Below are positions 1 to 63,979 of a stretch of DNA of 63,979 nucleotides, in pieces. Source of the stretch: Caldithrix abyssi (GTDB taxonomy: Bacteria; Calditrichota; Calditrichia; Calditrichales; Calditrichaceae). Within the stretch, counting starts at the first letter, position 1. Each line of letters starts with the position of its first letter. The stretch is from NCBI GenBank assembly GCA_011369465.1, contig DRQG01000118.1:1-63979 (forward strand). The letters are read 5' to 3'. A program made the translations under genes and the position numbers. The notes beneath the pieces were generated by a model that was given only the letters and a program-made list of their open reading frames with translations, was not told the DNA's origin and did no database searches.

Positions 1-628
1 ATATTTTCACTTCTTTATCAAATATCTGTGTTAATTGTTCAAAATCAGAAGCATTAAAAGTAGTTGCTTTAAAACCGTCTTTACAAATGATTACGCCATT
101 TCCCGTCAAGTTATAATCTATTTCACCCAAAAGGCCATATTCTGCTTGAGCTTGAAACCATTCCAATCTTGCGGCCCATATTTTTGATGAATAGCTTGAA
201 AACAATACTCTGCCGCCCGGTTTTGTTACCCGGATTGATTCTGTAATCAAAGCCTTTGGTTCTTCTTTAAATGCGGAAATTCCATTTTGAATGCAGAATA
301 CTAAATCAAAAGTATCGGATAAAAAACCAAGCTTCACTGCATTCATCTGAATTAAATTATGAGACGCAGATTCCAAATATTCATTACGGGCGTAGTAAAG
401 ATTATCAAAGGATATATCCACACCATAGACATTTTGCGTTTTTTTTAGCAGATGCTTAAAAACGCGTCCATACCCGCATCCAAGATCTAACACAAAATCA
501 TTGGGATTAGTCCTGTCTAAAACAGTCCGGATTTCTTCCTCTTGATATTGTTTTATTCTATCGGAGCTAATTTTGTAACAAAGATGCAAACGTTCTGCGG
601 ATAAATTTTTAGAATAATAGTTTTTCAT
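1..628 (-). CDS. SAM-dependent class I methyltransferase, 3' end cut by window edge
   Basis: About 209 codons are visible from an ATG at 628-626; the frame stays open to the left edge, so the C-terminus is missing. Residues ~46-55 read VLDLGCGYGR, the glycine-rich SAM-binding motif I, followed by an acidic residue at the end of strand 2 (VYGVDIS). A later stretch, DTFDLVFC followed by a PGGRVLFSSY-like strand, matches motifs II/III of small-molecule methyltransferases. It probably methylates a small molecule or lipid; the substrate cannot be read from sequence. No strong Shine-Dalgarno is visible. It lies in a run of unrelated AT-rich minus-strand genes, which suggests acquired DNA. Confidence 0.85.
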   Translation of the reverse strand, partial: MKNYYSKNLSAERLHLCYKISSDRIKQYQEEEIRTVLDRTNPNDFVLDLGCGYGRVFKHLLKKTQNVYGVDISFDNLYYARNEYLESASHNLIQMNAVKLGFLSDTFDLVFCIQNGISAFKEEPKALITESIRVTKPGGRVLFSSYSSKIWAARLEWFQAQAEYGLLGEIDYNLTGNGVIICKDGFKATTFNASDFEQLTQIFDKEVKI

Positions 629-752
629 ATGATTTTAAGTTTTGTAAGACAGATGTCTAATCGGTGCCGCTTACTACCATCGGAGGCTGGTCGATTACAT
701 GTAAAGTAGGCAGCTTTTATTCACAACGGTTATTTATAAAACATAGCGCAAC

Positions 753-851
753 TTATTGAGAATATCTCTCAAACTCTATCCCATGGACTTTCCTTAAATC
801 CTCTTCCTCTGTCAATACCACAAAAAATTGATCGCGGTTAGATGAACAATG
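753..851 (-). pseudogene. possible gene fragment (no start codon)
   Basis: In the same frame as, and directly after, the stop codon of the 852-1364 gene, about 32 sense codons run to a TAA at 755-753. The peptide contains RDQFFVVLTEEEDLRK and ends IEFERYSQ. The pattern of an acidic patch, LRK, then an E-F-E-x-Y segment recalls the C-terminal end of isoprenylcysteine-carboxyl-methyltransferase-like membrane enzymes. There is no start codon or ribosome site, so this is read as gene debris. The family suggestion is weak. Confidence 0.3.
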
Positions 852-1364
852 CTAATTATTGCTGGGTATTCTACATGTAAATATCTCGTCATACATCGAT
901 TTATACTCGATCTCAATAGCTACTCTTCTATAAATTTCTGGTAATAAAGTTTCAGCCTCATCTGATTCATACAAATCAAAAAGGATTATATTTTCACTTT
1001 TACCCGCTTTTATTGTGAATCCAGGGGTTATCACTCCGTGTGCGGCATATCTGTCTGCCAAACCCAATTTTTCCAGGAAATCATCATAGCCTGAAAATCC
1101 GGTATAAGTAATTTCCTTCCCATCAATAAATATTTTCTTTCCGGTTATCACAGCGGGTCCCAAACCGTTATTTACCACCACATAACCGAATTTACTTTTG
1201 TTGGTACTGTAATAAATTTCCAGTTTAGGCCTCACAGATAACCGATTATGTTTTCTTGTCTCCAAACCTTCCCAAACAGCAACAGAAATTGACACAATGG
1301 CAATTACAATAGCGGATAAGGATAATATTTTATCAGTAGAGATATTAAAGTCTTTTATGCTCAC
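852..1364 (-). CDS. small membrane-anchored protein of unknown function
   Basis: 170 residues. The start is GTG at 1364-1362, supported by GAAGGA seven bases upstream. One hydrophobic helix at residues ~13-31 is followed by a WEGLETRKHNRLSVRPKLE segment; a Trp-Glu-Gly...Arg-x-His-Asn-x-Leu-Ser-Val-x-Pro pattern after a single N-terminal helix recurs in hypothetical proteins of diverse bacteria (recalled, not searched). The rest is predicted beta-rich and soluble (about 135 residues). Topology is probably one anchor plus one globular domain. No catalytic motif is visible. It sits in the AT-rich minus-strand accessory block. Confidence 0.7.
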   Translation of the reverse strand: MSIKDFNISTDKILSLSAIVIAIVSISVAVWEGLETRKHNRLSVRPKLEIYYSTNKSKFGYVVVNNGLGPAVITGKKIFIDGKEITYTGFSGYDDFLEKLGLADRYAAHGVITPGFTIKAGKSENIILFDLYESDEAETLLPEIYRRVAIEIEYKSMYDEIFTCRIPSNN

Positions 1365-1709
1365 GAAACATTCCTTCGTATAATTAACTAAATCTCATTC
1401 CAAATTAGTTAAAATTGAATATGAAGAGCTATTCGAATCTATTGCATGAACAATAACTCCGAATGCCTAATTAGACCATCGAACTTATTATCAAATATTT
1501 ACATGTGTTTCACCTCCTCTTTTAAATACAAATAAGACTGAAGCAACGGATTGGTTTCACCTGTTTCCTTTAAATCCGTAACTGCAAAATGAACAATTAA
1601 ACTGTATTTTTCATGTATTGTAAAACCATTGCATATCAAATCGGTTTTTTTAAGCCTTGCATGATTTTACAGGTGAAACGCTTTTCTACCCGTTACAGCG
1701 GACATTAGT
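1365..1709. other. 345-bp spacer in the accessory block
   Basis: The spacer holds the small open frame described at 1499-1639. It also contains three copies of GTTTCACCT: direct at 1507-1515 and 1554-1562, and inverted at 1671-1679 (the last two extend to an 11-bp match GTTTCACCTGT). The repeats partly coincide with the ribosome-site region of the remnant frame, so they may be coincidental. No convincing -35/-10 pair and no terminator were found. Confidence 0.4.
1499..1639 (-). pseudogene. possible small ORF or remnant, 46 codons from TTG
   Basis: On the minus strand an open frame runs from a TAA near 1673 to a TAA at 1501-1499. It has a protein-like composition, including IHEKYSLIVHFAVTDLKETG and a QSYLYLKEE tail. 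The only start options are a TTG at 1639 or the last codon, an ATG immediately before the stop. That terminal ATG-TAA is itself preceded by a near-perfect GAGGAGGTGAAACAC ribosome site. I do not recognise the family. A decayed gene is as likely as an expressed micro-ORF. Confidence 0.3.
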
Positions 1710-2276
1710 TTATTTTACAACTTTCTCTAACTTTACAAGATCAAATAACTGCTGGAAAGGAATCACCTCTGTAATGGGAGAAGAGAGAATTACCCATAAT
1801 GTATCGTTCATGCCCATATTCACCGTGTCTGTTACCGATATTTGAGTCCAAACCGTATCACTGGACGATGCTTCTTTCATATTATAGGAATTTATATTTT
1901 GCCCTACAGCCAAGCGTATTATACCCATTCCGTGAAAACGACCCATTCCACGGACGTATGCCGATAATTTAAGGATATCACCAGAATTAATATTTGGAAT
2001 AGAAGTATATACGAATGCAGTTGTTGGCGCCCAGTCCGAAGTAAGTTTTAAGGCCCAGTTGCCACCGTGAGGCACCGCTTGATTGACCAACTCTGCAGCG
2101 CGTTTATTTCCAAAACGCCATCCATACAATGTTGGTTTGTTGTTTAATTCAAAACTACCGTTCGGTAAAAGATTGTTGGTTACTTTTAATCCGTTAATTG
2201 ATTTTTCACAAGCTATTAAAGAGAGTAAAAAAATCCCAATGGTTATTAATGACGGGTTTGTAATATTTCTAACCAT
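1710..2276 (-). CDS. lipoprotein with carbohydrate-binding-module-like beta domain
   Basis: 188 residues. The ATG at 2276-2274 is preceded by AGAGGA seven bases away. The N-terminus is a lipoprotein signal: hydrophobic segment then LLSLIAC, with the lipidated Cys at ~residue 23. The mature part carries LPNGSFE near residue 37, a Trp in YGWRF, and a HGGNWALKL motif, followed by alternating strands. This N-G-S-F-E ... W ... G-x-x-A-L arrangement is typical of CBM4/9-like jelly-roll domains, which often bind glycans. No enzyme domain is attached. It probably sits on the inner or outer membrane facing the periplasm or surface; the ligand is unknown. The gene is AT-rich like its neighbours. Confidence 0.7.
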   Translation of the reverse strand: MVRNITNPSLITIGIFLLSLIACEKSINGLKVTNNLLPNGSFELNNKPTLYGWRFGNKRAAELVNQAVPHGGNWALKLTSDWAPTTAFVYTSIPNINSGDILKLSAYVRGMGRFHGMGIIRLAVGQNINSYNMKEASSSDTVWTQISVTDTVNMGMNDTLWVILSSPITEVIPFQQLFDLVKLEKVVK

Positions 2277-2405
2277 TGTAATATCCTCTTTTTAACATCC
2301 GACGAATTTCGTCTAAGCCGTATGAGCAGGCTTAAAAACATTCACTTATTGATCCGAGCTCCAGGTACCCGCCTCCGTATTGAGGCGTATGCTAAGCGTT
2401 AAATT
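2277..2405. other. spacer with several short inverted repeats (cassette-recombination-site-like?)
   Basis: This 129-bp spacer between two minus-strand genes contains three perfect inverted repeats: 2301-2313 (GACGAATTTCGTC), 2314-2334 (TAAGCC, nine-base loop, GGCTTA) and 2370-2387 (CGCCTC, six-base loop, GAGGCG). On the minus strand it begins TTTAAC just after the CPBP stop and ends GTTAAA near the next ribosome site, giving a 6-bp outer pairing. This is reminiscent of integron attC sites, but the diagnostic R/L box pairing is not convincing and no integrase is in view. A run of hairpins with no T-tract also argues against a simple terminator. Confidence 0.3.
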
Positions 2406-3290
2406 CTAAAAATTTAGCACTTCATCAGTTTTTACCATTTTTAATTTAAGTAAAAAAAACAAGATAAATAAAATTATAAATGGCGTGATCATCAATGAAT
2501 CTTCTGGTCCAAATTTCGAGCCACTCAATAGAGAATATTCATTATATTTTAAAATAAGTATGGGATTAGGATATTTTTGACCACTTATAGGGAAATTGAA
2601 AAACCATAAGAAAAAATTCCAACCAAAATGAAGGCCGATTGGCAGCCAAAGATTATCATAATAAATACAGATAATTGCGACAAAACATCCCAGTAAAAAA
2701 ATATTTACAAAGCCTAAAAATGATGTATTTGGTCTTAGAATATGAAAAATACTAAAAAGAAATGAGGTTAAAATAATTGCATTCAAGATGCTAATATGGC
2801 TTTCGAATGTCTTTAATACATATCCCCGAAATATCAACTCTTCACTTAAAATTAAGGAGAAAAGTCCAATACTAAGAAGGATTAAATAGATAAAAATATT
2901 AGAAATCGATTTGATTTCTATATTTAATTCAACGGCATTGAGCGAGGTTATCACTATCGTAAAAAACGATATTAAGAGGAAAGACACCAAAACTCCAGCA
3001 GAGAAATACTTGAACCTATTTTTAGAAACTAATCTAATATATGCCCAGTTTTTCTTATCAATAAACCTGATGAATACATAGCATGTAAATACAGTTACCA
3101 AAAGAATAGCAAAAGTAGAAGTTAAAAACCAGGGTTCGTTTAATCCACGACCGTCATATTGAGACCAAAATTTAGATGATAGCGCTTTAAGAGGAATAAA
3201 AACTAAATTCTGTATTAATTGAATTAATATTAATAAGGCAGCAACTTTTATAATTCCTAAAGCTACCAATTTAAAACCGTTTTTTTCCAT
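2406..3290 (-). CDS. CPBP-family intramembrane metalloprotease (Abi/CAAX protease-like)
   Basis: 294 residues with about eight hydrophobic segments. The three CPBP motifs are intact: motif 1 EELIFRG at residues 150-156 (Glu150/Glu151, Arg155), motif 2 FSIFHIL with His183, and motif 3 GLHFGWN with His221 and Asn225. These residues form the membrane-embedded glutamate/histidine active site of Rce1-like proteases. In bacteria such proteins process peptides, confer bacteriocin immunity or act in regulation; no partner gene is adjacent. The ATG at 3290 has only a weak GGA eight bases upstream. High AT content and an unrelated neighbourhood suggest horizontal acquisition. Confidence 0.9.
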   Translation of the reverse strand: MEKNGFKLVALGIIKVAALLILIQLIQNLVFIPLKALSSKFWSQYDGRGLNEPWFLTSTFAILLVTVFTCYVFIRFIDKKNWAYIRLVSKNRFKYFSAGVLVSFLLISFFTIVITSLNAVELNIEIKSISNIFIYLILLSIGLFSLILSEELIFRGYVLKTFESHISILNAIILTSFLFSIFHILRPNTSFLGFVNIFLLGCFVAIICIYYDNLWLPIGLHFGWNFFLWFFNFPISGQKYPNPILILKYNEYSLLSGSKFGPEDSLMITPFIILFILFFLLKLKMVKTDEVLNF

Positions 3291-3825
3291 TATTACAATC
3301 CGAATTATATAAATTTAATTTCACAGTCAAGCTATGGATATCACTTGGAAAAAAACCGCTTAGAGTAATTTCCAAACCCCGATTCAAATTGCAGTTCGCT
3401 TCGTTCTTACAATCCTACTAATTTTATCACTGGATGACCAAAATGAAGAATAGAAGGTTGAATAATTGCCTTTTCACACAAGCATTGTTCTTATTCTGGT
3501 AAAACATAGATATATGCAAAAGAAATTACAAGTAATAAATAATTAATACGGAACTGCCATATAGGAGCAATTTCAACCTGACGATAGGCTTTTCAGTAAA
3601 CAGGCAAGTTTTTTTTAAGACATTTTGTTAAAATTCTCAAGCCTGGTATAGTATAAGTTTTAACAGATAGAAAATAAAACAGAGTAAAAGGCGGTATCAT
3701 TTGAATCTGATTCATGAATAAACATTTTCATCTGGTGAAAATGTTAATACCCTGTTTGTTCAATGATATTTGTGGATGTCAGAACATTACTTATAAATCT
3801 CTGTATCTCAAATGCCAAAATGAAT
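3291..3825. other. 535-bp AT-rich gap between CPBP protease and glucan phosphorylase genes
   Basis: No credible gene is seen on either strand. The clearest element is a perfect hairpin at 3721-3745 with a 10-bp stem (AACATTTTCA / TGAAAATGTT) and a five-base loop, about 80 bases beyond the phosphorylase stop codon. It lacks a T-tract on either strand, so it may be a processing or Rho-related end rather than an intrinsic terminator. A weaker 7-bp inverted repeat, GTTAAAA...TTTTAAC, lies around 3626-3664. This gap separates AT-rich accessory DNA from the housekeeping genes. Confidence 0.5.
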
Positions 3826-6378
3826 TTAATCCAACCACTTTATCAATCTCGTTTCCATAGGATGAAACAAGTCCGGATGGGTGGGGATAACCCGGCAGTT
3901 GAAGCGATAGGATGTATTGGACTTTGCCGTGACGCGCGCGCGGTATTCATACACATCGTCATCCACTTTGCCGATTAAACCCATAGGGTGAATTTCCATA
4001 TCCGCATGCTGTTTGATGGAATCCTGGCGTTCCAAAACCAGTTCCACTTTAAGCTCTTCCGGCTTCAAACCGTCCATACATATTTTAACGCTGATTTCGC
4101 GGTTTTCACCGGCGCTGAGAATCCGTACATCTTCGGACATGGCGTCATCGCTCATATATTTGAGCGAAAGATTTTTCCAATGTCGCCGCATACGGTTTTG
4201 CCAGCGGTAAAAGCGGAATAAACCGGCAAAATCGTTTTCGGTGTAAAGAATATTACGCTTCATTCCCGGTACGTAATATTTTTGAATATAATTCCATACC
4301 ATGGTATGGGTGCTGAAAGGAGTGAGCAGAGAGCGCAGGGATTCCTTGGCCTTTTTAACCCACCCGTGCGGAATGCCGGCCTTATCTCTATTATAGTACA
4401 AGGGAATGATTTCAGATTCCAGCGTAGTGTACAGGGATTCCGCATCTTCACGATCCTGCTCATCCGAATCGGGCAATTCCAGGGCGCGCCCGATGGTCCA
4501 ACCGTTTTCTCCGTTATAGCCTTCCGGCCACCATCCGTCCAGAACAGAAAAATTAATTCCGCCGTTGATGGGGACCTTCTGTCCGCTGGTGCCGCTGGCC
4601 TCCAGAGGACGGCGCGGATTGTTCAGCCATAAATCAACGCCCGATACCATAGATCGGGAAATATTGATGGAATAATTTTCGATAAAAATGACCCGGCCCA
4701 AAAATTCTTTTTCTTTGGCGTATTGATTGATTGTGCGTATCAGCTCCTTACCGGCTTCGTTATGGGGATGTGCCTTCCCGGAAAACAATACCTGAACAGG
4801 ACGTTCCGGATCGTTAAGGATCTTTTTCAGACGTTCCACATCGCGGAACATCAGAGTAGCCCGCTTGTAAGGGGCAAAACGCCGGGCAAATCCGATGGTA
4901 AGCACATTTTCGTCCAGCACTTTATCCGGCGGCGGAAAAGCCTCGGCCGTTTCCGGATAGCGCTGTAAACGTTCGGCATACAGACGACGCAGATGATCGG
5001 TCATACTGCGTTTCATTTTTTGCATGGTATCCCAAAATACCTCATCGGGAATCTCTTTTACCTTATCCCAATACTGCTGTTCATGAATATGCAGCCGCCA
5101 GTCTTCGTCCAGATATTTGTCGAACAGGGCAATCATTTCCCGGTGCAGCCAGGATTCCACATGCACGCCGTTGGTAATATGGCCAATGGGCACCTCCTCG
5201 ATGGGGATACCGGGGAACACTTTGCACCACATTTTGCGCGATACCTCTCCGTGCAGTTTGCTGACTCCGTTAGCCATATAGGAAAGATTGAGGGCCAAAA
5301 CGGTTAAAGAAAAACTCTCGTGCTGATGCACATTCACATCCCGGCCCAAATCGAAAAAATAATCGTCAGAAATTTCCAGCTCCGGCCAAAAATTGCTGAA
5401 ATAGCGCTCCATCATTTCGAAACTGAAGGCCTCGTTCCCGGCAGGGATGGGCGTGTGGGTGGTAAATAACGTAGTGCTGCGTACAAACTCCAACGCCATG
5501 CGGAAGCTGAGCCCGGCGTTCATCAATTCGTAAAGGCGTTCCAGGCCCAGAAAAGCGGAATGCCCCTCATTCATATGAAATACGGTGGGCTGCAAACCCA
5601 ATTTACGCAATGCCCGTAACCCTCCGATACCTAAAATAATTTCCTGCTTCATGCGCGTATCGCGGGTGCCGCCGTACAGGGAATGAATAATTTCCTTATC
5701 GTCATCGGAATTTTTATCAACGGAAGTATCCAGCAGATAGAGAGAGATCCGGCCCACTTTCACCTGCCAGATCTGAATATAAACGTTATGATCCAGAATA
5801 GGCACGCTAACCAGTATCGGCTTTCCGGATTCATCTTTAACCAGGGTAACCGGCAACTGATCGTGGTCTAAAATACGGTATTCTTCCTGTTGATTGCCGT
5901 TTTCATCTATTTTTTGGGTAAAATAGGCATGTTTGTACATTAAACCGACCGCCACAAAGGGCAGGCCCAGATCGCTGGCCGTTTTGCAATGATCGCCGGC
6001 CAGAATACCCAAACCGCCGGCGTAATTGGGCAAGGACTCGTGTATGCCATATTCGGCGGAAAAGTAGGCAACCAGTTGATTGGTTAAGCTGGGATATTCC
6101 TTTTTAAAACGGGTATCGTTTTCATTCAGATAATCGCGAAATCGTTTGTAAACCAGCTGAAGACGGCCAACAAAAGCGGCGTCTTCATTAAATGTTTCCA
6201 GCTTTTCGGGATCGACCTTAGCCAAAAAGGCCACCGGATTCCGGCCCACACGACGCCATAAATCCAGATCAATATCCCGATATAAATCCCGCGCTTCAGG
6301 GTTCCAGCTGAACCATAAATTATATGCTAAATCTTCCAATGGTTGCAAATTTTCGGGCAAGTTAAAACGACGATTCAT
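3826..6378 (-). CDS. glgP: alpha-glucan phosphorylase (GT35, DUF3417-containing type)
   Basis: 850 residues from the ATG at 6378, chosen over an in-frame start 14 codons upstream because AAGGAATGGAGC sits immediately before it. It releases glucose 1-phosphate from glycogen or maltodextrin using pyridoxal phosphate. The N-terminal ~100 residues (PLEDLAYNLWFSWNPEA) match the DUF3417 region of this subfamily. The signature GTSGQKVPINGGINFSVLDG holds the PLP lysine at ~residue 601. Other conserved parts are AYFSAEYGIHESLPNYAGGL near the N-terminus and HMNEGHSAF. Length is normal for the family. The enzyme is cytoplasmic. It is a single-gene unit diverging from lon; no other glycogen gene lies nearby. 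Confidence 0.95.
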   Translation of the reverse strand: MNRRFNLPENLQPLEDLAYNLWFSWNPEARDLYRDIDLDLWRRVGRNPVAFLAKVDPEKLETFNEDAAFVGRLQLVYKRFRDYLNENDTRFKKEYPSLTNQLVAYFSAEYGIHESLPNYAGGLGILAGDHCKTASDLGLPFVAVGLMYKHAYFTQKIDENGNQQEEYRILDHDQLPVTLVKDESGKPILVSVPILDHNVYIQIWQVKVGRISLYLLDTSVDKNSDDDKEIIHSLYGGTRDTRMKQEIILGIGGLRALRKLGLQPTVFHMNEGHSAFLGLERLYELMNAGLSFRMALEFVRSTTLFTTHTPIPAGNEAFSFEMMERYFSNFWPELEISDDYFFDLGRDVNVHQHESFSLTVLALNLSYMANGVSKLHGEVSRKMWCKVFPGIPIEEVPIGHITNGVHVESWLHREMIALFDKYLDEDWRLHIHEQQYWDKVKEIPDEVFWDTMQKMKRSMTDHLRRLYAERLQRYPETAEAFPPPDKVLDENVLTIGFARRFAPYKRATLMFRDVERLKKILNDPERPVQVLFSGKAHPHNEAGKELIRTINQYAKEKEFLGRVIFIENYSINISRSMVSGVDLWLNNPRRPLEASGTSGQKVPINGGINFSVLDGWWPEGYNGENGWTIGRALELPDSDEQDREDAESLYTTLESEIIPLYYNRDKAGIPHGWVKKAKESLRSLLTPFSTHTMVWNYIQKYYVPGMKRNILYTENDFAGLFRFYRWQNRMRRHWKNLSLKYMSDDAMSEDVRILSAGENREISVKICMDGLKPEELKVELVLERQDSIKQHADMEIHPMGLIGKVDDDVYEYRARVTAKSNTSYRFNCRVIPTHPDLFHPMETRLIKWLD

Positions 6379-6490
6379 GCTCCATTCCTTCTTCTTAGAC
6401 AATCGATGACAATTAGACACTCAAATCGTGATGACGTATTAGAGAAAAACGAAAATAGCAAAAGAAAATGGGCGGCGCAAATCTAAAAAA

Positions 6491-6519
6491 TATATAAAAG
6501 GAATTGGCGATAAATTCAA
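6491..6519 (-). promoter_or_regulatory. candidate sigma-70-type promoter for the phosphorylase gene
   Basis: On the minus strand TTGAAT (6519-6514) and TATATA (6496-6491) are separated by exactly 17 bases. Transcription would start near 6484 and give a leader of about 105 bases before the chosen ATG. The element lies in the divergent spacer shared with lon. Confidence 0.45.
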
Positions 6520-6599
6520 AATAATGTTCCTTTTTTGATTTACAATCGCTAAATTATTTGGTACGGTCTTTGCCAGATATGAATTCCCAATCGAATTAA

Positions 6600-8954
6600 A
6601 TGCAGGAGAACGTCAAAGTGTCCGATAAACAAAATATATCTGCTCCGGCGGCAGAATCTATGCCAATCATGCCGTTGCGTAATACGGTGGTATTTCCTCA
6701 TCAGGTTATACCCCTGGCCGTGGGTCGGCAAAAATCCTTAAACCTGTTGGAAGGTTTGGACGAAGAAGACCGGGTTATCGGTCTGGTTGCCCAAAAAGAC
6801 GGAAGGGTGGAAGACCCCACTCTGGAAGATTTGTACACCTGGGGTACGGCCGCCATGATCCTTAAAAAATTTAAAATGCCCGACGGCAGCGAGCAGTTGA
6901 TTGTACAGGGAATGTACCGTTTCCGGCTGCTTAACCTTTTACAAACAGAACCTTACTTCCGCGGTTCTGTTATTCAGATAGAAGACGACTACCAGCCCAG
7001 CGTGGAAGTGGAAGCGCTGGTGAATAACATCAAAAATGTTTTCCAGAAAATTGTTGAACACACTCCCTATTTGACCAATGAACACAGATTAATGATTCTT
7101 AACACCGAGGATCCGTCCAAACTGGCTGATCTGGTGGCTTCGCAGATCAATTTTAATGTGGCCGAAAAGCAGCAAGTGCTGGAACAAGCTTCGGTGGTCG
7201 AACGGCTAAAGTCGGTGAACTATCTGATCAATAAAGAATTGCAGATTCTGGAACTCGGCTCAAAAATCCAAAGCGATGTACAGGGCGAATTGAACAAAAC
7301 CCAGCGGCAATACTATTTACGGGAGCAATTAAAAGCAATTAAAAAGGAATTGGGTGAGTATGAGGACGAAGGCACCGAGATCGAAGAATTGCGGGAGAAA
7401 CTGGCCTCGGTCAAAATGCCCAAACATGTACGGGAAGTAGCGGAAAAAGAATTGAACCGTCTGTCCCGGATGTCGCCTATGGCCAGTGAATACACGGTAT
7501 CGCGCACCTATATGGATTGGCTGCTGGAAATGCCCTGGTCCAAAAGCACACGCGACCGCCTGGATATCAAAAAAGCGGAACAGATATTGAACGAAGACCA
7601 TTATGGTTTGGAAAAGGTAAAAAAACGTATTTTGGAATATCTGGCTGTTCGCCAGCTTAAATCCGATATGAAGGGACCGATTCTTTGCTTTGTGGGCCCC
7701 CCGGGTGTGGGAAAGACCAGTTTAGGCCGATCTATTGCCCGGGCGTTGAACCGTAAATTTTCACGAATGTCTCTGGGCGGTGTACGCGACGAAGCAGAGA
7801 TTCGGGGGCACCGCCGTACCTACGTGGGCGCCCTGCCCGGACGCATTATTCAGGAAATCAAAAAAGTGGGTTCCAATAATCCGGTCATTATGCTGGATGA
7901 GATCGATAAACTGGGCATGGATTTCCGCGGCGATCCTTCATCGGCGTTGCTGGAAGTGCTTGACCCGGAACAGAATTTTTCCTTTGCCGATCACTACCTG
8001 GAAGTTCCCTTCGATTTGTCCAAAGTGATGTTTATTGCTACCGCCAATGTGATCGACCCCATTCCGCCGGCCTTACGCGATCGTATGGAGATCATCGAAA
8101 TTAACGGCTATATCGAAGAAGAAAAAATTGCCATTGCCGAAAAATATCTGATCCCCAAACAGTTGGAGAATCACGGCATTAAAGACGATCAAATCGTTTT
8201 TACCCGGGCGGCGGTACAGACCATTGTGCAAAAATATACCCGCGAAGCAGGCGTACGCAATCTGGAACGTGAAATCGCCAATATCATCCGCGGCGTAGCC
8301 CGGGAGTTTGTGGAAGGGAAAAGAAGCAAACGGCGCATAACCCCTCATCTGGTTTCCAAATACCTCGGCCCGCCCCGTTTTTATTCCGAAGTGGCCGAGC
8401 GGGTCTCGCGTCCCGGGGTGGCTACCGGTTTGGCCTGGACGCCTGTGGGCGGCGATATTCTTTTTATCGAAGCCACCCGAATGCCTGGTAAAGGCGGGCT
8501 TTCGCTCACCGGTAAACTGGGCGACGTGATGAAAGAATCGGCTTCTGCGGCTTTGAGTTATTTAAGGTCCAACGCCAAGCGGTTTGGTATCGACGAGAAA
8601 TTTCATGAAAAATTCGATACCCATATACACGTACCGGCGGGAGCCATTCCCAAAGACGGCCCCAGCGCAGGGATAACCATGTTTTGTGCCTTGTATTCGC
8701 TTTACACCAATCGCTGTCTGAAAAACAATCTGGCCATGACCGGAGAAATAACCCTGCGCGGGTTGGTGCTGCCGGTGGGCGGAATACGCGAAAAAGTAAT
8801 TGCCGCCAAAAGGGCCGGGATAGATACGGTTATACTGCCCGAGAAAAATAAAAAGGATCTGGAAGATATTCCCCGCAAAACAATTAACGGAATGCGTTTC
8901 CATTTCGTAAAAGAGGTGGATGAGTTGATAGACCTGGCTTTTGAGGAAAAGTAG
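6600..8954 (+). CDS. lon: ATP-dependent Lon protease
   Basis: 784 residues, the normal LonA length. It degrades misfolded and regulatory proteins in the cytoplasm as a homohexamer. Order: substrate-binding N-domain (residues ~20-210, PIMPLRNTVVFPH), coiled-coil, AAA+ module with Walker A GPPGVGKT at 366-373 and Walker B VIMLDEID, then the protease domain with catalytic Ser689 (PKDGPSAG) and Lys732 (GGIREK). The 43-residue Ser-Lys spacing equals that of E. coli Lon. The ATG at 6600 has no ribosome site; a GTG six codons later (6618) has AGGAG nine bases upstream and may be the true start. The gene ends inside the stem of a terminator. Confidence 0.97.
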   Translation: MQENVKVSDKQNISAPAAESMPIMPLRNTVVFPHQVIPLAVGRQKSLNLLEGLDEEDRVIGLVAQKDGRVEDPTLEDLYTWGTAAMILKKFKMPDGSEQLIVQGMYRFRLLNLLQTEPYFRGSVIQIEDDYQPSVEVEALVNNIKNVFQKIVEHTPYLTNEHRLMILNTEDPSKLADLVASQINFNVAEKQQVLEQASVVERLKSVNYLINKELQILELGSKIQSDVQGELNKTQRQYYLREQLKAIKKELGEYEDEGTEIEELREKLASVKMPKHVREVAEKELNRLSRMSPMASEYTVSRTYMDWLLEMPWSKSTRDRLDIKKAEQILNEDHYGLEKVKKRILEYLAVRQLKSDMKGPILCFVGPPGVGKTSLGRSIARALNRKFSRMSLGGVRDEAEIRGHRRTYVGALPGRIIQEIKKVGSNNPVIMLDEIDKLGMDFRGDPSSALLEVLDPEQNFSFADHYLEVPFDLSKVMFIATANVIDPIPPALRDRMEIIEINGYIEEEKIAIAEKYLIPKQLENHGIKDDQIVFTRAAVQTIVQKYTREAGVRNLEREIANIIRGVAREFVEGKRSKRRITPHLVSKYLGPPRFYSEVAERVSRPGVATGLAWTPVGGDILFIEATRMPGKGGLSLTGKLGDVMKESASAALSYLRSNAKRFGIDEKFHEKFDTHIHVPAGAIPKDGPSAGITMFCALYSLYTNRCLKNNLAMTGEITLRGLVLPVGGIREKVIAAKRAGIDTVILPEKNKKDLEDIPRKTINGMRFHFVKEVDELIDLAFEEK

Positions 8955-8981
8955 GAGCTGTGCAAAGTTCCTGCTTTTTTT
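8951..8981 (+). terminator. intrinsic terminator of lon
   Basis: An 8-bp stem (GTAGGAGC with GTTCCTGC, two G-T wobbles), an eight-base loop and seven T residues. The stem begins one base before the lon TAG, so the stop codon is part of the hairpin. The T-tract ends one base before the stop codon of the convergent methylase gene, so both genes finish on this element. The minus-strand copy has a short T4 run and may stop the methylase transcript weakly. Confidence 0.8.
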
Positions 8982-9875
8982 CTATGATGCCATTAATTCG
9001 GTTTTAACCGCATATTCCGGTTTAATAGCAAGAACTTCGGTCATATGATTACGCAGTGATTCTGTCGGTCCTACATGATAAAAGTGCTTGAATTCTTTCA
9101 TCACCAGGCCGTCCCAGGCATTTTTTAAATGTTCATTCTGACGATATTTATTTTCTTTCCACATGGATAATGCGAAACCCGCTGGCAAAGCTTTGGTTTT
9201 TATTGCTAACTTTAATGCATCTTCTTCTTTCCAACTATTAAAATAATCTGTATGTCTTCCGATGTATGGGGGATCTAAATAGACAAAATCTTTATCATTG
9301 GAAAGTGAAATTGTTTCTTCCCAGTCGGCAACCTCGAACTTCCAATCATGATCGATTATTATTTTGCGAATGTTTCCAATCTGGTTTGCGATTTTTGTGA
9401 TGTAACCTTTTCTGAATCTTTCAGGCTTATGATTAAAAGGTACGTTAAATTCTCCTTTGCTATTGAAACGCATTAATCCGTTAAAACTTGCTCTGTTCAG
9501 AAAAAGAAATAATAATGAATCATCCTGGCTTTGATTAAAATTATACCGCATTTCATAGTAATAATCTTTTCCTTTTTCGAAAAGACGGACTCCATGCTCT
9601 TGTAAATAGTCTCTAACGATTATTTCATCAATAATACCGGATTGAATTTCCTGATAAAAACGGATAATGTGTTTATTGGTGTCAGAAACGAGGGCGCGTT
9701 CAGGTCGGATATTAAAGAGAACGACTCCTGAACCCAGAAAGGGTTCAATCCATCGACCGGCCCCATCCCATCGTATATTTGCGGCAATGAAATTAATGAG
9801 TTTGGTTTTAATGCCCTGGCATTTTATGGGTGGAACCAGTACTTTATCAATTTTTCGTGGTAAAAATGTATTCAT
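8982..9875 (-). CDS. EcoRV-type adenine-N6 DNA methyltransferase (GATATC)
   Basis: 297 residues; M component of a type II restriction-modification system. Motifs: VPPIKCQGIKTKL at the N-terminus, SAM-binding motif EPFLGSGVV (FLGSG at 46-50), the Dam-family segment FLNRASFNGLMRFNSKGEF, and the catalytic DPPY at 201-204 followed by IGRHTDYFNSW. The order of motif I before DPPY is that of alpha-class (D12) methylases. From memory the wording (KxQGIKTKL, FNSKGxFNVPF, DPPYIGRHxDYFNSW, EHFYHVG-like FKHFYHVG) closely matches M.EcoRV, which methylates the first adenine of GATATC. The gene lies 68 bp after the endonuclease gene on the same strand and has its own promoter between them. Confidence 0.95.
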   Translation of the reverse strand: MNTFLPRKIDKVLVPPIKCQGIKTKLINFIAANIRWDGAGRWIEPFLGSGVVLFNIRPERALVSDTNKHIIRFYQEIQSGIIDEIIVRDYLQEHGVRLFEKGKDYYYEMRYNFNQSQDDSLLFLFLNRASFNGLMRFNSKGEFNVPFNHKPERFRKGYITKIANQIGNIRKIIIDHDWKFEVADWEETISLSNDKDFVYLDPPYIGRHTDYFNSWKEEDALKLAIKTKALPAGFALSMWKENKYRQNEHLKNAWDGLVMKEFKHFYHVGPTESLRNHMTEVLAIKPEYAVKTELMAS

Positions 9876-9907
9876 TTTATATTAGTAAACTTTCGTACAC
9901 TGCCTAA

Positions 9908-9935
9908 ATATTAAAAAAAAACTATAGAATGTCAA
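9908..9935 (-). promoter_or_regulatory. consensus-like promoter for the methylase gene
   Basis: On the minus strand TTGACA (9935-9930) and TAATAT (9913-9908) are separated by 16 bases that include a run of nine T. The -10 lies 32 bases before the methylase ATG. It is the best sigma-70 match noticed in the window and lies just beyond the endonuclease stop codon, so the methylase can be made independently of the endonuclease. Confidence 0.6.
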
Positions 9936-9943
9936 GATTTAAC

Positions 9944-10627
9944 TTAATAATTACGCCAATAAGCCTCAAAATCTTCATGGGATTGAAACGGGCCATTTCC
10001 TTCCTGAAAATCAGCAATTTCGCAACTTTTAATTGAACCGATATTGGTTGTATTCCCACTACCGGCTCGTAAACCAGCTATTTTATATTTTTCCTGAACA
10101 AAATATTCTATGTTTGTAAAAGGAGATTCCAGGTTAGCAGCATCAATAATCTGCTTTATTTCTACATTCTTACAATTCGGGTTACGTGTATAAAGAAATC
10201 CGATAATCCAATGTTGCGAATATTCCATATAAGGATAAAGAATACCTCGCTTGCCTAATGGATCCCGTAGAAAAGAACGGTAAGAGCCAAGTGTAAAACC
10301 AAATGGTTTTAGTGATCCGTCTTTCTTATATTGTCTGTATGTTGATTTTACCTCGATAGCAATTTTATTTCGGTCTTCTTTATTTTTTAAAAGAGTGAAA
10401 TCCGGATACTGATTTTGTTTAGATTTTTCTATATTTAAATCATATTGTTTAGCGATTTCCCGGACTATCGGTTCACAGAAAATTTCGAATAAACCAGACA
10501 GGATTTTTGAATCATACGACAAAGTGAAAACACGTTGGTCATTAACTAAAACTCCAACCAATTGCCAGTCCAATTTACCCGGGTATAGCTCACTTACCTT
10601 ATGTTTGAAACTGTTGATAAAATCCAA
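9944..10627 (-). CDS. EcoRV-type restriction endonuclease (GATATC)
   Basis: 227 residues, starting with TTG at 10627; AAGGA lies 11 bases upstream. It closely follows EcoRV along its length: LFEIFCEP (Glu48, matching EcoRV Glu45), KQNQYPDFTL (Asp76, matching Asp74), IAIEVKSTY (Glu92 and Lys94, matching Asp90 and Lys92), YSQHWIIGFLYTR, and the recognition-loop segment AGSGNTTNIGSI at ~188-199, then DYWRNY-like AYWRNY at the very end. Differences: the second active-site acid is Glu rather than Asp, and the protein stops at WRNY, about 24 residues short of EcoRV's C-terminus. It should cut GATATC to blunt ends as a dimer (inference from conserved recognition loops). It is AT-rich and inserted beside lon. 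Confidence 0.95.
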   Translation of the reverse strand: MDFINSFKHKVSELYPGKLDWQLVGVLVNDQRVFTLSYDSKILSGLFEIFCEPIVREIAKQYDLNIEKSKQNQYPDFTLLKNKEDRNKIAIEVKSTYRQYKKDGSLKPFGFTLGSYRSFLRDPLGKRGILYPYMEYSQHWIIGFLYTRNPNCKNVEIKQIIDAANLESPFTNIEYFVQEKYKIAGLRAGSGNTTNIGSIKSCEIADFQEGNGPFQSHEDFEAYWRNY

Positions 10628-10643
10628 ATTTAAGAAAGTCCTT

Positions 10644-10649
10644 ATTATA
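10644..10649 (-). promoter_or_regulatory. isolated -10-like TATAAT upstream of the endonuclease
   Basis: A perfect TATAAT on the minus strand abuts the AAGGA of the endonuclease gene, but no acceptable -35 hexamer lies 16-18 bases upstream. If used, it would give a very short leader and weak expression. No C-protein gene or clear C-box was found nearby. Confidence 0.25.
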
Positions 10650-10796
10650 ATTAGATTGGAGTTATTAACTTATTTTTTAAAAAAAGCAAAAGGCAAATAA
10701 ATATCCGGTGTTTAAAATTTTTCAAGAAATACTGAATGCCTTTACTAAATATACTAAAATATAAATTGAGAAAAAAGATATGCCGTTTATTAAAAC

Positions 10797-10825
10797 TTGC
10801 CATTTCCCTGTTAAAACCCTAAACT
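10797..10825 (+). promoter_or_regulatory. candidate promoter for the TPR gene
   Basis: TTGCCA (10797-10802) and TAAACT (10820-10825) are spaced by 17 bases and lie about 60 bases upstream of the ATG at 10886. The match is moderate. Confidence 0.35.
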
Positions 10826-10885
10826 TAGGCCGTTTTCAAATAACGGGAACGGAATTTTATCCAATAATTTGTACGGTTGATTGAT

Positions 10886-11737
10886 ATGAAAAATAAAACG
10901 GCATTGGTGGAAAAAGCGCAACGGCTTTATGAACAAAAAGAGTACCGGAAAGCGGCTCAGACCTTTTTGGAAGCGCTTAAAGAAATTAAAGAAGATGCGG
11001 AACGGGCGGCTGTCTGGGCTGAACTGAGCTGGACCTTCTATCGTTTAAAGGATTATCGGCGCACGCTCGAAGCCATCGACAATGTGTTCCATTTTAATGA
11101 TGAGTACCCGAATAAAGAAGACCTGTTCCGGATCAAAGGATATGCGCATCTGGCGTTGAACGAGCAGGATGAGGCCGAAAGCGCCTTGCAGGCCTCGCTG
11201 ACCCTGGACCGGGATTCGGCTAAACAACAAACCATTTTTTATGAGCTGGGCAAACTCTATTTCAGAAAACAGGACTATCCGCAGGCGTTGCAGGCTTTTA
11301 ATGAAGTGGAAAGTTACTTCCTGCAAAACGATATGGATTTTTGGCTGTCCATTCTTTTTTATAAAGGAATGATTTACTACTACGCAGGCGAAACAAAGGA
11401 AAGTGAAGCAATCTTTGAGGAATTGCTGGAAAATGCAAAGGATAACCAGCGCAAAGCCGCAGCCCTGTTTGGCCTGGCCTTCATCACCTTTGACCGAAAG
11501 GACTATCTCAAAACAATTAATCTGTGCGAGTCCATTACGTCGCTGGACAGCGCATTTTTTGATCTGGAGTCGGTCGGTTTCCTGAGCGCGGTATCTTTTC
11601 ACTATTTGGGGCGGGACGACGTATTCGAAAAATATTATCTTGAATTGATGAAAAAATATCCGCAAGGGCGCTATGCCGGGGAGCTGAAAGCCATTAAAAA
11701 ACGAATTGATGAAGGGAAAACCGAAGCGGGCAATTAA
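10886..11737 (+). CDS. cytoplasmic tetratricopeptide-repeat protein
   Basis: 283 residues from the ATG at 10886; a TTG three codons upstream is also in frame, and neither has a good ribosome site. There is no signal peptide. Almost the whole protein is made of TPR-like helix pairs with the usual small/large pattern, for example ALVEKAQRLYEQKEYRKAAQ (first repeat), AELSWTFYRLKDYRRTLEAI, AHLALNEQDEAESALQASL, LGKLYFRKQDYPQALQAF, and FYKGMIYYYAGETKESEAI. Such proteins are protein-protein scaffolds; the partner is unknown. It is a single gene closed by its own terminator, between the restriction-modification pair and mfd. Confidence 0.85.
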   Translation: MKNKTALVEKAQRLYEQKEYRKAAQTFLEALKEIKEDAERAAVWAELSWTFYRLKDYRRTLEAIDNVFHFNDEYPNKEDLFRIKGYAHLALNEQDEAESALQASLTLDRDSAKQQTIFYELGKLYFRKQDYPQALQAFNEVESYFLQNDMDFWLSILFYKGMIYYYAGETKESEAIFEELLENAKDNQRKAAALFGLAFITFDRKDYLKTINLCESITSLDSAFFDLESVGFLSAVSFHYLGRDDVFEKYYLELMKKYPQGRYAGELKAIKKRIDEGKTEAGN

Positions 11738-11747
11738 GGAATTTGAT

Positions 11748-11792
11748 ACGGGTTTAAGAATGTGCACCTCCGCTTTAAGGCCCGTTTTTTTT
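11748..11792 (+). terminator. intrinsic terminator after the TPR gene
   Basis: ACGGG-TTTAAG pairs with CTTTAA-GG-CCCGT with a small bulge, followed by eight T residues. It lies ten bases after the stop codon and separates the TPR gene from mfd. Confidence 0.75.
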
Positions 11793-12005
11793 AATGCTGG
11801 GTAAGGGGTATGCCGATCCCCGTACGAGCGGGATAGGATATTGCATAGCAGGGCTTCCGAATCAAATAGGGAATGACTTTATTGTCATGATGTTGCATTT
11901 TTACATAGCCTCTTTACGGCAGAACAAATGTACTTTAAAAATTCCGTTTCATATTTCAACCCATTCTTGCATAATCATTCAACTATCCAATAACATTACG
12001 AAAGA

Positions 12006-15000
12006 ATGCAAAACTTACGAACGAAGATATTTAACCATCCGGGATTCAACCTCCTAAGCGAAAAATTAAAACAAACGCGCCGTGTCCATTTAAGCGGTTT
12101 GAACGGTTCATTCCGTTCTTTTTTGGCTTTGTTCCTCTCTGAACAGGATAAACGGCCCTTGCTCTATATTGCGGCCGATCAGGATTCCGCCGAACGGATG
12201 CGGGATGATCTGGAACTGATTAAAACCGAATTGCCGATAGCCTTTTTACCGGCCCTGGAATTCGAACCGTATAACACCGGCGAACCCAATCCCAGCCTGT
12301 TGAGCCTGCGTATGGAAACCCTTCAAACCACCATGGAAAGCGATCATTGGATTATTGTGGCCACACCGGAGGGATTGATGGAATCCTTCCCGCCCCGGGA
12401 AAATTTTCTGGACGAACAGGTTTACATAAAACGGGGGATGCAGATTCCTTTCGAAGAACTGGTAAATCGGCTGGCGCGTATCGGTTTTGAACGGGCCGAC
12501 AATGTGGAACAGGTGGGGCAATTCAGCGTGCGGGGCGGACTGATTGACGTGTTTACCTGGAACGCAGCCGATCCTTTCCGCATTGAGTTTTTTGGCGATG
12601 AAGTGGAATCCATCCGCAATTTCGATGTGTTGAGTCAACGGTCTGTCCGACAACTGGAAGAAGCGACCATCCTGCCCAACCTGGAAAATACTGAAGAGCG
12701 GGCTTTTATCGATCAGATTGTACCCGAAACAACCATCCTTTTTTGCGAAGACAGCCAGCTCTTGCACCAAAAAGCGGAAGATTTTTTCCGTACGGCGGAG
12801 AACCGTTACAACGCATTGCGTAATCAGGATACCGAAATAGCGCCTCCGCAATCAAAGTATTTTCAGCCGGAAAAATTGCAGGCATTTCTGGAAACGAAGC
12901 ACCTTGTGGAAAGCGATCTGGTTACCGCGCCTGATGTTGCAAACGTTCATTTCGGAATTAAACCCCATCCCGACTTTGGCGGCAGTATGAAACGTTTTCT
13001 GGAATATCTGCGTCAGCGCAGCGCCGGGCAAAGCCATCCTCAGCTCTATATTCAGGCGGTCAACCAGAGCCAGGCCGATCGTCTGCAGGAAATCATTGAT
13101 GAAGAAGAAATCCCGTTTAACGGCAAATGTCTGGCTGGGACGCTGCACAATGGATTCCGCTCCGATGATCTGAACCTGGAAATCCTCACCGACCATGAAA
13201 TCTTTAACCGTTTTAAACGCCGTCGAACCTATAAGCGATTCAAAAGCAGCGCTTATCTGCGCCAACTAAGCAGTTTAAACCTGTATGATTATGTGGTGCA
13301 CGTGGATTACGGCATCGGACAATATTTGGGGATGGAAACGCTGGAATTTGGCGATGTTAAAAAGGAATGTTTAAAAATTGCTTATGCCGACGGCGATCAT
13401 CTCTTTGTCACCGTCGATCGACTCAATCGTGTACAAAAATACAGCACCGAAGAAGGCGTTCGTCCAAAACTGACCCGATTGGGCGGCAGCGAATGGGAAC
13501 GTACCAAAAAGAAAACCAAAGAATCCATAAAAAAAGTCGCCGCCGAGCTGATCCGTATTTATGCCGGTCGTAAAGCGATGGGCGGACATGCCTTCGAAGA
13601 GGATAACCACTGGCAGAGAGAGCTGGAAGCTTCTTTTATGTTCGAAGAAACAGAAGATCAGCTCAAATCGATTCTGGAAGTAAAACGGGATATGCAGAGT
13701 GATCAGCCTATGGACCGTCTGCTGTGCGGCGATGTGGGGTTCGGCAAAACCGAGGTGGCCATCCGGGCCTGTTTTAAGGCGGTGATGAACGGCAAACAGG
13801 CCGCCGTGCTGGTGCCTACAACCATTTTGGCCTTCCAGCATTACCAAACTTTTAAGGAACGTATGCGCGAATTCCCATTGGAAGTGGAAATGATCAACCG
13901 CTTTCGCAGCGCCAAAGAACAGCGGCAAATACTGGAAAAACTGGCTTCCGGGCAAATTGATATCATCATCGGCACGCACCGGCTGCTCTCCGAGGATGTA
14001 CGGTTTAAGGATTTGGGGCTGCTGGTTGTGGACGAGGAGCAGCGTTTTGGGGTTAAACAAAAAGAAAAATTAAAAAAATACCGTCTCTCGGTGGATATCC
14101 TTTCAATGACGGCCACTCCGATTCCCCGAACGCTGCACATGGCCCTAATGGGCGCCCGCGATCTGTCCAATATCGATACGCCGCCTCGCAACCGTCTGCC
14201 GGTGCATACGGAAATTATGCACTGGGACGATGATAAGCTGCATTACGTTATCCGGCGTGAACTGGAACGAGGCGGACAAGTGTATTTTGTGCACAACAGG
14301 GTGGAAACCATTTTGGCGGTGAAGGAATCGTTGCAGCAAATCGTTCCTCAGGCGCGCATTGCCGTGGGGCACGGACAATTGCCGGAACGACAACTGGAAA
14401 AGGTTATGCTTGATTTTATGAATAAAAAATACGATATCCTGCTGGCCACTATGATTATCGAAAACGGACTGGATATCCCCAATGTAAATACCATTATCAT
14501 TAACCGGGCCGATAAATTCGGGCTTTCCCAGTTGTATCAATTGCGCGGCCGGGTGGGGCGATCGGCCCAGCAGGCCTATGCATATTTGATCGTCCCGCCC
14601 ATCGATAAACTGAGCGCTACAGCCCGCAAACGCCTGCATGCCATTCAGGATTTTACGGATTTGGGCTCCGGTTACAAGGTAGCGCTGCGCGATCTGGAAA
14701 TCCGCGGCGCAGGCAATCTTTTGGGCAAGGAACAGAGCGGTTTTGTGCAAAGCGTCGGCTTTGACCTGTACTGCAAAATTCTGGACGAAGCTGTGAATGA
14801 GTTGAAAAAAGGCCGGGAAGACCTGCTGCTTGCAGAAGAAGCGACTAACGGAGAACATAAACCATATACGGATCCTAAACTGGATGTGGATTTTGATCTG
14901 TTGATTCCCGATTCCTATCTGCCCAGCGAATTGGAACGAATTACCGTTTATCATCGTTTAGTAAATTTCTCCCGTCCGGAACAGATTAAAGAGATGCGTG

Positions 15001-15329
15001 AGGAATTGCAGGATCGTTTTGGTCAACTGCCCGAAGAAGTCGATGATTTTCTGGCAGCCATAGAAATTAAAATACTGGCCAGCCGCTTATACGCCGAGCG
15101 CGTCATACTTAAAGAAGATCGCTTAAAGCTGATATTCAGCGAAAAGGCCCAGGATGACGATCAGTTTTTTAAGAAAAGCATTCCTACGATGATGCATCAA
15201 AAACTGAGCGAGGTGCGCTTTTTAAACCAGAAACATTTGGGGGTGGAATTTCGATTAAAAGGGGAAACCCGTGCCGAGCGTTTATCCTTTGCCGAAAAAA
15301 TATTGGCATACATTATAGAAAATGAGTAA
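12006..15329 (+). CDS. mfd: transcription-repair coupling factor Mfd
   Basis: 1,107 residues. It removes RNA polymerase stalled at lesions and recruits UvrA. Order: UvrB-like N-terminal module (residues ~1-350, including LPALEFEPYNTGEPN), the CarD-like RNA-polymerase-interacting domain (~425-500, VHVDYGIGQYLG), the RecG-type translocase with Walker A GDVGFGKT at 575-582, a DEEQRFG box, TGRGVGR-type RGRVGRS motif VI, and the C-terminal TRCF domain (~960-1,100). Length is slightly short of E. coli Mfd (1,148). The ATG has GAAAGA just upstream. A TTGCAT/TAACAT pair with 18-bp spacing at 11967-11996 may be its promoter. Confidence 0.97.
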   Translation: MQNLRTKIFNHPGFNLLSEKLKQTRRVHLSGLNGSFRSFLALFLSEQDKRPLLYIAADQDSAERMRDDLELIKTELPIAFLPALEFEPYNTGEPNPSLLSLRMETLQTTMESDHWIIVATPEGLMESFPPRENFLDEQVYIKRGMQIPFEELVNRLARIGFERADNVEQVGQFSVRGGLIDVFTWNAADPFRIEFFGDEVESIRNFDVLSQRSVRQLEEATILPNLENTEERAFIDQIVPETTILFCEDSQLLHQKAEDFFRTAENRYNALRNQDTEIAPPQSKYFQPEKLQAFLETKHLVESDLVTAPDVANVHFGIKPHPDFGGSMKRFLEYLRQRSAGQSHPQLYIQAVNQSQADRLQEIIDEEEIPFNGKCLAGTLHNGFRSDDLNLEILTDHEIFNRFKRRRTYKRFKSSAYLRQLSSLNLYDYVVHVDYGIGQYLGMETLEFGDVKKECLKIAYADGDHLFVTVDRLNRVQKYSTEEGVRPKLTRLGGSEWERTKKKTKESIKKVAAELIRIYAGRKAMGGHAFEEDNHWQRELEASFMFEETEDQLKSILEVKRDMQSDQPMDRLLCGDVGFGKTEVAIRACFKAVMNGKQAAVLVPTTILAFQHYQTFKERMREFPLEVEMINRFRSAKEQRQILEKLASGQIDIIIGTHRLLSEDVRFKDLGLLVVDEEQRFGVKQKEKLKKYRLSVDILSMTATPIPRTLHMALMGARDLSNIDTPPRNRLPVHTEIMHWDDDKLHYVIRRELERGGQVYFVHNRVETILAVKESLQQIVPQARIAVGHGQLPERQLEKVMLDFMNKKYDILLATMIIENGLDIPNVNTIIINRADKFGLSQLYQLRGRVGRSAQQAYAYLIVPPIDKLSATARKRLHAIQDFTDLGSGYKVALRDLEIRGAGNLLGKEQSGFVQSVGFDLYCKILDEAVNELKKGREDLLLAEEATNGEHKPYTDPKLDVDFDLLIPDSYLPSELERITVYHRLVNFSRPEQIKEMREELQDRFGQLPEEVDDFLAAIEIKILASRLYAERVILKEDRLKLIFSEKAQDDDQFFKKSIPTMMHQKLSEVRFLNQKHLGVEFRLKGETRAERLSFAEKILAYIIENE

Positions 15330-15547
15330 TTTTTAAGTTTGTAAAAATAAAGTAAGATAAAATACGGACTAAAATAAAATCATATTTCCCAACAAGTGCG
15401 GGACTTAAATAACATATTGATAAATTAAAGTACCTGAAAGCATCTTAACTAACCGAATATGTACTCGTTTAATTTGGGCTAATCGATAATATAGTAAATT
15501 AATTACGCCAAGAAAAATACCTTTACGAATTGAGGACGGAGGCAGAA

Positions 15548-17254
15548 ATGCGAAAAGTTTTATCCTTAGTTATACCCACTTTATTGGCTTTGTATTTGAG
15601 CGGATGCGGCCTGTCCGAGGATACGGTGGCTAAAGTCGGCAATCAAAAAATTACGGTTGACGAATTTAAACAGGAACTGGCCAAGCGTTTTCCTAACAAA
15701 ACCTCCTATACGGATGTGGATTCGGCGGCAAAATTTAATGCACTCAACAGAATGATCGATACCAAAAGACGCCTGGCTGCGGCCTACGATCTTGGGTTGG
15801 ATGAGGATGATGTGGTGCTTTTGGAAGTGCGCCGGCAGAACGAAAAAATGCTGATGAACAAATTTTACGAAAAGATGATCGTGGATAAAATGGTTTCGGA
15901 TGAAGCTATTCGCCAGGCCTTCGAAAAACAAAAAGAAGAAGTCAAAGCCAGCCACATCCTTATCGCCTATGCCGGCGCCCGTGGAAGTCGGGCCAAACGA
16001 AGTAAAGACGAGGCCGCTAAACTGGCCGCTGAAATTGCCCAAAAGGCGCGGGCCGGTGAGGATTTTACCGCATTGGTAAAAAAATATTCCGATGATCCCT
16101 CGGCTAAACGTAATAACGGCGATCTGGGTTATTTTACCTGGGGACGCATGGTGCCGGAATTTCAGGAAGCCGCCTTTGCCATGCAGCCGGGAGAGATTTC
16201 CGAACCGGTGGAAACTTCGTACGGTTTCCATGTGATAAAGGTGGAAGATCGGCGTGAAAATCCCAAGTTTTCGGAAGATAACTTCGAAAAAGAGTCCTTT
16301 AATATTAAACGTAAACTCTATTTTGCCCGGCAGGATGAAGGCCGCGCACGATGGGATACTTTACGCAGTCAGATAAAAAAAGAATACGATTACAAACTAC
16401 TCAGAGACAATCTTAAAGATTTAACCGCTAAATTAAAAGAAAAAACCAGAAAACGTCTTCTCAATCCGGAAGATATTACCCAGGAAGAAAGAAATACCCT
16501 TTTGGCCACCTGGAACGGCGGACAATATACTCTGGAAGATTTGCTGGAAGAATATAAAGATAGCTTCAGCCGTCTGCGCCCCGCTTTAATTGAATATGTC
16601 CGGTTGGCGCCTGACGTTGAAAACATTAATCTGAAAGATTTTATGGTGGCCAAAGCAAGAGAAATGGGGCTTGGGCAGGAAGAGGATATTCAGAAACAAC
16701 TGGATATAATTAAAGAACGCCGTATGCTGAGCGTGTTAAAACAAAGAGAAATAGATGATAAGATAGAACCGACGGATGAAGATATAAAAAATTACTATGA
16801 GCAAAATAAAGAAGAATTCACGCATCCGCCCAAAATACAGATCTGGGAAATCTTTGTTAAAGATGAAAAACTGGCCAAGAAGATTTATAATTGGGCCAAG
16901 GCAGGCCGTAATTTTGAACAATTAGCCGCCAAATACACAGAGGACAAAACTTATAAAAAGAAAAAAGGATTTTTAGGCTATAAAGTACGCACGCAGCGCG
17001 GCAGCGTTTCCCGTGAGGCTTTTAAAATAGGTGAAAATGCCATCGGCGGGCCGGTTCGTTATCGTAACGGTTGGGCTGTAATCAAAACAGGAAAGAAGAT
17101 GGAAAAGGAATATATGGATTTCAAACAGGCCTTGCCGCGTGTACAGTCTAAACTTCGCAGAGAACGCCTTAAAGCTCGTACAGAAGAATGGGAAAAAGAG
17201 TTGAAGGAGCGATATCCCGCTACCATTAACGAAGAACTGGTGATGTCAATTTGA
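15548..17254 (+). CDS. parvulin-type peptidyl-prolyl isomerase lipoprotein, two PpiC domains
   Basis: 568 residues from the ATG at 15548, chosen because GGAGG lies five bases before it. The N-terminus is a lipoprotein signal with lipobox LSGC (Cys at ~20). A SurA-N/trigger-like helical region is followed by a well-preserved PpiC domain (residues ~130-225: ASHILIAY, KYSDDPSAKRNNGDLGYF, GEISEPVETSYGFHVIKV). A second, degenerate PpiC-like domain (~420-515) keeps the IWEIFV strand and KKKGFLGY but has lost much of the canonical end motif. It is likely periplasmic, membrane-anchored, aiding folding of envelope proteins. It is first of three parvulin genes; the next one begins a few dozen bases later. 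Confidence 0.9.
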   Translation: MRKVLSLVIPTLLALYLSGCGLSEDTVAKVGNQKITVDEFKQELAKRFPNKTSYTDVDSAAKFNALNRMIDTKRRLAAAYDLGLDEDDVVLLEVRRQNEKMLMNKFYEKMIVDKMVSDEAIRQAFEKQKEEVKASHILIAYAGARGSRAKRSKDEAAKLAAEIAQKARAGEDFTALVKKYSDDPSAKRNNGDLGYFTWGRMVPEFQEAAFAMQPGEISEPVETSYGFHVIKVEDRRENPKFSEDNFEKESFNIKRKLYFARQDEGRARWDTLRSQIKKEYDYKLLRDNLKDLTAKLKEKTRKRLLNPEDITQEERNTLLATWNGGQYTLEDLLEEYKDSFSRLRPALIEYVRLAPDVENINLKDFMVAKAREMGLGQEEDIQKQLDIIKERRMLSVLKQREIDDKIEPTDEDIKNYYEQNKEEFTHPPKIQIWEIFVKDEKLAKKIYNWAKAGRNFEQLAAKYTEDKTYKKKKGFLGYKVRTQRGSVSREAFKIGENAIGGPVRYRNGWAVIKTGKKMEKEYMDFKQALPRVQSKLRRERLKARTEEWEKELKERYPATINEELVMSI

Positions 17255-17325
17255 GGATACCCTCGAAAATCGAGATAAATTTGAGGGCGCAGTCCCGCCG
17301 AATTGGACATTTTCGGAAGAGAAAT

Positions 17326-18171
17326 ATGTACGGTAAACAAATGAGCTGCAAAATTATTTGCTTGTTGGTGGTGCTTATCTTTCTGGTGCAATGCAAGCAG
17401 GAAAAAGAAATACCCAGGGAGTTTGTAGCCCAGGTGAACGATCAGTATCTGTTGAATAAACATCTGCAATACAGCGTTCCTCCGGGTTTGGATGAAGAAA
17501 CGGCCTTTGCGTTAAAAAGTACCATAATTTCCCGCTGGGTAGAGGATGAAGTCCTCTACCAAACAGCGGTGGCCGAAGGCATGACACTTTCGGATAAGGA
17601 AAAACACCTGCTCCACGAGTACGAAAAATCATTGTACATTCAAAAATATCTTACCCGAAAATTGGATCGTGATTACCGGATTTCGGAAAAGGAAATAGAG
17701 GATTATTACGACGATCATGTTGACGAATTCAAACGCTCGGAAGACGAAGTGCATATCATCCATTTGCTGATGGAACAACGTGATAACGCCATATTCAAAG
17801 AGATAAGACAAGCCAAAGATTTAAATGAGATTATACGCAAGTACTACTTTGACGAAAAGTCAACTCCGGAACAACCCAATGGCGATCTTGGTTATGTAAA
17901 AGTAAGCAGCCTGGATGAACGATTCGTCAAAACAATCAAGCGGTTGAAAACCGGTTCAATCACCAAGCCGATTAAAACCGATCAGGGCTATCACTTTATA
18001 CAATTATTGGACTGGCAGAAAAAAGGCACAACAATCGATTTGGATTTGGTTCGGGATGAAATCATACTGCGGCTCAAACGGCTAAAGAGAGAAGAAGAGC
18101 GTCAGCGTCTTTTAAGAGAATTGAAAGAGAAAGCTCAGATTCAAACCTATTTGAGTAAAATAGAACAATAA
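17326..18171 (+). CDS. parvulin-like (PpiC/PrsA) lipoprotein
   Basis: 281 residues from the ATG at 17326 (GGAAGAG five bases upstream); an in-frame TTG at 17251 overlaps the previous stop but has no ribosome site. Lipoprotein signal with FLVQC as lipobox. A helical N-region (EEKHLLHEYEKSLYIQKYL-like) precedes a single PpiC domain (~150-240) with VHIIHLLME, PNGDLGYVKVSSLDE and a GYHFIQLLDW end. The domain is divergent, so isomerase activity is uncertain; a holdase/foldase role like PrsA or PpiD is plausible. It sits between two other parvulin genes, 12 bp before the SurA-like gene, likely one operon. Confidence 0.85.
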   Translation: MYGKQMSCKIICLLVVLIFLVQCKQEKEIPREFVAQVNDQYLLNKHLQYSVPPGLDEETAFALKSTIISRWVEDEVLYQTAVAEGMTLSDKEKHLLHEYEKSLYIQKYLTRKLDRDYRISEKEIEDYYDDHVDEFKRSEDEVHIIHLLMEQRDNAIFKEIRQAKDLNEIIRKYYFDEKSTPEQPNGDLGYVKVSSLDERFVKTIKRLKTGSITKPIKTDQGYHFIQLLDWQKKGTTIDLDLVRDEIILRLKRLKREEERQRLLRELKEKAQIQTYLSKIEQ

Positions 18172-18183
18172 CAAAGGATTAGG

Positions 18184-19470
18184 ATGTCACGAAACTTAAT
18201 AAAAGTACTTTTTGTAATGGTTTTATTGGCGAGCCCGCTTTTCGCTCAACAGCTAGTGGAAGGTATCGCCGCTGTGGTCGGTAAAGAGATTATTCTGAAA
18301 TCCGAGATAGATCAGTATGTGCAAAATTTTATTATCCGCAACCGGCTTGATGTTAAAAGCAATCCGAAAATAATCAATCAGTTGAAAAAACAAACTCTGG
18401 AACGTCTCATTGAGCAGAAACTTATGTTGGCCAAGGCAGAAGAAGACACCATTACCGTGGAAGATGAGCTCCTGGATAAACAGGTGGATCAGCGTATCAA
18501 GGACATGATCAGCCAGGTGGGTTCCGAGGATAAATTAGAGGAAATGTTTGGCAGTTCATTGAAAAAAATTCGCAAGGATACGCGGGAAATCATAAAAGAG
18601 CAAATGATTGTGGAAAAAACCCGGGCGATGCATTTTCAGGGATTAAAAGTGTCACGACGGGAAGTGGAAGAATTTTACAAAACGTACAAGGACAGTTTGC
18701 CCACCCAAAAAGAAACCGTAACCATCGGACATATACTTAAACTGGTGCGTCCTTCGGAAGAAGCCCAAATGGCCGCTTATAAGAAAGCCGAGGATATACT
18801 TAAACAATTAAGAGAAGGCGCTGATTTTGCCGAACTGGCTAAAAAATACTCGGAAGACCCGGCTTCGGCCAAACGGGGCGGCGATCTGGGATTTACCTCG
18901 CGCGGGGATTTTGTCCCGGAATTTGAAACAGTGGCTTACAGTCTGAAAAAAGGCGAAATTTCCGATATCGTTCAAACTCAGTTCGGTTTTCATATTATTC
19001 AATTGATAGACCGCCAGGGCGAAAAAGTGCGCACACGCCATATTCTTATCCAGGCTATGCCTACCGAAGAAGATGAAAAACGGGTCATCGAGGAGTTGAA
19101 AGAAATCCGCCAGCGCATCATCAACGGAGAAGATTTTTCGGAGCTTGCATTGCAGTATTCGGATGACGAAAACGTAAAAGACGACAAAGGCATGTTAGGT
19201 ACGTTTGAAGTGGATAAAATGGTTCTTCCCCAGTTTCGCGAACAGGTAAAAAAACTTAAACCGGGTGAAGTGAGCGAACCGTTCAAAACGGAATTCGGTT
19301 ATCATATCGTTTATCTCAAAGAACGGCATAAGGAACACCACTTTACCCTGGAAACCGACTGGCAGCAAATTGAACAATTTGCTCTGAACCACAAAATGGA
19401 AAAAGAATACCGCAAGTGGATAGAAGAGTTAAAAAAAGAAGTGGCCATAGAAATTAAAGAGAATATCTAA
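18184..19470 (+). CDS. surA: SurA-like periplasmic chaperone/peptidyl-prolyl isomerase
   Basis: 428 residues, the usual SurA length. A signal peptide (cleavage near LLASPLFAQ) is followed by the SurA N-domain EGIAAVVGKEIILKSEID and two PpiC domains: ~175-275 (TIGHILKLV, KYSEDPASAKRGGDLGF, TQFGFHIIQLID) and ~278-380 (RTRHILIQA, YSDDENVKDDKGMLG, TEFGYHIVYLKE). This architecture is that of SurA, which escorts unfolded beta-barrel proteins to the BAM complex. Gene start: ATG with AAAGGA seven bases upstream. As the third parvulin gene in a row it points to heavy outer-membrane and secretion traffic, consistent with the giant surface protein downstream. The symbol is by architecture. Confidence 0.92.
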   Translation: MSRNLIKVLFVMVLLASPLFAQQLVEGIAAVVGKEIILKSEIDQYVQNFIIRNRLDVKSNPKIINQLKKQTLERLIEQKLMLAKAEEDTITVEDELLDKQVDQRIKDMISQVGSEDKLEEMFGSSLKKIRKDTREIIKEQMIVEKTRAMHFQGLKVSRREVEEFYKTYKDSLPTQKETVTIGHILKLVRPSEEAQMAAYKKAEDILKQLREGADFAELAKKYSEDPASAKRGGDLGFTSRGDFVPEFETVAYSLKKGEISDIVQTQFGFHIIQLIDRQGEKVRTRHILIQAMPTEEDEKRVIEELKEIRQRIINGEDFSELALQYSDDENVKDDKGMLGTFEVDKMVLPQFREQVKKLKPGEVSEPFKTEFGYHIVYLKERHKEHHFTLETDWQQIEQFALNHKMEKEYRKWIEELKKEVAIEIKENI

Positions 19471-19571
19471 AAGAATAATATAGCGGTTTCCCACCAATAA
19501 TGTAACAACAGGCAAAGTATGCTCTACCGTACTTCACAACATCGTTTTACTTTAAGGTAGGATATGAGGCT

Positions 19572-20885
19572 ATGGCCGATATTCTGATCTATGAAAAAAG
19601 AACAAACAGACGAAGCATACTCAAAAACCTGTTACCAGCCGAACATAACGCCTTTTTTGTATCCACTCCGGGGCAATTGTTAACATCCATAGAACAAAAG
19701 CCTTTCCCGGTTACGATTGTTGACAGTTCTTTGTTAAAAAAACAAGACCTGACCGAACTGATTGCTCAGTTGAAATTTAATAATCAAAATACGGTTTTGA
19801 TCTTATTGCAGGAAACTCAGAAAGAAACCGCTGACGAATCGCATATTTTATATGTGCCTTTCACCACAGCAGGCTTGCAGGACCTGGCTGTACTAATTCG
19901 TTATCATGCCAAACATCCGATGCCCGTGGAGCAAAAAAATAAAACAGGGGATGGTACAAAGTTTATCGGTAAAAGCCATGCCATAAGGCAAATTCTTGAA
20001 CAGATTGAACTTGTAAAGGATGCCGAAATCCATTTATTAATAACCGGAGAGACCGGAAGTGGAAAGACTGAATTGGCCCGATATATTCATATCCGTTCCC
20101 ATAGAAACCGGGAACCCTTTGTCCATATAAATTGCGCGGCTATCCCCGAGAACCTGCTGGAATCGGAATTGTTCGGCTACAAAAAAGGGGCCTTTACCGG
20201 CGCTTTTACCGATAAAACAGGTATTTTCGGTTCCGCTCGAAGGGGAACGGTATTTTTGGATGAAATAGGTGAAATTCCTTCCTACCTGCAGGCTAAACTG
20301 TTAAAAGTAGTGGATGAGAAAGATTATTATCCCGTAGGATCAACAATCCCTAAAAAGGTCTATGCCCGAATTATTACTGCGACAAACAAAAATCTGGTAG
20401 AAGCCGTGAGGGAACGTCGTTTTCGGGAAGACCTCTATTACAGATTAAACACCATATTGATTAACATTCCGCCGCTTCGGGAACGTATCGAAGATATTCC
20501 GGAACTGTTCACTTATTTTGTAAAAAAGCATGTCAGCGAGAATAACTATGCCATGCCCTCTATCGACCCCCTGGTTTTTGAGCTTTTGGTACAGTATAAC
20601 TGGCCCGGAAACGTACGCGAACTGCAAAATATTGTGGAGCGTATCGTTTATCGTCAACCCAAACAAATCACCCCGGCCATGCTTCCCGACGACTTCTTTA
20701 CCACACCCTCCGCTAAAATAGTGCAGGCGGCTGAAAACCGGTGGCCGTTGGAAAGAGTAAAACGGGAATATGCTAAATATATCTTTAAAATGACCGACAA
20801 GAATAAGAGCCAGGCAGCCCGTATTCTGCAGATCGATATCAAGACGATGCGCAAATTATTACGCCCGGTACAAAAAGATAATTGA
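19572..20885 (+). CDS. sigma-54-dependent transcriptional activator with degenerate receiver
   Basis: 437 residues. The N-terminal ~115 residues have a receiver-like fold pattern but lack the usual acidic pair (they begin ILIYEKRTN) and the conserved Lys (LYVPFTTAG); one Asp remains in IVDSS. The central AAA+ domain is intact: Walker A GETGSGKT (159-166), the sigma-54-contacting GAFTGA loop (206-211), Walker B TVFLDEIGE, and sensor R in FREDLYYRL. The C-terminus is a Fis-type helix-turn-helix (~395-435, KNKSQAARILQIDIKTMRKL). It should open sigma-54 promoters, probably controlled by protein contact rather than phosphorylation (inference). It heads the c-di-GMP gene group; no -24/-12 promoter was found nearby. 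Confidence 0.92.
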   Translation: MADILIYEKRTNRRSILKNLLPAEHNAFFVSTPGQLLTSIEQKPFPVTIVDSSLLKKQDLTELIAQLKFNNQNTVLILLQETQKETADESHILYVPFTTAGLQDLAVLIRYHAKHPMPVEQKNKTGDGTKFIGKSHAIRQILEQIELVKDAEIHLLITGETGSGKTELARYIHIRSHRNREPFVHINCAAIPENLLESELFGYKKGAFTGAFTDKTGIFGSARRGTVFLDEIGEIPSYLQAKLLKVVDEKDYYPVGSTIPKKVYARIITATNKNLVEAVRERRFREDLYYRLNTILINIPPLRERIEDIPELFTYFVKKHVSENNYAMPSIDPLVFELLVQYNWPGNVRELQNIVERIVYRQPKQITPAMLPDDFFTTPSAKIVQAAENRWPLERVKREYAKYIFKMTDKNKSQAARILQIDIKTMRKLLRPVQKDN

Positions 20886-20979
20886 TATAGATTACAGAAA
20901 AGTTGCGGTTTTATTTGTAAACTATTGTTTGTAGTCGGCATTCGGGTCTTCACCATTCTTATCCTGAAAAAACCATTTT

Positions 20980-22620
20980 ATGAAAAAGTATCTGGAAATA
21001 TTCAGTAAAAAGATACGGCGGGAGCCATCAACTGCCGGCAGTGACTGGCCGGTCGTTCTGGATATGCTGGAAGTGGTAGCCAAACCACTGGTAACCGTAG
21101 ATGAAAAACGTTTTTTTCATCGAAGTTTGGTTAGCACACTGCAAAAAATGATAACGCTTCGTAATGTGCCGGTTTACCTGTTTCATCATCACCGTAGCGA
21201 GGGAAATTTATGGTATGATGCACAAAAGGATGGCAGTATTTCGCTCTCGGCAACCAAAAAATATGAAGCGCTTATTGAACTACAACCCTTTTTTACGAAA
21301 CAGGAATCTTTACCACAAAAACAGGAAATAGATGCTATTACAGGAAACGGTTCCGTTAAGGCTTTGACGCTGTTTCAGTTTTTTCATGAATATGATTATT
21401 TATTATTTTGTACAATTTCGAATGCCGAGGTCAATGATTTTTTCCGTTTGGTGCAAAAACTGGTTACCGAATTAAAAAACAAATTGGAGTTACACAACCG
21501 TATTACACGCCTAACCGGTGACATACATTCGTCTAAACGGGCATTAAATGACTATCGAATGAAGCTACGCGAGACCGAGCGATCCCTGAAAAAACGAATC
21601 TATGAGATCAATAATCTGTTGGAAATAAGCAGCGAGCTCTACTCTATTTTGGAATTCGATCAACTTATCAGTTCGGCTCTTCTCACTATTGTGGGGCAAT
21701 TGGGTTGTCAGCGTGCTTTCGCTCTTCTATTTGATGCGCAGAAAAACAGTTTTACGCGCTATTATACTAAGGGATATGAGGCAGCCGCTAATGAGGATGT
21801 GGAATTTGTGGTCGATGATCCGTTGGTGTCCTATTTTATTGAAAATCAACGTCCGGTTAAATTGCAGGAGCTCGAAAAGCTGGCCCGTCTAAAGAAATTT
21901 GCAAAAAAATTGAATGCATTGCAGATGGATATCATTGCCCCTGTAGTTCATTCTAACCGCCTCATCGGCATTATCGGCTGCGGTTCCCGGCTATACGACG
22001 GCCAGTTCGATCAATCCGATTATCAGATATTCGCTCTGCTGGTCAGCATCATTTCTATTTCCATCAGTAACGCAGAAATGTATGAAAATGTTAAAAAAAT
22101 GTCTTTTACGGATGCGATGACCAGTTTGAATAATTATCGTTATTTCGAAACGCGTTTACGGGAGGAATTAAATCGGGCGCGGCGTAATGACACAACCGTG
22201 TCGCTGTTAATGCTGGATATTGACCATTTTAAAAATTACAATGATACGCTTGGCCATCAAGCAGGCGACGAAGCCCTGCGTGTGATGGGTTGGATTTTAA
22301 GAAGCGCCGTCCGTGACGAGGATGTGGTCAATCGCTATGGCGGGGAAGAATTCAGCATTATTCTGCCCGGGTTGGACAAAAAAGTGTTACCTATTCTGGC
22401 GGAACGTATCCGGCAAAAAGTAGAGGAACATCCTTTTTACAAAGAACATATTCAGCCCGGAGAGCGTATTACAGTCAGTTTGGGGGGAGCCAATTTCCCC
22501 GAAGATGCGGATAGCTTTGACAAGTTGGTAGAATGCGCCGACGTGTCTTTATATGCTTCCAAAAAGGCGGGGCGCAACCGTTTTACATTGTACAAAAAGT
22601 CGTTAACAAAAAAAGATTAG
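20980..22620 (+). CDS. GAF-domain diguanylate cyclase
   Basis: 546 residues, soluble. The N-terminal ~170 residues are not recognised, then a coiled-coil (~165-205), a GAF domain (~215-365, ELYSILEFDQLISSALLTI start) and a C-terminal GGDEF domain (~375-540) with the active GGEEF motif at 454-458 (RYGGEEF). The inhibitory I-site RxxD is present as Arg445-Asp448 in the right place, so product inhibition is expected. It makes cyclic di-GMP from two GTP. The GAF ligand is unknown. No ribosome site is evident before the ATG. It follows the sigma-54 activator and precedes a TPR gene and an HD-GYP phosphodiesterase. Confidence 0.93.
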   Translation: MKKYLEIFSKKIRREPSTAGSDWPVVLDMLEVVAKPLVTVDEKRFFHRSLVSTLQKMITLRNVPVYLFHHHRSEGNLWYDAQKDGSISLSATKKYEALIELQPFFTKQESLPQKQEIDAITGNGSVKALTLFQFFHEYDYLLFCTISNAEVNDFFRLVQKLVTELKNKLELHNRITRLTGDIHSSKRALNDYRMKLRETERSLKKRIYEINNLLEISSELYSILEFDQLISSALLTIVGQLGCQRAFALLFDAQKNSFTRYYTKGYEAAANEDVEFVVDDPLVSYFIENQRPVKLQELEKLARLKKFAKKLNALQMDIIAPVVHSNRLIGIIGCGSRLYDGQFDQSDYQIFALLVSIISISISNAEMYENVKKMSFTDAMTSLNNYRYFETRLREELNRARRNDTTVSLLMLDIDHFKNYNDTLGHQAGDEALRVMGWILRSAVRDEDVVNRYGGEEFSIILPGLDKKVLPILAERIRQKVEEHPFYKEHIQPGERITVSLGGANFPEDADSFDKLVECADVSLYASKKAGRNRFTLYKKSLTKKD

Positions 22621-22736
22621 GTATTGATTTTGTTTATGTTACAATCGTATCTTAGTGCTCAAACCAGGATGTTATTTCTTTATTATTATTTTAAGACGGA
22701 TTCCTTTTTCATACTTGTCTACACAGGAGTAATGGT

Positions 22737-23885
22737 ATGACCGAGATCGGATATAATGACAATGTGGCTGTGGCCGGGAGAAAATTTCATATTCAAACGG
22801 CCAGCAATACGCGTAAAGGGAACGTCCGCTGTGAAGTGTTTGAAGAAGGCCGTCTGATCACCACGCACGAGATTGAATTTGAACGCCGAAAAAAAAGCAG
22901 TGATGATTCTCTGGAAAACCGCATCAAACAGATCGTTTCGTCCGTTCACAAAGAGACCATCAACGAAATCGAATTGATGTTCCGTATTGCGGAAAAAGTA
23001 AAAAAACTGAAACACGCTCCTTCCAATATCAAATTGGGCCTTATCTTTCAGCGTAATAACTTGATCAAAGATGCCATTGAACAGTTCGAAACAGCGTTAT
23101 CCATAGACCCGAAATCGGCGGAAGCGTTAAACGGTTTGGCCTTATGCCATATCAAATTGGGTAATTATACCAAAGCTATCCAAACACTCAGGCAAGCTCT
23201 CAAATTAGGTATTGCTTACGCGGATATATATAATAATTTGGGATTAACCTATCTGTACGAAAAGCAGTACGCCAAAGCGTTAACCAACTTGCAGGAAGCT
23301 TTGCATATTAATCCTCAGTATCTCGAAGCACATTACAACCTGGCCATTCTTTATCTGGAGAGCACTCTGTATGATAAGACAGCCGATCAGCTTCCTCCGG
23401 CTTCCATTCGTATAGAACGGGCACAGCAGCAGCTTAAAAAGCTCTACGACACAGGGAATAAAGGGATGCGAGCCATCGAATCGCGTCTTACGGCATTAAT
23501 ACAAAAAGAAGACATCGAAAAAGCGGTTCAGGTTTTAGTTGAAAACCGAAATAAAGTATTCCCCGAAGAAGTTTTAAGTTTGATAGGGATGGATTTCTAC
23601 CTGAAACTGATGTACGGAGGCAAAGGGCTGAATGATGATATTATTCGTCAATTTGAGGTTCGTTTAAACAAAGCGGTCGAAGATCATCCGGATTACGCCG
23701 ACTTATGGAATAATTTGGGCATTGTCCATTTGATACAGTGCCGAAACCTGTTTTTGCAGGCCCTTACCGAATTTGACAAGGCCTTGCAGATCAATCCCTC
23801 ATTTGATAAGGCTTTAAAAAATAAAAAACTGGTGGAAAACGACGGAAAAGAATTCCTGATACTTTTGCGTGCAATTTTGCGATGA
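22737..23885 (+). CDS. TPR protein with N-terminal beta domain
   Basis: 382 residues, no signal peptide. GGAG lies seven bases before the ATG at 22737; an earlier ATG at 22732 is followed at once by a stop. The first ~50 residues (VAVAGRKFHIQTASNTRKG, then CEVFEEGR) form a predicted small beta domain, followed by a charged helix (~55-95). TPR units occur at ~100-205 (IKLGLIFQRNNLIKDAIEQF, LALCHIKLGNYTKAIQTL, LGLTYLYEKQYAKALTNL, YNLAILYLESTLYDK) and again near 325-360 (LWNNLGIVHLIQC, EFDKALQINPSF). Placement between a cyclase and a c-di-GMP phosphodiesterase suggests a scaffold or effector in that pathway (inference). Function unknown. Confidence 0.85.
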   Translation: MTEIGYNDNVAVAGRKFHIQTASNTRKGNVRCEVFEEGRLITTHEIEFERRKKSSDDSLENRIKQIVSSVHKETINEIELMFRIAEKVKKLKHAPSNIKLGLIFQRNNLIKDAIEQFETALSIDPKSAEALNGLALCHIKLGNYTKAIQTLRQALKLGIAYADIYNNLGLTYLYEKQYAKALTNLQEALHINPQYLEAHYNLAILYLESTLYDKTADQLPPASIRIERAQQQLKKLYDTGNKGMRAIESRLTALIQKEDIEKAVQVLVENRNKVFPEEVLSLIGMDFYLKLMYGGKGLNDDIIRQFEVRLNKAVEDHPDYADLWNNLGIVHLIQCRNLFLQALTEFDKALQINPSFDKALKNKKLVENDGKEFLILLRAILR

Positions 23886-23919
23886 AATCTTTACAGAGTA
23901 TTCAAAGAAATAGTTTATA

Positions 23920-25665
23920 ATGAGTAAAATTTTTTTATATGTACGGGCAAATAAATCACGTTTTTATCTGTATTCCAGAGTAATCGGCAATTTTATATTG
24001 CTGGCATTGCTTTTGGGGTATGTGGACAATCGCGGGACCATTGCCTACAAACTGCTGCTTCCCGCAACCATTGCCAGTATATTTATGACCCTCTTTTGGG
24101 GTACTATCTTCAGTAACCGTGATTTTGAAAAAAATGTGGCTAAGACACTGATCATCGTGGACTGGGTCATTATTTTTCTTTTTGTTTATCCCATCGAATA
24201 TTCCAATAATTTATTCACATTTTTACCGGCGTTTGTTTTATTAAGTACCATTTTCCTGTTGCCGCGTCGTGAACTTACGCCGGTTCTGATCACATTTTTT
24301 CTTGTGTTTACCGTAAGCACGGTTGTCTTTACCCTGTTGGATGTCTTTGAACGGCCGTTGGTTACCTATGCTTCCAATGGTTTGATACTCGGTTTACTCA
24401 CCGGCGTTGCATTGATGCTTTTACAAGCGGTGGAAGACCTTGAAGCCAGGCAACGAGAAGTATTGCGCGCTCACGATTTGTTAAATAAAAAATACCATAA
24501 GCTGGAAAAAGAACTGTTATTAAACAAACAACAGGTTGATAATTTAAGCCGTGATGTACGGAAAAAAGATATAGAGATAAAAAACATTCTGAATCTCAGC
24601 GGTCAAATAAATATACGTAACGATTCCAAAAAAATACTTACTTCTTTTTTATTAACCAGTATCGGACAGATCGGTAGTACCCATGCGGTTATATTAACCC
24701 GTCGGAAAAAAGAGTATAATTTTTTGGATATCTACGTTCAAAAGGGCTTACGCGGTATCGATCTGTCGAAAATACGCATCTATTTTCACAGCCATCTTAT
24801 ACAGGTTTTGGCCTCTGTCCGCGAACCCATTTTCGTAAGTCAGATTCCCCGCGAAAGCTTGTATGAAGATGAGATTAATCTGTTGAGTTTATTCGGGAAA
24901 GATTTAATATGCCCGGTATTTGTTCAAGGGAATATGGCCGGTGTCTTTTTAGTGGGGCCTAAGGTTTCCGGTTCGTCATTTACAAAAGAGGATATTAATC
25001 TGATTGCGATTTTAGCCAATCAGATGTCCTTTGTTCTCGAACAGACACAAATGACCTATGAATATCAGGATTTTTATGCCAAAACCCTTCGTGCCATGCT
25101 GCAGTCTCTGGAAGCAAAATATGTCTATGCCCGTGGTCATAATATCCGTACGGCAAACTATGTAAATGTATTGAGCCGTAAACTGGGTCTCAGTTCGCAG
25201 GATGTAAAAGATTTCAGTTACGGTGCATTGCTGCATGATATCGGTAAGATTGCTATCAAAGATGAGTACCTTCTTAATCCGGCACGAATAACCGAGCAAG
25301 AAACCGATCTGAAAGAAAAAATTCTTCAACATACCATTCAGGGTTCCAAAATATTGAAAACAGCCGGTTTCAACGAAAAGATCATTGACATGGCCCTGCA
25401 TCATCATGAATTTTACAATGGACGTGGTTTCCCGAATAAAATCGGTTATGATGATTTGTTTTTAGGTACCCGGATTTTGTCTGTTTGTAACGCTTATGAT
25501 GCGATGGTATCCGATCGTCCGCATCGCAAGGCGTTAAACGAGAAAACAGCCCGGGAATATTTAAATTATTATGCAGGAACCCAGTTTGATCCGGAACTGG
25601 TAAAGATGTTTCTCAACGAACTGGATAATAATCCGGATATGACCAAAGTTAAAGGATTAAACTGA
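23920..25665 (+). CDS. membrane GAF-HD-GYP cyclic-di-GMP phosphodiesterase
   Basis: 581 residues. Five to six hydrophobic segments in residues ~15-170 form a membrane sensor region; a coiled-coil (~175-230) leads to a GAF-like domain (~230-375) and an HD-GYP domain (~385-570). The catalytic HD is His439-Asp440 in LLHDIGK; downstream are ILQHTIQGSKIL, HHHEFYNGRGFP (a GFP variant of the GYP motif) and the ILSVCNAYDAMVSDRPHR helix. HD-GYP enzymes hydrolyse c-di-GMP to pGpG/GMP. It would oppose the GGDEF cyclase two genes upstream. No clear ribosome site. After it comes a 230-bp gap with a promoter-like element, so the giant-protein cluster may be separately transcribed. Confidence 0.92.
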   Translation: MSKIFLYVRANKSRFYLYSRVIGNFILLALLLGYVDNRGTIAYKLLLPATIASIFMTLFWGTIFSNRDFEKNVAKTLIIVDWVIIFLFVYPIEYSNNLFTFLPAFVLLSTIFLLPRRELTPVLITFFLVFTVSTVVFTLLDVFERPLVTYASNGLILGLLTGVALMLLQAVEDLEARQREVLRAHDLLNKKYHKLEKELLLNKQQVDNLSRDVRKKDIEIKNILNLSGQINIRNDSKKILTSFLLTSIGQIGSTHAVILTRRKKEYNFLDIYVQKGLRGIDLSKIRIYFHSHLIQVLASVREPIFVSQIPRESLYEDEINLLSLFGKDLICPVFVQGNMAGVFLVGPKVSGSSFTKEDINLIAILANQMSFVLEQTQMTYEYQDFYAKTLRAMLQSLEAKYVYARGHNIRTANYVNVLSRKLGLSSQDVKDFSYGALLHDIGKIAIKDEYLLNPARITEQETDLKEKILQHTIQGSKILKTAGFNEKIIDMALHHHEFYNGRGFPNKIGYDDLFLGTRILSVCNAYDAMVSDRPHRKALNEKTAREYLNYYAGTQFDPELVKMFLNELDNNPDMTKVKGLN

Positions 25666-25787
25666 AAAGGATTATATCCTGCAACGAAGTTCTGTTGTCC
25701 GGAAACTGAAAAGAAAAAAGGATTTGGAATTCCCGCAAAATGGAATGGTTTACTCCTATAAATCCTGTTTTAATGCCCGATATTATT

Positions 25788-25816
25788 TTGACATTCATTC
25801 AAAATTTATGTTTATT
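25788..25816 (+). promoter_or_regulatory. candidate promoter of the giant surface-protein cluster
   Basis: A perfect TTGACA (25788-25793) is followed after 17 bases by TTTATT (25811-25816), about 80 bases before the ATG at 25896. The surrounding 230-bp gap is AT-rich and otherwise empty. The -10 match is only moderate. Confidence 0.4.
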
Positions 25817-25895
25817 TAAGTTTGTTCGGCCCAATATGTCGCAATCCTTGTTAAAAAAAGTCTAAAAATATATTAATTTTTACCGGAGCCTTAAA

Positions 25896-26387
25896 ATGAA
25901 GCTCACTAAAACCCTTGTATTCATACTCCTGTTTTCCGCAAGCGCGCTGTTAGCTCAGGCCGCACGGTTAACGGCGGAATTTCAGGATGGCACGCCATCA
26001 CAAAACGGGACTGCTTTTCGGATAATGGTCGAATTGTCCCAACAGGTGAAGGATGGGCTGTTTATCGATCTTCCCGGGCAAAGTAAAATGGTTCCTTACG
26101 AAATACAGTTGAATGGGAATGCACTTTGGATGAAGAATGACTTGAGCGAACCGGCGGATAATCTTGCTGTACACTGGGATTTTTCCGATTCCGGATTGGT
26201 CGTACGTTTTAAAGCGGGTTTGCTGCAAAGCGGCGACCGTATCGAATTGTTCTGTACGCCGCACATTGTGGATTCCACATCCGCAACCCGGCGCATTGTT
26301 TTGAAAGAAATGACGGTATCCGCTTCCGATATAACAGAGGGGCAAATCCTCGATAGCCGTGATTTTCCTTCATTAAAAAATAAATAA
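25896..26387 (+). CDS. small secreted protein of unknown function
   Basis: 163 residues; GGAG is nine bases before the ATG. A clear signal peptide (LVFILLFSASALLAQA, cleavage near residue 22) is followed by ~140 residues of alternating hydrophobic strands, for example AFRIMVELSQQVKDGLFIDL and LVVRFKAGLLQSGDRIEL, suggesting a single beta-sandwich (Ig-like) domain. No Cys pair, lipobox or catalytic motif is seen. The gene ends 11 bp before the giant protein and is probably co-transcribed; it may be an accessory subunit or assembly partner. I do not recognise the family. Confidence 0.8.
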   Translation: MKLTKTLVFILLFSASALLAQAARLTAEFQDGTPSQNGTAFRIMVELSQQVKDGLFIDLPGQSKMVPYEIQLNGNALWMKNDLSEPADNLAVHWDFSDSGLVVRFKAGLLQSGDRIELFCTPHIVDSTSATRRIVLKEMTVSASDITEGQILDSRDFPSLKNK

Positions 26388-26398
26388 GGTGAAACGCC

Positions 26399-29300
26399 AT
26401 GTCTAAGCAATACAGACTGATTATAGGATTCCTTGCTGCTTTTATACAAATAGCTCTGGCCAATCAGGGAGGGAAGGATACGTTTGGCCACATGTGGACG
26501 GATAATAACGGTACGGGGCCCGATACGGTTCATTATGAATGGATTGATGCCAATGACGGTACCGTAATTTTCAGTGGGGCATCCGTTGATGACGATATAG
26601 CAGCTTTAAAACTTCCTTTCCCGTTTACCTTTTACGGACAGCAGAAGGATTCCTTATTTGTAAGCTCTAACGGTTTTATATCTTTTAAGACGCTTACCAG
26701 TAGTTATCCTGTAACCAGTCCCATTCCTTCTACCGGCGCGCCAGATTCATTAATTGCCGCATATTGGTACGATTTGCGTAACGGCACCGCGGAAGGCGGC
26801 GTGTTCAGTAAAGTTGTTGGCGAAGCACCGAACCGGAGATTTATCATAGAATGGGAGTACCACCAGGGCACTTCCGGTTTTCCGGATCCGATTAATATGG
26901 AAATTGTGCTTTACGAAACAAGTCATCTTATCAAATTGCAATACAGTTATGTGGATGCCGCTTATTCCGGAGGACGGGTTGGTATTGAGGCCGATGGAAC
27001 GGACGGTATTTCGTATAACAGCGCTTTGGTGGCCAATAACCTGGCCGTTCTGTTTCATAATAAAACCCTGGGCAGCGCCGTAGCTGCCATTTCACCGGTT
27101 AGCAGTACAACCAGCCAATATGAAACCTTCACCTATCGTTTGTACAATGTAAGCACCACTCCTGCTGGGCTGGGAAAAGTGGATTATCTGGCTATTCAAA
27201 ATCCCTTTGCAGATGATGCCAACCGCCCCACGGTTACGAGTATTAAAATTAACAGCGCGGACGCCTATATTAAAAATTCAGCGGACAAGCCCCTAAACCC
27301 GGGTTATGCCTCCTGGCAGTACGATGCCGTTAAGGATTCGCTGTTTATCCGTGTTTCTCATTTCAATATTATCGATTCAATGGTGGTTGTTTTCGGACAA
27401 ACCATGCCGGGAACGGCTTCGTCGGGCAATGCCTATCCCTCGCGCTACGACGCCAAACTTGATTCTTCCGCTTTGGCGGCGGCAACCTCAGCAGGCTGGA
27501 GCGTGGATGTAACCGGAAGCAGCCCCACCGTTACGCATTATACATTCCAACCGGCAAATGATACATCCATGACCGCCGGCGGCAGCTTGAGCTATACAAT
27601 TACCGCCCGTGATCAAAGCGGCACGGCGGTAGCCAACAGCGATTCGATTATACTGACAACACCGGGAAGTACCACCGCATGGTTTACAGAGGGAACACGG
27701 TTGGGTTTTGCCGGTAACAGCAGCGTTACGGTTACCGTGCACGATACAATCAAGGGGCAGTTTAGCATACGTGCCGAAAACAAAACCAACTCCGGAGTAA
27801 ACGGCGAAAGCGGTTTGATTACGGTCAATCCGGCGGCTCAGGATCATTTTACCATAAGCTCGGCCAGCACGGCCGATATTGAAGTGGGCAGTGAGCGCAT
27901 GCTTCAGGTAACCTTGTTTGATGTGTATAATAACGCCATTTCCGATAGTACGGTTACATTTACACGTCTCAGCGGAAACGGCGGTTTCTCAGGATCATCG
28001 GCTAAAAATGATACAACGGATATTTCCGGGCTGGCGCAGGCTTTGTACACGGCCAGCACTAAAATAAGCTACGGGAAAGATTCCGTGGAAGTGGCCTCCG
28101 GGGCGGTTAAAGATACTATTGTTATGACTTTGCAGGCCGGGCAGGTCAGCTCGTATGCTTTTAGTCCTTCCGGTAGTCAGAGCATTCAGGCCGGGGGCAG
28201 CGTTGCTTACACAATTACGGCAAAAGATCGCTACGGCAACGGCGTGGTAAACAGCCAAACCATTAATCTTTCCACACCGGGAAGTTCCACCGCCTGGTTT
28301 AACGGCAATATTACCAGCATTGCCTTTAGTAACGACAGCACTGTAACGGTAACGGTAAACGACACCACGACGGGTGAGTTTAGCGTGAAAGCGGCCAATG
28401 CTACGGACAGCGCCGTTAACGGACAAAGCGGAGCCATTACGGTAACTGCTGCCGCAGCGGATCATTTTACCGTAACCACAGCCAGCGAAGACTCATTGGT
28501 TGTGGGCGCGGAACGTTTGGTTCAGGTTTATCTTTATGATTTATACTCCAATCCCATTAACAACGCCACCGTTACTTTTACACGATTCCAGGGCAGCGGC
28601 TTATTTAGCGGCGGTACGAACAGCGCTAACGATCAAAGCGACGCCAATGGTCTGGCGCAAGCCAGTTACACGGCCAGTACGGATGTGAGTTACGTTACCG
28701 ACCGGATCGAAGTGGTTTCCGGCAGCATCCGCGATACGGTAAACATTCCGCTCAAAACCGGCGCCCTGGCCGAGCTGCGTATTCAGCGGGACGCCACTGC
28801 CAACGGACCCGCCGTGGGCGATACAACGATGACGGCAGACGAAAGCGCTTCCTTTATTGCACTTGGTTATGACTCATACGGAAACTTTAAAGGACGCATA
28901 GCCTCCAACTGGAGCGGCAGCGGGGTGGTGAGCGCGCTTTCTCCGGCCAATCCGACGGACAGCGTTTTTTTCGACGCCACCACAAAAGGATCGGGAACAC
29001 TGAAAGCCACCGCTCAGAGCGATGCCTCTCTAAGCGCCAGCACAGGACTCATTACCGTCACTGCCGGCACGGTTGCTTCTGTCCTTATCCGTACCTCTCC
29101 CAACGGTGAAGGAACGGAAATCGGGGATACAACGCTGACGGTCGGCCAAACGTTATATCTTTATTCCGCCGGTTACGATGCGGATAATAATTATAACCAG
29201 GATGTGGCGGTTGACTGGTACACAACCGGGACATTAACCGGTTTGGGCACGGCAACAAACACATCGGTAACAACGTTGCAGCCAACCACCACAGGCAGCG

Positions 29301-32300
29301 GTACGGTTGGTACTACCAGCGCCTATACGGATGACGTTACGGGAACAATAACAGCCCAGGCCGGTGCGCTGGCCTCCATCCGTATTCAGAGCGTTGCCGG
29401 AGACGGAGGCGCGGAACTGGTGGATTACACGGGCACAGCAGGCAGCAACGCTACGTTTTATGCCGAAGGTTATGACGCCAACGGTATTTATTTAGGCCCC
29501 GTAAATGTTACCTGGACAGTGGATGGGGATTCGATCGGCTACTTTAGCCAGAGCGGTTCGGTCAGCCAAAACACATTTAATTTTACGTTGGTTAATTCTT
29601 CTAAATTTTATATTACAGACGGCACATTCAGTGATTATTCCGGAGTGATTAAAACCCAGGCCGGCGCCGCAGCCGCATTGGCTCAGCAGCCTCTGAGCAG
29701 CGACACACTTTCGGCTATAGTGGGAAATCCGGTCAATGACTCGCTATGGGTAAAGGTTACCGACGCTTATGGCAACGCTGTACCCGGTGAAACCGTAACC
29801 TGGAGCACCAATACCGATGGCAGCCTGAGCCCATCGAGTAATCAAACAGATGCGTTAGGTGTGGCCCGCAGCAAATGGACGCTGCGCAGCACAGCCGGGT
29901 TGGATTCGGCGCAGGCCAGCGTGAGCGGACTTTCCTCTGCTGTATTCTTTGCCAATGCCCTTCCCGATTCTGCCGATTCGCTTCTGTATGTTTCCGGGGA
30001 CGGACAGACGGGAACCGTGAACAGCGACGCGGCCAACCCGTTACGGGTGCGGGTGGTCGATTATACCGGCGCCGCGGTTTCGGGCATCACCGTCACCTTT
30101 AGTATCAGCGGGACAAACGATTTACCGGAGGGAGGCAGCGATTACACAATCTACACGCCTTCTTCTTCAACGGACGCTAACGGTTACGCTCAAACTATGT
30201 TTAAATTTGGCAGTAAAGCAGGTACGTATATCGTACGCGCCTACAACAGCCAACTGATAAACAGTCCGGTTACGTTTACCCTTACGGCCGATCCGGCTGC
30301 TGCCGATAGCATATTGATTTACGCCGGAGACGGGCAAAGCGGCACGGTAAAAACACAATTATCCAATCCGGTAACCGTAAAAGTGGTAGATGCTTATGAA
30401 AACGGTATAGCCAACGCGGTTGTCCAATGGACGCCGGCCGACACTTCCGGTGCGGTAAGCGCGACAAATGATACCAGCCACACGGACGCCAACGGTTTTG
30501 CCAGCACAAACTGGACGCTTAGGCGGCAGGCCGGGAAGGACACGCTGACCGTGAGCAGCGGCAGTTTGACTTCGGTAATTTTTACCGCCACCGCCAATGC
30601 GGATGCCGCGGCAAATGTTCTGGTTTACAGCGGCAATAACGCTACCGTGGCCGCCGGCAGCGATCAGGTTATTGAAGCGCAGGTAACCGATCAATATGGC
30701 AATGCTGTGGAAGGCAGCGAAGTTACCTTTGATCCGGCCGACCGGGTTTCCATACGTACGGCCTTTACAGATGCTTCCGGCGTAGCCCGCAGCGTGTATA
30801 ACAGTCCGACAGATCAGGATTCTTCCGTTGCCCGGGGATTTGTGAGCGGTTTAAGCGATACGGCAAAATTCAAAATCTACGGTGTACGTTATATAGACAG
30901 CAGCCTCAATCCGGTTGCCACTCAGCCAGGCCAAACAGAGACGTTTTATGCGCAGGTAAATAATCCCGGTCCCAGCCAGCTTACGCTGGATCAGGCTAAC
31001 ACACTATTCAAATTTGACGACGGCACCACTACTTTCAGTACCGCCCTGGATTCTCCCGCGGTGTTGAACGCGAATCAGATTGTCACTTTAAAGTTTGCGC
31101 CGCAAACCGTGGACGCCGCTTTATCCGCCGGAAACTATACGCCGCAAATCGAATTTGGCGGAACGGGCGATCTCAGCGGTACGCTCAATACGCAGGAAAA
31201 CGGTTTGGCGGTAGAGCCTTTGCAAATTCTGTCTGTAGAGGTTTTGGATCCTGTAAGCAAACAGGTGGCCGCAGGCAAAACGGTTCAATCGATACGCATG
31301 CAGGTGCGCAATCGTTCTTTTTACAGCGTTACCGTGGACAGCGCGGCTTTGCAGTTTACGCCCGGGCAGGACGTCAGCCAAACCCCGCAGGCAGGCAACC
31401 CCACTACCATTGCCGCCGACCAGGTGGCCGATTTCTATTTTACGGCCGATGTTGCGGCCAACGCGGCCACAGGAACGGTTAGTGTGGACGGCTATATTGA
31501 CGGGAATATCAATGGTAAAACGGTCTATGATCATAACGCGGATCAAACCGATCAATTCACTATTGTCCAACCGACAACGCTCACTTACGAAAGTTTTTCT
31601 CCCGATACGGTTTCGGAACAGCAAAATACGGCGTTTACGATGGATGTAACCGCCAGCGGAACATTTGATATTATATTGAACACCGACAGCACGCGTCTGG
31701 TTTTCGGAAGCGATTCCTTTTTGCTGGACGGCCCGCAAACGCTCTATACCGGTGTTACGACCACGCTTTCTTTTGCGGCAAAAAATCTAACCATTCCCGC
31801 GGGACGATATAATGGTTTACTTTACATTTATGGGGAAGAAAATGGTCAAACAAAACAGGACACCCTGGATACCGGTACTAAATCGGACACATTGACCGTG
31901 CAGACGCCGGCCGTTCTGGTTATCGACTCTTTGTTGGCGGCAGCCGATACGGTAAGCCAAAACAGCGATACACTGGTGAATGTTTATATCAGCAATACGG
32001 GTGAAGCCACTCTGGAACTTACCTCTCTGACCGTTTCGCCATACGGAACCCCGCAAAGCATCACACCGGCTTTACCTGTTATGATCGGGGGAGCTTCGCA
32101 GCAGGTATTGAGCGCCCGGGTCCATATTCCGTCTGATGCCACAACAGGCAATACTACCCTTGATGCTACTGCACAGGGAACGGATGTAAACAGCGGTGAT
32201 GCGCTATCCGATAACGCAGCCGATCAACCGGATAGCTGGTACACAGCCGGGAAACCACTGGCCTCGGTGGACTCTATCCGCTCAACAGAGACCATTGTTA

Positions 32301-35300
32301 CGCCGGGACAAACCAATATACCGGTTAATATTTATCTGGCCAACAGCGGCGAAACACCAATATCGGTTACTTCGGTTAGCCTCATTCCCACCATTGGTTT
32401 ATATACGGAGTCTCCGGCAGCCTATCCCTTTGAGCTTAAAGGCAATTCGCAAACCATGGTCACACATTATCTTGATGTGTTAAATAACAGCGCAACCGGT
32501 AAAGATACCCTTTATGCGAAAGTGGAATATACCAATAATTATTCCGGATCGGACAGCACCTTCGTTAGCACCGCTTATCTGGCCTGGAAAATCAATGTTG
32601 CCGGTGGATCGGTTAAAATTATCTCCGTCAATACGGATTACGAAAAAGTATCGCATGGTCAGGACAGCGCCATTGTGGATGTGCGTTTGAAAAATGAAAC
32701 AGCAAATGATGTAACTTTAGACAGTTTAAAACTGATCTTTGCCAACGGCCAGGATAACTACCTGCAACAATTATCCTCAGGAACGCCCTTAGGCGTATTA
32801 GCCGGAAACGACGAAAACACCTATCGCTTTTATGTATCTGTGCTGAACAACGCTCAAACCGGTCAGGACAGCATGCACGCCCGGTTGATCAGCATCGATT
32901 CGGATGGCGACACCACTTTAACGGAAGACCAAACCATTAACGACCGCTGGCTGGTTCAGCAAAGGCAGCAGATTACCGTGGACAGCGTGCGTATCGATCC
33001 GGCGATGGCATCCACCGGACAAAGCGGTCTTTTGGGTTCTGTGTATATCTCCAATGCCGCCGGTACGTACCGGGCCGACGCTCAAATTGATTCGGTAAAA
33101 CTGAAATTAAAGATCGGAGCTGCCGATTACAGCGGGGATTTTGATATTTCTTTGCAAAGCAGCCCTTCTTTGGGCAGCGTACTCAAAGCCGGCCAAAGTA
33201 TCCGCTATAACTTTGATCTGACGGTACACACAGATGCGGGTTCGGCTACCTATCAGGCCGTACCGGAAGTAAAAGGGCACGACGTTAACGATAATCGCGA
33301 TACGACAGTCACGACAACGGCCAGCGGTAGTTCACTCACCGTGCAGCAGGCGGCCGGATTAGTGGTAAACAGTGTATGGGTGGTTCCGGACACATTGAGC
33401 CAGGGGCAGACACATGGCCGTGTAATGGTTGATTTTTCCAATCCGGGAGAGGCCGCGGCTGTGGTCAACAGCGCCCTCTTGTCTTTTTCGGAACCAACAA
33501 TCGATTTTGAGCCGCTTTTAATCAACAAAACAACCCCGTTTTCGCTGTCCGGCGGTTTAAGAGATACACTTATTTTTTCCATTAATGTAAATACCACATC
33601 CTTTACCGGTACGGTACAGGTTGACGCTACTTTGGATGGCGAGGATGCTAATTCCGCGGCTGCTTTAAGCGCTTCTTCCGCCAGCCCCGCTTCATTTGTT
33701 ATCGAAACTCCGGCTGATGTGAAGTGGGTTTCTACAACACCGTCTTCTTCCAAAGGAGATACTACAGAGCAATTTTATGTAACCGTATCCAATAGCGGGC
33801 AGGCAAGAGTAGATCTGGATGAAAGCAAAACGGTACTTAAAATTAAATCCAATGATTTTACCTCAACTTTGTACACGATCAATCTGCACGCTGCCAGCCC
33901 AAAAAGCATTGCCGGTGATAATCAGCAAACCGTGCTGCGTTTTGAAGATACCTATCTGACCGGTATGTCTGCCAATGACTATCGCTATGTTCTGGAATTG
34001 TACGGTTCATCCAACGGCGACCAATCCTATCAAAACACTTTAAATGCCGGTATTTTGGCGTATGCTGTGGATGTCTCGATCACACAGGTAACGGTTACGC
34101 CGGATGAGGTTGTAGAAGGCTATGTAGGCGTTCAATCATCGATGTACGTGTCGAACAGCGAAGCTCCCAAAACCATTGATGAATCCGGAACCACCCTTAT
34201 TTTTAAAGATAAACTCGGTAATATTCGTACGGTCAACAATTTAACCAGAACCGATACACTCACTATCCTCAAAAAAGATATAACCAGCGAATTGACGTTT
34301 ACCTTTGATATTCCGGAAGGTTTCCCGATTGATACAACGTATGTTTACGGACAAATCAGTTTGGAAAACGGAACTTTAATTAAGGAATCATCGCAGCCGG
34401 GGGCATTTGTGGTTAATTCCGCCGGGAATCCGGTCTATATCAGCGGCAGTTTCAGCCCGGATTCGGTAATCCATAACCAGACTGTTTCCTTCACTATGGG
34501 ATTCGCCAATACCGGTACGGCCGATCTTGTTCTTAATCAGGATTCAACCTATATCAATATCATCGGTTCCGGAATGACGCCCATCAATATGAGCGGCGGG
34601 TTTACACTTCATGGCAAAGACCGGGATACCGGTGTATTGGATACCACCTACATATCGTTTGTCAGTACAAAAATTAACGAGAATGTCGCTTATGACGCCT
34701 ATGATGTTTTATGGCATTTGAACGGACAAACCCCCACCGGCAATGTGGATAACTGGGAAGATACTGATCCGGGTGCTTTAAGTGTTATTCCGCAGGCCGA
34801 TCTGGTTTTTGCCAATTTGGTGATCGACTCGGCTGTTGTGCGGGCCGGGCAGGAGGATGTATCGGTAAAATATCAAATAAAAAATAATGGAGCCTCACCG
34901 GCGGTAATAACCGGATTCAATTTCAATTTTTATAATCTGGATCAAAGCAAAGACGTGAGCGGTGAATGGGCACTGAATAATTCCACCCTGCTTGCCGATA
35001 CCATTCAATCCGGTGTAACGCGGATTTATCCGTTCCGCTTTAATGTATCGCAACAGGCCACAACCGGCCGTGTTATCCCCACGCCGGCGGTACGATATTT
35101 TGATGTTCTTTTGCCGGACGCTCCCATGATTTCCAATACCGCCCTCGCCAAAGATACGGTTACGGTGATCAATCCGGCCAATATCCGAATAGATTCACTG
35201 ATTGCCGAAATTCCCAACCCGCAAAACAATTATGTGAATGTGGGACAGCCGTTTGATTTGCGGATTGTGGTTTCCAACACCGGCGCGGATACCATCCAAA

Positions 35301-38300
35301 GCGCCGAAATCTGGCTGCGTGAAAACAATCTGCATGTGGCTACACGTCAACTGAATAAAATTGCGCCTAACAGCACAATGGAAACCCTTGTTCAGAACCG
35401 CACCCTGTCTGTAACCGGGCAAACGGTATTCAAAGCGGAAATTCATTCGGCGACGGATTTGACGAATAAGGGTGTAACGCCGTTGCAGCCGCTGGATAAT
35501 TCGGAAATCCTGCTCGTCCAAACGCCGGTTAATCTCCGTCTCAGTTCTTCTATCGTCGAACCGCAAGGCGCTGCGGATTCGGTGGTTTCTCTGGGACAGG
35601 AATTCGTAATTCGCAGTGAAGTGGAAAATTCCGGTCAGGCCTCCTTCGGGCCGGGTTCGCTAACGCTGGTTGCCGCAGATTATAGCGGCAAGTTTACACC
35701 GGTACAACCCTTTAGCGGAACGCAAACCATATCCCAAAGCAAGCCCTTTGCGGAATGGAGACTCCGCGCAGACGCTTTAACCACCGGACAGCTGTTCGAT
35801 CAATTGCGCATTCTGCTCTCTCCGGTTCCGGTCGATTCCAACACCATGCAGCCTCCGGTTAGCAGCCTTCTGGATACCGTTTCCGTAAAAGTGACTGAAG
35901 CGGCTGATATCAGCGCCGATATTTCCGTTACCGATCCGCCCGGCGCCCGCGATTTAATCTTATCATCGGGACAAACCTTTATTGTACAGGCGATTTTTCA
36001 TTTCAACAGCTCAGTGGATGCTGCCAACCGTTTGGCCAGCATCCGATTGCCCGACGGGTATGCGGTGAGCGATAGTTCGGTTATCGGTTTAAAGCCGGCC
36101 GATACGGATACCGTTTTATGGAATGTTGTTGCGCCGGAGAACCCTTCGGGAAGTGTGGATTCTATTTTTGTACTTGTAAGCGCCGTGGATAAGAACAGTG
36201 GAATCGAATATCAAAAGAGCAGTTCCAAACTGGGGCTTACCGTACAAAAAAGAGCTCAATTGGATATGAATTTAAAGATTGTCAAAGATACCGGCTCCCA
36301 GGATAATACCATGTCTGAAGGTCAGGAGTTTACTTTAGAAACAAAAATAAATCAAAGCGAAGGGACAGCGCCCGTACAGGGTGGCGGTCGATTGATACTT
36401 ACGCTGGACAACGGTCTTGAATTAACGGACGGGGAGACAGCGGTTAAAACATTTTCTGACATTTCCGAAACGGTAAGCTGGCGTTTGCGCGCCGGATCGG
36501 TTTCTTTTAAAGCCGCATCCGCACCGGCCGGCGTCAATGCCCCTGTTCCGGCCTCCGCCGTTAGCGGTGTGGCTAAAGCAGACGCCAAACCGGCTGTTGA
36601 GGATCGCTTTGCTCTGCTCATGGCCGCCGCCGGTGAAAACGGACGTTTAATAACCGTACAGATAGACAGTATTCCTGTGGATGTAAATACAAACAAAGAG
36701 GCTTTTATTGCCAATCCCCAAAAAACCGATACGGTATTTGTGGAAAACGCCGCTCAAATCACCGATCTGAAAACAACGCTGGAAAAGGATACGGTTTCAA
36801 CCGGTCAAACGTTCAGCTATGGTGTGAATACGGATTTCTCGGGTAAATTGGTGAATGCGGTGGCTACGGTTTCTCTGCCTCCGGGATTCGGTTCGCCTGC
36901 GGATACGGTTTTTGCTCTGGATTCTCAGGGGAACGGCGTTAAACGTCTTACCGTCCCGCTATCTTACAACGGAAGTGAAAAAGTTCCGCTCAAAATAACC
37001 GTGGCCGGAGAAGATTTTTACAGCGGCCAGGTGGTTATTGGCAGTAAAACCGACACGCTGGTTATCGAGCGCAAGGCAGAGCTGGCCTTAAAGCTGGTGC
37101 AGATTACGCCTTTATCGGTTGCCAACTCCGGCTTCGCTTCCTGGGGACAGGAAATACAGGTGATGATGAAACCGGTATATGCCACCACATCCGGTACCCT
37201 TTCCAATGCCGCAATAACGGGGCAGGGCAGCGTTACACTGAATTCTGAAATACTGGATAAGGGATTTGAAATTATCGGCGCCGCGGAACAAGCATTCAGC
37301 GCGCTTGATCAGACGTTGGCTTTCAGACTAAGAGCCCCTAAAGACGTGGATTTTACCATCAATCTGAATTTTCATTTTAAACAGTTGCCTTTGGACGAAA
37401 ATGACGGGCTGCCCGCACTGGTTGCCCCCGATTCCGGAATGGTAAACATCCCCTTACGCGTGCGGCAGAAAACGGTAGAGGTGATCATCCGGCAGGATCT
37501 GGTGACCGATACCTCTTTCACGGATGTAAGCGGTACCAAACGCCTTCTGGCCTTTGATGTTTCCAACAAAGAATACGACGATCCGCTTAATGTGGACGGA
37601 TTGGTGCTTTCTTTCTATGAAAACGGCGGGCAGGACGGAACGGAAGCGGTTGCGCTTGACAAGTTCGCCGTGGCTAATATTTTTAAATCGATTCGTATAG
37701 TGGATGTGAACGAATTGGAAAGAATCGAAAAAGCCTCTTCGCCGGCGGGTACGGCAGAGTACGTGAATTTACCGATTGACGAGAATATTGAAGTGCCATT
37801 GCAAATACCTTTTACTCAAACGTCCGTTCATAACGCCGGAGAGGTGAAAACCTATGTGGTTTTGGGAGAATTCCGCGGCGATGCGGTTAACCGCAGTTTT
37901 TGGGCGCAGTTGAGTAACGTTTGGACCTGGGATGTTGCCGATTCCATTCTATTGCAAATCGTAGATGAAGAAGGCGAGAAAATCCAGGACAGCGAAATGC
38001 TGGTTTCCAAAAAACTATCCCTGCAAACCCAGGCTCCTGAAAATGATTTCTTTAACTATCCCAACCCATTCGGAAGGCAGTACAAACAAACGAGTATTCA
38101 GTTCCAATTACGCAATCCATCGGATGTTGAGTTCCGGATATTCACACTGCTTGGCGAACTTGTAAAAACCTGGCAGTTCAGCGGGTTGTCTCCCGGAGTG
38201 TATTCCAACCTGATCCGCTGGGATGGTACAAACGACCGCGGCAAACGGGTCTTAAACGGCGTTTATATCGGTATTATCGATATAAAACCGAGCAACGGAC

Positions 38301-38344
38301 AACCGGCGCAGCGGTACACCACAAAAATGGCATATATAAAATAA
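26399..38344 (+). CDS. giant secreted multi-Ig repeat surface protein with T9SS/FlgD-type C-terminus
   Basis: 3,981 residues in one uninterrupted frame; AAGGTG precedes the ATG. Order: signal peptide (residues ~1-21); a nidogen-like beta domain (~25-240, PFPFTFYGQQKDSLFVSSNGFISF pattern); a duplicated two-domain Ig module (380-~790); three related ~100-residue domains (~790-1,090); four invasin-type (Big_1-like) Ig domains with VTDAYGNAVPGETVTW-like cores (~1,095-1,495); some 17 divergent CARDB-like units (~1,608-3,697); a pre-terminal domain; and a C-terminal sorting-like Ig domain with YPNPF at 3887-3891. Serine/threonine/aspartate-rich, almost Cys-free. It is likely exported and displayed as an adhesin or long surface fibre (inference). 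The PorV-like gene follows 13 bp later. Confidence 0.9.
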   Translation: MSKQYRLIIGFLAAFIQIALANQGGKDTFGHMWTDNNGTGPDTVHYEWIDANDGTVIFSGASVDDDIAALKLPFPFTFYGQQKDSLFVSSNGFISFKTLTSSYPVTSPIPSTGAPDSLIAAYWYDLRNGTAEGGVFSKVVGEAPNRRFIIEWEYHQGTSGFPDPINMEIVLYETSHLIKLQYSYVDAAYSGGRVGIEADGTDGISYNSALVANNLAVLFHNKTLGSAVAAISPVSSTTSQYETFTYRLYNVSTTPAGLGKVDYLAIQNPFADDANRPTVTSIKINSADAYIKNSADKPLNPGYASWQYDAVKDSLFIRVSHFNIIDSMVVVFGQTMPGTASSGNAYPSRYDAKLDSSALAAATSAGWSVDVTGSSPTVTHYTFQPANDTSMTAGGSLSYTITARDQSGTAVANSDSIILTTPGSTTAWFTEGTRLGFAGNSSVTVTVHDTIKGQFSIRAENKTNSGVNGESGLITVNPAAQDHFTISSASTADIEVGSERMLQVTLFDVYNNAISDSTVTFTRLSGNGGFSGSSAKNDTTDISGLAQALYTASTKISYGKDSVEVASGAVKDTIVMTLQAGQVSSYAFSPSGSQSIQAGGSVAYTITAKDRYGNGVVNSQTINLSTPGSSTAWFNGNITSIAFSNDSTVTVTVNDTTTGEFSVKAANATDSAVNGQSGAITVTAAAADHFTVTTASEDSLVVGAERLVQVYLYDLYSNPINNATVTFTRFQGSGLFSGGTNSANDQSDANGLAQASYTASTDVSYVTDRIEVVSGSIRDTVNIPLKTGALAELRIQRDATANGPAVGDTTMTADESASFIALGYDSYGNFKGRIASNWSGSGVVSALSPANPTDSVFFDATTKGSGTLKATAQSDASLSASTGLITVTAGTVASVLIRTSPNGEGTEIGDTTLTVGQTLYLYSAGYDADNNYNQDVAVDWYTTGTLTGLGTATNTSVTTLQPTTTGSGTVGTTSAYTDDVTGTITAQAGALASIRIQSVAGDGGAELVDYTGTAGSNATFYAEGYDANGIYLGPVNVTWTVDGDSIGYFSQSGSVSQNTFNFTLVNSSKFYITDGTFSDYSGVIKTQAGAAAALAQQPLSSDTLSAIVGNPVNDSLWVKVTDAYGNAVPGETVTWSTNTDGSLSPSSNQTDALGVARSKWTLRSTAGLDSAQASVSGLSSAVFFANALPDSADSLLYVSGDGQTGTVNSDAANPLRVRVVDYTGAAVSGITVTFSISGTNDLPEGGSDYTIYTPSSSTDANGYAQTMFKFGSKAGTYIVRAYNSQLINSPVTFTLTADPAAADSILIYAGDGQSGTVKTQLSNPVTVKVVDAYENGIANAVVQWTPADTSGAVSATNDTSHTDANGFASTNWTLRRQAGKDTLTVSSGSLTSVIFTATANADAAANVLVYSGNNATVAAGSDQVIEAQVTDQYGNAVEGSEVTFDPADRVSIRTAFTDASGVARSVYNSPTDQDSSVARGFVSGLSDTAKFKIYGVRYIDSSLNPVATQPGQTETFYAQVNNPGPSQLTLDQANTLFKFDDGTTTFSTALDSPAVLNANQIVTLKFAPQTVDAALSAGNYTPQIEFGGTGDLSGTLNTQENGLAVEPLQILSVEVLDPVSKQVAAGKTVQSIRMQVRNRSFYSVTVDSAALQFTPGQDVSQTPQAGNPTTIAADQVADFYFTADVAANAATGTVSVDGYIDGNINGKTVYDHNADQTDQFTIVQPTTLTYESFSPDTVSEQQNTAFTMDVTASGTFDIILNTDSTRLVFGSDSFLLDGPQTLYTGVTTTLSFAAKNLTIPAGRYNGLLYIYGEENGQTKQDTLDTGTKSDTLTVQTPAVLVIDSLLAAADTVSQNSDTLVNVYISNTGEATLELTSLTVSPYGTPQSITPALPVMIGGASQQVLSARVHIPSDATTGNTTLDATAQGTDVNSGDALSDNAADQPDSWYTAGKPLASVDSIRSTETIVTPGQTNIPVNIYLANSGETPISVTSVSLIPTIGLYTESPAAYPFELKGNSQTMVTHYLDVLNNSATGKDTLYAKVEYTNNYSGSDSTFVSTAYLAWKINVAGGSVKIISVNTDYEKVSHGQDSAIVDVRLKNETANDVTLDSLKLIFANGQDNYLQQLSSGTPLGVLAGNDENTYRFYVSVLNNAQTGQDSMHARLISIDSDGDTTLTEDQTINDRWLVQQRQQITVDSVRIDPAMASTGQSGLLGSVYISNAAGTYRADAQIDSVKLKLKIGAADYSGDFDISLQSSPSLGSVLKAGQSIRYNFDLTVHTDAGSATYQAVPEVKGHDVNDNRDTTVTTTASGSSLTVQQAAGLVVNSVWVVPDTLSQGQTHGRVMVDFSNPGEAAAVVNSALLSFSEPTIDFEPLLINKTTPFSLSGGLRDTLIFSINVNTTSFTGTVQVDATLDGEDANSAAALSASSASPASFVIETPADVKWVSTTPSSSKGDTTEQFYVTVSNSGQARVDLDESKTVLKIKSNDFTSTLYTINLHAASPKSIAGDNQQTVLRFEDTYLTGMSANDYRYVLELYGSSNGDQSYQNTLNAGILAYAVDVSITQVTVTPDEVVEGYVGVQSSMYVSNSEAPKTIDESGTTLIFKDKLGNIRTVNNLTRTDTLTILKKDITSELTFTFDIPEGFPIDTTYVYGQISLENGTLIKESSQPGAFVVNSAGNPVYISGSFSPDSVIHNQTVSFTMGFANTGTADLVLNQDSTYINIIGSGMTPINMSGGFTLHGKDRDTGVLDTTYISFVSTKINENVAYDAYDVLWHLNGQTPTGNVDNWEDTDPGALSVIPQADLVFANLVIDSAVVRAGQEDVSVKYQIKNNGASPAVITGFNFNFYNLDQSKDVSGEWALNNSTLLADTIQSGVTRIYPFRFNVSQQATTGRVIPTPAVRYFDVLLPDAPMISNTALAKDTVTVINPANIRIDSLIAEIPNPQNNYVNVGQPFDLRIVVSNTGADTIQSAEIWLRENNLHVATRQLNKIAPNSTMETLVQNRTLSVTGQTVFKAEIHSATDLTNKGVTPLQPLDNSEILLVQTPVNLRLSSSIVEPQGAADSVVSLGQEFVIRSEVENSGQASFGPGSLTLVAADYSGKFTPVQPFSGTQTISQSKPFAEWRLRADALTTGQLFDQLRILLSPVPVDSNTMQPPVSSLLDTVSVKVTEAADISADISVTDPPGARDLILSSGQTFIVQAIFHFNSSVDAANRLASIRLPDGYAVSDSSVIGLKPADTDTVLWNVVAPENPSGSVDSIFVLVSAVDKNSGIEYQKSSSKLGLTVQKRAQLDMNLKIVKDTGSQDNTMSEGQEFTLETKINQSEGTAPVQGGGRLILTLDNGLELTDGETAVKTFSDISETVSWRLRAGSVSFKAASAPAGVNAPVPASAVSGVAKADAKPAVEDRFALLMAAAGENGRLITVQIDSIPVDVNTNKEAFIANPQKTDTVFVENAAQITDLKTTLEKDTVSTGQTFSYGVNTDFSGKLVNAVATVSLPPGFGSPADTVFALDSQGNGVKRLTVPLSYNGSEKVPLKITVAGEDFYSGQVVIGSKTDTLVIERKAELALKLVQITPLSVANSGFASWGQEIQVMMKPVYATTSGTLSNAAITGQGSVTLNSEILDKGFEIIGAAEQAFSALDQTLAFRLRAPKDVDFTINLNFHFKQLPLDENDGLPALVAPDSGMVNIPLRVRQKTVEVIIRQDLVTDTSFTDVSGTKRLLAFDVSNKEYDDPLNVDGLVLSFYENGGQDGTEAVALDKFAVANIFKSIRIVDVNELERIEKASSPAGTAEYVNLPIDENIEVPLQIPFTQTSVHNAGEVKTYVVLGEFRGDAVNRSFWAQLSNVWTWDVADSILLQIVDEEGEKIQDSEMLVSKKLSLQTQAPENDFFNYPNPFGRQYKQTSIQFQLRNPSDVEFRIFTLLGELVKTWQFSGLSPGVYSNLIRWDGTNDRGKRVLNGVYIGIIDIKPSNGQPAQRYTTKMAYIK
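27536..28768 (+). repeat. tandem duplication of a two-domain Ig module inside the giant gene
   Basis: Unit 1 (27536-28150) and unit 2 (28151-~28768) encode the same pair of domains 205 residues apart. Corresponding landmarks: HYTFQPAND/SYAFSPSGS, TTPGSTTAWF/STPGSSTAWF, DHFTISSAS/DHFTVTTAS, DSTVTFTRLSG/NATVTFTRFQG, and GLAQALYTAS/GLAQASYTAS. The similarity is obvious at protein level, much stronger than among the later units, pointing to a fairly recent in-frame duplication of 615 bp. Confidence 0.85.
31220..37490 (+). repeat. array of about 17 divergent CARDB-like units in the giant gene
   Basis: From residue 1608 to about 3697 the protein is built from ~110-140-residue units. Each begins with a strand such as LTYESFSPDTVSEQQ, LVIDSLLAAADTVSQ, ITVDSVRIDPAMAST, LVVNSVWVVPDTLSQ or VYISGSFSPDSVIHN, then a V-x-V-x-N-x-G core (for example VNVYISNTGEATLEL). 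The pattern matches CARDB/Ig-like adhesion domains. One late unit carries a Pro/Ala-rich insert (nt ~36520-36600). The units are too divergent for visible DNA repeats. Confidence 0.7.
38048..38341 (+). other. C-terminal FlgD-Ig/T9SS sorting-like domain of the giant protein
   Basis: Residues 3884-3981: YPNPF near the start, then FRIFTLLGELVKTW, PGVYSNLIRWDGTNDRGK and a GVYIGII strand before the C-terminus. This is the arrangement of FlgD-Ig-like and type A T9SS C-terminal domains, by which FCB-group proteins are recognised for type IX export. The C-terminal signal is followed directly by the stop codon. Confidence 0.75.
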
Positions 38345-38357
38345 GCGAGATAGTGTT

Positions 38358-40265
38358 ATGAAGCTAACGACAAAAATTGTTAGTGCCTGGATCGTATTAA
38401 CTCTTACAGCACTGCCTCTTGCCGCGCAGGATGAAGGACAGGCGGGAACGGAAAGCCTGTTTAAGGATGGTTTTGGCGCACGGGCCAGCGGACTGGGGCA
38501 GGCTTACACCGCTTTGGCCAATGACCCTTCCGCTGTATTCTGGAATCCGGCCGGATTGGAATATGTCTATCAGCAAAGCGTTATGCTCTATCACATGAGC
38601 CTGTTTGAAGGCACTAATTACGATTTTATCGCCTATGCCATGCCCACATTAAAGCTGGGTACATTTGCGATAGGTCTCGGACGGATTGGCACGGGCGATA
38701 TAACCGAACGTACCGCATCCCGAATTGCCTTAGGTACGTTTACATGGGAAACCTATCAGGCTTATTTATCCTACGCCAAAAAACTGCCACTCGATATCAC
38801 AGTGGGTGCCTCGGTAAAAGTGTTACGGCGCGCCTGGAGCGGACTCTCCACGGAGGGCGCCCTGATCGATCATGGGGTGGGGATGGATTTTGGATTGATG
38901 TGGCGGCCGACGTTGTTCGAAGGTAATTTGCTGCAAAATTGGTCTTTAGGCTTAAATATTCGTAACTTATTTGCACCTCAGCTTAACGAAGGAGTGGATA
39001 TAGACGCCTTACCCATTTCCGTTCGTTTCGGTTTAATGAAGCAAATTCCCTTTTCCGGTTTGGGGAATCGTCTAAGCCTGTTGTTCGATCTGGATTATTC
39101 CCAGGAAAGAGATATGCTGTTCCATTTCGGAACGGAATATCGGTTTATGAATATGGGAATGGTTCGTGTGGGCTATGACGGTGTGGGTATGACCTTTGGA
39201 GCCGGTATCGAATATAAATTTATGCAGCTCGATTACGCCTACGCCAACAGCAGTTACGGCGACTACTTTTCGGCTGTGCACAGAATATCGTTGTCGTTCA
39301 ATTTCGGTTTAAACCGGGATGAATTATTTGAAATTGCCGAAGCGGAGCGTATTGCCGAAGAAGAGCGGCTGATCGCCGAAATGCGGGAACGCGACCGCCA
39401 GAAATTCATTGCCGAACATCTGGAAAAAGGCAATCAGTTCTTTGAACAGGGCGATATGTTTAACGCCATTGTGGAATACCAGCAGGTCATCGGGCAGGAC
39501 CCGTTCAATCAACGGGCCAACGCCATGTTGGATTCGGCCAATGTGCAGTTGAAAAAGCAATTCGAAAAACAGCAGGAACTGGCTGTGCAAAATGCGCTGG
39601 ACAAGGATCGCGCCCAGCGTGATCAAAAGTTCATTGACGAGCATTTCCAGAAAGGTCGCCTGCTGCTGGATAAAAAGCAGTACACCGAGGCTTTAATCGA
39701 ATTTAATATGGCCCTGGAACGGGATCCGGAAAATGAAACCATCAAAGCCGGCATTGCCACCACCAAACGGCGTATTCGTGAAGAAACCACCCGGTTGATT
39801 AACAAAGGCAGGCAGGAATTCCAGAAAGGCAATTATGCGGAAGCCCTTCGCCTGCTGGCAGACGCCCGCCTGCTGGGCGGTGATGACCAGAGGATTCAGA
39901 ACGAAATTGAACCTCTGGTTAAACGCATTAAGCTGCAGGAAAAAATACAAAAAGGTTTAGGTTTGTATGAAATTGGCGAATATGATAAGGCGTTGAAGTT
40001 ATTTGAAGAAGCATTGACGATAGATCCCAATGACGAGTTGGTCAAACAGTACTACGAGCGGTCCAAAGTTGAATCGACCGGTAAAGAAGAGCAAATGGAT
40101 GCGGAGACGGAACGCCAGTATCTGAAAGGCGTCGATTATTTTGTGAAAGGCGATTATCAGCAGGCCATCTCCATCTGGGAAGAAATCGTTAAGAAATATC
40201 CCTACAATAAAAAGGTGCTCAAAGCTCTAAAGGGTGCGCGCGAACGTCTGAAAAAAATGGAATAA
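38358..40265 (+). CDS. PorV/PorQ-like outer-membrane barrel fused to TPR domain
   Basis: 635 residues. A signal peptide (cleaved near LPLAAQ) is followed by a ~290-residue FadL-family barrel of the PorV/PorQ/UPF0164 type, recognised from FGARASGLGQAYTALANDPS and AVFWNPAGL, and closing near FSAVHRISLSFNFG. A charged coiled-coil (~320-350, EAERIAEEERLIAEMRERDR) leads to four or five TPRs (~355-630, AEHLEKGNQFFEQGDMFNAI, EHFQKGRLLLDKKQYTEAL, GLYEIGEYDKALKLFEEAL, GVDYFVKGDYQQAISIWEEI). In Bacteroidota PorV shuttles T9SS cargo. Its place 13 bp after a gene with a T9SS-like terminus suggests the barrel serves that protein, with periplasmic TPRs as a docking arm (inference). Confidence 0.88.
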   Translation: MKLTTKIVSAWIVLTLTALPLAAQDEGQAGTESLFKDGFGARASGLGQAYTALANDPSAVFWNPAGLEYVYQQSVMLYHMSLFEGTNYDFIAYAMPTLKLGTFAIGLGRIGTGDITERTASRIALGTFTWETYQAYLSYAKKLPLDITVGASVKVLRRAWSGLSTEGALIDHGVGMDFGLMWRPTLFEGNLLQNWSLGLNIRNLFAPQLNEGVDIDALPISVRFGLMKQIPFSGLGNRLSLLFDLDYSQERDMLFHFGTEYRFMNMGMVRVGYDGVGMTFGAGIEYKFMQLDYAYANSSYGDYFSAVHRISLSFNFGLNRDELFEIAEAERIAEEERLIAEMRERDRQKFIAEHLEKGNQFFEQGDMFNAIVEYQQVIGQDPFNQRANAMLDSANVQLKKQFEKQQELAVQNALDKDRAQRDQKFIDEHFQKGRLLLDKKQYTEALIEFNMALERDPENETIKAGIATTKRRIREETTRLINKGRQEFQKGNYAEALRLLADARLLGGDDQRIQNEIEPLVKRIKLQEKIQKGLGLYEIGEYDKALKLFEEALTIDPNDELVKQYYERSKVESTGKEEQMDAETERQYLKGVDYFVKGDYQQAISIWEEIVKKYPYNKKVLKALKGARERLKKME

Positions 40266-40283
40266 ATTACAGGTTGCGGTTCG

Positions 40284-43200
40284 ATGTTTAAAAATGTAAA
40301 AAAGGAAGAAATAACCATACCTGCGCAGATGAGCTATCTGACGCAGATCCGTGACTTTATCGAGCATATCGGTAAAAAATACAAATTTGACGATAAAACC
40401 GTTAACTCGTTTAAGCTGGTTGTGGACGAAGCATGCACCAATATCATCCGCCATGGTTACAGGGATATCAAAAACGGCGAAATTACCATCAAAGCCATTG
40501 TCCGCCGTCTCAGCCTTACCATCCTGATTATCGATCAGGGTAAAAGTTACGATCCCCGCCAGGCCAACACCCCCGATCTGGCTAAATATGTGAGCATCGG
40601 AAAAAAGGGCGGATTAGGCATATTGATGATGCGGAAACTGATGGACGATATTCAATATTCCATCACTGAGCGGGGTAATGAATTCCGTTTAACCAAATAT
40701 CGCGAAAAAGTACATGAGTCAAAACTCAGCCAGTGGTGGAATGAGCAAACTCTGCGTACCAAATATTCCATCTATGCCTCCATTCTGCTTACCATTATTC
40801 TGGCAGTCATTTTTCTGCCTCAGTATTATAATGTAATGAATGATGTACGGGAAAACATACTGAAAGCCAACGCCTCCAGCACCCGGACTCTGGCCAACGG
40901 CAGCGTAGACGACTTGCTGGATGATAACAACATATTATTATTTGAGAAAGCCCACGCCCTGCTTACCGGAGCTCCGGATATTATCTACGATGTTTATATC
41001 GTAGATACGTCCAACGCGGTGCTGGCCTGGGGGAATCCGGCTAAACAGGATGTGCCGGATGTCTTTCGGGTACCGGAATCTGCCTCACTGATAGATACGG
41101 TAGGAAATGTAGATATCTATTATTATTCTTTGAATGATACGCTGCCTGTGTACGATTTGACAGCCGAAGCTCTGCTGGCCGGTGAAACCGTATTGGGCCA
41201 TGTGCATCTGCTCATTACGCAGCAATCCATAGTCAAACAGGCAGAACAGCGAAAATTCCGCCTGATCATCAACATGTTGATTATCCTGATTATCGGTTAT
41301 GTGGCCATATTCTTCCTGATCCGAAAGATATTATCGCCCTTCCACAGTCTGGCCGACTGGGTGCGGCAGGTTGTAAAAGGACGTGTGGATCAGGACGAAA
41401 TCGATATCGATGCTTCGGACGAATTAGGTGAGATTGCCCAGGCTTTTAATGAGATGACCCATAAATTCCGGGAAGCCCAGGTTAACCTGATGGAGCAGCA
41501 AAAACTGCAAAAAGAATTGCAGGTGGCACAGGAAATCCAACAAATGCTGCTTCCCAGCGACTTCCCTAAGGTGGAAGGCTACGAAATCGCTTCCTATTAC
41601 GAAGCGGCCAAAGAAGTGGGCGGCGACCTGTTCGACTTTGTGGAAGTGGATGAAGATACCATCGGTATTTGCGTGGCAGACGTTTCCGGAAAGGGCGTAC
41701 CCGGCTCGCTTATTATGACCATGATCCGTACCGCTTTACGGCTGGAATCGCGTGGCAATAAAAATCCGGCTGATGTACTGGCCAAAGTAAACCGCTTTGT
41801 GGCCAACGATATGAAACGCGGCATGTTTGTAACTATGTTTTACGTTGTGCTCGATTCCCGCAACCGTATTATTCATTACGCCAGCGCCGGTCACAATCCG
41901 ATGATTCTGTATCGTGGTTCCTCCCGTCAAACCTACTATCTTAATCCTTCGGGTTTTCCTGTCGGTATCCAGTTGCCCGATATTACCCTGTTTGACCGGA
42001 AAATAGAAACCGATTCCATCCGGCTGCGCGAAGATGATATTCTGGTTTTATATACGGATGGCATCACCGAAGCAATGAATGCCAGTAGAGAATTGTACCG
42101 GGAAGAGCGTTTTTTGAGCGCCATTCGCAATAATTCGCATCTGGATGTGGGCGAATTTATCAAAGCCATTCAAAGCGATATCAAAACGTTCACCGGCGGG
42201 GCGCCGCAAAATGACGATATCACTTTTGTGGCTATTAAAGAAAAAATGATGCAGAGCGATGTTATTTACAACATACAACGCGATCTGCAAAACTTAATCA
42301 GCGGTGGGATGAAGGTAAAAGAGGCCCTGGAAAAACTGCGTGTTTCACAATATCATTATTATAAATATAAGGAAATCATAGATAAAGAGGGATTGGCCGG
42401 ACTAAAAACGGTTCTGGAAAAACAGGATTATATTGAGCGTAAACATCTTTCCATAGAAGTTAAAACAAAAATTTACGATATCATCCGCAAACATCCCGAA
42501 TACGGCGCGGCCCGTATTGTAAAAGAGCTGGATACGGAAGAGTACGGGCATATTAAACTGGATGAAAACCGTTTGTACAAAGAGCTGGTAAAAATGCGCC
42601 TGAATACCCGCGAACGGCGCGAACTGTTTGTTCGTAAAGGCGACAAGCGTCGTTTGAAGCAGCCGGGAACGCCATTGTTAACGCTGGATGGAAAAGTTAT
42701 ACTCGATTTTGAATCTTCGGAGAAAGAAATTGCCAAACGCAAAGGCGGTACACCAACCGAAACGCCGACTCCTGTGCCCACGCCAAAACCGGAAGAACCC
42801 AAAAAACCGTTTGTACGGGAAATAAATGTAAAGCGCGAAGAACCTCAAAAGGGCGAAAAACCGGCCGGCGAAGAGCCTGCGGCTGTTATGATTCATAAAC
42901 CGGCCAAACATTTTACTCCGGTAAAACCTCCTGAGGAGAAAAAAGAAGAAGAAAAAATCCCGGAAAAAGCGCCGACTAAACGGATAAGCAGGGAAGATTT
43001 ATTGGCACAGGTTAGCATAAACATCGATGCCGAAGCGTTGGAACAATTTTTTAAAGAAGCTAAAAATGACCTGATTACCGCCGAAAAACTTATACAGGCT
43101 GCCGCTAACAATAAAAAACTACAATCGTCTATTAAAGAGCTGCATATGCAATTACGAAAAATCGTCCGGCATCCGACCCTGCGTTCTTTACCTGATGTAA

Positions 43201-43523
43201 AGCGGGTTTTTGAACGAGTTCAACATATTGTTTACTATATCGACAGCAGCCTGGAAAAACTGGATGAAGAATTTATTCGTAAGAATGTTAAAGAATTATT
43301 GTTTTCTGTTAAAAAAGACAATAAATTTGACGATTATGAAAAATATTACGAAACGATTAATACGCTGGGTATAATTCAGAAACGTTTTATGGATGCCGTT
43401 AAAAGCGCGCAATCCCATACGGATGAAATCTCAAAAGCCCGGAAGAAATTAGCCGATAAAAAAATTATTACAAGCAAGCCCGTATTAAACATGCTGAATG
43501 ATGATCCTGAAACAAAATCGTAA
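40284..43523 (+). CDS. membrane HATPase-HAMP-PP2C (SpoIIE-type) phosphatase with C-terminal HTH-like region
   Basis: 1,079 residues. Order: RsbW-type HATPase (1-140; N-box Glu49/Asn53, Asp84-x-Gly86, GGLG at 109-112); TM1 ~160-182; extracytoplasmic sensor; TM2 ~325-345; HAMP (~345-400); SpoIIE-type PP2C (~410-650) with metal ligands in GGD (446-448), ADVSGKG (Asp466), YTDGITEA and NDDIT; two helix-turn-helix-like segments (~677-707 and 733-782); a Pro/Lys-rich linker (~810-900); and a helical C-terminal domain (~903-1,070). SpoIIE phosphatases reactivate STAS antagonists, here presumably the next gene. Kinase-like and phosphatase domains in one sensor are notable. No anti-sigma target or sigma factor is in the window. 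Confidence 0.9.
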   Translation: MFKNVKKEEITIPAQMSYLTQIRDFIEHIGKKYKFDDKTVNSFKLVVDEACTNIIRHGYRDIKNGEITIKAIVRRLSLTILIIDQGKSYDPRQANTPDLAKYVSIGKKGGLGILMMRKLMDDIQYSITERGNEFRLTKYREKVHESKLSQWWNEQTLRTKYSIYASILLTIILAVIFLPQYYNVMNDVRENILKANASSTRTLANGSVDDLLDDNNILLFEKAHALLTGAPDIIYDVYIVDTSNAVLAWGNPAKQDVPDVFRVPESASLIDTVGNVDIYYYSLNDTLPVYDLTAEALLAGETVLGHVHLLITQQSIVKQAEQRKFRLIINMLIILIIGYVAIFFLIRKILSPFHSLADWVRQVVKGRVDQDEIDIDASDELGEIAQAFNEMTHKFREAQVNLMEQQKLQKELQVAQEIQQMLLPSDFPKVEGYEIASYYEAAKEVGGDLFDFVEVDEDTIGICVADVSGKGVPGSLIMTMIRTALRLESRGNKNPADVLAKVNRFVANDMKRGMFVTMFYVVLDSRNRIIHYASAGHNPMILYRGSSRQTYYLNPSGFPVGIQLPDITLFDRKIETDSIRLREDDILVLYTDGITEAMNASRELYREERFLSAIRNNSHLDVGEFIKAIQSDIKTFTGGAPQNDDITFVAIKEKMMQSDVIYNIQRDLQNLISGGMKVKEALEKLRVSQYHYYKYKEIIDKEGLAGLKTVLEKQDYIERKHLSIEVKTKIYDIIRKHPEYGAARIVKELDTEEYGHIKLDENRLYKELVKMRLNTRERRELFVRKGDKRRLKQPGTPLLTLDGKVILDFESSEKEIAKRKGGTPTETPTPVPTPKPEEPKKPFVREINVKREEPQKGEKPAGEEPAAVMIHKPAKHFTPVKPPEEKKEEEKIPEKAPTKRISREDLLAQVSINIDAEALEQFFKEAKNDLITAEKLIQAAANNKKLQSSIKELHMQLRKIVRHPTLRSLPDVKRVFERVQHIVYYIDSSLEKLDEEFIRKNVKELLFSVKKDNKFDDYEKYYETINTLGIIQKRFMDAVKSAQSHTDEISKARKKLADKKIITSKPVLNMLNDDPETKS

Positions 43524-43570
43524 TGTTCTGTTTCAGATGATTTAGTTGAAATCCTGTAAAGGAGGATTGG

Positions 43571-44272
43571 ATGGAAGGAATTCAAGTCTCAACCGAAATT
43601 GCTGGCAGCCGAAATCATATTTCCGTTATTAAAGTGGGCGGGTATATCGATACCACCACATCTTCAGAGCTGGAGCGCGCTTTGGACTCGCTCCTCAAAC
43701 AAGGGCGTTTCTTCATTATCGTAGATCTGGGTAATGTTGACTATATCAGCAGCGCCGGTTGGGGTATTTTTATAAGCGAGATCAAGTCGATCCGCGAGAA
43801 CGGCGGCGATCTTAAATTGGTGCGTATGGTGCCGGACGTATATGAAATATTTGAACTGCTGGAATTCCACCATATTCTGGATGTTTACGATACAATCGAT
43901 GAAGCCATCAATAAATTCGAAATGCTTGAGGCAGCTGGAAAACCGGTAGCCAAAGAAATTACCCTGCCTAAAGAAGAAAAAGCGGAACCGGCTCCGGCCG
44001 AAGCGCCTGTGGAACCGGCCGTTGCTACCACAGCGCCCTTAGGTCAAAAAGAAGAAGCAGCGCAGCCTCAGGTCAATCCGGCGGATTCTCCTTTACCCGA
44101 GAAAATTAAGATGATTGTAAAAGAAAATCCCCATTACGGCGCGTATAAAATAAAGAAGGAACTAAATACGGCTAAATATGGTTTTACTAAGGTCGGTTGG
44201 TTCGCGGTGCGTGCAGAACTTAATAAACTGAATTTAAAAAGCCGCAATCAACGTCTGGAATTTGCAGGATAG
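43571..44272 (+). CDS. STAS anti-anti-sigma-like protein with C-terminal HTH-like module
   Basis: 233 residues, with an excellent AAAGGAGG ribosome site six bases before the ATG. The STAS domain (~5-115) keeps VIKVGGYIDTTTSSELERAL and VDLGNVDYISSAGWG; by alignment with SpoIIAA the phosphorylatable serine would be Ser61. A Pro/Ala/Glu linker (~125-175) leads to residues 178-233 (KMIVKENPHYGAYKIKKEL and a basic end), homologous to residues ~733-782 of the phosphatase upstream: about 20 identities in 50 gapless positions. This module resembles the HPxYGxxRIxxEL helix-turn-helix of IS3/IS481 transposases. It is the likely substrate of that phosphatase; output might be DNA binding rather than anti-sigma sequestration (inference). 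Confidence 0.88.
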   Translation: MEGIQVSTEIAGSRNHISVIKVGGYIDTTTSSELERALDSLLKQGRFFIIVDLGNVDYISSAGWGIFISEIKSIRENGGDLKLVRMVPDVYEIFELLEFHHILDVYDTIDEAINKFEMLEAAGKPVAKEITLPKEEKAEPAPAEAPVEPAVATTAPLGQKEEAAQPQVNPADSPLPEKIKMIVKENPHYGAYKIKKELNTAKYGFTKVGWFAVRAELNKLNLKSRNQRLEFAG

Positions 44273-44293
44273 GTTTAATCGGGAGTCGTAAGG

Positions 44294-44797
44294 ATGCATG
44301 TTTTAATGGATGTAATGCTGGTTTTTGCGCTGGCAGTATCGTTGTTTTCCATATTTTATGGAATGCCGGGCAACTTTTTTATGGTAATCAGTAGTTTTTT
44401 TTACGGTGTGGGAACCGGATTTGATAATTTTTCCATTACTTTTATTATAACTCTGCTGGGAATCGTCATTGCTCTGGAAGCTATTGAATTTATTCTTATT
44501 TCCTTTACAGCCAAAAAGTACGGTTCATCCAAGTGGGGTATTTTCGGGGCTGTGGTTGGCGGTATAATCGGCGCCATTAGCGGCGCTTTTGTAACGCCGG
44601 TGGTTGGCGCCATCGTCGGATCGGTGGTGGGTGTATTCCTGGGCGCTTTCCTGATGGAAATCATCGTCCACCGTAAGGACCTGAAAAGCGGTGTGCTTTC
44701 CGGATTTGGCGCATTCTTAGGAAAAATCGGCGGGATGTCCATCAAAGTTATCGGCGCCGTTACCATGGCCAGCATGATTTTATACAAAGTGATTTGA
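44294..44797 (+). CDS. DUF456 family membrane protein
   Basis: 167 residues with four or five hydrophobic segments and a glycine-rich central portion (WGIFGAVVGGIIGAISGAF, then GAIVGSVVGVFLGAFLMEII), the pattern of DUF456, a small inner-membrane family of unknown function. GGAG lies eight bases before the ATG. It closes the gene cluster begun by the giant protein and is followed by an intrinsic terminator. Confidence 0.85.
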   Translation: MHVLMDVMLVFALAVSLFSIFYGMPGNFFMVISSFFYGVGTGFDNFSITFIITLLGIVIALEAIEFILISFTAKKYGSSKWGIFGAVVGGIIGAISGAFVTPVVGAIVGSVVGVFLGAFLMEIIVHRKDLKSGVLSGFGAFLGKIGGMSIKVIGAVTMASMILYKVI

Positions 44798-44828
44798 TTT
44801 GTACTTTACAACCAAAAGGTTTAATTTT

Positions 44829-44863
44829 GCCCGTATCGAAATTTTTCGGAACGGGCTTTTTTT
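44829..44863 (+). terminator. intrinsic terminator after DUF456, abutting the next start codon
   Basis: GCCCGT pairs with ACGGGC across a 16-base loop (which contains TCGAA/TTCGG that can extend pairing), then seven T residues. The first base after the T-tract is the A of the next gene's ATG (44864). The hairpin could therefore also affect translation of the DUF4159 gene. Confidence 0.75.
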
Positions 44864-45547
44864 ATGGCAAAAAAAGAAAAGATTAACGTTAGAGTAATCA
44901 CTCTTGCTGTCCATGTAGTTATCCTGCTCTATCTTCCGATTGCGCTTGATGCGCAACCCCTTCAACCGGTCCGTATTCACTACGGCGGCGGCGGCGACTG
45001 GTACGGTAATAAAACAACCTGGATGAATATCCTGAATAAAGCCCGGAACGATTTGGGGCTGCAAACAACAAAGCGAGAAACAGCGGCCAAAATTCTGGAT
45101 GCCGATTTTGTACAATATCCAATGGCTTACATAGCCGGGCATGGAAATATCGTTTTTTCCGAAGAAGAAGCGGCGGCCTTACGGCTCTATCTGGAGAGCG
45201 GCGGGTTTTTATGGGCCGATGACGATTACGGAATGGACAAATCCTTCCGCAGAGAAATGAAAAAGGTATTCCCCGAACTGAATTTTGTGGAGCTGCCTTT
45301 CTCGCATCCCATATATCATGTCTATTATCAGTTTAACAACGGACTGCCCAAAGTGCATGAACATGCCGGAGGTCCTCCAAAAGGGCTTGGGTTGATCTTC
45401 GAGGGGCGGTTGGTTTGCTTTTACAGCTTCAATACGGACATCAGCGACGGTTGTGAAGACGCACAGATCCACAACGATCCACCGGAAGTGCGGCGTTCGG
45501 CCCTTAAAATGGCTGTGAACATTCTGCTGTATGCGTTGTTAAATTAA
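44864..45547 (+). CDS. DUF4159 domain protein, exported
   Basis: 227 residues. Residues ~10-30 are a signal peptide (VITLAVHVVILLYLPIALDA). The mature protein matches DUF4159: RIHYGGGGDWYGNKTTW at the start, YIAGHGNIVFSEEEAAALR, a GGFLWADDDYG segment, then LPFSHPIYHVYYQF. This fold is related to a glutamine-amidotransferase-like/ThuA-type flavodoxin fold, biochemical role unknown. The only plausible start, ATG 44864, directly follows a terminator T-tract and has no Shine-Dalgarno, so translation may be leaderless or the true start misread. It is 3 bp upstream of the DUF4175 gene; the two families commonly neighbour each other (recalled). Confidence 0.85.
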   Translation: MAKKEKINVRVITLAVHVVILLYLPIALDAQPLQPVRIHYGGGGDWYGNKTTWMNILNKARNDLGLQTTKRETAAKILDADFVQYPMAYIAGHGNIVFSEEEAAALRLYLESGGFLWADDDYGMDKSFRREMKKVFPELNFVELPFSHPIYHVYYQFNNGLPKVHEHAGGPPKGLGLIFEGRLVCFYSFNTDISDGCEDAQIHNDPPEVRRSALKMAVNILLYALLN

Positions 45548-45550
45548 CCA

Positions 45551-48500
45551 ATGGCTCAGGCGGATAACAACCGTAATTGTGACAAAACCATTATGAATAA
45601 AAAAGAACGTTTTTTTATAGATAACATTTTTCGCTACGCAAAAAGAAACCTGCTCTATCGCTTCTGGGGCAGTCTTTCCTTTTTTTTTCTTATTCTGGTT
45701 ATTTTCGGAATAAGTACTGCTTTTGCCGATCATCTTTTTTATTTTTCAGAACTGTCCCGTTGGGGATTGCTGCTTATTCATACCGGTTTTGTGCTTTTTC
45801 TTTTAATAATTTTTGTGTTCAAACCTCTCGCTGAAATCAGGTCTCTCAAAAGGGATACCGATCTCAGCCGCTTCGCGCGGGAAATCGGGCACCGACAATT
45901 AAAGCAGCCGGATGAACTGGTTAATATCTATCATTTGATTAAACGTCCTTCGATTAACGGCGTCTCGGCGGAGCTGCGGGATGCGGCCATAGAGAGAGCC
46001 TATGAAAAATTAAAACAATACAATTTCAGCGCATCTCTTCGTTTAAAAGATTATTTACCGTCTTCTGTTCTGATAGTTCTGGTCACTCTGAGCGCGGCGG
46101 TTTTGCTGGCAACGCATTCGGATGTGATTGTGCATTCGGGAAAACGGTTGTTGAATCCTGCCAACGAATATCTGAGAATTCCGCCGTTTACCTTTCGGGT
46201 GGAACCGGGAAACGCCAAGGTTATTCAGGGCAGGAACGTTGAGTTCCGTGTAGAGTATGAAGGTCCGGCGTTGGCCGGTTGCCAGCTTACCCTGCAAGAA
46301 GACGGGGCCCGGCAGACGATCCCTTTAAAAAAACGGCCGGACGGATATTTTGCCTTGCTAAAAGATGTTCAGCGTCCATTCACTTATCGGGTGGAAGGGC
46401 AGCCCCTTTATGCCGGCGAACTGGCGGATCATCTGCACTCCCGGTCGTATAAAGTGCAGGTGCTTATTCCCCCGCAGATGAAAAATCTGGATATTCAGCT
46501 ATTCCCGCCTGCCTATACCGGGTTACCCGGCCGTACGCTGGATCGCAATCTTGGCGATATTGTGGCCCTTGCCGGCACAAAAGCACAGTTTAAGTTCGAA
46601 ACCAATAAACCGTTAGCCCGGGCCAAAATCGTTTTTTCTTCCGGAAGGGAAAAAACATTGCGCGTGCGCGACCGCTTTGTGGCCGGGGAGTTTATTGTAA
46701 GAAAAGACGACAGTTACCATTTCGTTTTGAGCGATACGGGTAATCTGCACAATCTCAATCCGATCGAATACCGTATTACACTGCTGCCGGATTTAGCGCC
46801 ATTAGTGGAAATTACCGAGCCGGGGCAGGACCTGGAGCTGCAATTGGATGTTATTTTACCGCTAAAAATCGAAGTTCAGGATGATTACGGCATTGTGCGC
46901 TGCGGGATAACTTATCAGATACGGCGTCAGGATTCCACTCAGGATACCAGCTGGCATTCCGTCCCGGTTCGGCAGAATGACGGCGGCCGGCTGCGTCGTA
47001 CATACAACTATTTATGGGACTTTAACCGCATGCCGGTCACCTTTGAGGACGAAATCCGATATTTTGCCTGGGCCAAAGATAACCGGCCGGGAAAGGACCG
47101 CGGCATAGGCAAAAGTGCTACTTACATCATACGCTTTCCCTCACTGGATGAATTTTTTGAAGACTTTGCGGACCAGCAGGAAAAAAATATCGACGAGATG
47201 GAACGGGTGGGGCAGGAATCTCAAAAATTAAAAAAGAAACTGGAAGAAATAAACCGCGAGTTGAAACGAGCCCGGGAATTGGATTGGGAAAAGAAGCAGC
47301 AAGTTCAACAGGCTTTGGAAACACAGAAAGAATTACAAAAAAAATTGGATGAAATACAGAAAAATCTGGAAGAAATGGTTCAGAAGCTGGATGAAAACAA
47401 CCTGATCAGCGAAGAATTGCTGCAAAAATATGAACAGCTTCAGGAACTTTTCCGGGAGGTGGCCACTCCCGAATTGCTTCAGGCGCTGGAGGAATTGCAG
47501 AATGCCCTGCAAAAAAACAATCCGCAGGATATTAAAAAAGCCTTCGAAAAATTCAGGCTGAATCAGGAAATGTTTGAGAAAAGCATCGAGCGAACGATGG
47601 AACTGTTAAAACAGGTTCAGTTCGAGCAGAAAATGGATCGTTTGATCCAACAGGCAAAAAATCTTACCGAACAGCAGCAAAAGATGAATGAAGAACTGGC
47701 CGACAGCTCTCGGCTGCAGCAAGAAGAACAACGCCGGCGGCTGGAAGAAATGCACAGACAACAGCAAAACAATCTGGAAAGCCTTAAAGAAGCGCTGGAT
47801 CGATTTAAACAGGAACCACGGGTCGATCAGTTTTCCGGGCTGAAAGACAAACTGCAGGAAACGGCCGACAAGCTGAATGATCCGGCATTGCAAAAACAGA
47901 TGCAAGATATGCAATCGCAACTGGCCGGGGCCAAACCTCAGGCGGCCCAAACCTCCCGCAATTTAAGCAACGAATTTCAAAACATTCAGCAAGGTTTGGA
48001 ACAGGCCGGCGCGCAGATGAAAATGCAGAATAAAATGGAAGTAATGCGTAAAATGGCCAGCGCAATGAACCGGATGCTTAAATTGTCCCATCAGCAGGAA
48101 CAGATCCGGCGTAAAACCAAACAGGCTTCTCCCCTCGGCGAGGGATTAAAAGACGTGGAAAGAGAGCAGGGCAGGATACAACAAAATTTCAGAAGAGTGA
48201 TCGGCGATATTGTCGCTTTGTCAAAGGAAACCTTTTTCATCAGTCCCAATATGAGCAAATCGCTCAATCAGGCCGAGCAAAATATGGAAAACAGTCTCAA
48301 TCAACTGTCCGAACGTAATAAAAGCTCGGCTATGCGTTACCAGCAGCAGGCGATGAGCGCCCTGAATCGGGGTGTGGAACAAATGCACCAGTCCATGTCG
48401 CAGCTTTCGCAATCGGAATCCGGAACAGGATTTCAGCAATTTATGGAACAGATGCAAAAAATGGCCGGCCGTCAGGGACAGATTAACGACCAGACGTTGA

Positions 48501-48988
48501 GCTTGTTTTCCGGCGAAGGCAACCGGGGGCAGTTAACGGCTGATCAGCAGGCGCAAATGCAGCGATTGGCGGCGGAACAGCAGGCTTTGCGGGAAGCCCT
48601 GCAGCAGATGCAGGAACAGGGTGGGGAGCGCAGCGATATTCTCGGGCGTCTGGACGGAATGGCCCAACAGATGGATGAAGTGATAAAGGATTTACTGAAA
48701 AACAATGTGGATCGTAAAACCATAGAGCGCCAGCGCAAGATACTTTCCAGGATGCTGGACGCCCAAAAATCTCTGGAGCAGCGCAAGCAGTCCAAAAAAC
48801 GCAAAGCCCAAAAAGCCAAAAAATATCTTGCCAAAGATCCGGGAAAAATACAGGGCGAGCGCGACAATCGGCGCGAAGAACTGCAACAGGCATTACGCCG
48901 CGCCCTGGAAGAAGGGTACACGCCGGATTATCAAAAACTAATCGAAAAATATTTCAAAGAATTAATACGCAATGAACAGGCTGAGTAA
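45551..48988 (+). CDS. DUF4175 family membrane protein with long coiled-coil
   Basis: 1,145 residues. Two N-terminal membrane helices (~37-58 and ~72-95) and a third hydrophobic segment (~170-195) anchor the protein. A beta-rich periplasmic part (~200-525) contains VKVLIPPQMKNLDIQLFPP-like strands (RSYKVQVLIPPQ) and EYRITLLPDLAP. From ~530 to ~1,140 it is Gln/Glu/Lys-rich coiled-coil, including repeated QQEQ/MQ patterns. This is the DUF4175 architecture; function unknown, probably a cell-envelope structural or assembly protein. An internal ATG at 45593 is an alternative start; neither has a good ribosome site, and the 3-bp gap from DUF4159 favours the first by translational coupling. Confidence 0.85.
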   Translation: MAQADNNRNCDKTIMNKKERFFIDNIFRYAKRNLLYRFWGSLSFFFLILVIFGISTAFADHLFYFSELSRWGLLLIHTGFVLFLLIIFVFKPLAEIRSLKRDTDLSRFAREIGHRQLKQPDELVNIYHLIKRPSINGVSAELRDAAIERAYEKLKQYNFSASLRLKDYLPSSVLIVLVTLSAAVLLATHSDVIVHSGKRLLNPANEYLRIPPFTFRVEPGNAKVIQGRNVEFRVEYEGPALAGCQLTLQEDGARQTIPLKKRPDGYFALLKDVQRPFTYRVEGQPLYAGELADHLHSRSYKVQVLIPPQMKNLDIQLFPPAYTGLPGRTLDRNLGDIVALAGTKAQFKFETNKPLARAKIVFSSGREKTLRVRDRFVAGEFIVRKDDSYHFVLSDTGNLHNLNPIEYRITLLPDLAPLVEITEPGQDLELQLDVILPLKIEVQDDYGIVRCGITYQIRRQDSTQDTSWHSVPVRQNDGGRLRRTYNYLWDFNRMPVTFEDEIRYFAWAKDNRPGKDRGIGKSATYIIRFPSLDEFFEDFADQQEKNIDEMERVGQESQKLKKKLEEINRELKRARELDWEKKQQVQQALETQKELQKKLDEIQKNLEEMVQKLDENNLISEELLQKYEQLQELFREVATPELLQALEELQNALQKNNPQDIKKAFEKFRLNQEMFEKSIERTMELLKQVQFEQKMDRLIQQAKNLTEQQQKMNEELADSSRLQQEEQRRRLEEMHRQQQNNLESLKEALDRFKQEPRVDQFSGLKDKLQETADKLNDPALQKQMQDMQSQLAGAKPQAAQTSRNLSNEFQNIQQGLEQAGAQMKMQNKMEVMRKMASAMNRMLKLSHQQEQIRRKTKQASPLGEGLKDVEREQGRIQQNFRRVIGDIVALSKETFFISPNMSKSLNQAEQNMENSLNQLSERNKSSAMRYQQQAMSALNRGVEQMHQSMSQLSQSESGTGFQQFMEQMQKMAGRQGQINDQTLSLFSGEGNRGQLTADQQAQMQRLAAEQQALREALQQMQEQGGERSDILGRLDGMAQQMDEVIKDLLKNNVDRKTIERQRKILSRMLDAQKSLEQRKQSKKRKAQKAKKYLAKDPGKIQGERDNRREELQQALRRALEEGYTPDYQKLIEKYFKELIRNEQAE

Positions 48989-49092
48989 ATGTGTGATGAA
49001 GTTGGAACAGGTCTGTCGTTCCGGAAGGTTTGCATCATTTTAAACGACCCTTTAAATTCTCCGAATACCGGCATTTCCTGCGAAAGGGAAAA

Positions 49093-51768
49093 ATGAAACG
49101 ATGTATATTATATCAGGTGTTGGTATTTCTGCTTCTTGCTTCACATATTGTGCACTCTGGAGAGGCGTTTACGCTTTCGTCCGAGGTGACCATCCACGGT
49201 GATTCCGTTATTATTCAACAAAGCAGCCTTACGACGGATCACCCGAGAATTGCGCTGGTTTTAAGCGGCGGCGGTGCCCGCGGCTTCAGTCATATTGGCG
49301 TCTTGCAGGCCTTCGAAGACTACAAAGTCCCCATTGATTTTATTGTTGGCACCAGCGTGGGCAGTATGATCGGAGGACTTTATGCCGCCGGCTATGCTCC
49401 CAAAAGAATCGAACAAATTATAAAATCGATTAAATGGGATGATATTTACAGAGACAAAACACAACGCACATCGCTTTTTCTCGGTCAAAAAGGCGAGCAC
49501 GACCGCTACCTTTTATCCCTTCGTTTTAACGGTTTAAATCCCCACATTCCTCAGGCATACTCTCCCGGCCAACGCCTGGTTACGATTTTGTCGGATTTGT
49601 TCCTCAAAGCAAATTACCAGGCACAGGATGATTATGACAAACTGAGAATCCCTTTCCGGGCGATAGCCACAGACCTGGTTTCGGGGAAAATCGTTGTGCT
49701 CAACAAAGGTAATTTGGCGGAAAGCATAAACGGCTCTTTGGCCCTGCCGCTGCTTTTTTCGCCTGTGGCGCGCGACAGTATGCTTTTGGTGGACGGCGGG
49801 TTGCTTTCCAATCTGCCGGTTCGCGCGGCAAAAAAAATGGGGGCTGAATTCGTTGTGGCCGTAGACGCCACAGCCAAGCTGCGAACTGCCGGCGAAATAA
49901 ACGCGCCCTGGGAAATTGTTGATCAGGCTACTACGATTATGTCGCGATTGAGCAAAGAAATAGAAAGCGGCGAAGCGGATGTTCTTATCAAACCGGATTT
50001 AAATCATATTAAGAATAATGATTTCTCAAAGATTGACTGGCTTATTGAACAGGGTTATAGAGCAACGGAAAAAAAATTGGATCGGATTTTGAGGCAAGTA
50101 ACTCTTTCCGAAAAAGATTCCGTTTTATGCGATACGGTGCGAAAAGTACAAATTATTGGCGCACCCGAAAAACTACCCCAAAAGGTGCTTAACCAACTGC
50201 AAGTAAAACAGGGCCGGCTGTTCCAGCGTAATCGTCTGAATAACGACCTGCACGTGCTGATGAACAGCGGCATTTTCCGTAAAGTTACCGTGCAGGTGGA
50301 TACGACGGAAAATCCGTCCTCTTCTTGTGATGTCCGTTTTTACTGCCAACCGTTCGACACGATCCGATCTATTTTGTTCGAGGGTAATACATTATATGAC
50401 GACCGCAAATTGTATGATTTATTATTTTTGAATCCCGGAAAACGCATGAACAGCCGGCAGCTAAAAAAGGATATGGATCGTCTTGTACAAAATTATCGAT
50501 ACGATGGTTACTCTTTGATGAAGATAAAAAAGGTTGACTGGGATGAACATAACGGAAGATTAACCTTTTCATTGGATGAGGGCCGTATCGATGAAATTCG
50601 TGTTGAGGGTAATAAAAAGACCAAAGATTATGTTATCCTTCGTGATTTTAATGCTCAACGCGGACGGGTATTTAACAGTAATTTAATCAATGAAGCGGTG
50701 CAGCATGTCTATTCCACCCAGTTGTTCGAACGGGTAACCGTGGATGTGCATCAGCAGAATGGGAAAAACGCGCTTATTATTCGCGTAATCGAAAAATCTT
50801 CTTTGGTAGCCCGTGTGGGCGGTAAAGTGGATAATGATCGCAAGTCTCAGATTTATCTGGAACTGAGCGAAGAAAATATTTTTGGCACGGGTGTAAAAAC
50901 CCGATTCGTCGGCCGTATTGGCACTAAAGACGGCTATTACGGTATCCATATTCGGGATGACCGGATATTTACCACCTATTTTACTTTCGCCGTGCGCGGT
51001 TATTACAGTTGGGAAGTAAATCCCTTGTTTATTCGAAATGTGGAAAGACCACTGAATTATCGGGAAGAGCGAAAAGGGCTTATCCTTAAAGCCGGAAGGC
51101 AAATGGGAAGTTTGGGGCAATTATTTGCCGAGATTCGGTCGGAGCATATTCTGGCACAGGAACAAACGCCGGAGAAAGCAACCATTCAAAACACGGAAAT
51201 CCGCACCATAGCCCTTCGATCCATAGCGGATAGAAGAAACCGGATTGATTTTCCTACAACGGGAATATATAACTATTGGGCCTGGGAAAGCGGCAGCGAG
51301 ACGCTTCTGCAGAGTCAGGAATCGTACACCCGTTTGATGGTTAATCTGGAAGGCTATTTTACCTATGCCGATGTGCATACCTGGCACGTGCGCCTGTTCG
51401 CCGGCATCGCGGATAAAACAACGCCGTTCTCGGAAAATTTCCGGCTGGGCGGTCAGGATAATTTTTACGGGTTATACCAGAATGAACTGTACGGACGGCA
51501 GCTATTTCAGGCCAGCCTGGAATACCGTTTTCGTCTGCCGGTCAATATTCAAAAAAATATTTTATTTAAGGGATTTTATCTGTCGGCTCGCTATGATTTT
51601 GCAGGGATTTGGCCGGAGCCCAAACTGGTGTTCAACAAAGAGGATTTCTTCTCGGGTATCGGAGCCGCTTTTTCCATCGATACCGTATTGGGCCCTTTCT
51701 CCGTTGCAGCCGGAAGAACAACCGGCGGGCAGTCGGCCGGGTATATTTCGTTGGGATTTAATTTTTGA
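49093..51768 (+). CDS. patatin-like phospholipase with POTRA and Omp85 barrel (PlpD-like)
   Basis: 891 residues from the ATG at 49093, chosen for the AAAGGG four bases upstream; an in-frame TTG 21 codons earlier lacks one. Signal peptide (LYQVLVFLLLASHIVHS) then the patatin domain (~50-330): oxyanion motif SGGGARG, nucleophile Ser88 in GTSVGS, and Asp234 in VDGG. One or more POTRA-like domains (~350-560, for example IRSILFEGNTLYDDRKLYDLL and IDEIRVEGNKKTKDYVI) precede a 16-strand Omp85/BamA-type barrel ending GYISLGFNF, with a terminal Phe as in BAM substrates. The family is represented by PlpD, which hydrolyses phospholipids and stays surface-exposed or is secreted. Confidence 0.93.
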   Translation: MKRCILYQVLVFLLLASHIVHSGEAFTLSSEVTIHGDSVIIQQSSLTTDHPRIALVLSGGGARGFSHIGVLQAFEDYKVPIDFIVGTSVGSMIGGLYAAGYAPKRIEQIIKSIKWDDIYRDKTQRTSLFLGQKGEHDRYLLSLRFNGLNPHIPQAYSPGQRLVTILSDLFLKANYQAQDDYDKLRIPFRAIATDLVSGKIVVLNKGNLAESINGSLALPLLFSPVARDSMLLVDGGLLSNLPVRAAKKMGAEFVVAVDATAKLRTAGEINAPWEIVDQATTIMSRLSKEIESGEADVLIKPDLNHIKNNDFSKIDWLIEQGYRATEKKLDRILRQVTLSEKDSVLCDTVRKVQIIGAPEKLPQKVLNQLQVKQGRLFQRNRLNNDLHVLMNSGIFRKVTVQVDTTENPSSSCDVRFYCQPFDTIRSILFEGNTLYDDRKLYDLLFLNPGKRMNSRQLKKDMDRLVQNYRYDGYSLMKIKKVDWDEHNGRLTFSLDEGRIDEIRVEGNKKTKDYVILRDFNAQRGRVFNSNLINEAVQHVYSTQLFERVTVDVHQQNGKNALIIRVIEKSSLVARVGGKVDNDRKSQIYLELSEENIFGTGVKTRFVGRIGTKDGYYGIHIRDDRIFTTYFTFAVRGYYSWEVNPLFIRNVERPLNYREERKGLILKAGRQMGSLGQLFAEIRSEHILAQEQTPEKATIQNTEIRTIALRSIADRRNRIDFPTTGIYNYWAWESGSETLLQSQESYTRLMVNLEGYFTYADVHTWHVRLFAGIADKTTPFSENFRLGGQDNFYGLYQNELYGRQLFQASLEYRFRLPVNIQKNILFKGFYLSARYDFAGIWPEPKLVFNKEDFFSGIGAAFSIDTVLGPFSVAAGRTTGGQSAGYISLGFNF

Positions 51769-51795
51769 CCATACAGGGAAATCAGGATTTTTGCT

Positions 51796-52338
51796 ATGCT
51801 TCTCTTAATATTAATACCTTTACTGATCGTTTCCGGTAGTACAGCCTTATGGATACTTAAAAAACAAAAAAGAACGACCGTTTCCGTTTATATCACCGTT
51901 CCTGCCCTGTTGTTCATTGGTTTTGGTTTGTTTCTGATTATCCGGCAGTTAAATACGCTGGAAGAATACAGCCGGTTGAAGCACTGGCAAAAAACACAGG
52001 CAATTATAGAGAAAACACAAATTGTCGGGCAGAGGGCTATCCGGCCGCAAATCTGGTACCGTTATCGGGCGGATGATTCGTTATTTGCCGGTACAAGCAA
52101 TTTGGAAACGCCCGGTTTCGGCGGCAGAAACAATCGCAAACAAACGGCGCGCAATATATTAAAAGCCTATCCGCAGGGCGATTCCGTTACTGTTTATTAC
52201 AATCCGGATAAGCCCTCGGACTCCCGCTTAAAAATCAATCCGCCCTGGCATATCTATATGAAGCTGAGTTTCGGCGCCTTTTTATTCCTTATTGGTTCTG
52301 TGGTGGATATGTTGTGGTTCCTTGGTTCGAGAAAGTAA
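51796..52338 (+). CDS. DUF3592 membrane protein
   Basis: 180 residues; AGGA is eight bases before the ATG. Two N-terminal membrane helices (~1-18 and ~30-50) and one near the C-terminus (~155-175) flank a soluble segment with the DUF3592 signature: HWQKTQAIIEK, QIWYRYRADDSLFAGT, a YPQGDSVTVYYNPDKPSDSRL end. Function unknown. The gene lies 27 bp after the patatin-Omp85 gene, and a repeat-filled gap begins right after its stop. Confidence 0.85.
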   Translation: MLLLILIPLLIVSGSTALWILKKQKRTTVSVYITVPALLFIGFGLFLIIRQLNTLEEYSRLKHWQKTQAIIEKTQIVGQRAIRPQIWYRYRADDSLFAGTSNLETPGFGGRNNRKQTARNILKAYPQGDSVTVYYNPDKPSDSRLKINPPWHIYMKLSFGAFLFLIGSVVDMLWFLGSRK

Positions 52339-52351
52339 GTTGGTAGTTCTT

Positions 52352-52441
52352 AGTTATCAGTTTTCAGTTATCAGTTACTAAGTTATTAAGTTATTGGGTT
52401 ATTGGTTCCCAATTCTTAAATCGTTAATCGATATTCGGAAT
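52352..52441 (+). repeat. 90-bp inverted repeat, left arm
   Basis: It begins AGTTATCAGTTTTCAG and ends ATATTCGGAAT. The reverse complement of 60841-60930 matches it at 86 of 90 positions without gaps. It contains short internal echoes (AGTTATCAG twice, AAGTTATT twice). Confidence 0.9.
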
Positions 52442-52476
52442 TCCGGTCTTTTGGCTATCGGCCATCGGCTACGTTT

Positions 52477-52800
52477 CCTGAGCCCGTCGAAGGGAACAGA
52501 AGCAGGCTTCGACCCTGACAAGTCGGGACAGGTAAAGCTCAGCATCCGTTCCCTTCGACAAGCTCAGGGAACGGGGTGGGCTTCGATCCCGACAAGTCGG
52601 GACAGGCCCCGATAAATCGGGACAGGCGAGGCCTAAAGTTCGGAGGCTGAGCCTGTCGAAGCCGATGGTTCCCTTCGACAGGCTCAGGGAACGTATTTCC
52701 GGAGGCTCAGCCCCCGAACCCTGAGCGTTCGACTGATCCCGCCCGGGCGGGACGAAGTCTTGTCGAAGGGTGAGCCTTGCCTGTCCCGACTTGTCGGGAT
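52477..52800. repeat. cluster of REP-like palindromic units
   Basis: Two unit types recur. One is built on CTTCGACAGGCTCAGG; copies at 52548-52572 and 52668-52692 form hairpins with 7-bp stems GTTCCCT/AGGGAAC, and partial or inverted copies lie near 52477, 52645 and 52755. The other is the palindrome CCCGACTTGTCGGG with its variants (near 52517, 52587, 52608 and 52785). Such units are mobile-like intergenic repeats (REP/MITE-type) in many genomes. Confidence 0.8.
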
Positions 52801-52803
52801 CGC

Positions 52804-52844
52804 AGGTGCCTGCCCTGCGCGCAAGATAAATCTTGCGTTACTTT
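52804..52844 (-). repeat. 41-bp inverted repeat, left arm
   Basis: Its reverse complement matches 60598-60638 at 39 of 41 positions. The core CGCAAGATAAATCTTGCG is itself an 8-bp hairpin with a two-base centre. Confidence 0.85.
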
Positions 52845-53206
52845 GTCCCTTGTGGGCTAACCACTGAGCGCGCCGAGAGCACAGCGTTTTTTTATTTTTC
52901 ATTCCATTCCCAGTTCCCAGTTCTTGGCTTAGCTATTGGCTTTTAGCTTTTAATTCTTCATTCTTCATTCATAATTCTTAATTTCAATCTTTTCCAGCAT
53001 CCAGCATCAAGCATCCAGTTCCCCCCGCCACCTGCCACCATATTTTTCACCCGGTCATCTATTCAATCATCTGAAAATCTAACATTCAAAATTGTAAAAT
53101 TCTTTGCCTGTAAAACGCTGTTTTCGTAAACTAAAAATTATATCAATGGTTACACCGGCAGGTTTTTTACTGCCTGCCTGGTTAGGAAAGGAAATAACAG
53201 TAAAAC

Positions 53207-56170
53207 ATGGATACAATAATCGATTTACGCAAGCAGTTGTTACATCATTTGGGACTGGCTACCTTTGTGGTTGTGGATTTGGAAACCACCGGACTCGATC
53301 CTGAGAAGGATCAGATTATCGAAATTGGCGCCATCAAATTTGTGGATGGGGAAGAGGCCGAGGTCTTCGAAGAATTGATTAATCCCGGCCGGCCGATTCC
53401 CGATTTCATTACCAAACTTACCGGTATCAGCGACGCGGATGTAAAGGACAAACCATTCATTGATGAGGTTTTTCCGCGGTTGGATCGTTTTATCGGCGGC
53501 GCGGCGTTTGTCGGTCAGCAGGTTAATTTCGACGCCTCATTTCTGGAATACCACTACCGCAAAATGCACAACGATTTTGAACGCTGGGAAGACAAGATGC
53601 AGCGTTTCAAGTACGTGAGCAATCTGCGTTTGGACACTCTGTTTCTGGCGCGCATATTTTTACCGTTTAATCCCAGTTTTAAACTCGGTTCTTTAGCCAA
53701 ACAATTCGGGTACGATTTGGAAAATGCCCATCAGGCTGTGGAAGACGCCCGAGCCACGGGTCACGTTTTTCTGGAACTGATCGACCGCTCGCTTACGGTT
53801 AATAATCAGGTGCTCATCAATATAATCAATCTTCTATATCCCAATTCGGTACGGGCTAAGTCGTTTTTTGTGCCGGTGCTTAATTTCAAAAAGACGCATA
53901 ATATAAAGGTTACCGGCAAATCGTTACTGGATGACGTCAAACACGCTCAGCAATATTATAATGAAATCGGCTCGGTGGACGCGGCGCAATACCGAACAAC
54001 AGAGGAACCGGATCTCCGGCCGGTAGGCGAAGAAGAGATTTTGGCCTATTTTGAACCGCAGGGTAAACTGGCCGGACTGATAGAGAACTATGAGCTGCGT
54101 GGCCAGCAGCAGGAAATGGCCGAAGCGGTGGCGCAGGCCTTCAACGAATCCAAATTCATCATTGCCGAGGCCGGCACGGGTACAGGCAAGTCGATGGCTT
54201 ATCTCATTCCGGCGGTGGAATGGGCGGCACGCAACCGGACCGGCAACCAACGCGTTATCGTTTCCACCAATACAAAGAATTTGCAGGAGCAGCTTTTTTT
54301 CAAGGATATTCCGGTTGTTTTCTCGGCCAGCGGCGGCAAATTTAAAGCGGTATTGCTCAAGGGGCGGGGCAATTACCTGTGCCTGGAGAAATGGCATTCC
54401 GTTATGACCGATATGAATCAGCGTCTTTCGCAGGATGAACGGACCCGTGTGCTGCCGCTGGTATTGTGGGTAGAGGAAACACGTACCGGCGATATTGCCG
54501 AAAACGCCGGTTTTCAGGTCGAACGCAATATAGGTTTGTGGTCTAAATTCATTGCCGAATCTTCCTATTGCCCGGGTCGATCCTGTAAGTATTACAAAGA
54601 GTGTTTTTTAATGAAGGCCCGCGAGAGCGCCCGCCTGGCCGATGTGGTTGTGGTGAATCATTCGCTGCTCTTTTCCGATTTGGCGGCCGATCATTCCATA
54701 CTGGATGATTATCGTAATTTGATCATCGACGAAGCGCATAACGTGGAAGGAACCGCGGCGGATTATCTGGGCGTACGGGTCAGCTTCTGGAATTTTCGCA
54801 ATATTTATCACAAATTATATGAAGAGGAACCCAAACGCAGCGGAACCTTACAGCAACTGGAATTCCGCCTCAGTAAGGGGCGCGCCGACGAGCCGACCAC
54901 AAAAGGCATTTTAAGCCAAAGCCGCAAAATTAAAGACCTGTCTCTGCAGTTGAAAGAACATACGCTCATTTTTTATAACGAATTCAGCCGGCTCATCCGC
55001 CAGCGCTATTTATCGGCCAATAAAACCAACGGCGACGATAACCGGGTGCGCTATTTTAAGAATTTTAAATATTTTAAAGACCTGTCCCTGCAAATTGAAA
55101 CGCTGCAAAAAACACTGGGACGGCTGCGCGCCGAACTGGGCCGCTTTATCGATGATTTAAGCGATCTGGATGACGAGCTGTTCGAGTTTCAGGATCAACT
55201 CACCCGCGAGCTGATCGCCATTCGCAGCGATTTGAACGAATTGATCGATGCTTTTGCCTTTTGCCTGCAGGCGGAACAGGATAAATTTGTGTTTTGGCTG
55301 GAAATTCCGCGCAACGAGAAATCCAATGACATCATTATGCACGGCGTGCCGCTGAACATCGCCGAGCTGCTCAAAACCCGCCTGTTTGATCATCTGGATA
55401 CGGCTGTCTTTACCTCGGCCACCCTGGCCGTAAACAATACCTTCGATTATTTCGCCTCGCGTATCGGATTGAATTTGGTGGAAAATAAACAGAGGATGGA
55501 AAAACTGCTGGGTTCCCCGTTCAATTTTGAAGAACAGTTGATGCTGGCCATCGCCGACTATCTGCCCGATCCGCGCAACGCGCAATTTGCCGAAAAACTT
55601 GCCGAAGATATTCAGCGCATTCATGACGCTCACCGCAGCGGAATGCTGGTGCTGTTTACCAGTTACGGCCTGCTTAACCGCGTGTATGATTTGATTAAAC
55701 CCTATTTTGACGCCGAACGGGTTCTTCTTCTGGCGCAGGGAAAAAGCGGCAGCCGCACCAATATGATCAATCAGTTTAAGGAATACCGCGAATCGGTTTT
55801 ATTGGGCACCGACAGTTTCTGGGAAGGTATCGATGTGCCGGGCGAAGCGCTGGAGCTGCTGTACATACCCAAGCTGCCCTTCGATGTGCCCAGCGATCCG
55901 GTGATTGCCGCTCGTATGGAAGAGATCAAGAAACGCGGCGGTAACCCCTTCTTCGAATATTCTGTACCGGAGGCGGTCATTCGTTTCCGGCAGGGCTTCG
56001 GACGGTTGATCCGCAGTAAAAACGACTTCGGCGCGGTGATTGTGGGCGATAACCGCCTGAGCCGTATGCAGTACGGTAAGCAGTTTCTGAACAGTTTGCC
56101 GGTAAAAAGCAGCGTGTTCACCACCTCGCAGGATTTGATGCGGGCGCTGGGCGAGTGGTTTTCAAAATAG
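53207..56170 (+). CDS. DinG-family helicase with N-terminal DEDDh exonuclease domain
   Basis: 987 residues. The exonuclease domain (~18-190) has all DEDDh residues: Asp24 and Glu26 (VVDLETTGL), Asp109 (NFDASF), His175 and Asp180 (NAHQAVEDAR). The XPD/DinG-like superfamily 2 helicase follows with Walker A AGTGTGKS at 322-329, DEAH at 508-511, and C-terminal motifs GTDSFWEGIDVPG and RQGFGRLIRS. Four cysteines at 392, 455, 460 and 466 have the spacing of the DinG/XPD iron-sulphur cluster (C-x4-C-x5-C after NYLC). It probably acts in repair of R-loops or stalled forks. A GGAAAGGAAA tract lies rather far upstream of the ATG; the start is not certain. Confidence 0.9.
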   Translation: MDTIIDLRKQLLHHLGLATFVVVDLETTGLDPEKDQIIEIGAIKFVDGEEAEVFEELINPGRPIPDFITKLTGISDADVKDKPFIDEVFPRLDRFIGGAAFVGQQVNFDASFLEYHYRKMHNDFERWEDKMQRFKYVSNLRLDTLFLARIFLPFNPSFKLGSLAKQFGYDLENAHQAVEDARATGHVFLELIDRSLTVNNQVLINIINLLYPNSVRAKSFFVPVLNFKKTHNIKVTGKSLLDDVKHAQQYYNEIGSVDAAQYRTTEEPDLRPVGEEEILAYFEPQGKLAGLIENYELRGQQQEMAEAVAQAFNESKFIIAEAGTGTGKSMAYLIPAVEWAARNRTGNQRVIVSTNTKNLQEQLFFKDIPVVFSASGGKFKAVLLKGRGNYLCLEKWHSVMTDMNQRLSQDERTRVLPLVLWVEETRTGDIAENAGFQVERNIGLWSKFIAESSYCPGRSCKYYKECFLMKARESARLADVVVVNHSLLFSDLAADHSILDDYRNLIIDEAHNVEGTAADYLGVRVSFWNFRNIYHKLYEEEPKRSGTLQQLEFRLSKGRADEPTTKGILSQSRKIKDLSLQLKEHTLIFYNEFSRLIRQRYLSANKTNGDDNRVRYFKNFKYFKDLSLQIETLQKTLGRLRAELGRFIDDLSDLDDELFEFQDQLTRELIAIRSDLNELIDAFAFCLQAEQDKFVFWLEIPRNEKSNDIIMHGVPLNIAELLKTRLFDHLDTAVFTSATLAVNNTFDYFASRIGLNLVENKQRMEKLLGSPFNFEEQLMLAIADYLPDPRNAQFAEKLAEDIQRIHDAHRSGMLVLFTSYGLLNRVYDLIKPYFDAERVLLLAQGKSGSRTNMINQFKEYRESVLLGTDSFWEGIDVPGEALELLYIPKLPFDVPSDPVIAARMEEIKKRGGNPFFEYSVPEAVIRFRQGFGRLIRSKNDFGAVIVGDNRLSRMQYGKQFLNSLPVKSSVFTTSQDLMRALGEWFSK

Positions 56171-56182
56171 GGATTTACCGCC

Positions 56183-56749
56183 ATGCCGCCCTCGGTTTTA
56201 ATCATCGATAATTACGATTCTTTTACCTACAACCTGAAACACACTCTACAAATTGCCGGTGCGCAGGTGGATGTTTTGTTCAATGACGCGCCGCGACTGG
56301 TAGAGCTGGCCGAAGCTTACGACGCTCTGGTTCTCTCACCCGGACCTTCCCGACCGGACAACAGCGGGCTGTCTCGGCAGGTTTTTCTGAACTATTACAG
56401 GAAAAAACCTGTTCTGGGCGTTTGCCTGGGCATGCAAATTATGAATGAAGCGCTGGGCGGAACCACCGTTCGGGCGCCCGAGCCGGTGCACGGTAAAACA
56501 GCGCTTGTAACCAGGACGGACGATTCCCGGTTGTTGCGCGGATTGCCGCCTGCGTTTTCCGCCGCCCGCTATCATTCGCTTGTCTGCGACGATGTACCGC
56601 CGGAATTTACCGTTACCGCCCGCCGTTCCGAGGTGATCATGGCTGTCGAACACAGCGGTCTGCTGGTCTTCGGCGTGCAGTTTCATCCCGAATCTTTCCT
56701 TACCGAACACGGCCAAACAATCATCGAAAACTTTGTTCAAAGTATATGA
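56183..56749 (+). CDS. pabA: aminodeoxychorismate synthase, glutamine amidotransferase component
   Basis: 188 residues. Class I glutamine amidotransferase of the PabA/TrpG type: IIDNYDSFTYNL at the N-terminus, LSPGPSRP, nucleophile Cys81 in GVCLGMQ, and His168/Glu170 in FHPES complete the triad. It supplies ammonia to PabB for 4-amino-4-deoxychorismate, the precursor of p-aminobenzoate and folate. PabA and TrpG are not separable by sequence alone, but the 4-bp ATGA overlap with a PabB-type partner and the pabC gene behind it favour PabA. It may also serve tryptophan synthesis. Confidence 0.9.
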   Translation: MPPSVLIIDNYDSFTYNLKHTLQIAGAQVDVLFNDAPRLVELAEAYDALVLSPGPSRPDNSGLSRQVFLNYYRKKPVLGVCLGMQIMNEALGGTTVRAPEPVHGKTALVTRTDDSRLLRGLPPAFSAARYHSLVCDDVPPEFTVTARRSEVIMAVEHSGLLVFGVQFHPESFLTEHGQTIIENFVQSI

Positions 56750-58080
56750 TACATACGTTCCTAAAGGCCTATTTTAATGAATTCCGGTATGACGCGCTGC
56801 CTTACAGCCGGTACAAGGCCGTAAAAAAAGAATGGTTAGCCGAAGAGCCGGTTTTGCATATTCCCCGTTGGCCCTATGTGCGCCGCCATAAAACGGAATT
56901 GATCGTTAAAACGTTTTCGGCTGTTCTTTTTGGCAAATTGGGAAAAAACCGGATGCGCACCTCCGCCGGTGAATTTGATCTGGAGGACGGCGATGTTTTT
57001 GATTTGATGAAAGTGGTGGAGTCGGCCAAAAAGGGCCATATCCCGTATTTTGGATTTTTGGCTTACGACGCCCATCCGTGGAGCGAACCGCAATACCGGC
57101 AGAGCGATTTTTATGGTTTGCCCGATTTTTATCTTCTTTTTCCCGCTGAAATATTGATTATTGATCATCATTCGGGAGAGATGCGGATAGGCAATGCGCC
57201 GCAAAGAAAAATGGAAATGGCTGAAGAAAAAAAAGCCGGTCTCTCCTGTGGGGCGGTGGAATTCCACGAAGACAGGGAACAATATTTAACCAAAATTAAA
57301 AAAATTCGTAATTTAATTGCCGCCGGGGAAGTGTACCAGATAAACTATACCACGCGTCTTTCGGCATCTTGCGGCGGCGACGGTTATACTTTTTTTAAAA
57401 CATTGGATAAGCATAACCCCGCGCCGTTTGCCGTGTATGCCCGTCTGCCGCACTGCCGGATCATCTCCAACTCGCCGGAACGTTTTGTGCTGCTTAATGA
57501 TGGAACAGTGCTTACGGAACCCATAAAAGGGACGATTCAACGCTATGATGATCCCGAACAGGATGCCGGTGCTAAAAACATCTTGCGCAATTCGGAAAAA
57601 GACGCTGCGGAATTGAGTATGATTGTCGATCTGCTGCGTAATGACCTGTCCAAAGTGTGTAATGCGGGCAGCGTTCTGGTGGAATCCCATAGGCGATTGG
57701 AAACGTTCCGAAATGTGCATCATTTGGTTTCCACGATCACCGGGAAGTTACAAAAGGGAAAAACCGCGGTCGATTTGCTGCGGGCGGTTTTCCCGGGCGG
57801 GTCTATCAGCGGTTGTCCAAAGGTGGCCGCCTTGCGCTATATCCGTAATCTGGAAGAGCATAACCGTTCGTTTTACACGGGAAGTTTTTTTATTTCCAAT
57901 TTGGCGGACGGAACGTTTGATTCCAGCATTCTAATTCGAACCGGTATTTTAAAAGACGGCCGTATTCATTTTCAGGTAGGAGGCGGGATTGTAACCGATT
58001 CCGATCCTGCAGCGGAATATCAGGAATGTCTGGCCAAGGCCGCCTCCTTTATCCGGACGGTGGAAGCGCTAAGAGGATGA
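56746..58080 (+). CDS. pabB: aminodeoxychorismate synthase component I
   Basis: 444 residues of chorismate-binding type. It joins chorismate and ammonia into 4-amino-4-deoxychorismate. The TEPIKGT motif carries Lys261, the residue that distinguishes PabB (PIKGT) from anthranilate synthase TrpE (PIAGT). Other conserved parts are SMIVDLLRNDLS, PGGSISGCPK and IHFQVGGGIV with DSDPAAEYQE. The start overlaps the pabA stop by four bases. PabC follows 27 bp downstream, so the three genes form a complete chorismate-to-pABA unit. Confidence 0.93.
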   Translation: MIHTFLKAYFNEFRYDALPYSRYKAVKKEWLAEEPVLHIPRWPYVRRHKTELIVKTFSAVLFGKLGKNRMRTSAGEFDLEDGDVFDLMKVVESAKKGHIPYFGFLAYDAHPWSEPQYRQSDFYGLPDFYLLFPAEILIIDHHSGEMRIGNAPQRKMEMAEEKKAGLSCGAVEFHEDREQYLTKIKKIRNLIAAGEVYQINYTTRLSASCGGDGYTFFKTLDKHNPAPFAVYARLPHCRIISNSPERFVLLNDGTVLTEPIKGTIQRYDDPEQDAGAKNILRNSEKDAAELSMIVDLLRNDLSKVCNAGSVLVESHRRLETFRNVHHLVSTITGKLQKGKTAVDLLRAVFPGGSISGCPKVAALRYIRNLEEHNRSFYTGSFFISNLADGTFDSSILIRTGILKDGRIHFQVGGGIVTDSDPAAEYQECLAKAASFIRTVEALRG

Positions 58081-58107
58081 TAAATAACGGAATTTGAAGG
58101 GATAAAA

Positions 58108-58875
58108 ATGGATACAGATTTCCTAATCACAACAGGACAGGGCGTTTTTGAGACCCTTCGTTATGAAGACGGTCGTTTATGGTTTTGGGAACATCATCTG
58201 CAACGGTTAATGCGGACGTTAACTTATTTTGCCGTGGACGTTTCCGGCACGGATTTTAAAAGCATCGTAGAGGATCATATCGCTCAATCCGGCGCTGAGG
58301 GTCCGCTGCGGGTTAAACTGCTCGTGGTTTTTCCGTTTGACCGCCTTCCGAAAAAGATAAATGAAGGATCGATTCGGGTATATCTCAATAAAACCGCGCC
58401 TTTATCCGACCGGCCGGAAGCATTAAGCCTGCAAACCCGGCCCAGTCCTTTTAGCGCGGATTACCCCTTGAATCCATTCAAAACGATCAATTTCGGGCCG
58501 TTCTTTTGGGAACGCTATCAGGCCGGAGCCGCGGGGTTTGATGATGTACTTTTTTTTCGCGACGGCCGCCTGTTGGAAACCTCGGTTGCCAACCTGTTTG
58601 CCGTAAAAGACGGACAGCTTTTCACTCCGCCTGTGCAAGAAGGCGTTCTGCCCGGCGTCATTCGACAGATGCTGCTTAACTACCTGAACGCCCGGGAGCA
58701 AACCATCCATTGGGATAATCTGCAGCAATATGACTATTTTTTCATCACCAATTCGCTCATAGAACTGCAGCCGGTTAAGCGGGTTGATCGTTTTGAGTTT
58801 GAAGGTTATGAAGAGTCCTTCGCTCGACTGCTTAAAAAATGGCGTGCTGCGAAAGAGACGGGAATGATTCCATAA
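58108..58875 (+). CDS. pabC: 4-amino-4-deoxychorismate lyase (class IV aminotransferase fold)
   Basis: 255 residues; AAGGG lies about six bases before the ATG. Class IV PLP fold: GQGVFETLR at the start, Arg in HLQRL, catalytic Lys125 in PFKTINFG, and the PLP-phosphate loop GRLLETSVANLFAV. It would release pyruvate from aminodeoxychorismate to give p-aminobenzoate. Branched-chain or D-amino-acid aminotransferase activity is possible for this fold, but the position directly after pabA-pabB makes the lyase assignment strong. Confidence 0.9.
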   Translation: MDTDFLITTGQGVFETLRYEDGRLWFWEHHLQRLMRTLTYFAVDVSGTDFKSIVEDHIAQSGAEGPLRVKLLVVFPFDRLPKKINEGSIRVYLNKTAPLSDRPEALSLQTRPSPFSADYPLNPFKTINFGPFFWERYQAGAAGFDDVLFFRDGRLLETSVANLFAVKDGQLFTPPVQEGVLPGVIRQMLLNYLNAREQTIHWDNLQQYDYFFITNSLIELQPVKRVDRFEFEGYEESFARLLKKWRAAKETGMIP

Positions 58876-58953
58876 TTAAATCGGCAAGAGTCTTTAATTT
58901 AAGGCCTGGCTTTAGTACATTAAGGTAAGGATAGGTAAGTATTCGGAGATGGA

Positions 58954-60492
58954 ATGGCTAAACGACTTTTGGAAATCGGACAGAACGATATATCATTACA
59001 AGATATTCGCTATTTTATAGAAGAGACGCCGCCGGTTGGTTTAAGCGAAGCAGTGATCAACCAAGTCAACAAAAGCCGGCAGATTATTGAGGATATTGTC
59101 GAATCCGGTCGCGTGGTTTATGGCGTAAACACCGGTTTCGGTAAATTTGCCGATGTACGTATTGAACGCGAGGCCACGGCGGAGCTGCAGCGCCGATTGG
59201 TGCTCAGCCACGCCGCGGGGGTGGGCGACCCCATGCCGGCTGAACTGGTACGGTTGATGATGCTGCTCAAAATCAAAAACCTGGCTCAAGGTTATTCCGG
59301 TGCGCGGCTGGAAGTGGTGGAATTACTGGTCGATATGCTTAACCGCGGGGTTGTACCGGTTGTCCCGCAACAGGGTTCCGTGGGCGCAAGCGGGGATCTG
59401 GCCCCCCTGGCTCATATGGCCGCGGTGATGATCGGAGAAGGAGAGGCCTTTTATGAAGACGAACGATTACCCGGAGCGCAAGCTTTGCGAAAAGCGGGAC
59501 TCAGGCCTCTTGTTTTGCAAGCCAAAGAAGGACTGGCCGTTCTGAACGGCACACAGGCCATTCAGGCTTACGGGCTGCTGGCGTTGATTCGCGCCCAAAA
59601 TCTGCTCAAAACTGCCGATGTGATCGGCGCCATGACCCTGGAAGCGCTGTTGGGTACGTTAACCGCTTTTGATCCGCGTATCCAGCACATCCGCCGCCAT
59701 CCGGGCCAGCAGATTGTCGCTGAAAATGTACGCCGTCTGTTGGAAAACAGCCCGATTGTGGAGTCGCACCGCTATTCCGATCATAAAGTACAGGACGCCT
59801 ACAGCCTTCGTTGTATTCCGCAGGTGCACGGCGCCGTACGCGACGGTCTGGATTATGTGCGTTCCGTATTTGAACGCGAAATGAACGGAGTAACCGATAA
59901 TCCGCTGGTTTTTCCGGACAATGGCGATGTGCTCTCCGGGGGCAATTTTCACGGCGAGCCGGTGGCCCTGGCCGCCGACTATATGGGCATATTAACAGCC
60001 GAGCTGGCCAATATATCCGAACGACGTATCGAGCACATGTTGGACCCGGCAGTTAGTGAAATGGCCGGTTTTCTTACCAAAGAGGGCGGCCTTAATTCCG
60101 GGTTTATGATGGCCCACGTTACCGCCGCGGCGCTGGTTTCGGAAAACAAGGTACTGGCCCATCCGTCCAGCGTGGACTCCATCCCCACTTCGGCCAATAA
60201 GGAAGATCATGTAAGTATGGGCACTTATGCGGCACGCAAAGCTTTGCAAATTACGGAAAATGTGGAAAACGTTCTGGCTGTGGAATTGATCTGCGCCGCA
60301 CAGGCTTTGGACCTGCGGGCGCCGCTGAAGCCGGCCGAACCAACCGAACGCGTACTGAATACCGTGCGGGAAGTTATTGCCCACTGGGCGGAAGACCGTT
60401 TTATGCATACGGATTTGACCAAAGCAAAAGAATTGATCCGCAGCGGTAAAATCATACAAGCCGCCGAAGCGGTGAGTGGGGAATTAAAGTAG
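58954..60492 (+). CDS. hutH: histidine ammonia-lyase
   Basis: 512 residues, normal for HutH. The self-forming MIO cofactor comes from Ala145-Ser146-Gly147 in GSVGASGDLAPL. YGVNTGFG near residue 56, the HAL-type selectivity pair Ser-His in VLSHAAGVGDP, and the TDNPLVFPD and HGEPVALAAD motifs are all present. It converts histidine to urocanate and ammonia. GGAG lies five bases before the ATG. hutU, hutI and hutG are not adjacent, so the pathway is either elsewhere in the genome or incomplete. The Ser-His pair argues against tyrosine or phenylalanine ammonia-lyase. Confidence 0.93.
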   Translation: MAKRLLEIGQNDISLQDIRYFIEETPPVGLSEAVINQVNKSRQIIEDIVESGRVVYGVNTGFGKFADVRIEREATAELQRRLVLSHAAGVGDPMPAELVRLMMLLKIKNLAQGYSGARLEVVELLVDMLNRGVVPVVPQQGSVGASGDLAPLAHMAAVMIGEGEAFYEDERLPGAQALRKAGLRPLVLQAKEGLAVLNGTQAIQAYGLLALIRAQNLLKTADVIGAMTLEALLGTLTAFDPRIQHIRRHPGQQIVAENVRRLLENSPIVESHRYSDHKVQDAYSLRCIPQVHGAVRDGLDYVRSVFEREMNGVTDNPLVFPDNGDVLSGGNFHGEPVALAADYMGILTAELANISERRIEHMLDPAVSEMAGFLTKEGGLNSGFMMAHVTAAALVSENKVLAHPSSVDSIPTSANKEDHVSMGTYAARKALQITENVENVLAVELICAAQALDLRAPLKPAEPTERVLNTVREVIAHWAEDRFMHTDLTKAKELIRSGKIIQAAEAVSGELK

Positions 60493-60597
60493 CGCAAGAA
60501 AAAGGTGACAAGTGACAGGTAACGCGTGACGAGTAATTAATTACGAATTAGTCAATTGCGAATTAATAGGCACAAAGGGGCAAGGGGACAAAGGCAC

Positions 60598-60638
60598 AAA
60601 GTAATGCAAGATTTATCTTGCGCTCAGGGCAGGCACCT
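60598..60638 (+). repeat. 41-bp inverted repeat, right arm
   Basis: It matches the reverse complement of 52804-52844 at 39 of 41 positions and contains the GCAAGATTTATCTTGC hairpin. Confidence 0.85.
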
Positions 60639-60650
60639 TCAACAAGCTCA

Positions 60651-60694
60651 CCCTTCGACAGGCTCAGGGTTCGGTCCCGACAAGTCGGGACAGG
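60651..60694. repeat. REP-like palindromic units, right cluster
   Basis: One copy of CCCTTCGACAGGCTCAGGG (stem CCCT/AGGG) is followed by the palindrome TCCCGACAAGTCGGGA. Both unit types are those found at 52477-52800. Confidence 0.8.
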
Positions 60695-60840
60695 CATAGC
60701 TCAGGGCATGATAGCCTATAGCAAACAGCTAATAGCCGTTGAATGAATTTCGAACACCGATTAAAGATATTCGAATTAAGAAGTACTTTTTACTGACAAC
60801 TGAAAACTGAAAACTAATTACCAACAGCCTAAAGCCCAGA

Positions 60841-60930
60841 ATTTCGAATATCGATTAACGATTTAAGAATTGGGAACAAATAACCCAATAACTTAATAAC
60901 TTAGTAACTGAGAACTGACAACTGATAACT
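60841..60930 (-). repeat. 90-bp inverted repeat, right arm
   Basis: Its reverse complement matches 52352-52441 at 86 of 90 positions without gaps. It ends four bases before the ATG of the RpiB-like gene, so the leader and any ribosome site of that gene lie in the repeat. Confidence 0.9.
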
Positions 60931-60934
60931 AAAA

Positions 60935-61591
60935 ATGAAACGACTCATTCGCGAAGAGGATGTAAAAAAGGCGGCGGGATATATCCGCAGAATTTTTGTG
61001 GATAAGAATACCATCATCACTCCGGCGGCGCGGGATCTGGCCAAAGAACTGGGCGTGCAGTTCGAATACAATCCCAAAGCCGTGGAAGGCGCTTCTTCCC
61101 AAAACGCGGAAAAGCGGGTTCTGGATGAAGTGTTCCCGGTCAAAGTGGTGGCTATTGCCTCGGATCACGGCGGCTTTGCCATGAAACAGGAACTCATTCC
61201 ATATCTGCGCGAACTGGGATATATCACACACGATTTAGGCCCGCAAACGGACAAAGCCTGCGATTATCCCGATTACGCTTTGCAGGTGGCGCAAATGGTT
61301 GCCGAAGGCCGGGTCGATCGCGGTATAATGATCGACAGTGTGGGTATTGGTTCGGCAATGGCTGCCAATCGGGTCAAAGGCGTGCTGGCCGCCAAATGTA
61401 ACAACGCCTACGAAGCCCGCAGCGCCCGGGAACACAATTACGCCAATTATTTAACCTTTGGCGCTAAGATGATCGGAATTGAAATCGCGAAAGATATCGT
61501 CAAAACATTTCTGGAAACCAAAGGCGGCGCGGTACGGCACCAGAAACGGATTAAGAAAATACTGGATTACGAAGCGAAGAAAAGGGATTGA
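60935..61591 (+). CDS. RpiB/LacAB-family sugar-phosphate isomerase homologue with N-terminal extension
   Basis: 218 residues, against ~145 for RpiB. Residues ~68-205 follow RpiB: IASDHGGF (77-78 Asp-His), a CDYPDYA segment, GIGSAMAANRVKGVLAAKC, and AREHNYANYLTFGAK with His167. The loop normally containing the catalytic Cys (CGTGxG) reads Asp134-Ser-Val-Gly-Ile-Gly, so the Cys is replaced by Asp. The ~65-residue N-terminal extension (DKNTIITPAARDLAKELGV) is not part of RpiB and its role is unknown. It may isomerise another sugar phosphate or be non-catalytic. Its start lies at the edge of a repeat without a visible Shine-Dalgarno. Confidence 0.8.
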   Translation: MKRLIREEDVKKAAGYIRRIFVDKNTIITPAARDLAKELGVQFEYNPKAVEGASSQNAEKRVLDEVFPVKVVAIASDHGGFAMKQELIPYLRELGYITHDLGPQTDKACDYPDYALQVAQMVAEGRVDRGIMIDSVGIGSAMAANRVKGVLAAKCNNAYEARSAREHNYANYLTFGAKMIGIEIAKDIVKTFLETKGGAVRHQKRIKKILDYEAKKRD

Positions 61592-61718
61592 GGGAAGGAA
61601 TTGTTGAATTATTGGATAGTGGAGTATGACCATTACTGCTCAAAATAATATATTATGGAATAAACAGGCATTGTTTTATAAGGAGTTACAACAAAAATTA
61701 TCTTCATTGTCATATCTG

Positions 61719-61754
61719 CTTGTCCGCCGTGGCGGGCTTGTCCGCTGTGGTGGA
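61719..61754 (+). repeat. two tandem 18-bp GC-rich units
   Basis: CTTGTCCGCCGTGGCGGG (61719-61736) is followed by a copy differing at three positions (61737-61754). The first unit contains the short palindrome CCGCCGTGGCGG. The element stands out in an AT-rich 226-bp gap and is probably another dispersed intergenic repeat. Confidence 0.6.
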
Positions 61755-61817
61755 AAAGGGGGTGAGTTGCCATTTTGTGCAAGCAGGATTGTCTCATAAT
61801 TTCTATTTTGGACAAGT

Positions 61818-63566
61818 ATGATTTCAACTATAAAAACAATTCTTATCATTTTACTCGTTTTGCCTGTTTTCCTGCGGGCTTACCAAACGGCAGGTACGGA
61901 CAGCACCGTTGACGTGCTGACCTGGAATATCGAAAATTTTCCCTTGAACGGGCAAACCACAATAGATGAAACGGCGCAGATCATTTCGGATTTGGATGTG
62001 GATTTGATCGGCGTTCAAGAAATTGCAAGCGTGGATGATTTTAATACCCTTCTGCAGCAGCTTCCCGGCTGGAACGGTATCCTTTCACCCCACGAATACA
62101 GCGACGGCTCCTATCAAAAAGTGGGGTTGCTGTACAAAGAGGCGGTGGTTACGGTCAATTCCTGGCAGCTTTTGTTCGAAGACGATACCTATTCGTTTCC
62201 CCGCCCGCCTATGGAATTTTTTATCGATACACAGGAAGGCGGAAACAGCTTCGATTTCCGGCTGATTGTTGTCCATCTGAAAGCGTACAGCGATGAGGAC
62301 AGCGAAGCCCGTCGTCGATCGGCCATTCAGAAATTAAAAGATTACATCGACAGCGAAAAAGCCAACGGCACGGAAAAAGATTTTATTCTGTTGGGGGATT
62401 TCAACGACTTGCTGGAAGACCCGCCGGAGGACAATGTGTTTACCGTGATGTATGACGACACGGCCAATTACGAGTTCCTCACCGATCCGCTGGTTTCCTT
62501 TCGCGGCAGCTATATCGGCTATAACGAGCCCAATTTAATCGATCATATCATCACAACCGATGAAGCGCTGGACGAATACGGCAAACAGGGCTGGTGCGAC
62601 GTCCTTTATCTGGATGATGAAAACAGCGCCTATTCCAGCGATGTATCCGATCATCGGCCGGTTTACGCCCGCTTTTCTTTTGAAAATGATTATACCGCTC
62701 TGCGCGGCCTTCATCAGAATTTCGGTCAGAAGAAAAACAAAACCTACAAAGTACAGGGTGTGGTAACCATCGCCGCCGGCATATTCAGCGATACGTATAC
62801 CTCGGTCTATATTCAGGATGAGTCGCCGGGGGGGATGAACATCTATTACGGCGGAAGGGTTGTGGATGAGTTTTTACGCGCCTCCAGGGTGGAAGTAACC
62901 GGCGAACTGACCGCGTATAACGGATTGCACCAAATAAAACTGCACGGTTTGCGCGTTCTGTTCGAAAACCAGCCGCTTCCCGATTCCTTGAGTATCACGA
63001 CCGTTTCCATAAATGATACCTCCTCCGAGCAGGGGCGCTGGGTATCGGTAAGAGGCGTAATCGAATCCATCTCCGAAGGCCCGCATATTAATATGATGAT
63101 CAACGACGGCAGCGGCGCCGGTAAGGTTTATTTTGATCCCGACGCGGGATTGGATGTTTCTATGTTTTCCGTGGGGGAAACCATCCGGGTGAATGGCGTA
63201 AAAACGGTGTATAACTACGAAGGGCAGGTACAGCCGGGCTATCAGGATGATATTGAAAAAGTGCAGCCCTCGGCGATAACGCGTACACAACCGCGGCTTT
63301 TCGCAAACCGCTTGTGGGGAAATTATCCCAATCCGTTTAATCCGATTACAACGATCAGCTATCAGCTTTCCGCCCTGAGCGATGTGGAATTGACGGTTTA
63401 CAATGTGTTAGGGCAAAAGGTTACTACGCTGGTCAATAAAGAACAAACGGCGGGCAGCTACCGCCTGCGCTGGAATGCGGGCAATCTGCCGGGCGGGATT
63501 TATTTTTATCGCCTGAACATAAACGGACGAATGATAGACGCTCGTAAAATGATTCTTCTGCGTTAA
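61818..63566 (+). CDS. secreted endonuclease/exonuclease/phosphatase-family protein with T9SS C-terminal domain
   Basis: 582 residues. Signal peptide (IILLVLPVFLRA) then an EEP domain (~30-290): LTWNIENF, Glu in GVQEIAS, VVHLKAY, ILLGDFND and SDHRPVYARF give the usual metal and catalytic residues (Asn, Glu, Asp-x-Asn, His). An OB-fold-like region (~310-480, YKVQGVVTIAAGIF and WVSVRGVIESI) follows, then a T9SS type A sorting domain (~500-582) with YPNPFNPITTISY, LTVYNVLGQKVTTL and PGGIYFYRL. It should be an extracellular or surface nuclease or phosphoesterase; the substrate is unknown. GGAC is a weak ribosome site before the ATG. Confidence 0.92.
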   Translation: MISTIKTILIILLVLPVFLRAYQTAGTDSTVDVLTWNIENFPLNGQTTIDETAQIISDLDVDLIGVQEIASVDDFNTLLQQLPGWNGILSPHEYSDGSYQKVGLLYKEAVVTVNSWQLLFEDDTYSFPRPPMEFFIDTQEGGNSFDFRLIVVHLKAYSDEDSEARRRSAIQKLKDYIDSEKANGTEKDFILLGDFNDLLEDPPEDNVFTVMYDDTANYEFLTDPLVSFRGSYIGYNEPNLIDHIITTDEALDEYGKQGWCDVLYLDDENSAYSSDVSDHRPVYARFSFENDYTALRGLHQNFGQKKNKTYKVQGVVTIAAGIFSDTYTSVYIQDESPGGMNIYYGGRVVDEFLRASRVEVTGELTAYNGLHQIKLHGLRVLFENQPLPDSLSITTVSINDTSSEQGRWVSVRGVIESISEGPHINMMINDGSGAGKVYFDPDAGLDVSMFSVGETIRVNGVKTVYNYEGQVQPGYQDDIEKVQPSAITRTQPRLFANRLWGNYPNPFNPITTISYQLSALSDVELTVYNVLGQKVTTLVNKEQTAGSYRLRWNAGNLPGGIYFYRLNINGRMIDARKMILLR

Positions 63567-63587
63567 GGAATTCTAAAGTGATTGTCG

Positions 63588-63979
63588 CTAAGTTTTTAAT
63601 AAGAAATTAAGTTGCTCTTCCAAATAGGTGAATCTGTTTTCAAAGTAATAGGAGCGCAGCTCGTCTTCTATAATTGAACCCAGAGTAACTTTAAAATCTC
63701 TATCCTTAAATTCACTCAAGCGGTTTAAAATCGTTCGAACCTGCATTGCGGAAAGCGGCGGCAGGGAAATACCGCGGCGTAAAATGAATTCTATGTCAAA
63801 GGCGTCCCGGATCTCTTTCCGATTTAACAAAGCGGATATTTTATTTTTGAGGGTTTGCTCCAGTGTATGCGCCTTCAACATTACCTGATGGGTTGAATAT
63901 TTGGAGAAAGCTATTTTATCTTCAAATTCCCAATTTTCCACATTGCGTCTGATTTCTATTTTTAAACGTTTTGGGAAAT
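63588..63979 (-). CDS. AbiEii-like nucleotidyltransferase family protein, C-terminal part, cut by window edge
   Basis: The frame is open to the right edge: 12 further codons (FPKRLKIEIRRN) precede the GTG at 63941, so the GTG is probably internal and the N-terminal nucleotidyltransferase domain lies outside the window. The visible part has THQVMLKAHTLEQTLKNK and LLNRKEIRDAFDIEFILRRG, the pattern at the end of the AbiEii/AbiGii toxin-like nucleotidyltransferase family (type IV toxin-antitoxin and relatives). Catalytic residues are not in view. Its antitoxin, if any, would lie upstream, beyond the edge. It converges with the secreted nuclease gene. Confidence 0.65.
   Translation of the reverse strand, partial: FPKRLKIEIRRNVENWEFEDKIAFSKYSTHQVMLKAHTLEQTLKNKISALLNRKEIRDAFDIEFILRRGISLPPLSAMQVRTILNRLSEFKDRDFKVTLGSIIEDELRSYYFENRFTYLEEQLNFLLKT

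Follow-up and report, generated by a model that had tools for sequence, protein, structure and literature searches.

A transposase-type helix-turn-helix module shared by a predicted membrane-bound switch enzyme and two STAS proteins in Caldithrix abyssi and its relatives

Domain make-up of the enzyme and STAS1 genes

The window, that is, the whole stretch of 63,979 nucleotides of Caldithrix abyssi DNA that was analyzed and a single contig belonging to Calditrichota, carries at positions 40284..43523 of the forward strand a gene for a 1079-residue protein that we annotate, from its domain matches and its orthologues across Calditrichota and the candidate division KSB1, as a membrane-bound two-way switch enzyme (hereafter the enzyme). 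The gene for a 233-residue STAS protein, STAS1, lies on the same strand at 43571..44272, and both are intact open reading frames at the positions given in an earlier note on this DNA. The enzyme comprises, in order, an RsbW-type kinase domain, a sensor region with two predicted transmembrane helices, a HAMP domain, a SpoIIE-type PP2C phosphatase domain and two transposase-type helix-turn-helix units (HTH1 and HTH2), followed by a PGTP motif, a low-complexity linker and a helical C-terminus. The kinase domain (HATPase_c_2, RsbW/SpoIIAB-type, residues 12-138, 40317..40697, Pfam E 1.4e-26) has RsbW as its nearest solved structure (6m36, E 5.9e-17), and the PP2C domain (residues 457-652, 41652..42239, Pfam E 2.6e-51) has solved relatives in 3es2 and 3ke6. 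Pfam detected no REC domain in the enzyme, and a HAMP domain is present instead (residues 344-396, 41313..41471, Pfam E 1.1e-10). Because kinase and PP2C domains reside in one polypeptide, what the earlier note had called a phosphatase is implied to be a two-way enzyme.

HTH1 (residues 668-716, 42285..42431) is of the HTH_23/HTH_28/HTH_Tnp_1 type according to Pfam, the IS481 model and AlphaFold2 (AF2); as many as 16 of 19 members match these Pfam families, with a best E of 2.9e-7, and its AF2 pLDDT is about 93-96. HTH2, a module with the signature HPxYG (residues 720-784, 42441..42635), is assigned by IS481 and IS3 models, hhalign and AF2. Downstream of it lies the near-invariant motif K-x-PGTPLLTLDG (residues 790-810, 42651..42713), which is present only in the enzyme, varies less than the HTHs and matched no known family; its residues K792, G795, T796, P797, D802 and G803 are invariant in 60 sequences.

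The constant upstream neighbor of the enzyme gene (38358..40265, forward strand) encodes, according to Pfam, an outer membrane protein that is UPF0164-like and has TPR repeats; of the 68 locus records with space for this neighbor, some genomes being counted twice, 66 have it close to the enzyme gene. Upstream of both genes, positions 26399-38344 encode a repetitive protein of surface type, 3981 residues long and containing Big_1 domains. A search of the window against Rfam returned no match.

STAS1 consists of a STAS domain (residues 14-112, 43610..43906, Pfam E 1e-19), an acidic linker predicted to be disordered, and an HTH2 module with the basic charge typical of these STAS proteins (mean +8; residues 174-232, 44090..44266), as judged by Pfam and AF2. 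The predicted phospho-acceptor, Ser61, aligns with Ser58 of SpoIIAA (1th8/1tid), and S60 and S61 are both invariant in 58 sequences. The module is modeled by AF2 at pLDDT 93-96; its match to HTH_21 has E 0.008 for the whole of STAS1, and 11 of 21 STAS modules match the same family (best 7e-6, in a relative). STAS1 was found in 40 of 40 relatives, its gene usually directly following that of the enzyme (exceptions are loci L095, L098, L099 and L112) and lying outside any polysaccharide locus.

Similarity of the modules and relation to transposases

BLASTP aligned enzyme residues 729-783 with STAS1 residues 178-232 without gaps at 22 identities in 55 positions (E 2e-8). The earlier note had paired residues 733-782 with 183-232 at about 20 identities in 50; the similarity is real and stronger than was claimed, while the residue numbers were shifted by about four and, taken literally, give only 2 identities in 50. 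Over 50 residues without gaps, the two proteins reach a best score of 93, a value that none of 300 shuffles of STAS1 attained (all ≤43), which disposes of the explanation by composition that the earlier note had itself named among the ways in which its claim could fail.

The NCBIfam IS481 transposase model matches enzyme residues 668-791 (E 4.6e-8, model positions 5-123 of 284), the sole IS481 match in the source genome, and among homologous enzyme tails 60 of 60 match IS481 (best E 1.2e-18) and 54 of 60 match IS3, bearing out the proposal that the first HTH is transposase-like. The proposed order of an HTH followed by an HPxYG-HTH with no DDE domain likewise holds, as the IS481 alignment stops at position 123-124 of 284 and no DDE domain match was found in the enzyme. 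L204, an IS481 transposase encoded in another genome of this family, aligns across both HTHs (model positions 7-133 of 164, E 3.3e-11), and hhalign of the enzyme HTH2 against the STAS modules gives Prob 98.9 and E 2.8e-17. Where profiles were built locally, their E-values hold relative to small sets. When a profile was made from STAS1 modules only, all 60 enzyme tails scored between 31.6 and 55.4 bits with it and transposases of the same lineage no more than 8.9 bits, so that the enzyme and STAS modules are the nearest kin of one another; in a tree of these short modules, those of the enzyme are split from those of the STAS proteins with support 0.875.

The HTH fold is supported in both modules by AF2 helices and by Pfam HTH families. 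In the structure check that had been proposed, AF2 gave both HPxYG modules matching helix lengths and spacing, with helices starting at 71, 89, 108 and 123 in the model of the enzyme tail and at 175, 191, 210 and 225 in STAS1. A structure search of the PDB with the enzyme tail returned no significant fold match, the best being weak matches to the TnsB and MuA transposases (E 0.3 to 1.6; TnsB 0.3), and a search of viral models gave nothing significant (best 0.6), probably because two loosely joined domains were queried as one. A sequence search of the PDB with the module returned Sleeping Beauty at E 0.69 and nothing else.

Judged from these sequence comparisons, the module shares its ancestry with the N-terminal part of IS481/IS3 transposases, and as the simplest account we infer one acquisition from a transposase of the IS481/IS3 type followed by spread inside the pathway. 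The resemblance of the enzyme tail to a transposase N-terminus could also be put down to a transposon that inserted recently or to an artefact of composition; we give this virtually no credence, since the module is kept with intact reading frames over two phylum-level groups and the BLAST and shuffling results above speak against chance.

Distribution of the module and the position of STAS2

A profile of the module has exactly three matches in the source genome, namely the enzyme, STAS1 and STAS2, a STAS protein of 286 residues encoded on contig 105. As the same genome has 11 SpoIIE domains and about 12 STAS matches, the module sets apart a single enzyme and a pair of STAS proteins. Its absence from 10 of the 11 SpoIIE phosphatases and from all but two STAS proteins agrees, within this genome, with the earlier statement that such a module is unusual for proteins of these families; that account had correctly recognized the enzyme and the neighboring STAS1 as carriers, and had missed STAS2, the link of STAS2 to polysaccharide export and the implication of the kinase domain.

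The genomes compared are mostly metagenome assemblies, and loci listed under G handles partly coincide with those of the named records, so that the following counts are not additive. The same set of up to three carriers, and no other architecture, was seen in 36 Calditrichota genomes. In 25 genomes of KSB1 and other relatives the three carriers were found again, together with two extra weak matches (L170:2130-3638 and L171:5146-6792); both are STAS proteins of greater length (503 and 549 aa) whose C-terminal module has diverged, and both are encoded between polysaccharide export genes. Searching 84,980 species genomes with the enzyme tail yielded 68 loci in Calditrichota, KSB1 and further metagenome-assembled genomes, the architecture of the enzyme being constant across loci.

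The STAS2 gene is directly followed by a Poly_export (Wza-like) gene in 36 of the 36 loci scored, and this in turn usually by a Wzc-like gene of about 770 residues. Outside the 36 stand L063 (genome G029), where STAS2 has another gene rather than an export gene directly downstream, L183 and L202, where the contig ends, L199, with a reverse-strand open reading frame, and L170 and L171, which hold the longer paralogue. The C-terminal end of STAS2 reads KR[YF]R[YF]YRS in both groups. STAS2 is presumed to belong to the enzyme by virtue of the shared module. Our results suggest that two related bacterial groups conserve a form, so far undescribed, of an on/off switch already known to control slime production.

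A conserved leader element, TGTAAnTGACnnGGCG[GA]AGC, precedes polysaccharide operons by about 30-50 nt, measured to the first gene, and lies upstream of STAS2 among others. Sites lie in the region L058:7107-7120 (C105:25106-25119 of the source genome), at C104:4351-4364 and at C137:16002-16015, as well as in most relatives, and the operons behind them begin with STAS2, Wza/Wzc, Gfo/Idh plus acetyltransferase, GMD or sugar transferase genes; at times the element lies beside integron-type integrases. It has no Rfam match, was sought in the window and is absent there, and in sequence it resembles the enterobacterial ops element, GGCGGTAGCGTG (PMC5995543). We rejected the idea that it is the operator of the STAS modules, given its likeness to ops and its presence ahead of unrelated polysaccharide operons. 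Alongside the canonical nusG (L286:951-1496), the source genome encodes on C64 a NusG paralogue of 166 residues (L285:1825-2325), a candidate RfaH/UpxY-like factor for the ops-like element. In addition, matches near the Rfam cut-off to the t44 RNA (rpsB leader) lie upstream of rpsB at L058:2471-2565 and L062:2429-2524.

Role of the module and comparison with known systems

Our computations establish the domain make-up, the IS481/IS3 homology, the conservation, the exclusive distribution and the link to the export operon. We infer enzyme activity, STAS2 as a substrate of the enzyme, docking and a polysaccharide output, and we put at about even odds the full proposal of a serine-phosphorylation switch for exopolysaccharide like that of SypE and SypA, with the module as an address tag tying the enzyme to its own substrates. 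In this proposal, the membrane protein would sense something in the periplasm, and the HAMP domain would relay the signal, shifting the balance between the N-terminal RsbW-type kinase and the PP2C phosphatase, and hence the phosphorylation of the conserved serine in STAS1 and STAS2. The module, most likely as an address tag, would dock or co-assemble the three proteins and so keep the switch separate from the remaining PP2C phosphatases (10) and STAS proteins (about 10) in the cell, and STAS2 would then act on polysaccharide export.

Mean net charge is +8 for the STAS modules, +5 for the enzyme HTH2, -1 for the enzyme HTH1 and -9.5 for the STAS domain; in most transposases of the lineage, HTH1 carries +5 to +10. 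The face of the recognition helix has W210 in 49 and F211 in 48 of 58 STAS sequences, and is polar and variable in the enzyme. We lean toward mutual binding or co-assembly over DNA binding, because the module is confined to the enzyme and its presumed substrates, the recognition helices differ and HTH1 has lost its basic charge. Two observations are against docking: a basic module on an acidic STAS domain is what is expected of a DNA binder, and docking alone gives no reason for the enzyme to retain its two HTHs in the order seen in transposases. It is conceivable, if rather doubtful, that the module is a working DNA-binding domain, with STAS1 and STAS2 as transcription factors whose activity would depend on the phosphorylated state of a serine, and with the membrane enzyme likewise in contact with DNA near polysaccharide genes. 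Homology to the DNA-binding N-terminus of IS481/IS3 transposases fits this reading, as do the strongly basic STAS modules with a nearly constant K or R at 207, 225 and 228 and the rank of TnsB and MuA, weak as these matches are, as the best PDB folds. However, with different recognition helices the enzyme and the STAS proteins would not both read the same site, basic charge is lost from the enzyme HTH1, and no operator private to the system was found, the ops-like element upstream of STAS2 being common to many polysaccharide operons and absent from the window. A sigma-free partner switch acting directly on DNA, in which STAS1 and STAS2 would be phosphorylation-controlled DNA-binding regulators under a membrane kinase/phosphatase with a two-HTH tail, appears slightly less probable still.

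Less likely again is the possibility that the module of all three proteins binds a common third partner, either a protein of the export machinery or an RNA, gathering the switch in one place. Such a partner would account for the shared module and the disordered linkers, for the W210/F211 hydrophobic patch of the STAS modules and for the fixed position of STAS2 before Wza/Wzc; yet no candidate partner was identified, and the conserved surfaces differ between the enzyme and STAS modules.

This would be a clear case of the DNA-binding part of a transposase recruited into signaling proteins, and the address tag may be what keeps 11 such phosphatases separate within one cell. In polysaccharide control, the downstream action of STAS proteins is an open question. 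In Vibrio fischeri, SypE sets the phosphorylation of SypA, a STAS protein encoded first in the syp polysaccharide locus, and unphosphorylated SypA promotes biofilm through a target that is unknown (PMC4517449, PMC10120452). Throughout the lineage described here, one STAS gene holds a fixed place before the leading gene for export, and a common domain links its product to the presumed enzyme, so that both target and specificity become testable.

The RsbW-type kinase domain beside the PP2C domain makes the whole resemble SypE-SypA with a shared module added. Both systems unite serine kinase and PP2C phosphatase in a single protein, have as target, here a presumed one, a STAS protein with a conserved serine (here Ser61, the predicted acceptor), and place a STAS gene first in a polysaccharide locus (here that of STAS2, in all loci scored, and not that of STAS1). 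In contrast, the center of SypE is a response-regulator domain where the present enzyme has a transmembrane sensor with HAMP, and SypA is a STAS domain alone (105 aa), whereas two STAS proteins occur here, each with a linker and a transposase-type module that is also found on the enzyme. The partner-switching systems RsbU/RsbV/RsbW and SpoIIE/SpoIIAA/SpoIIAB share the PP2C, STAS and HATPase kinase families and the acceptor serine, but in the system described here kinase and phosphatase are fused and HTH modules are added. With IS481/IS3 transposases, the enzyme shares HTH1 (HTH_23/28) followed by HTH2 (HTH_21, HPxYG), and it differs from them in the absence of a DDE domain and of a surrounding element and in the lost charge of HTH1, while the STAS proteins retain HTH2 only.
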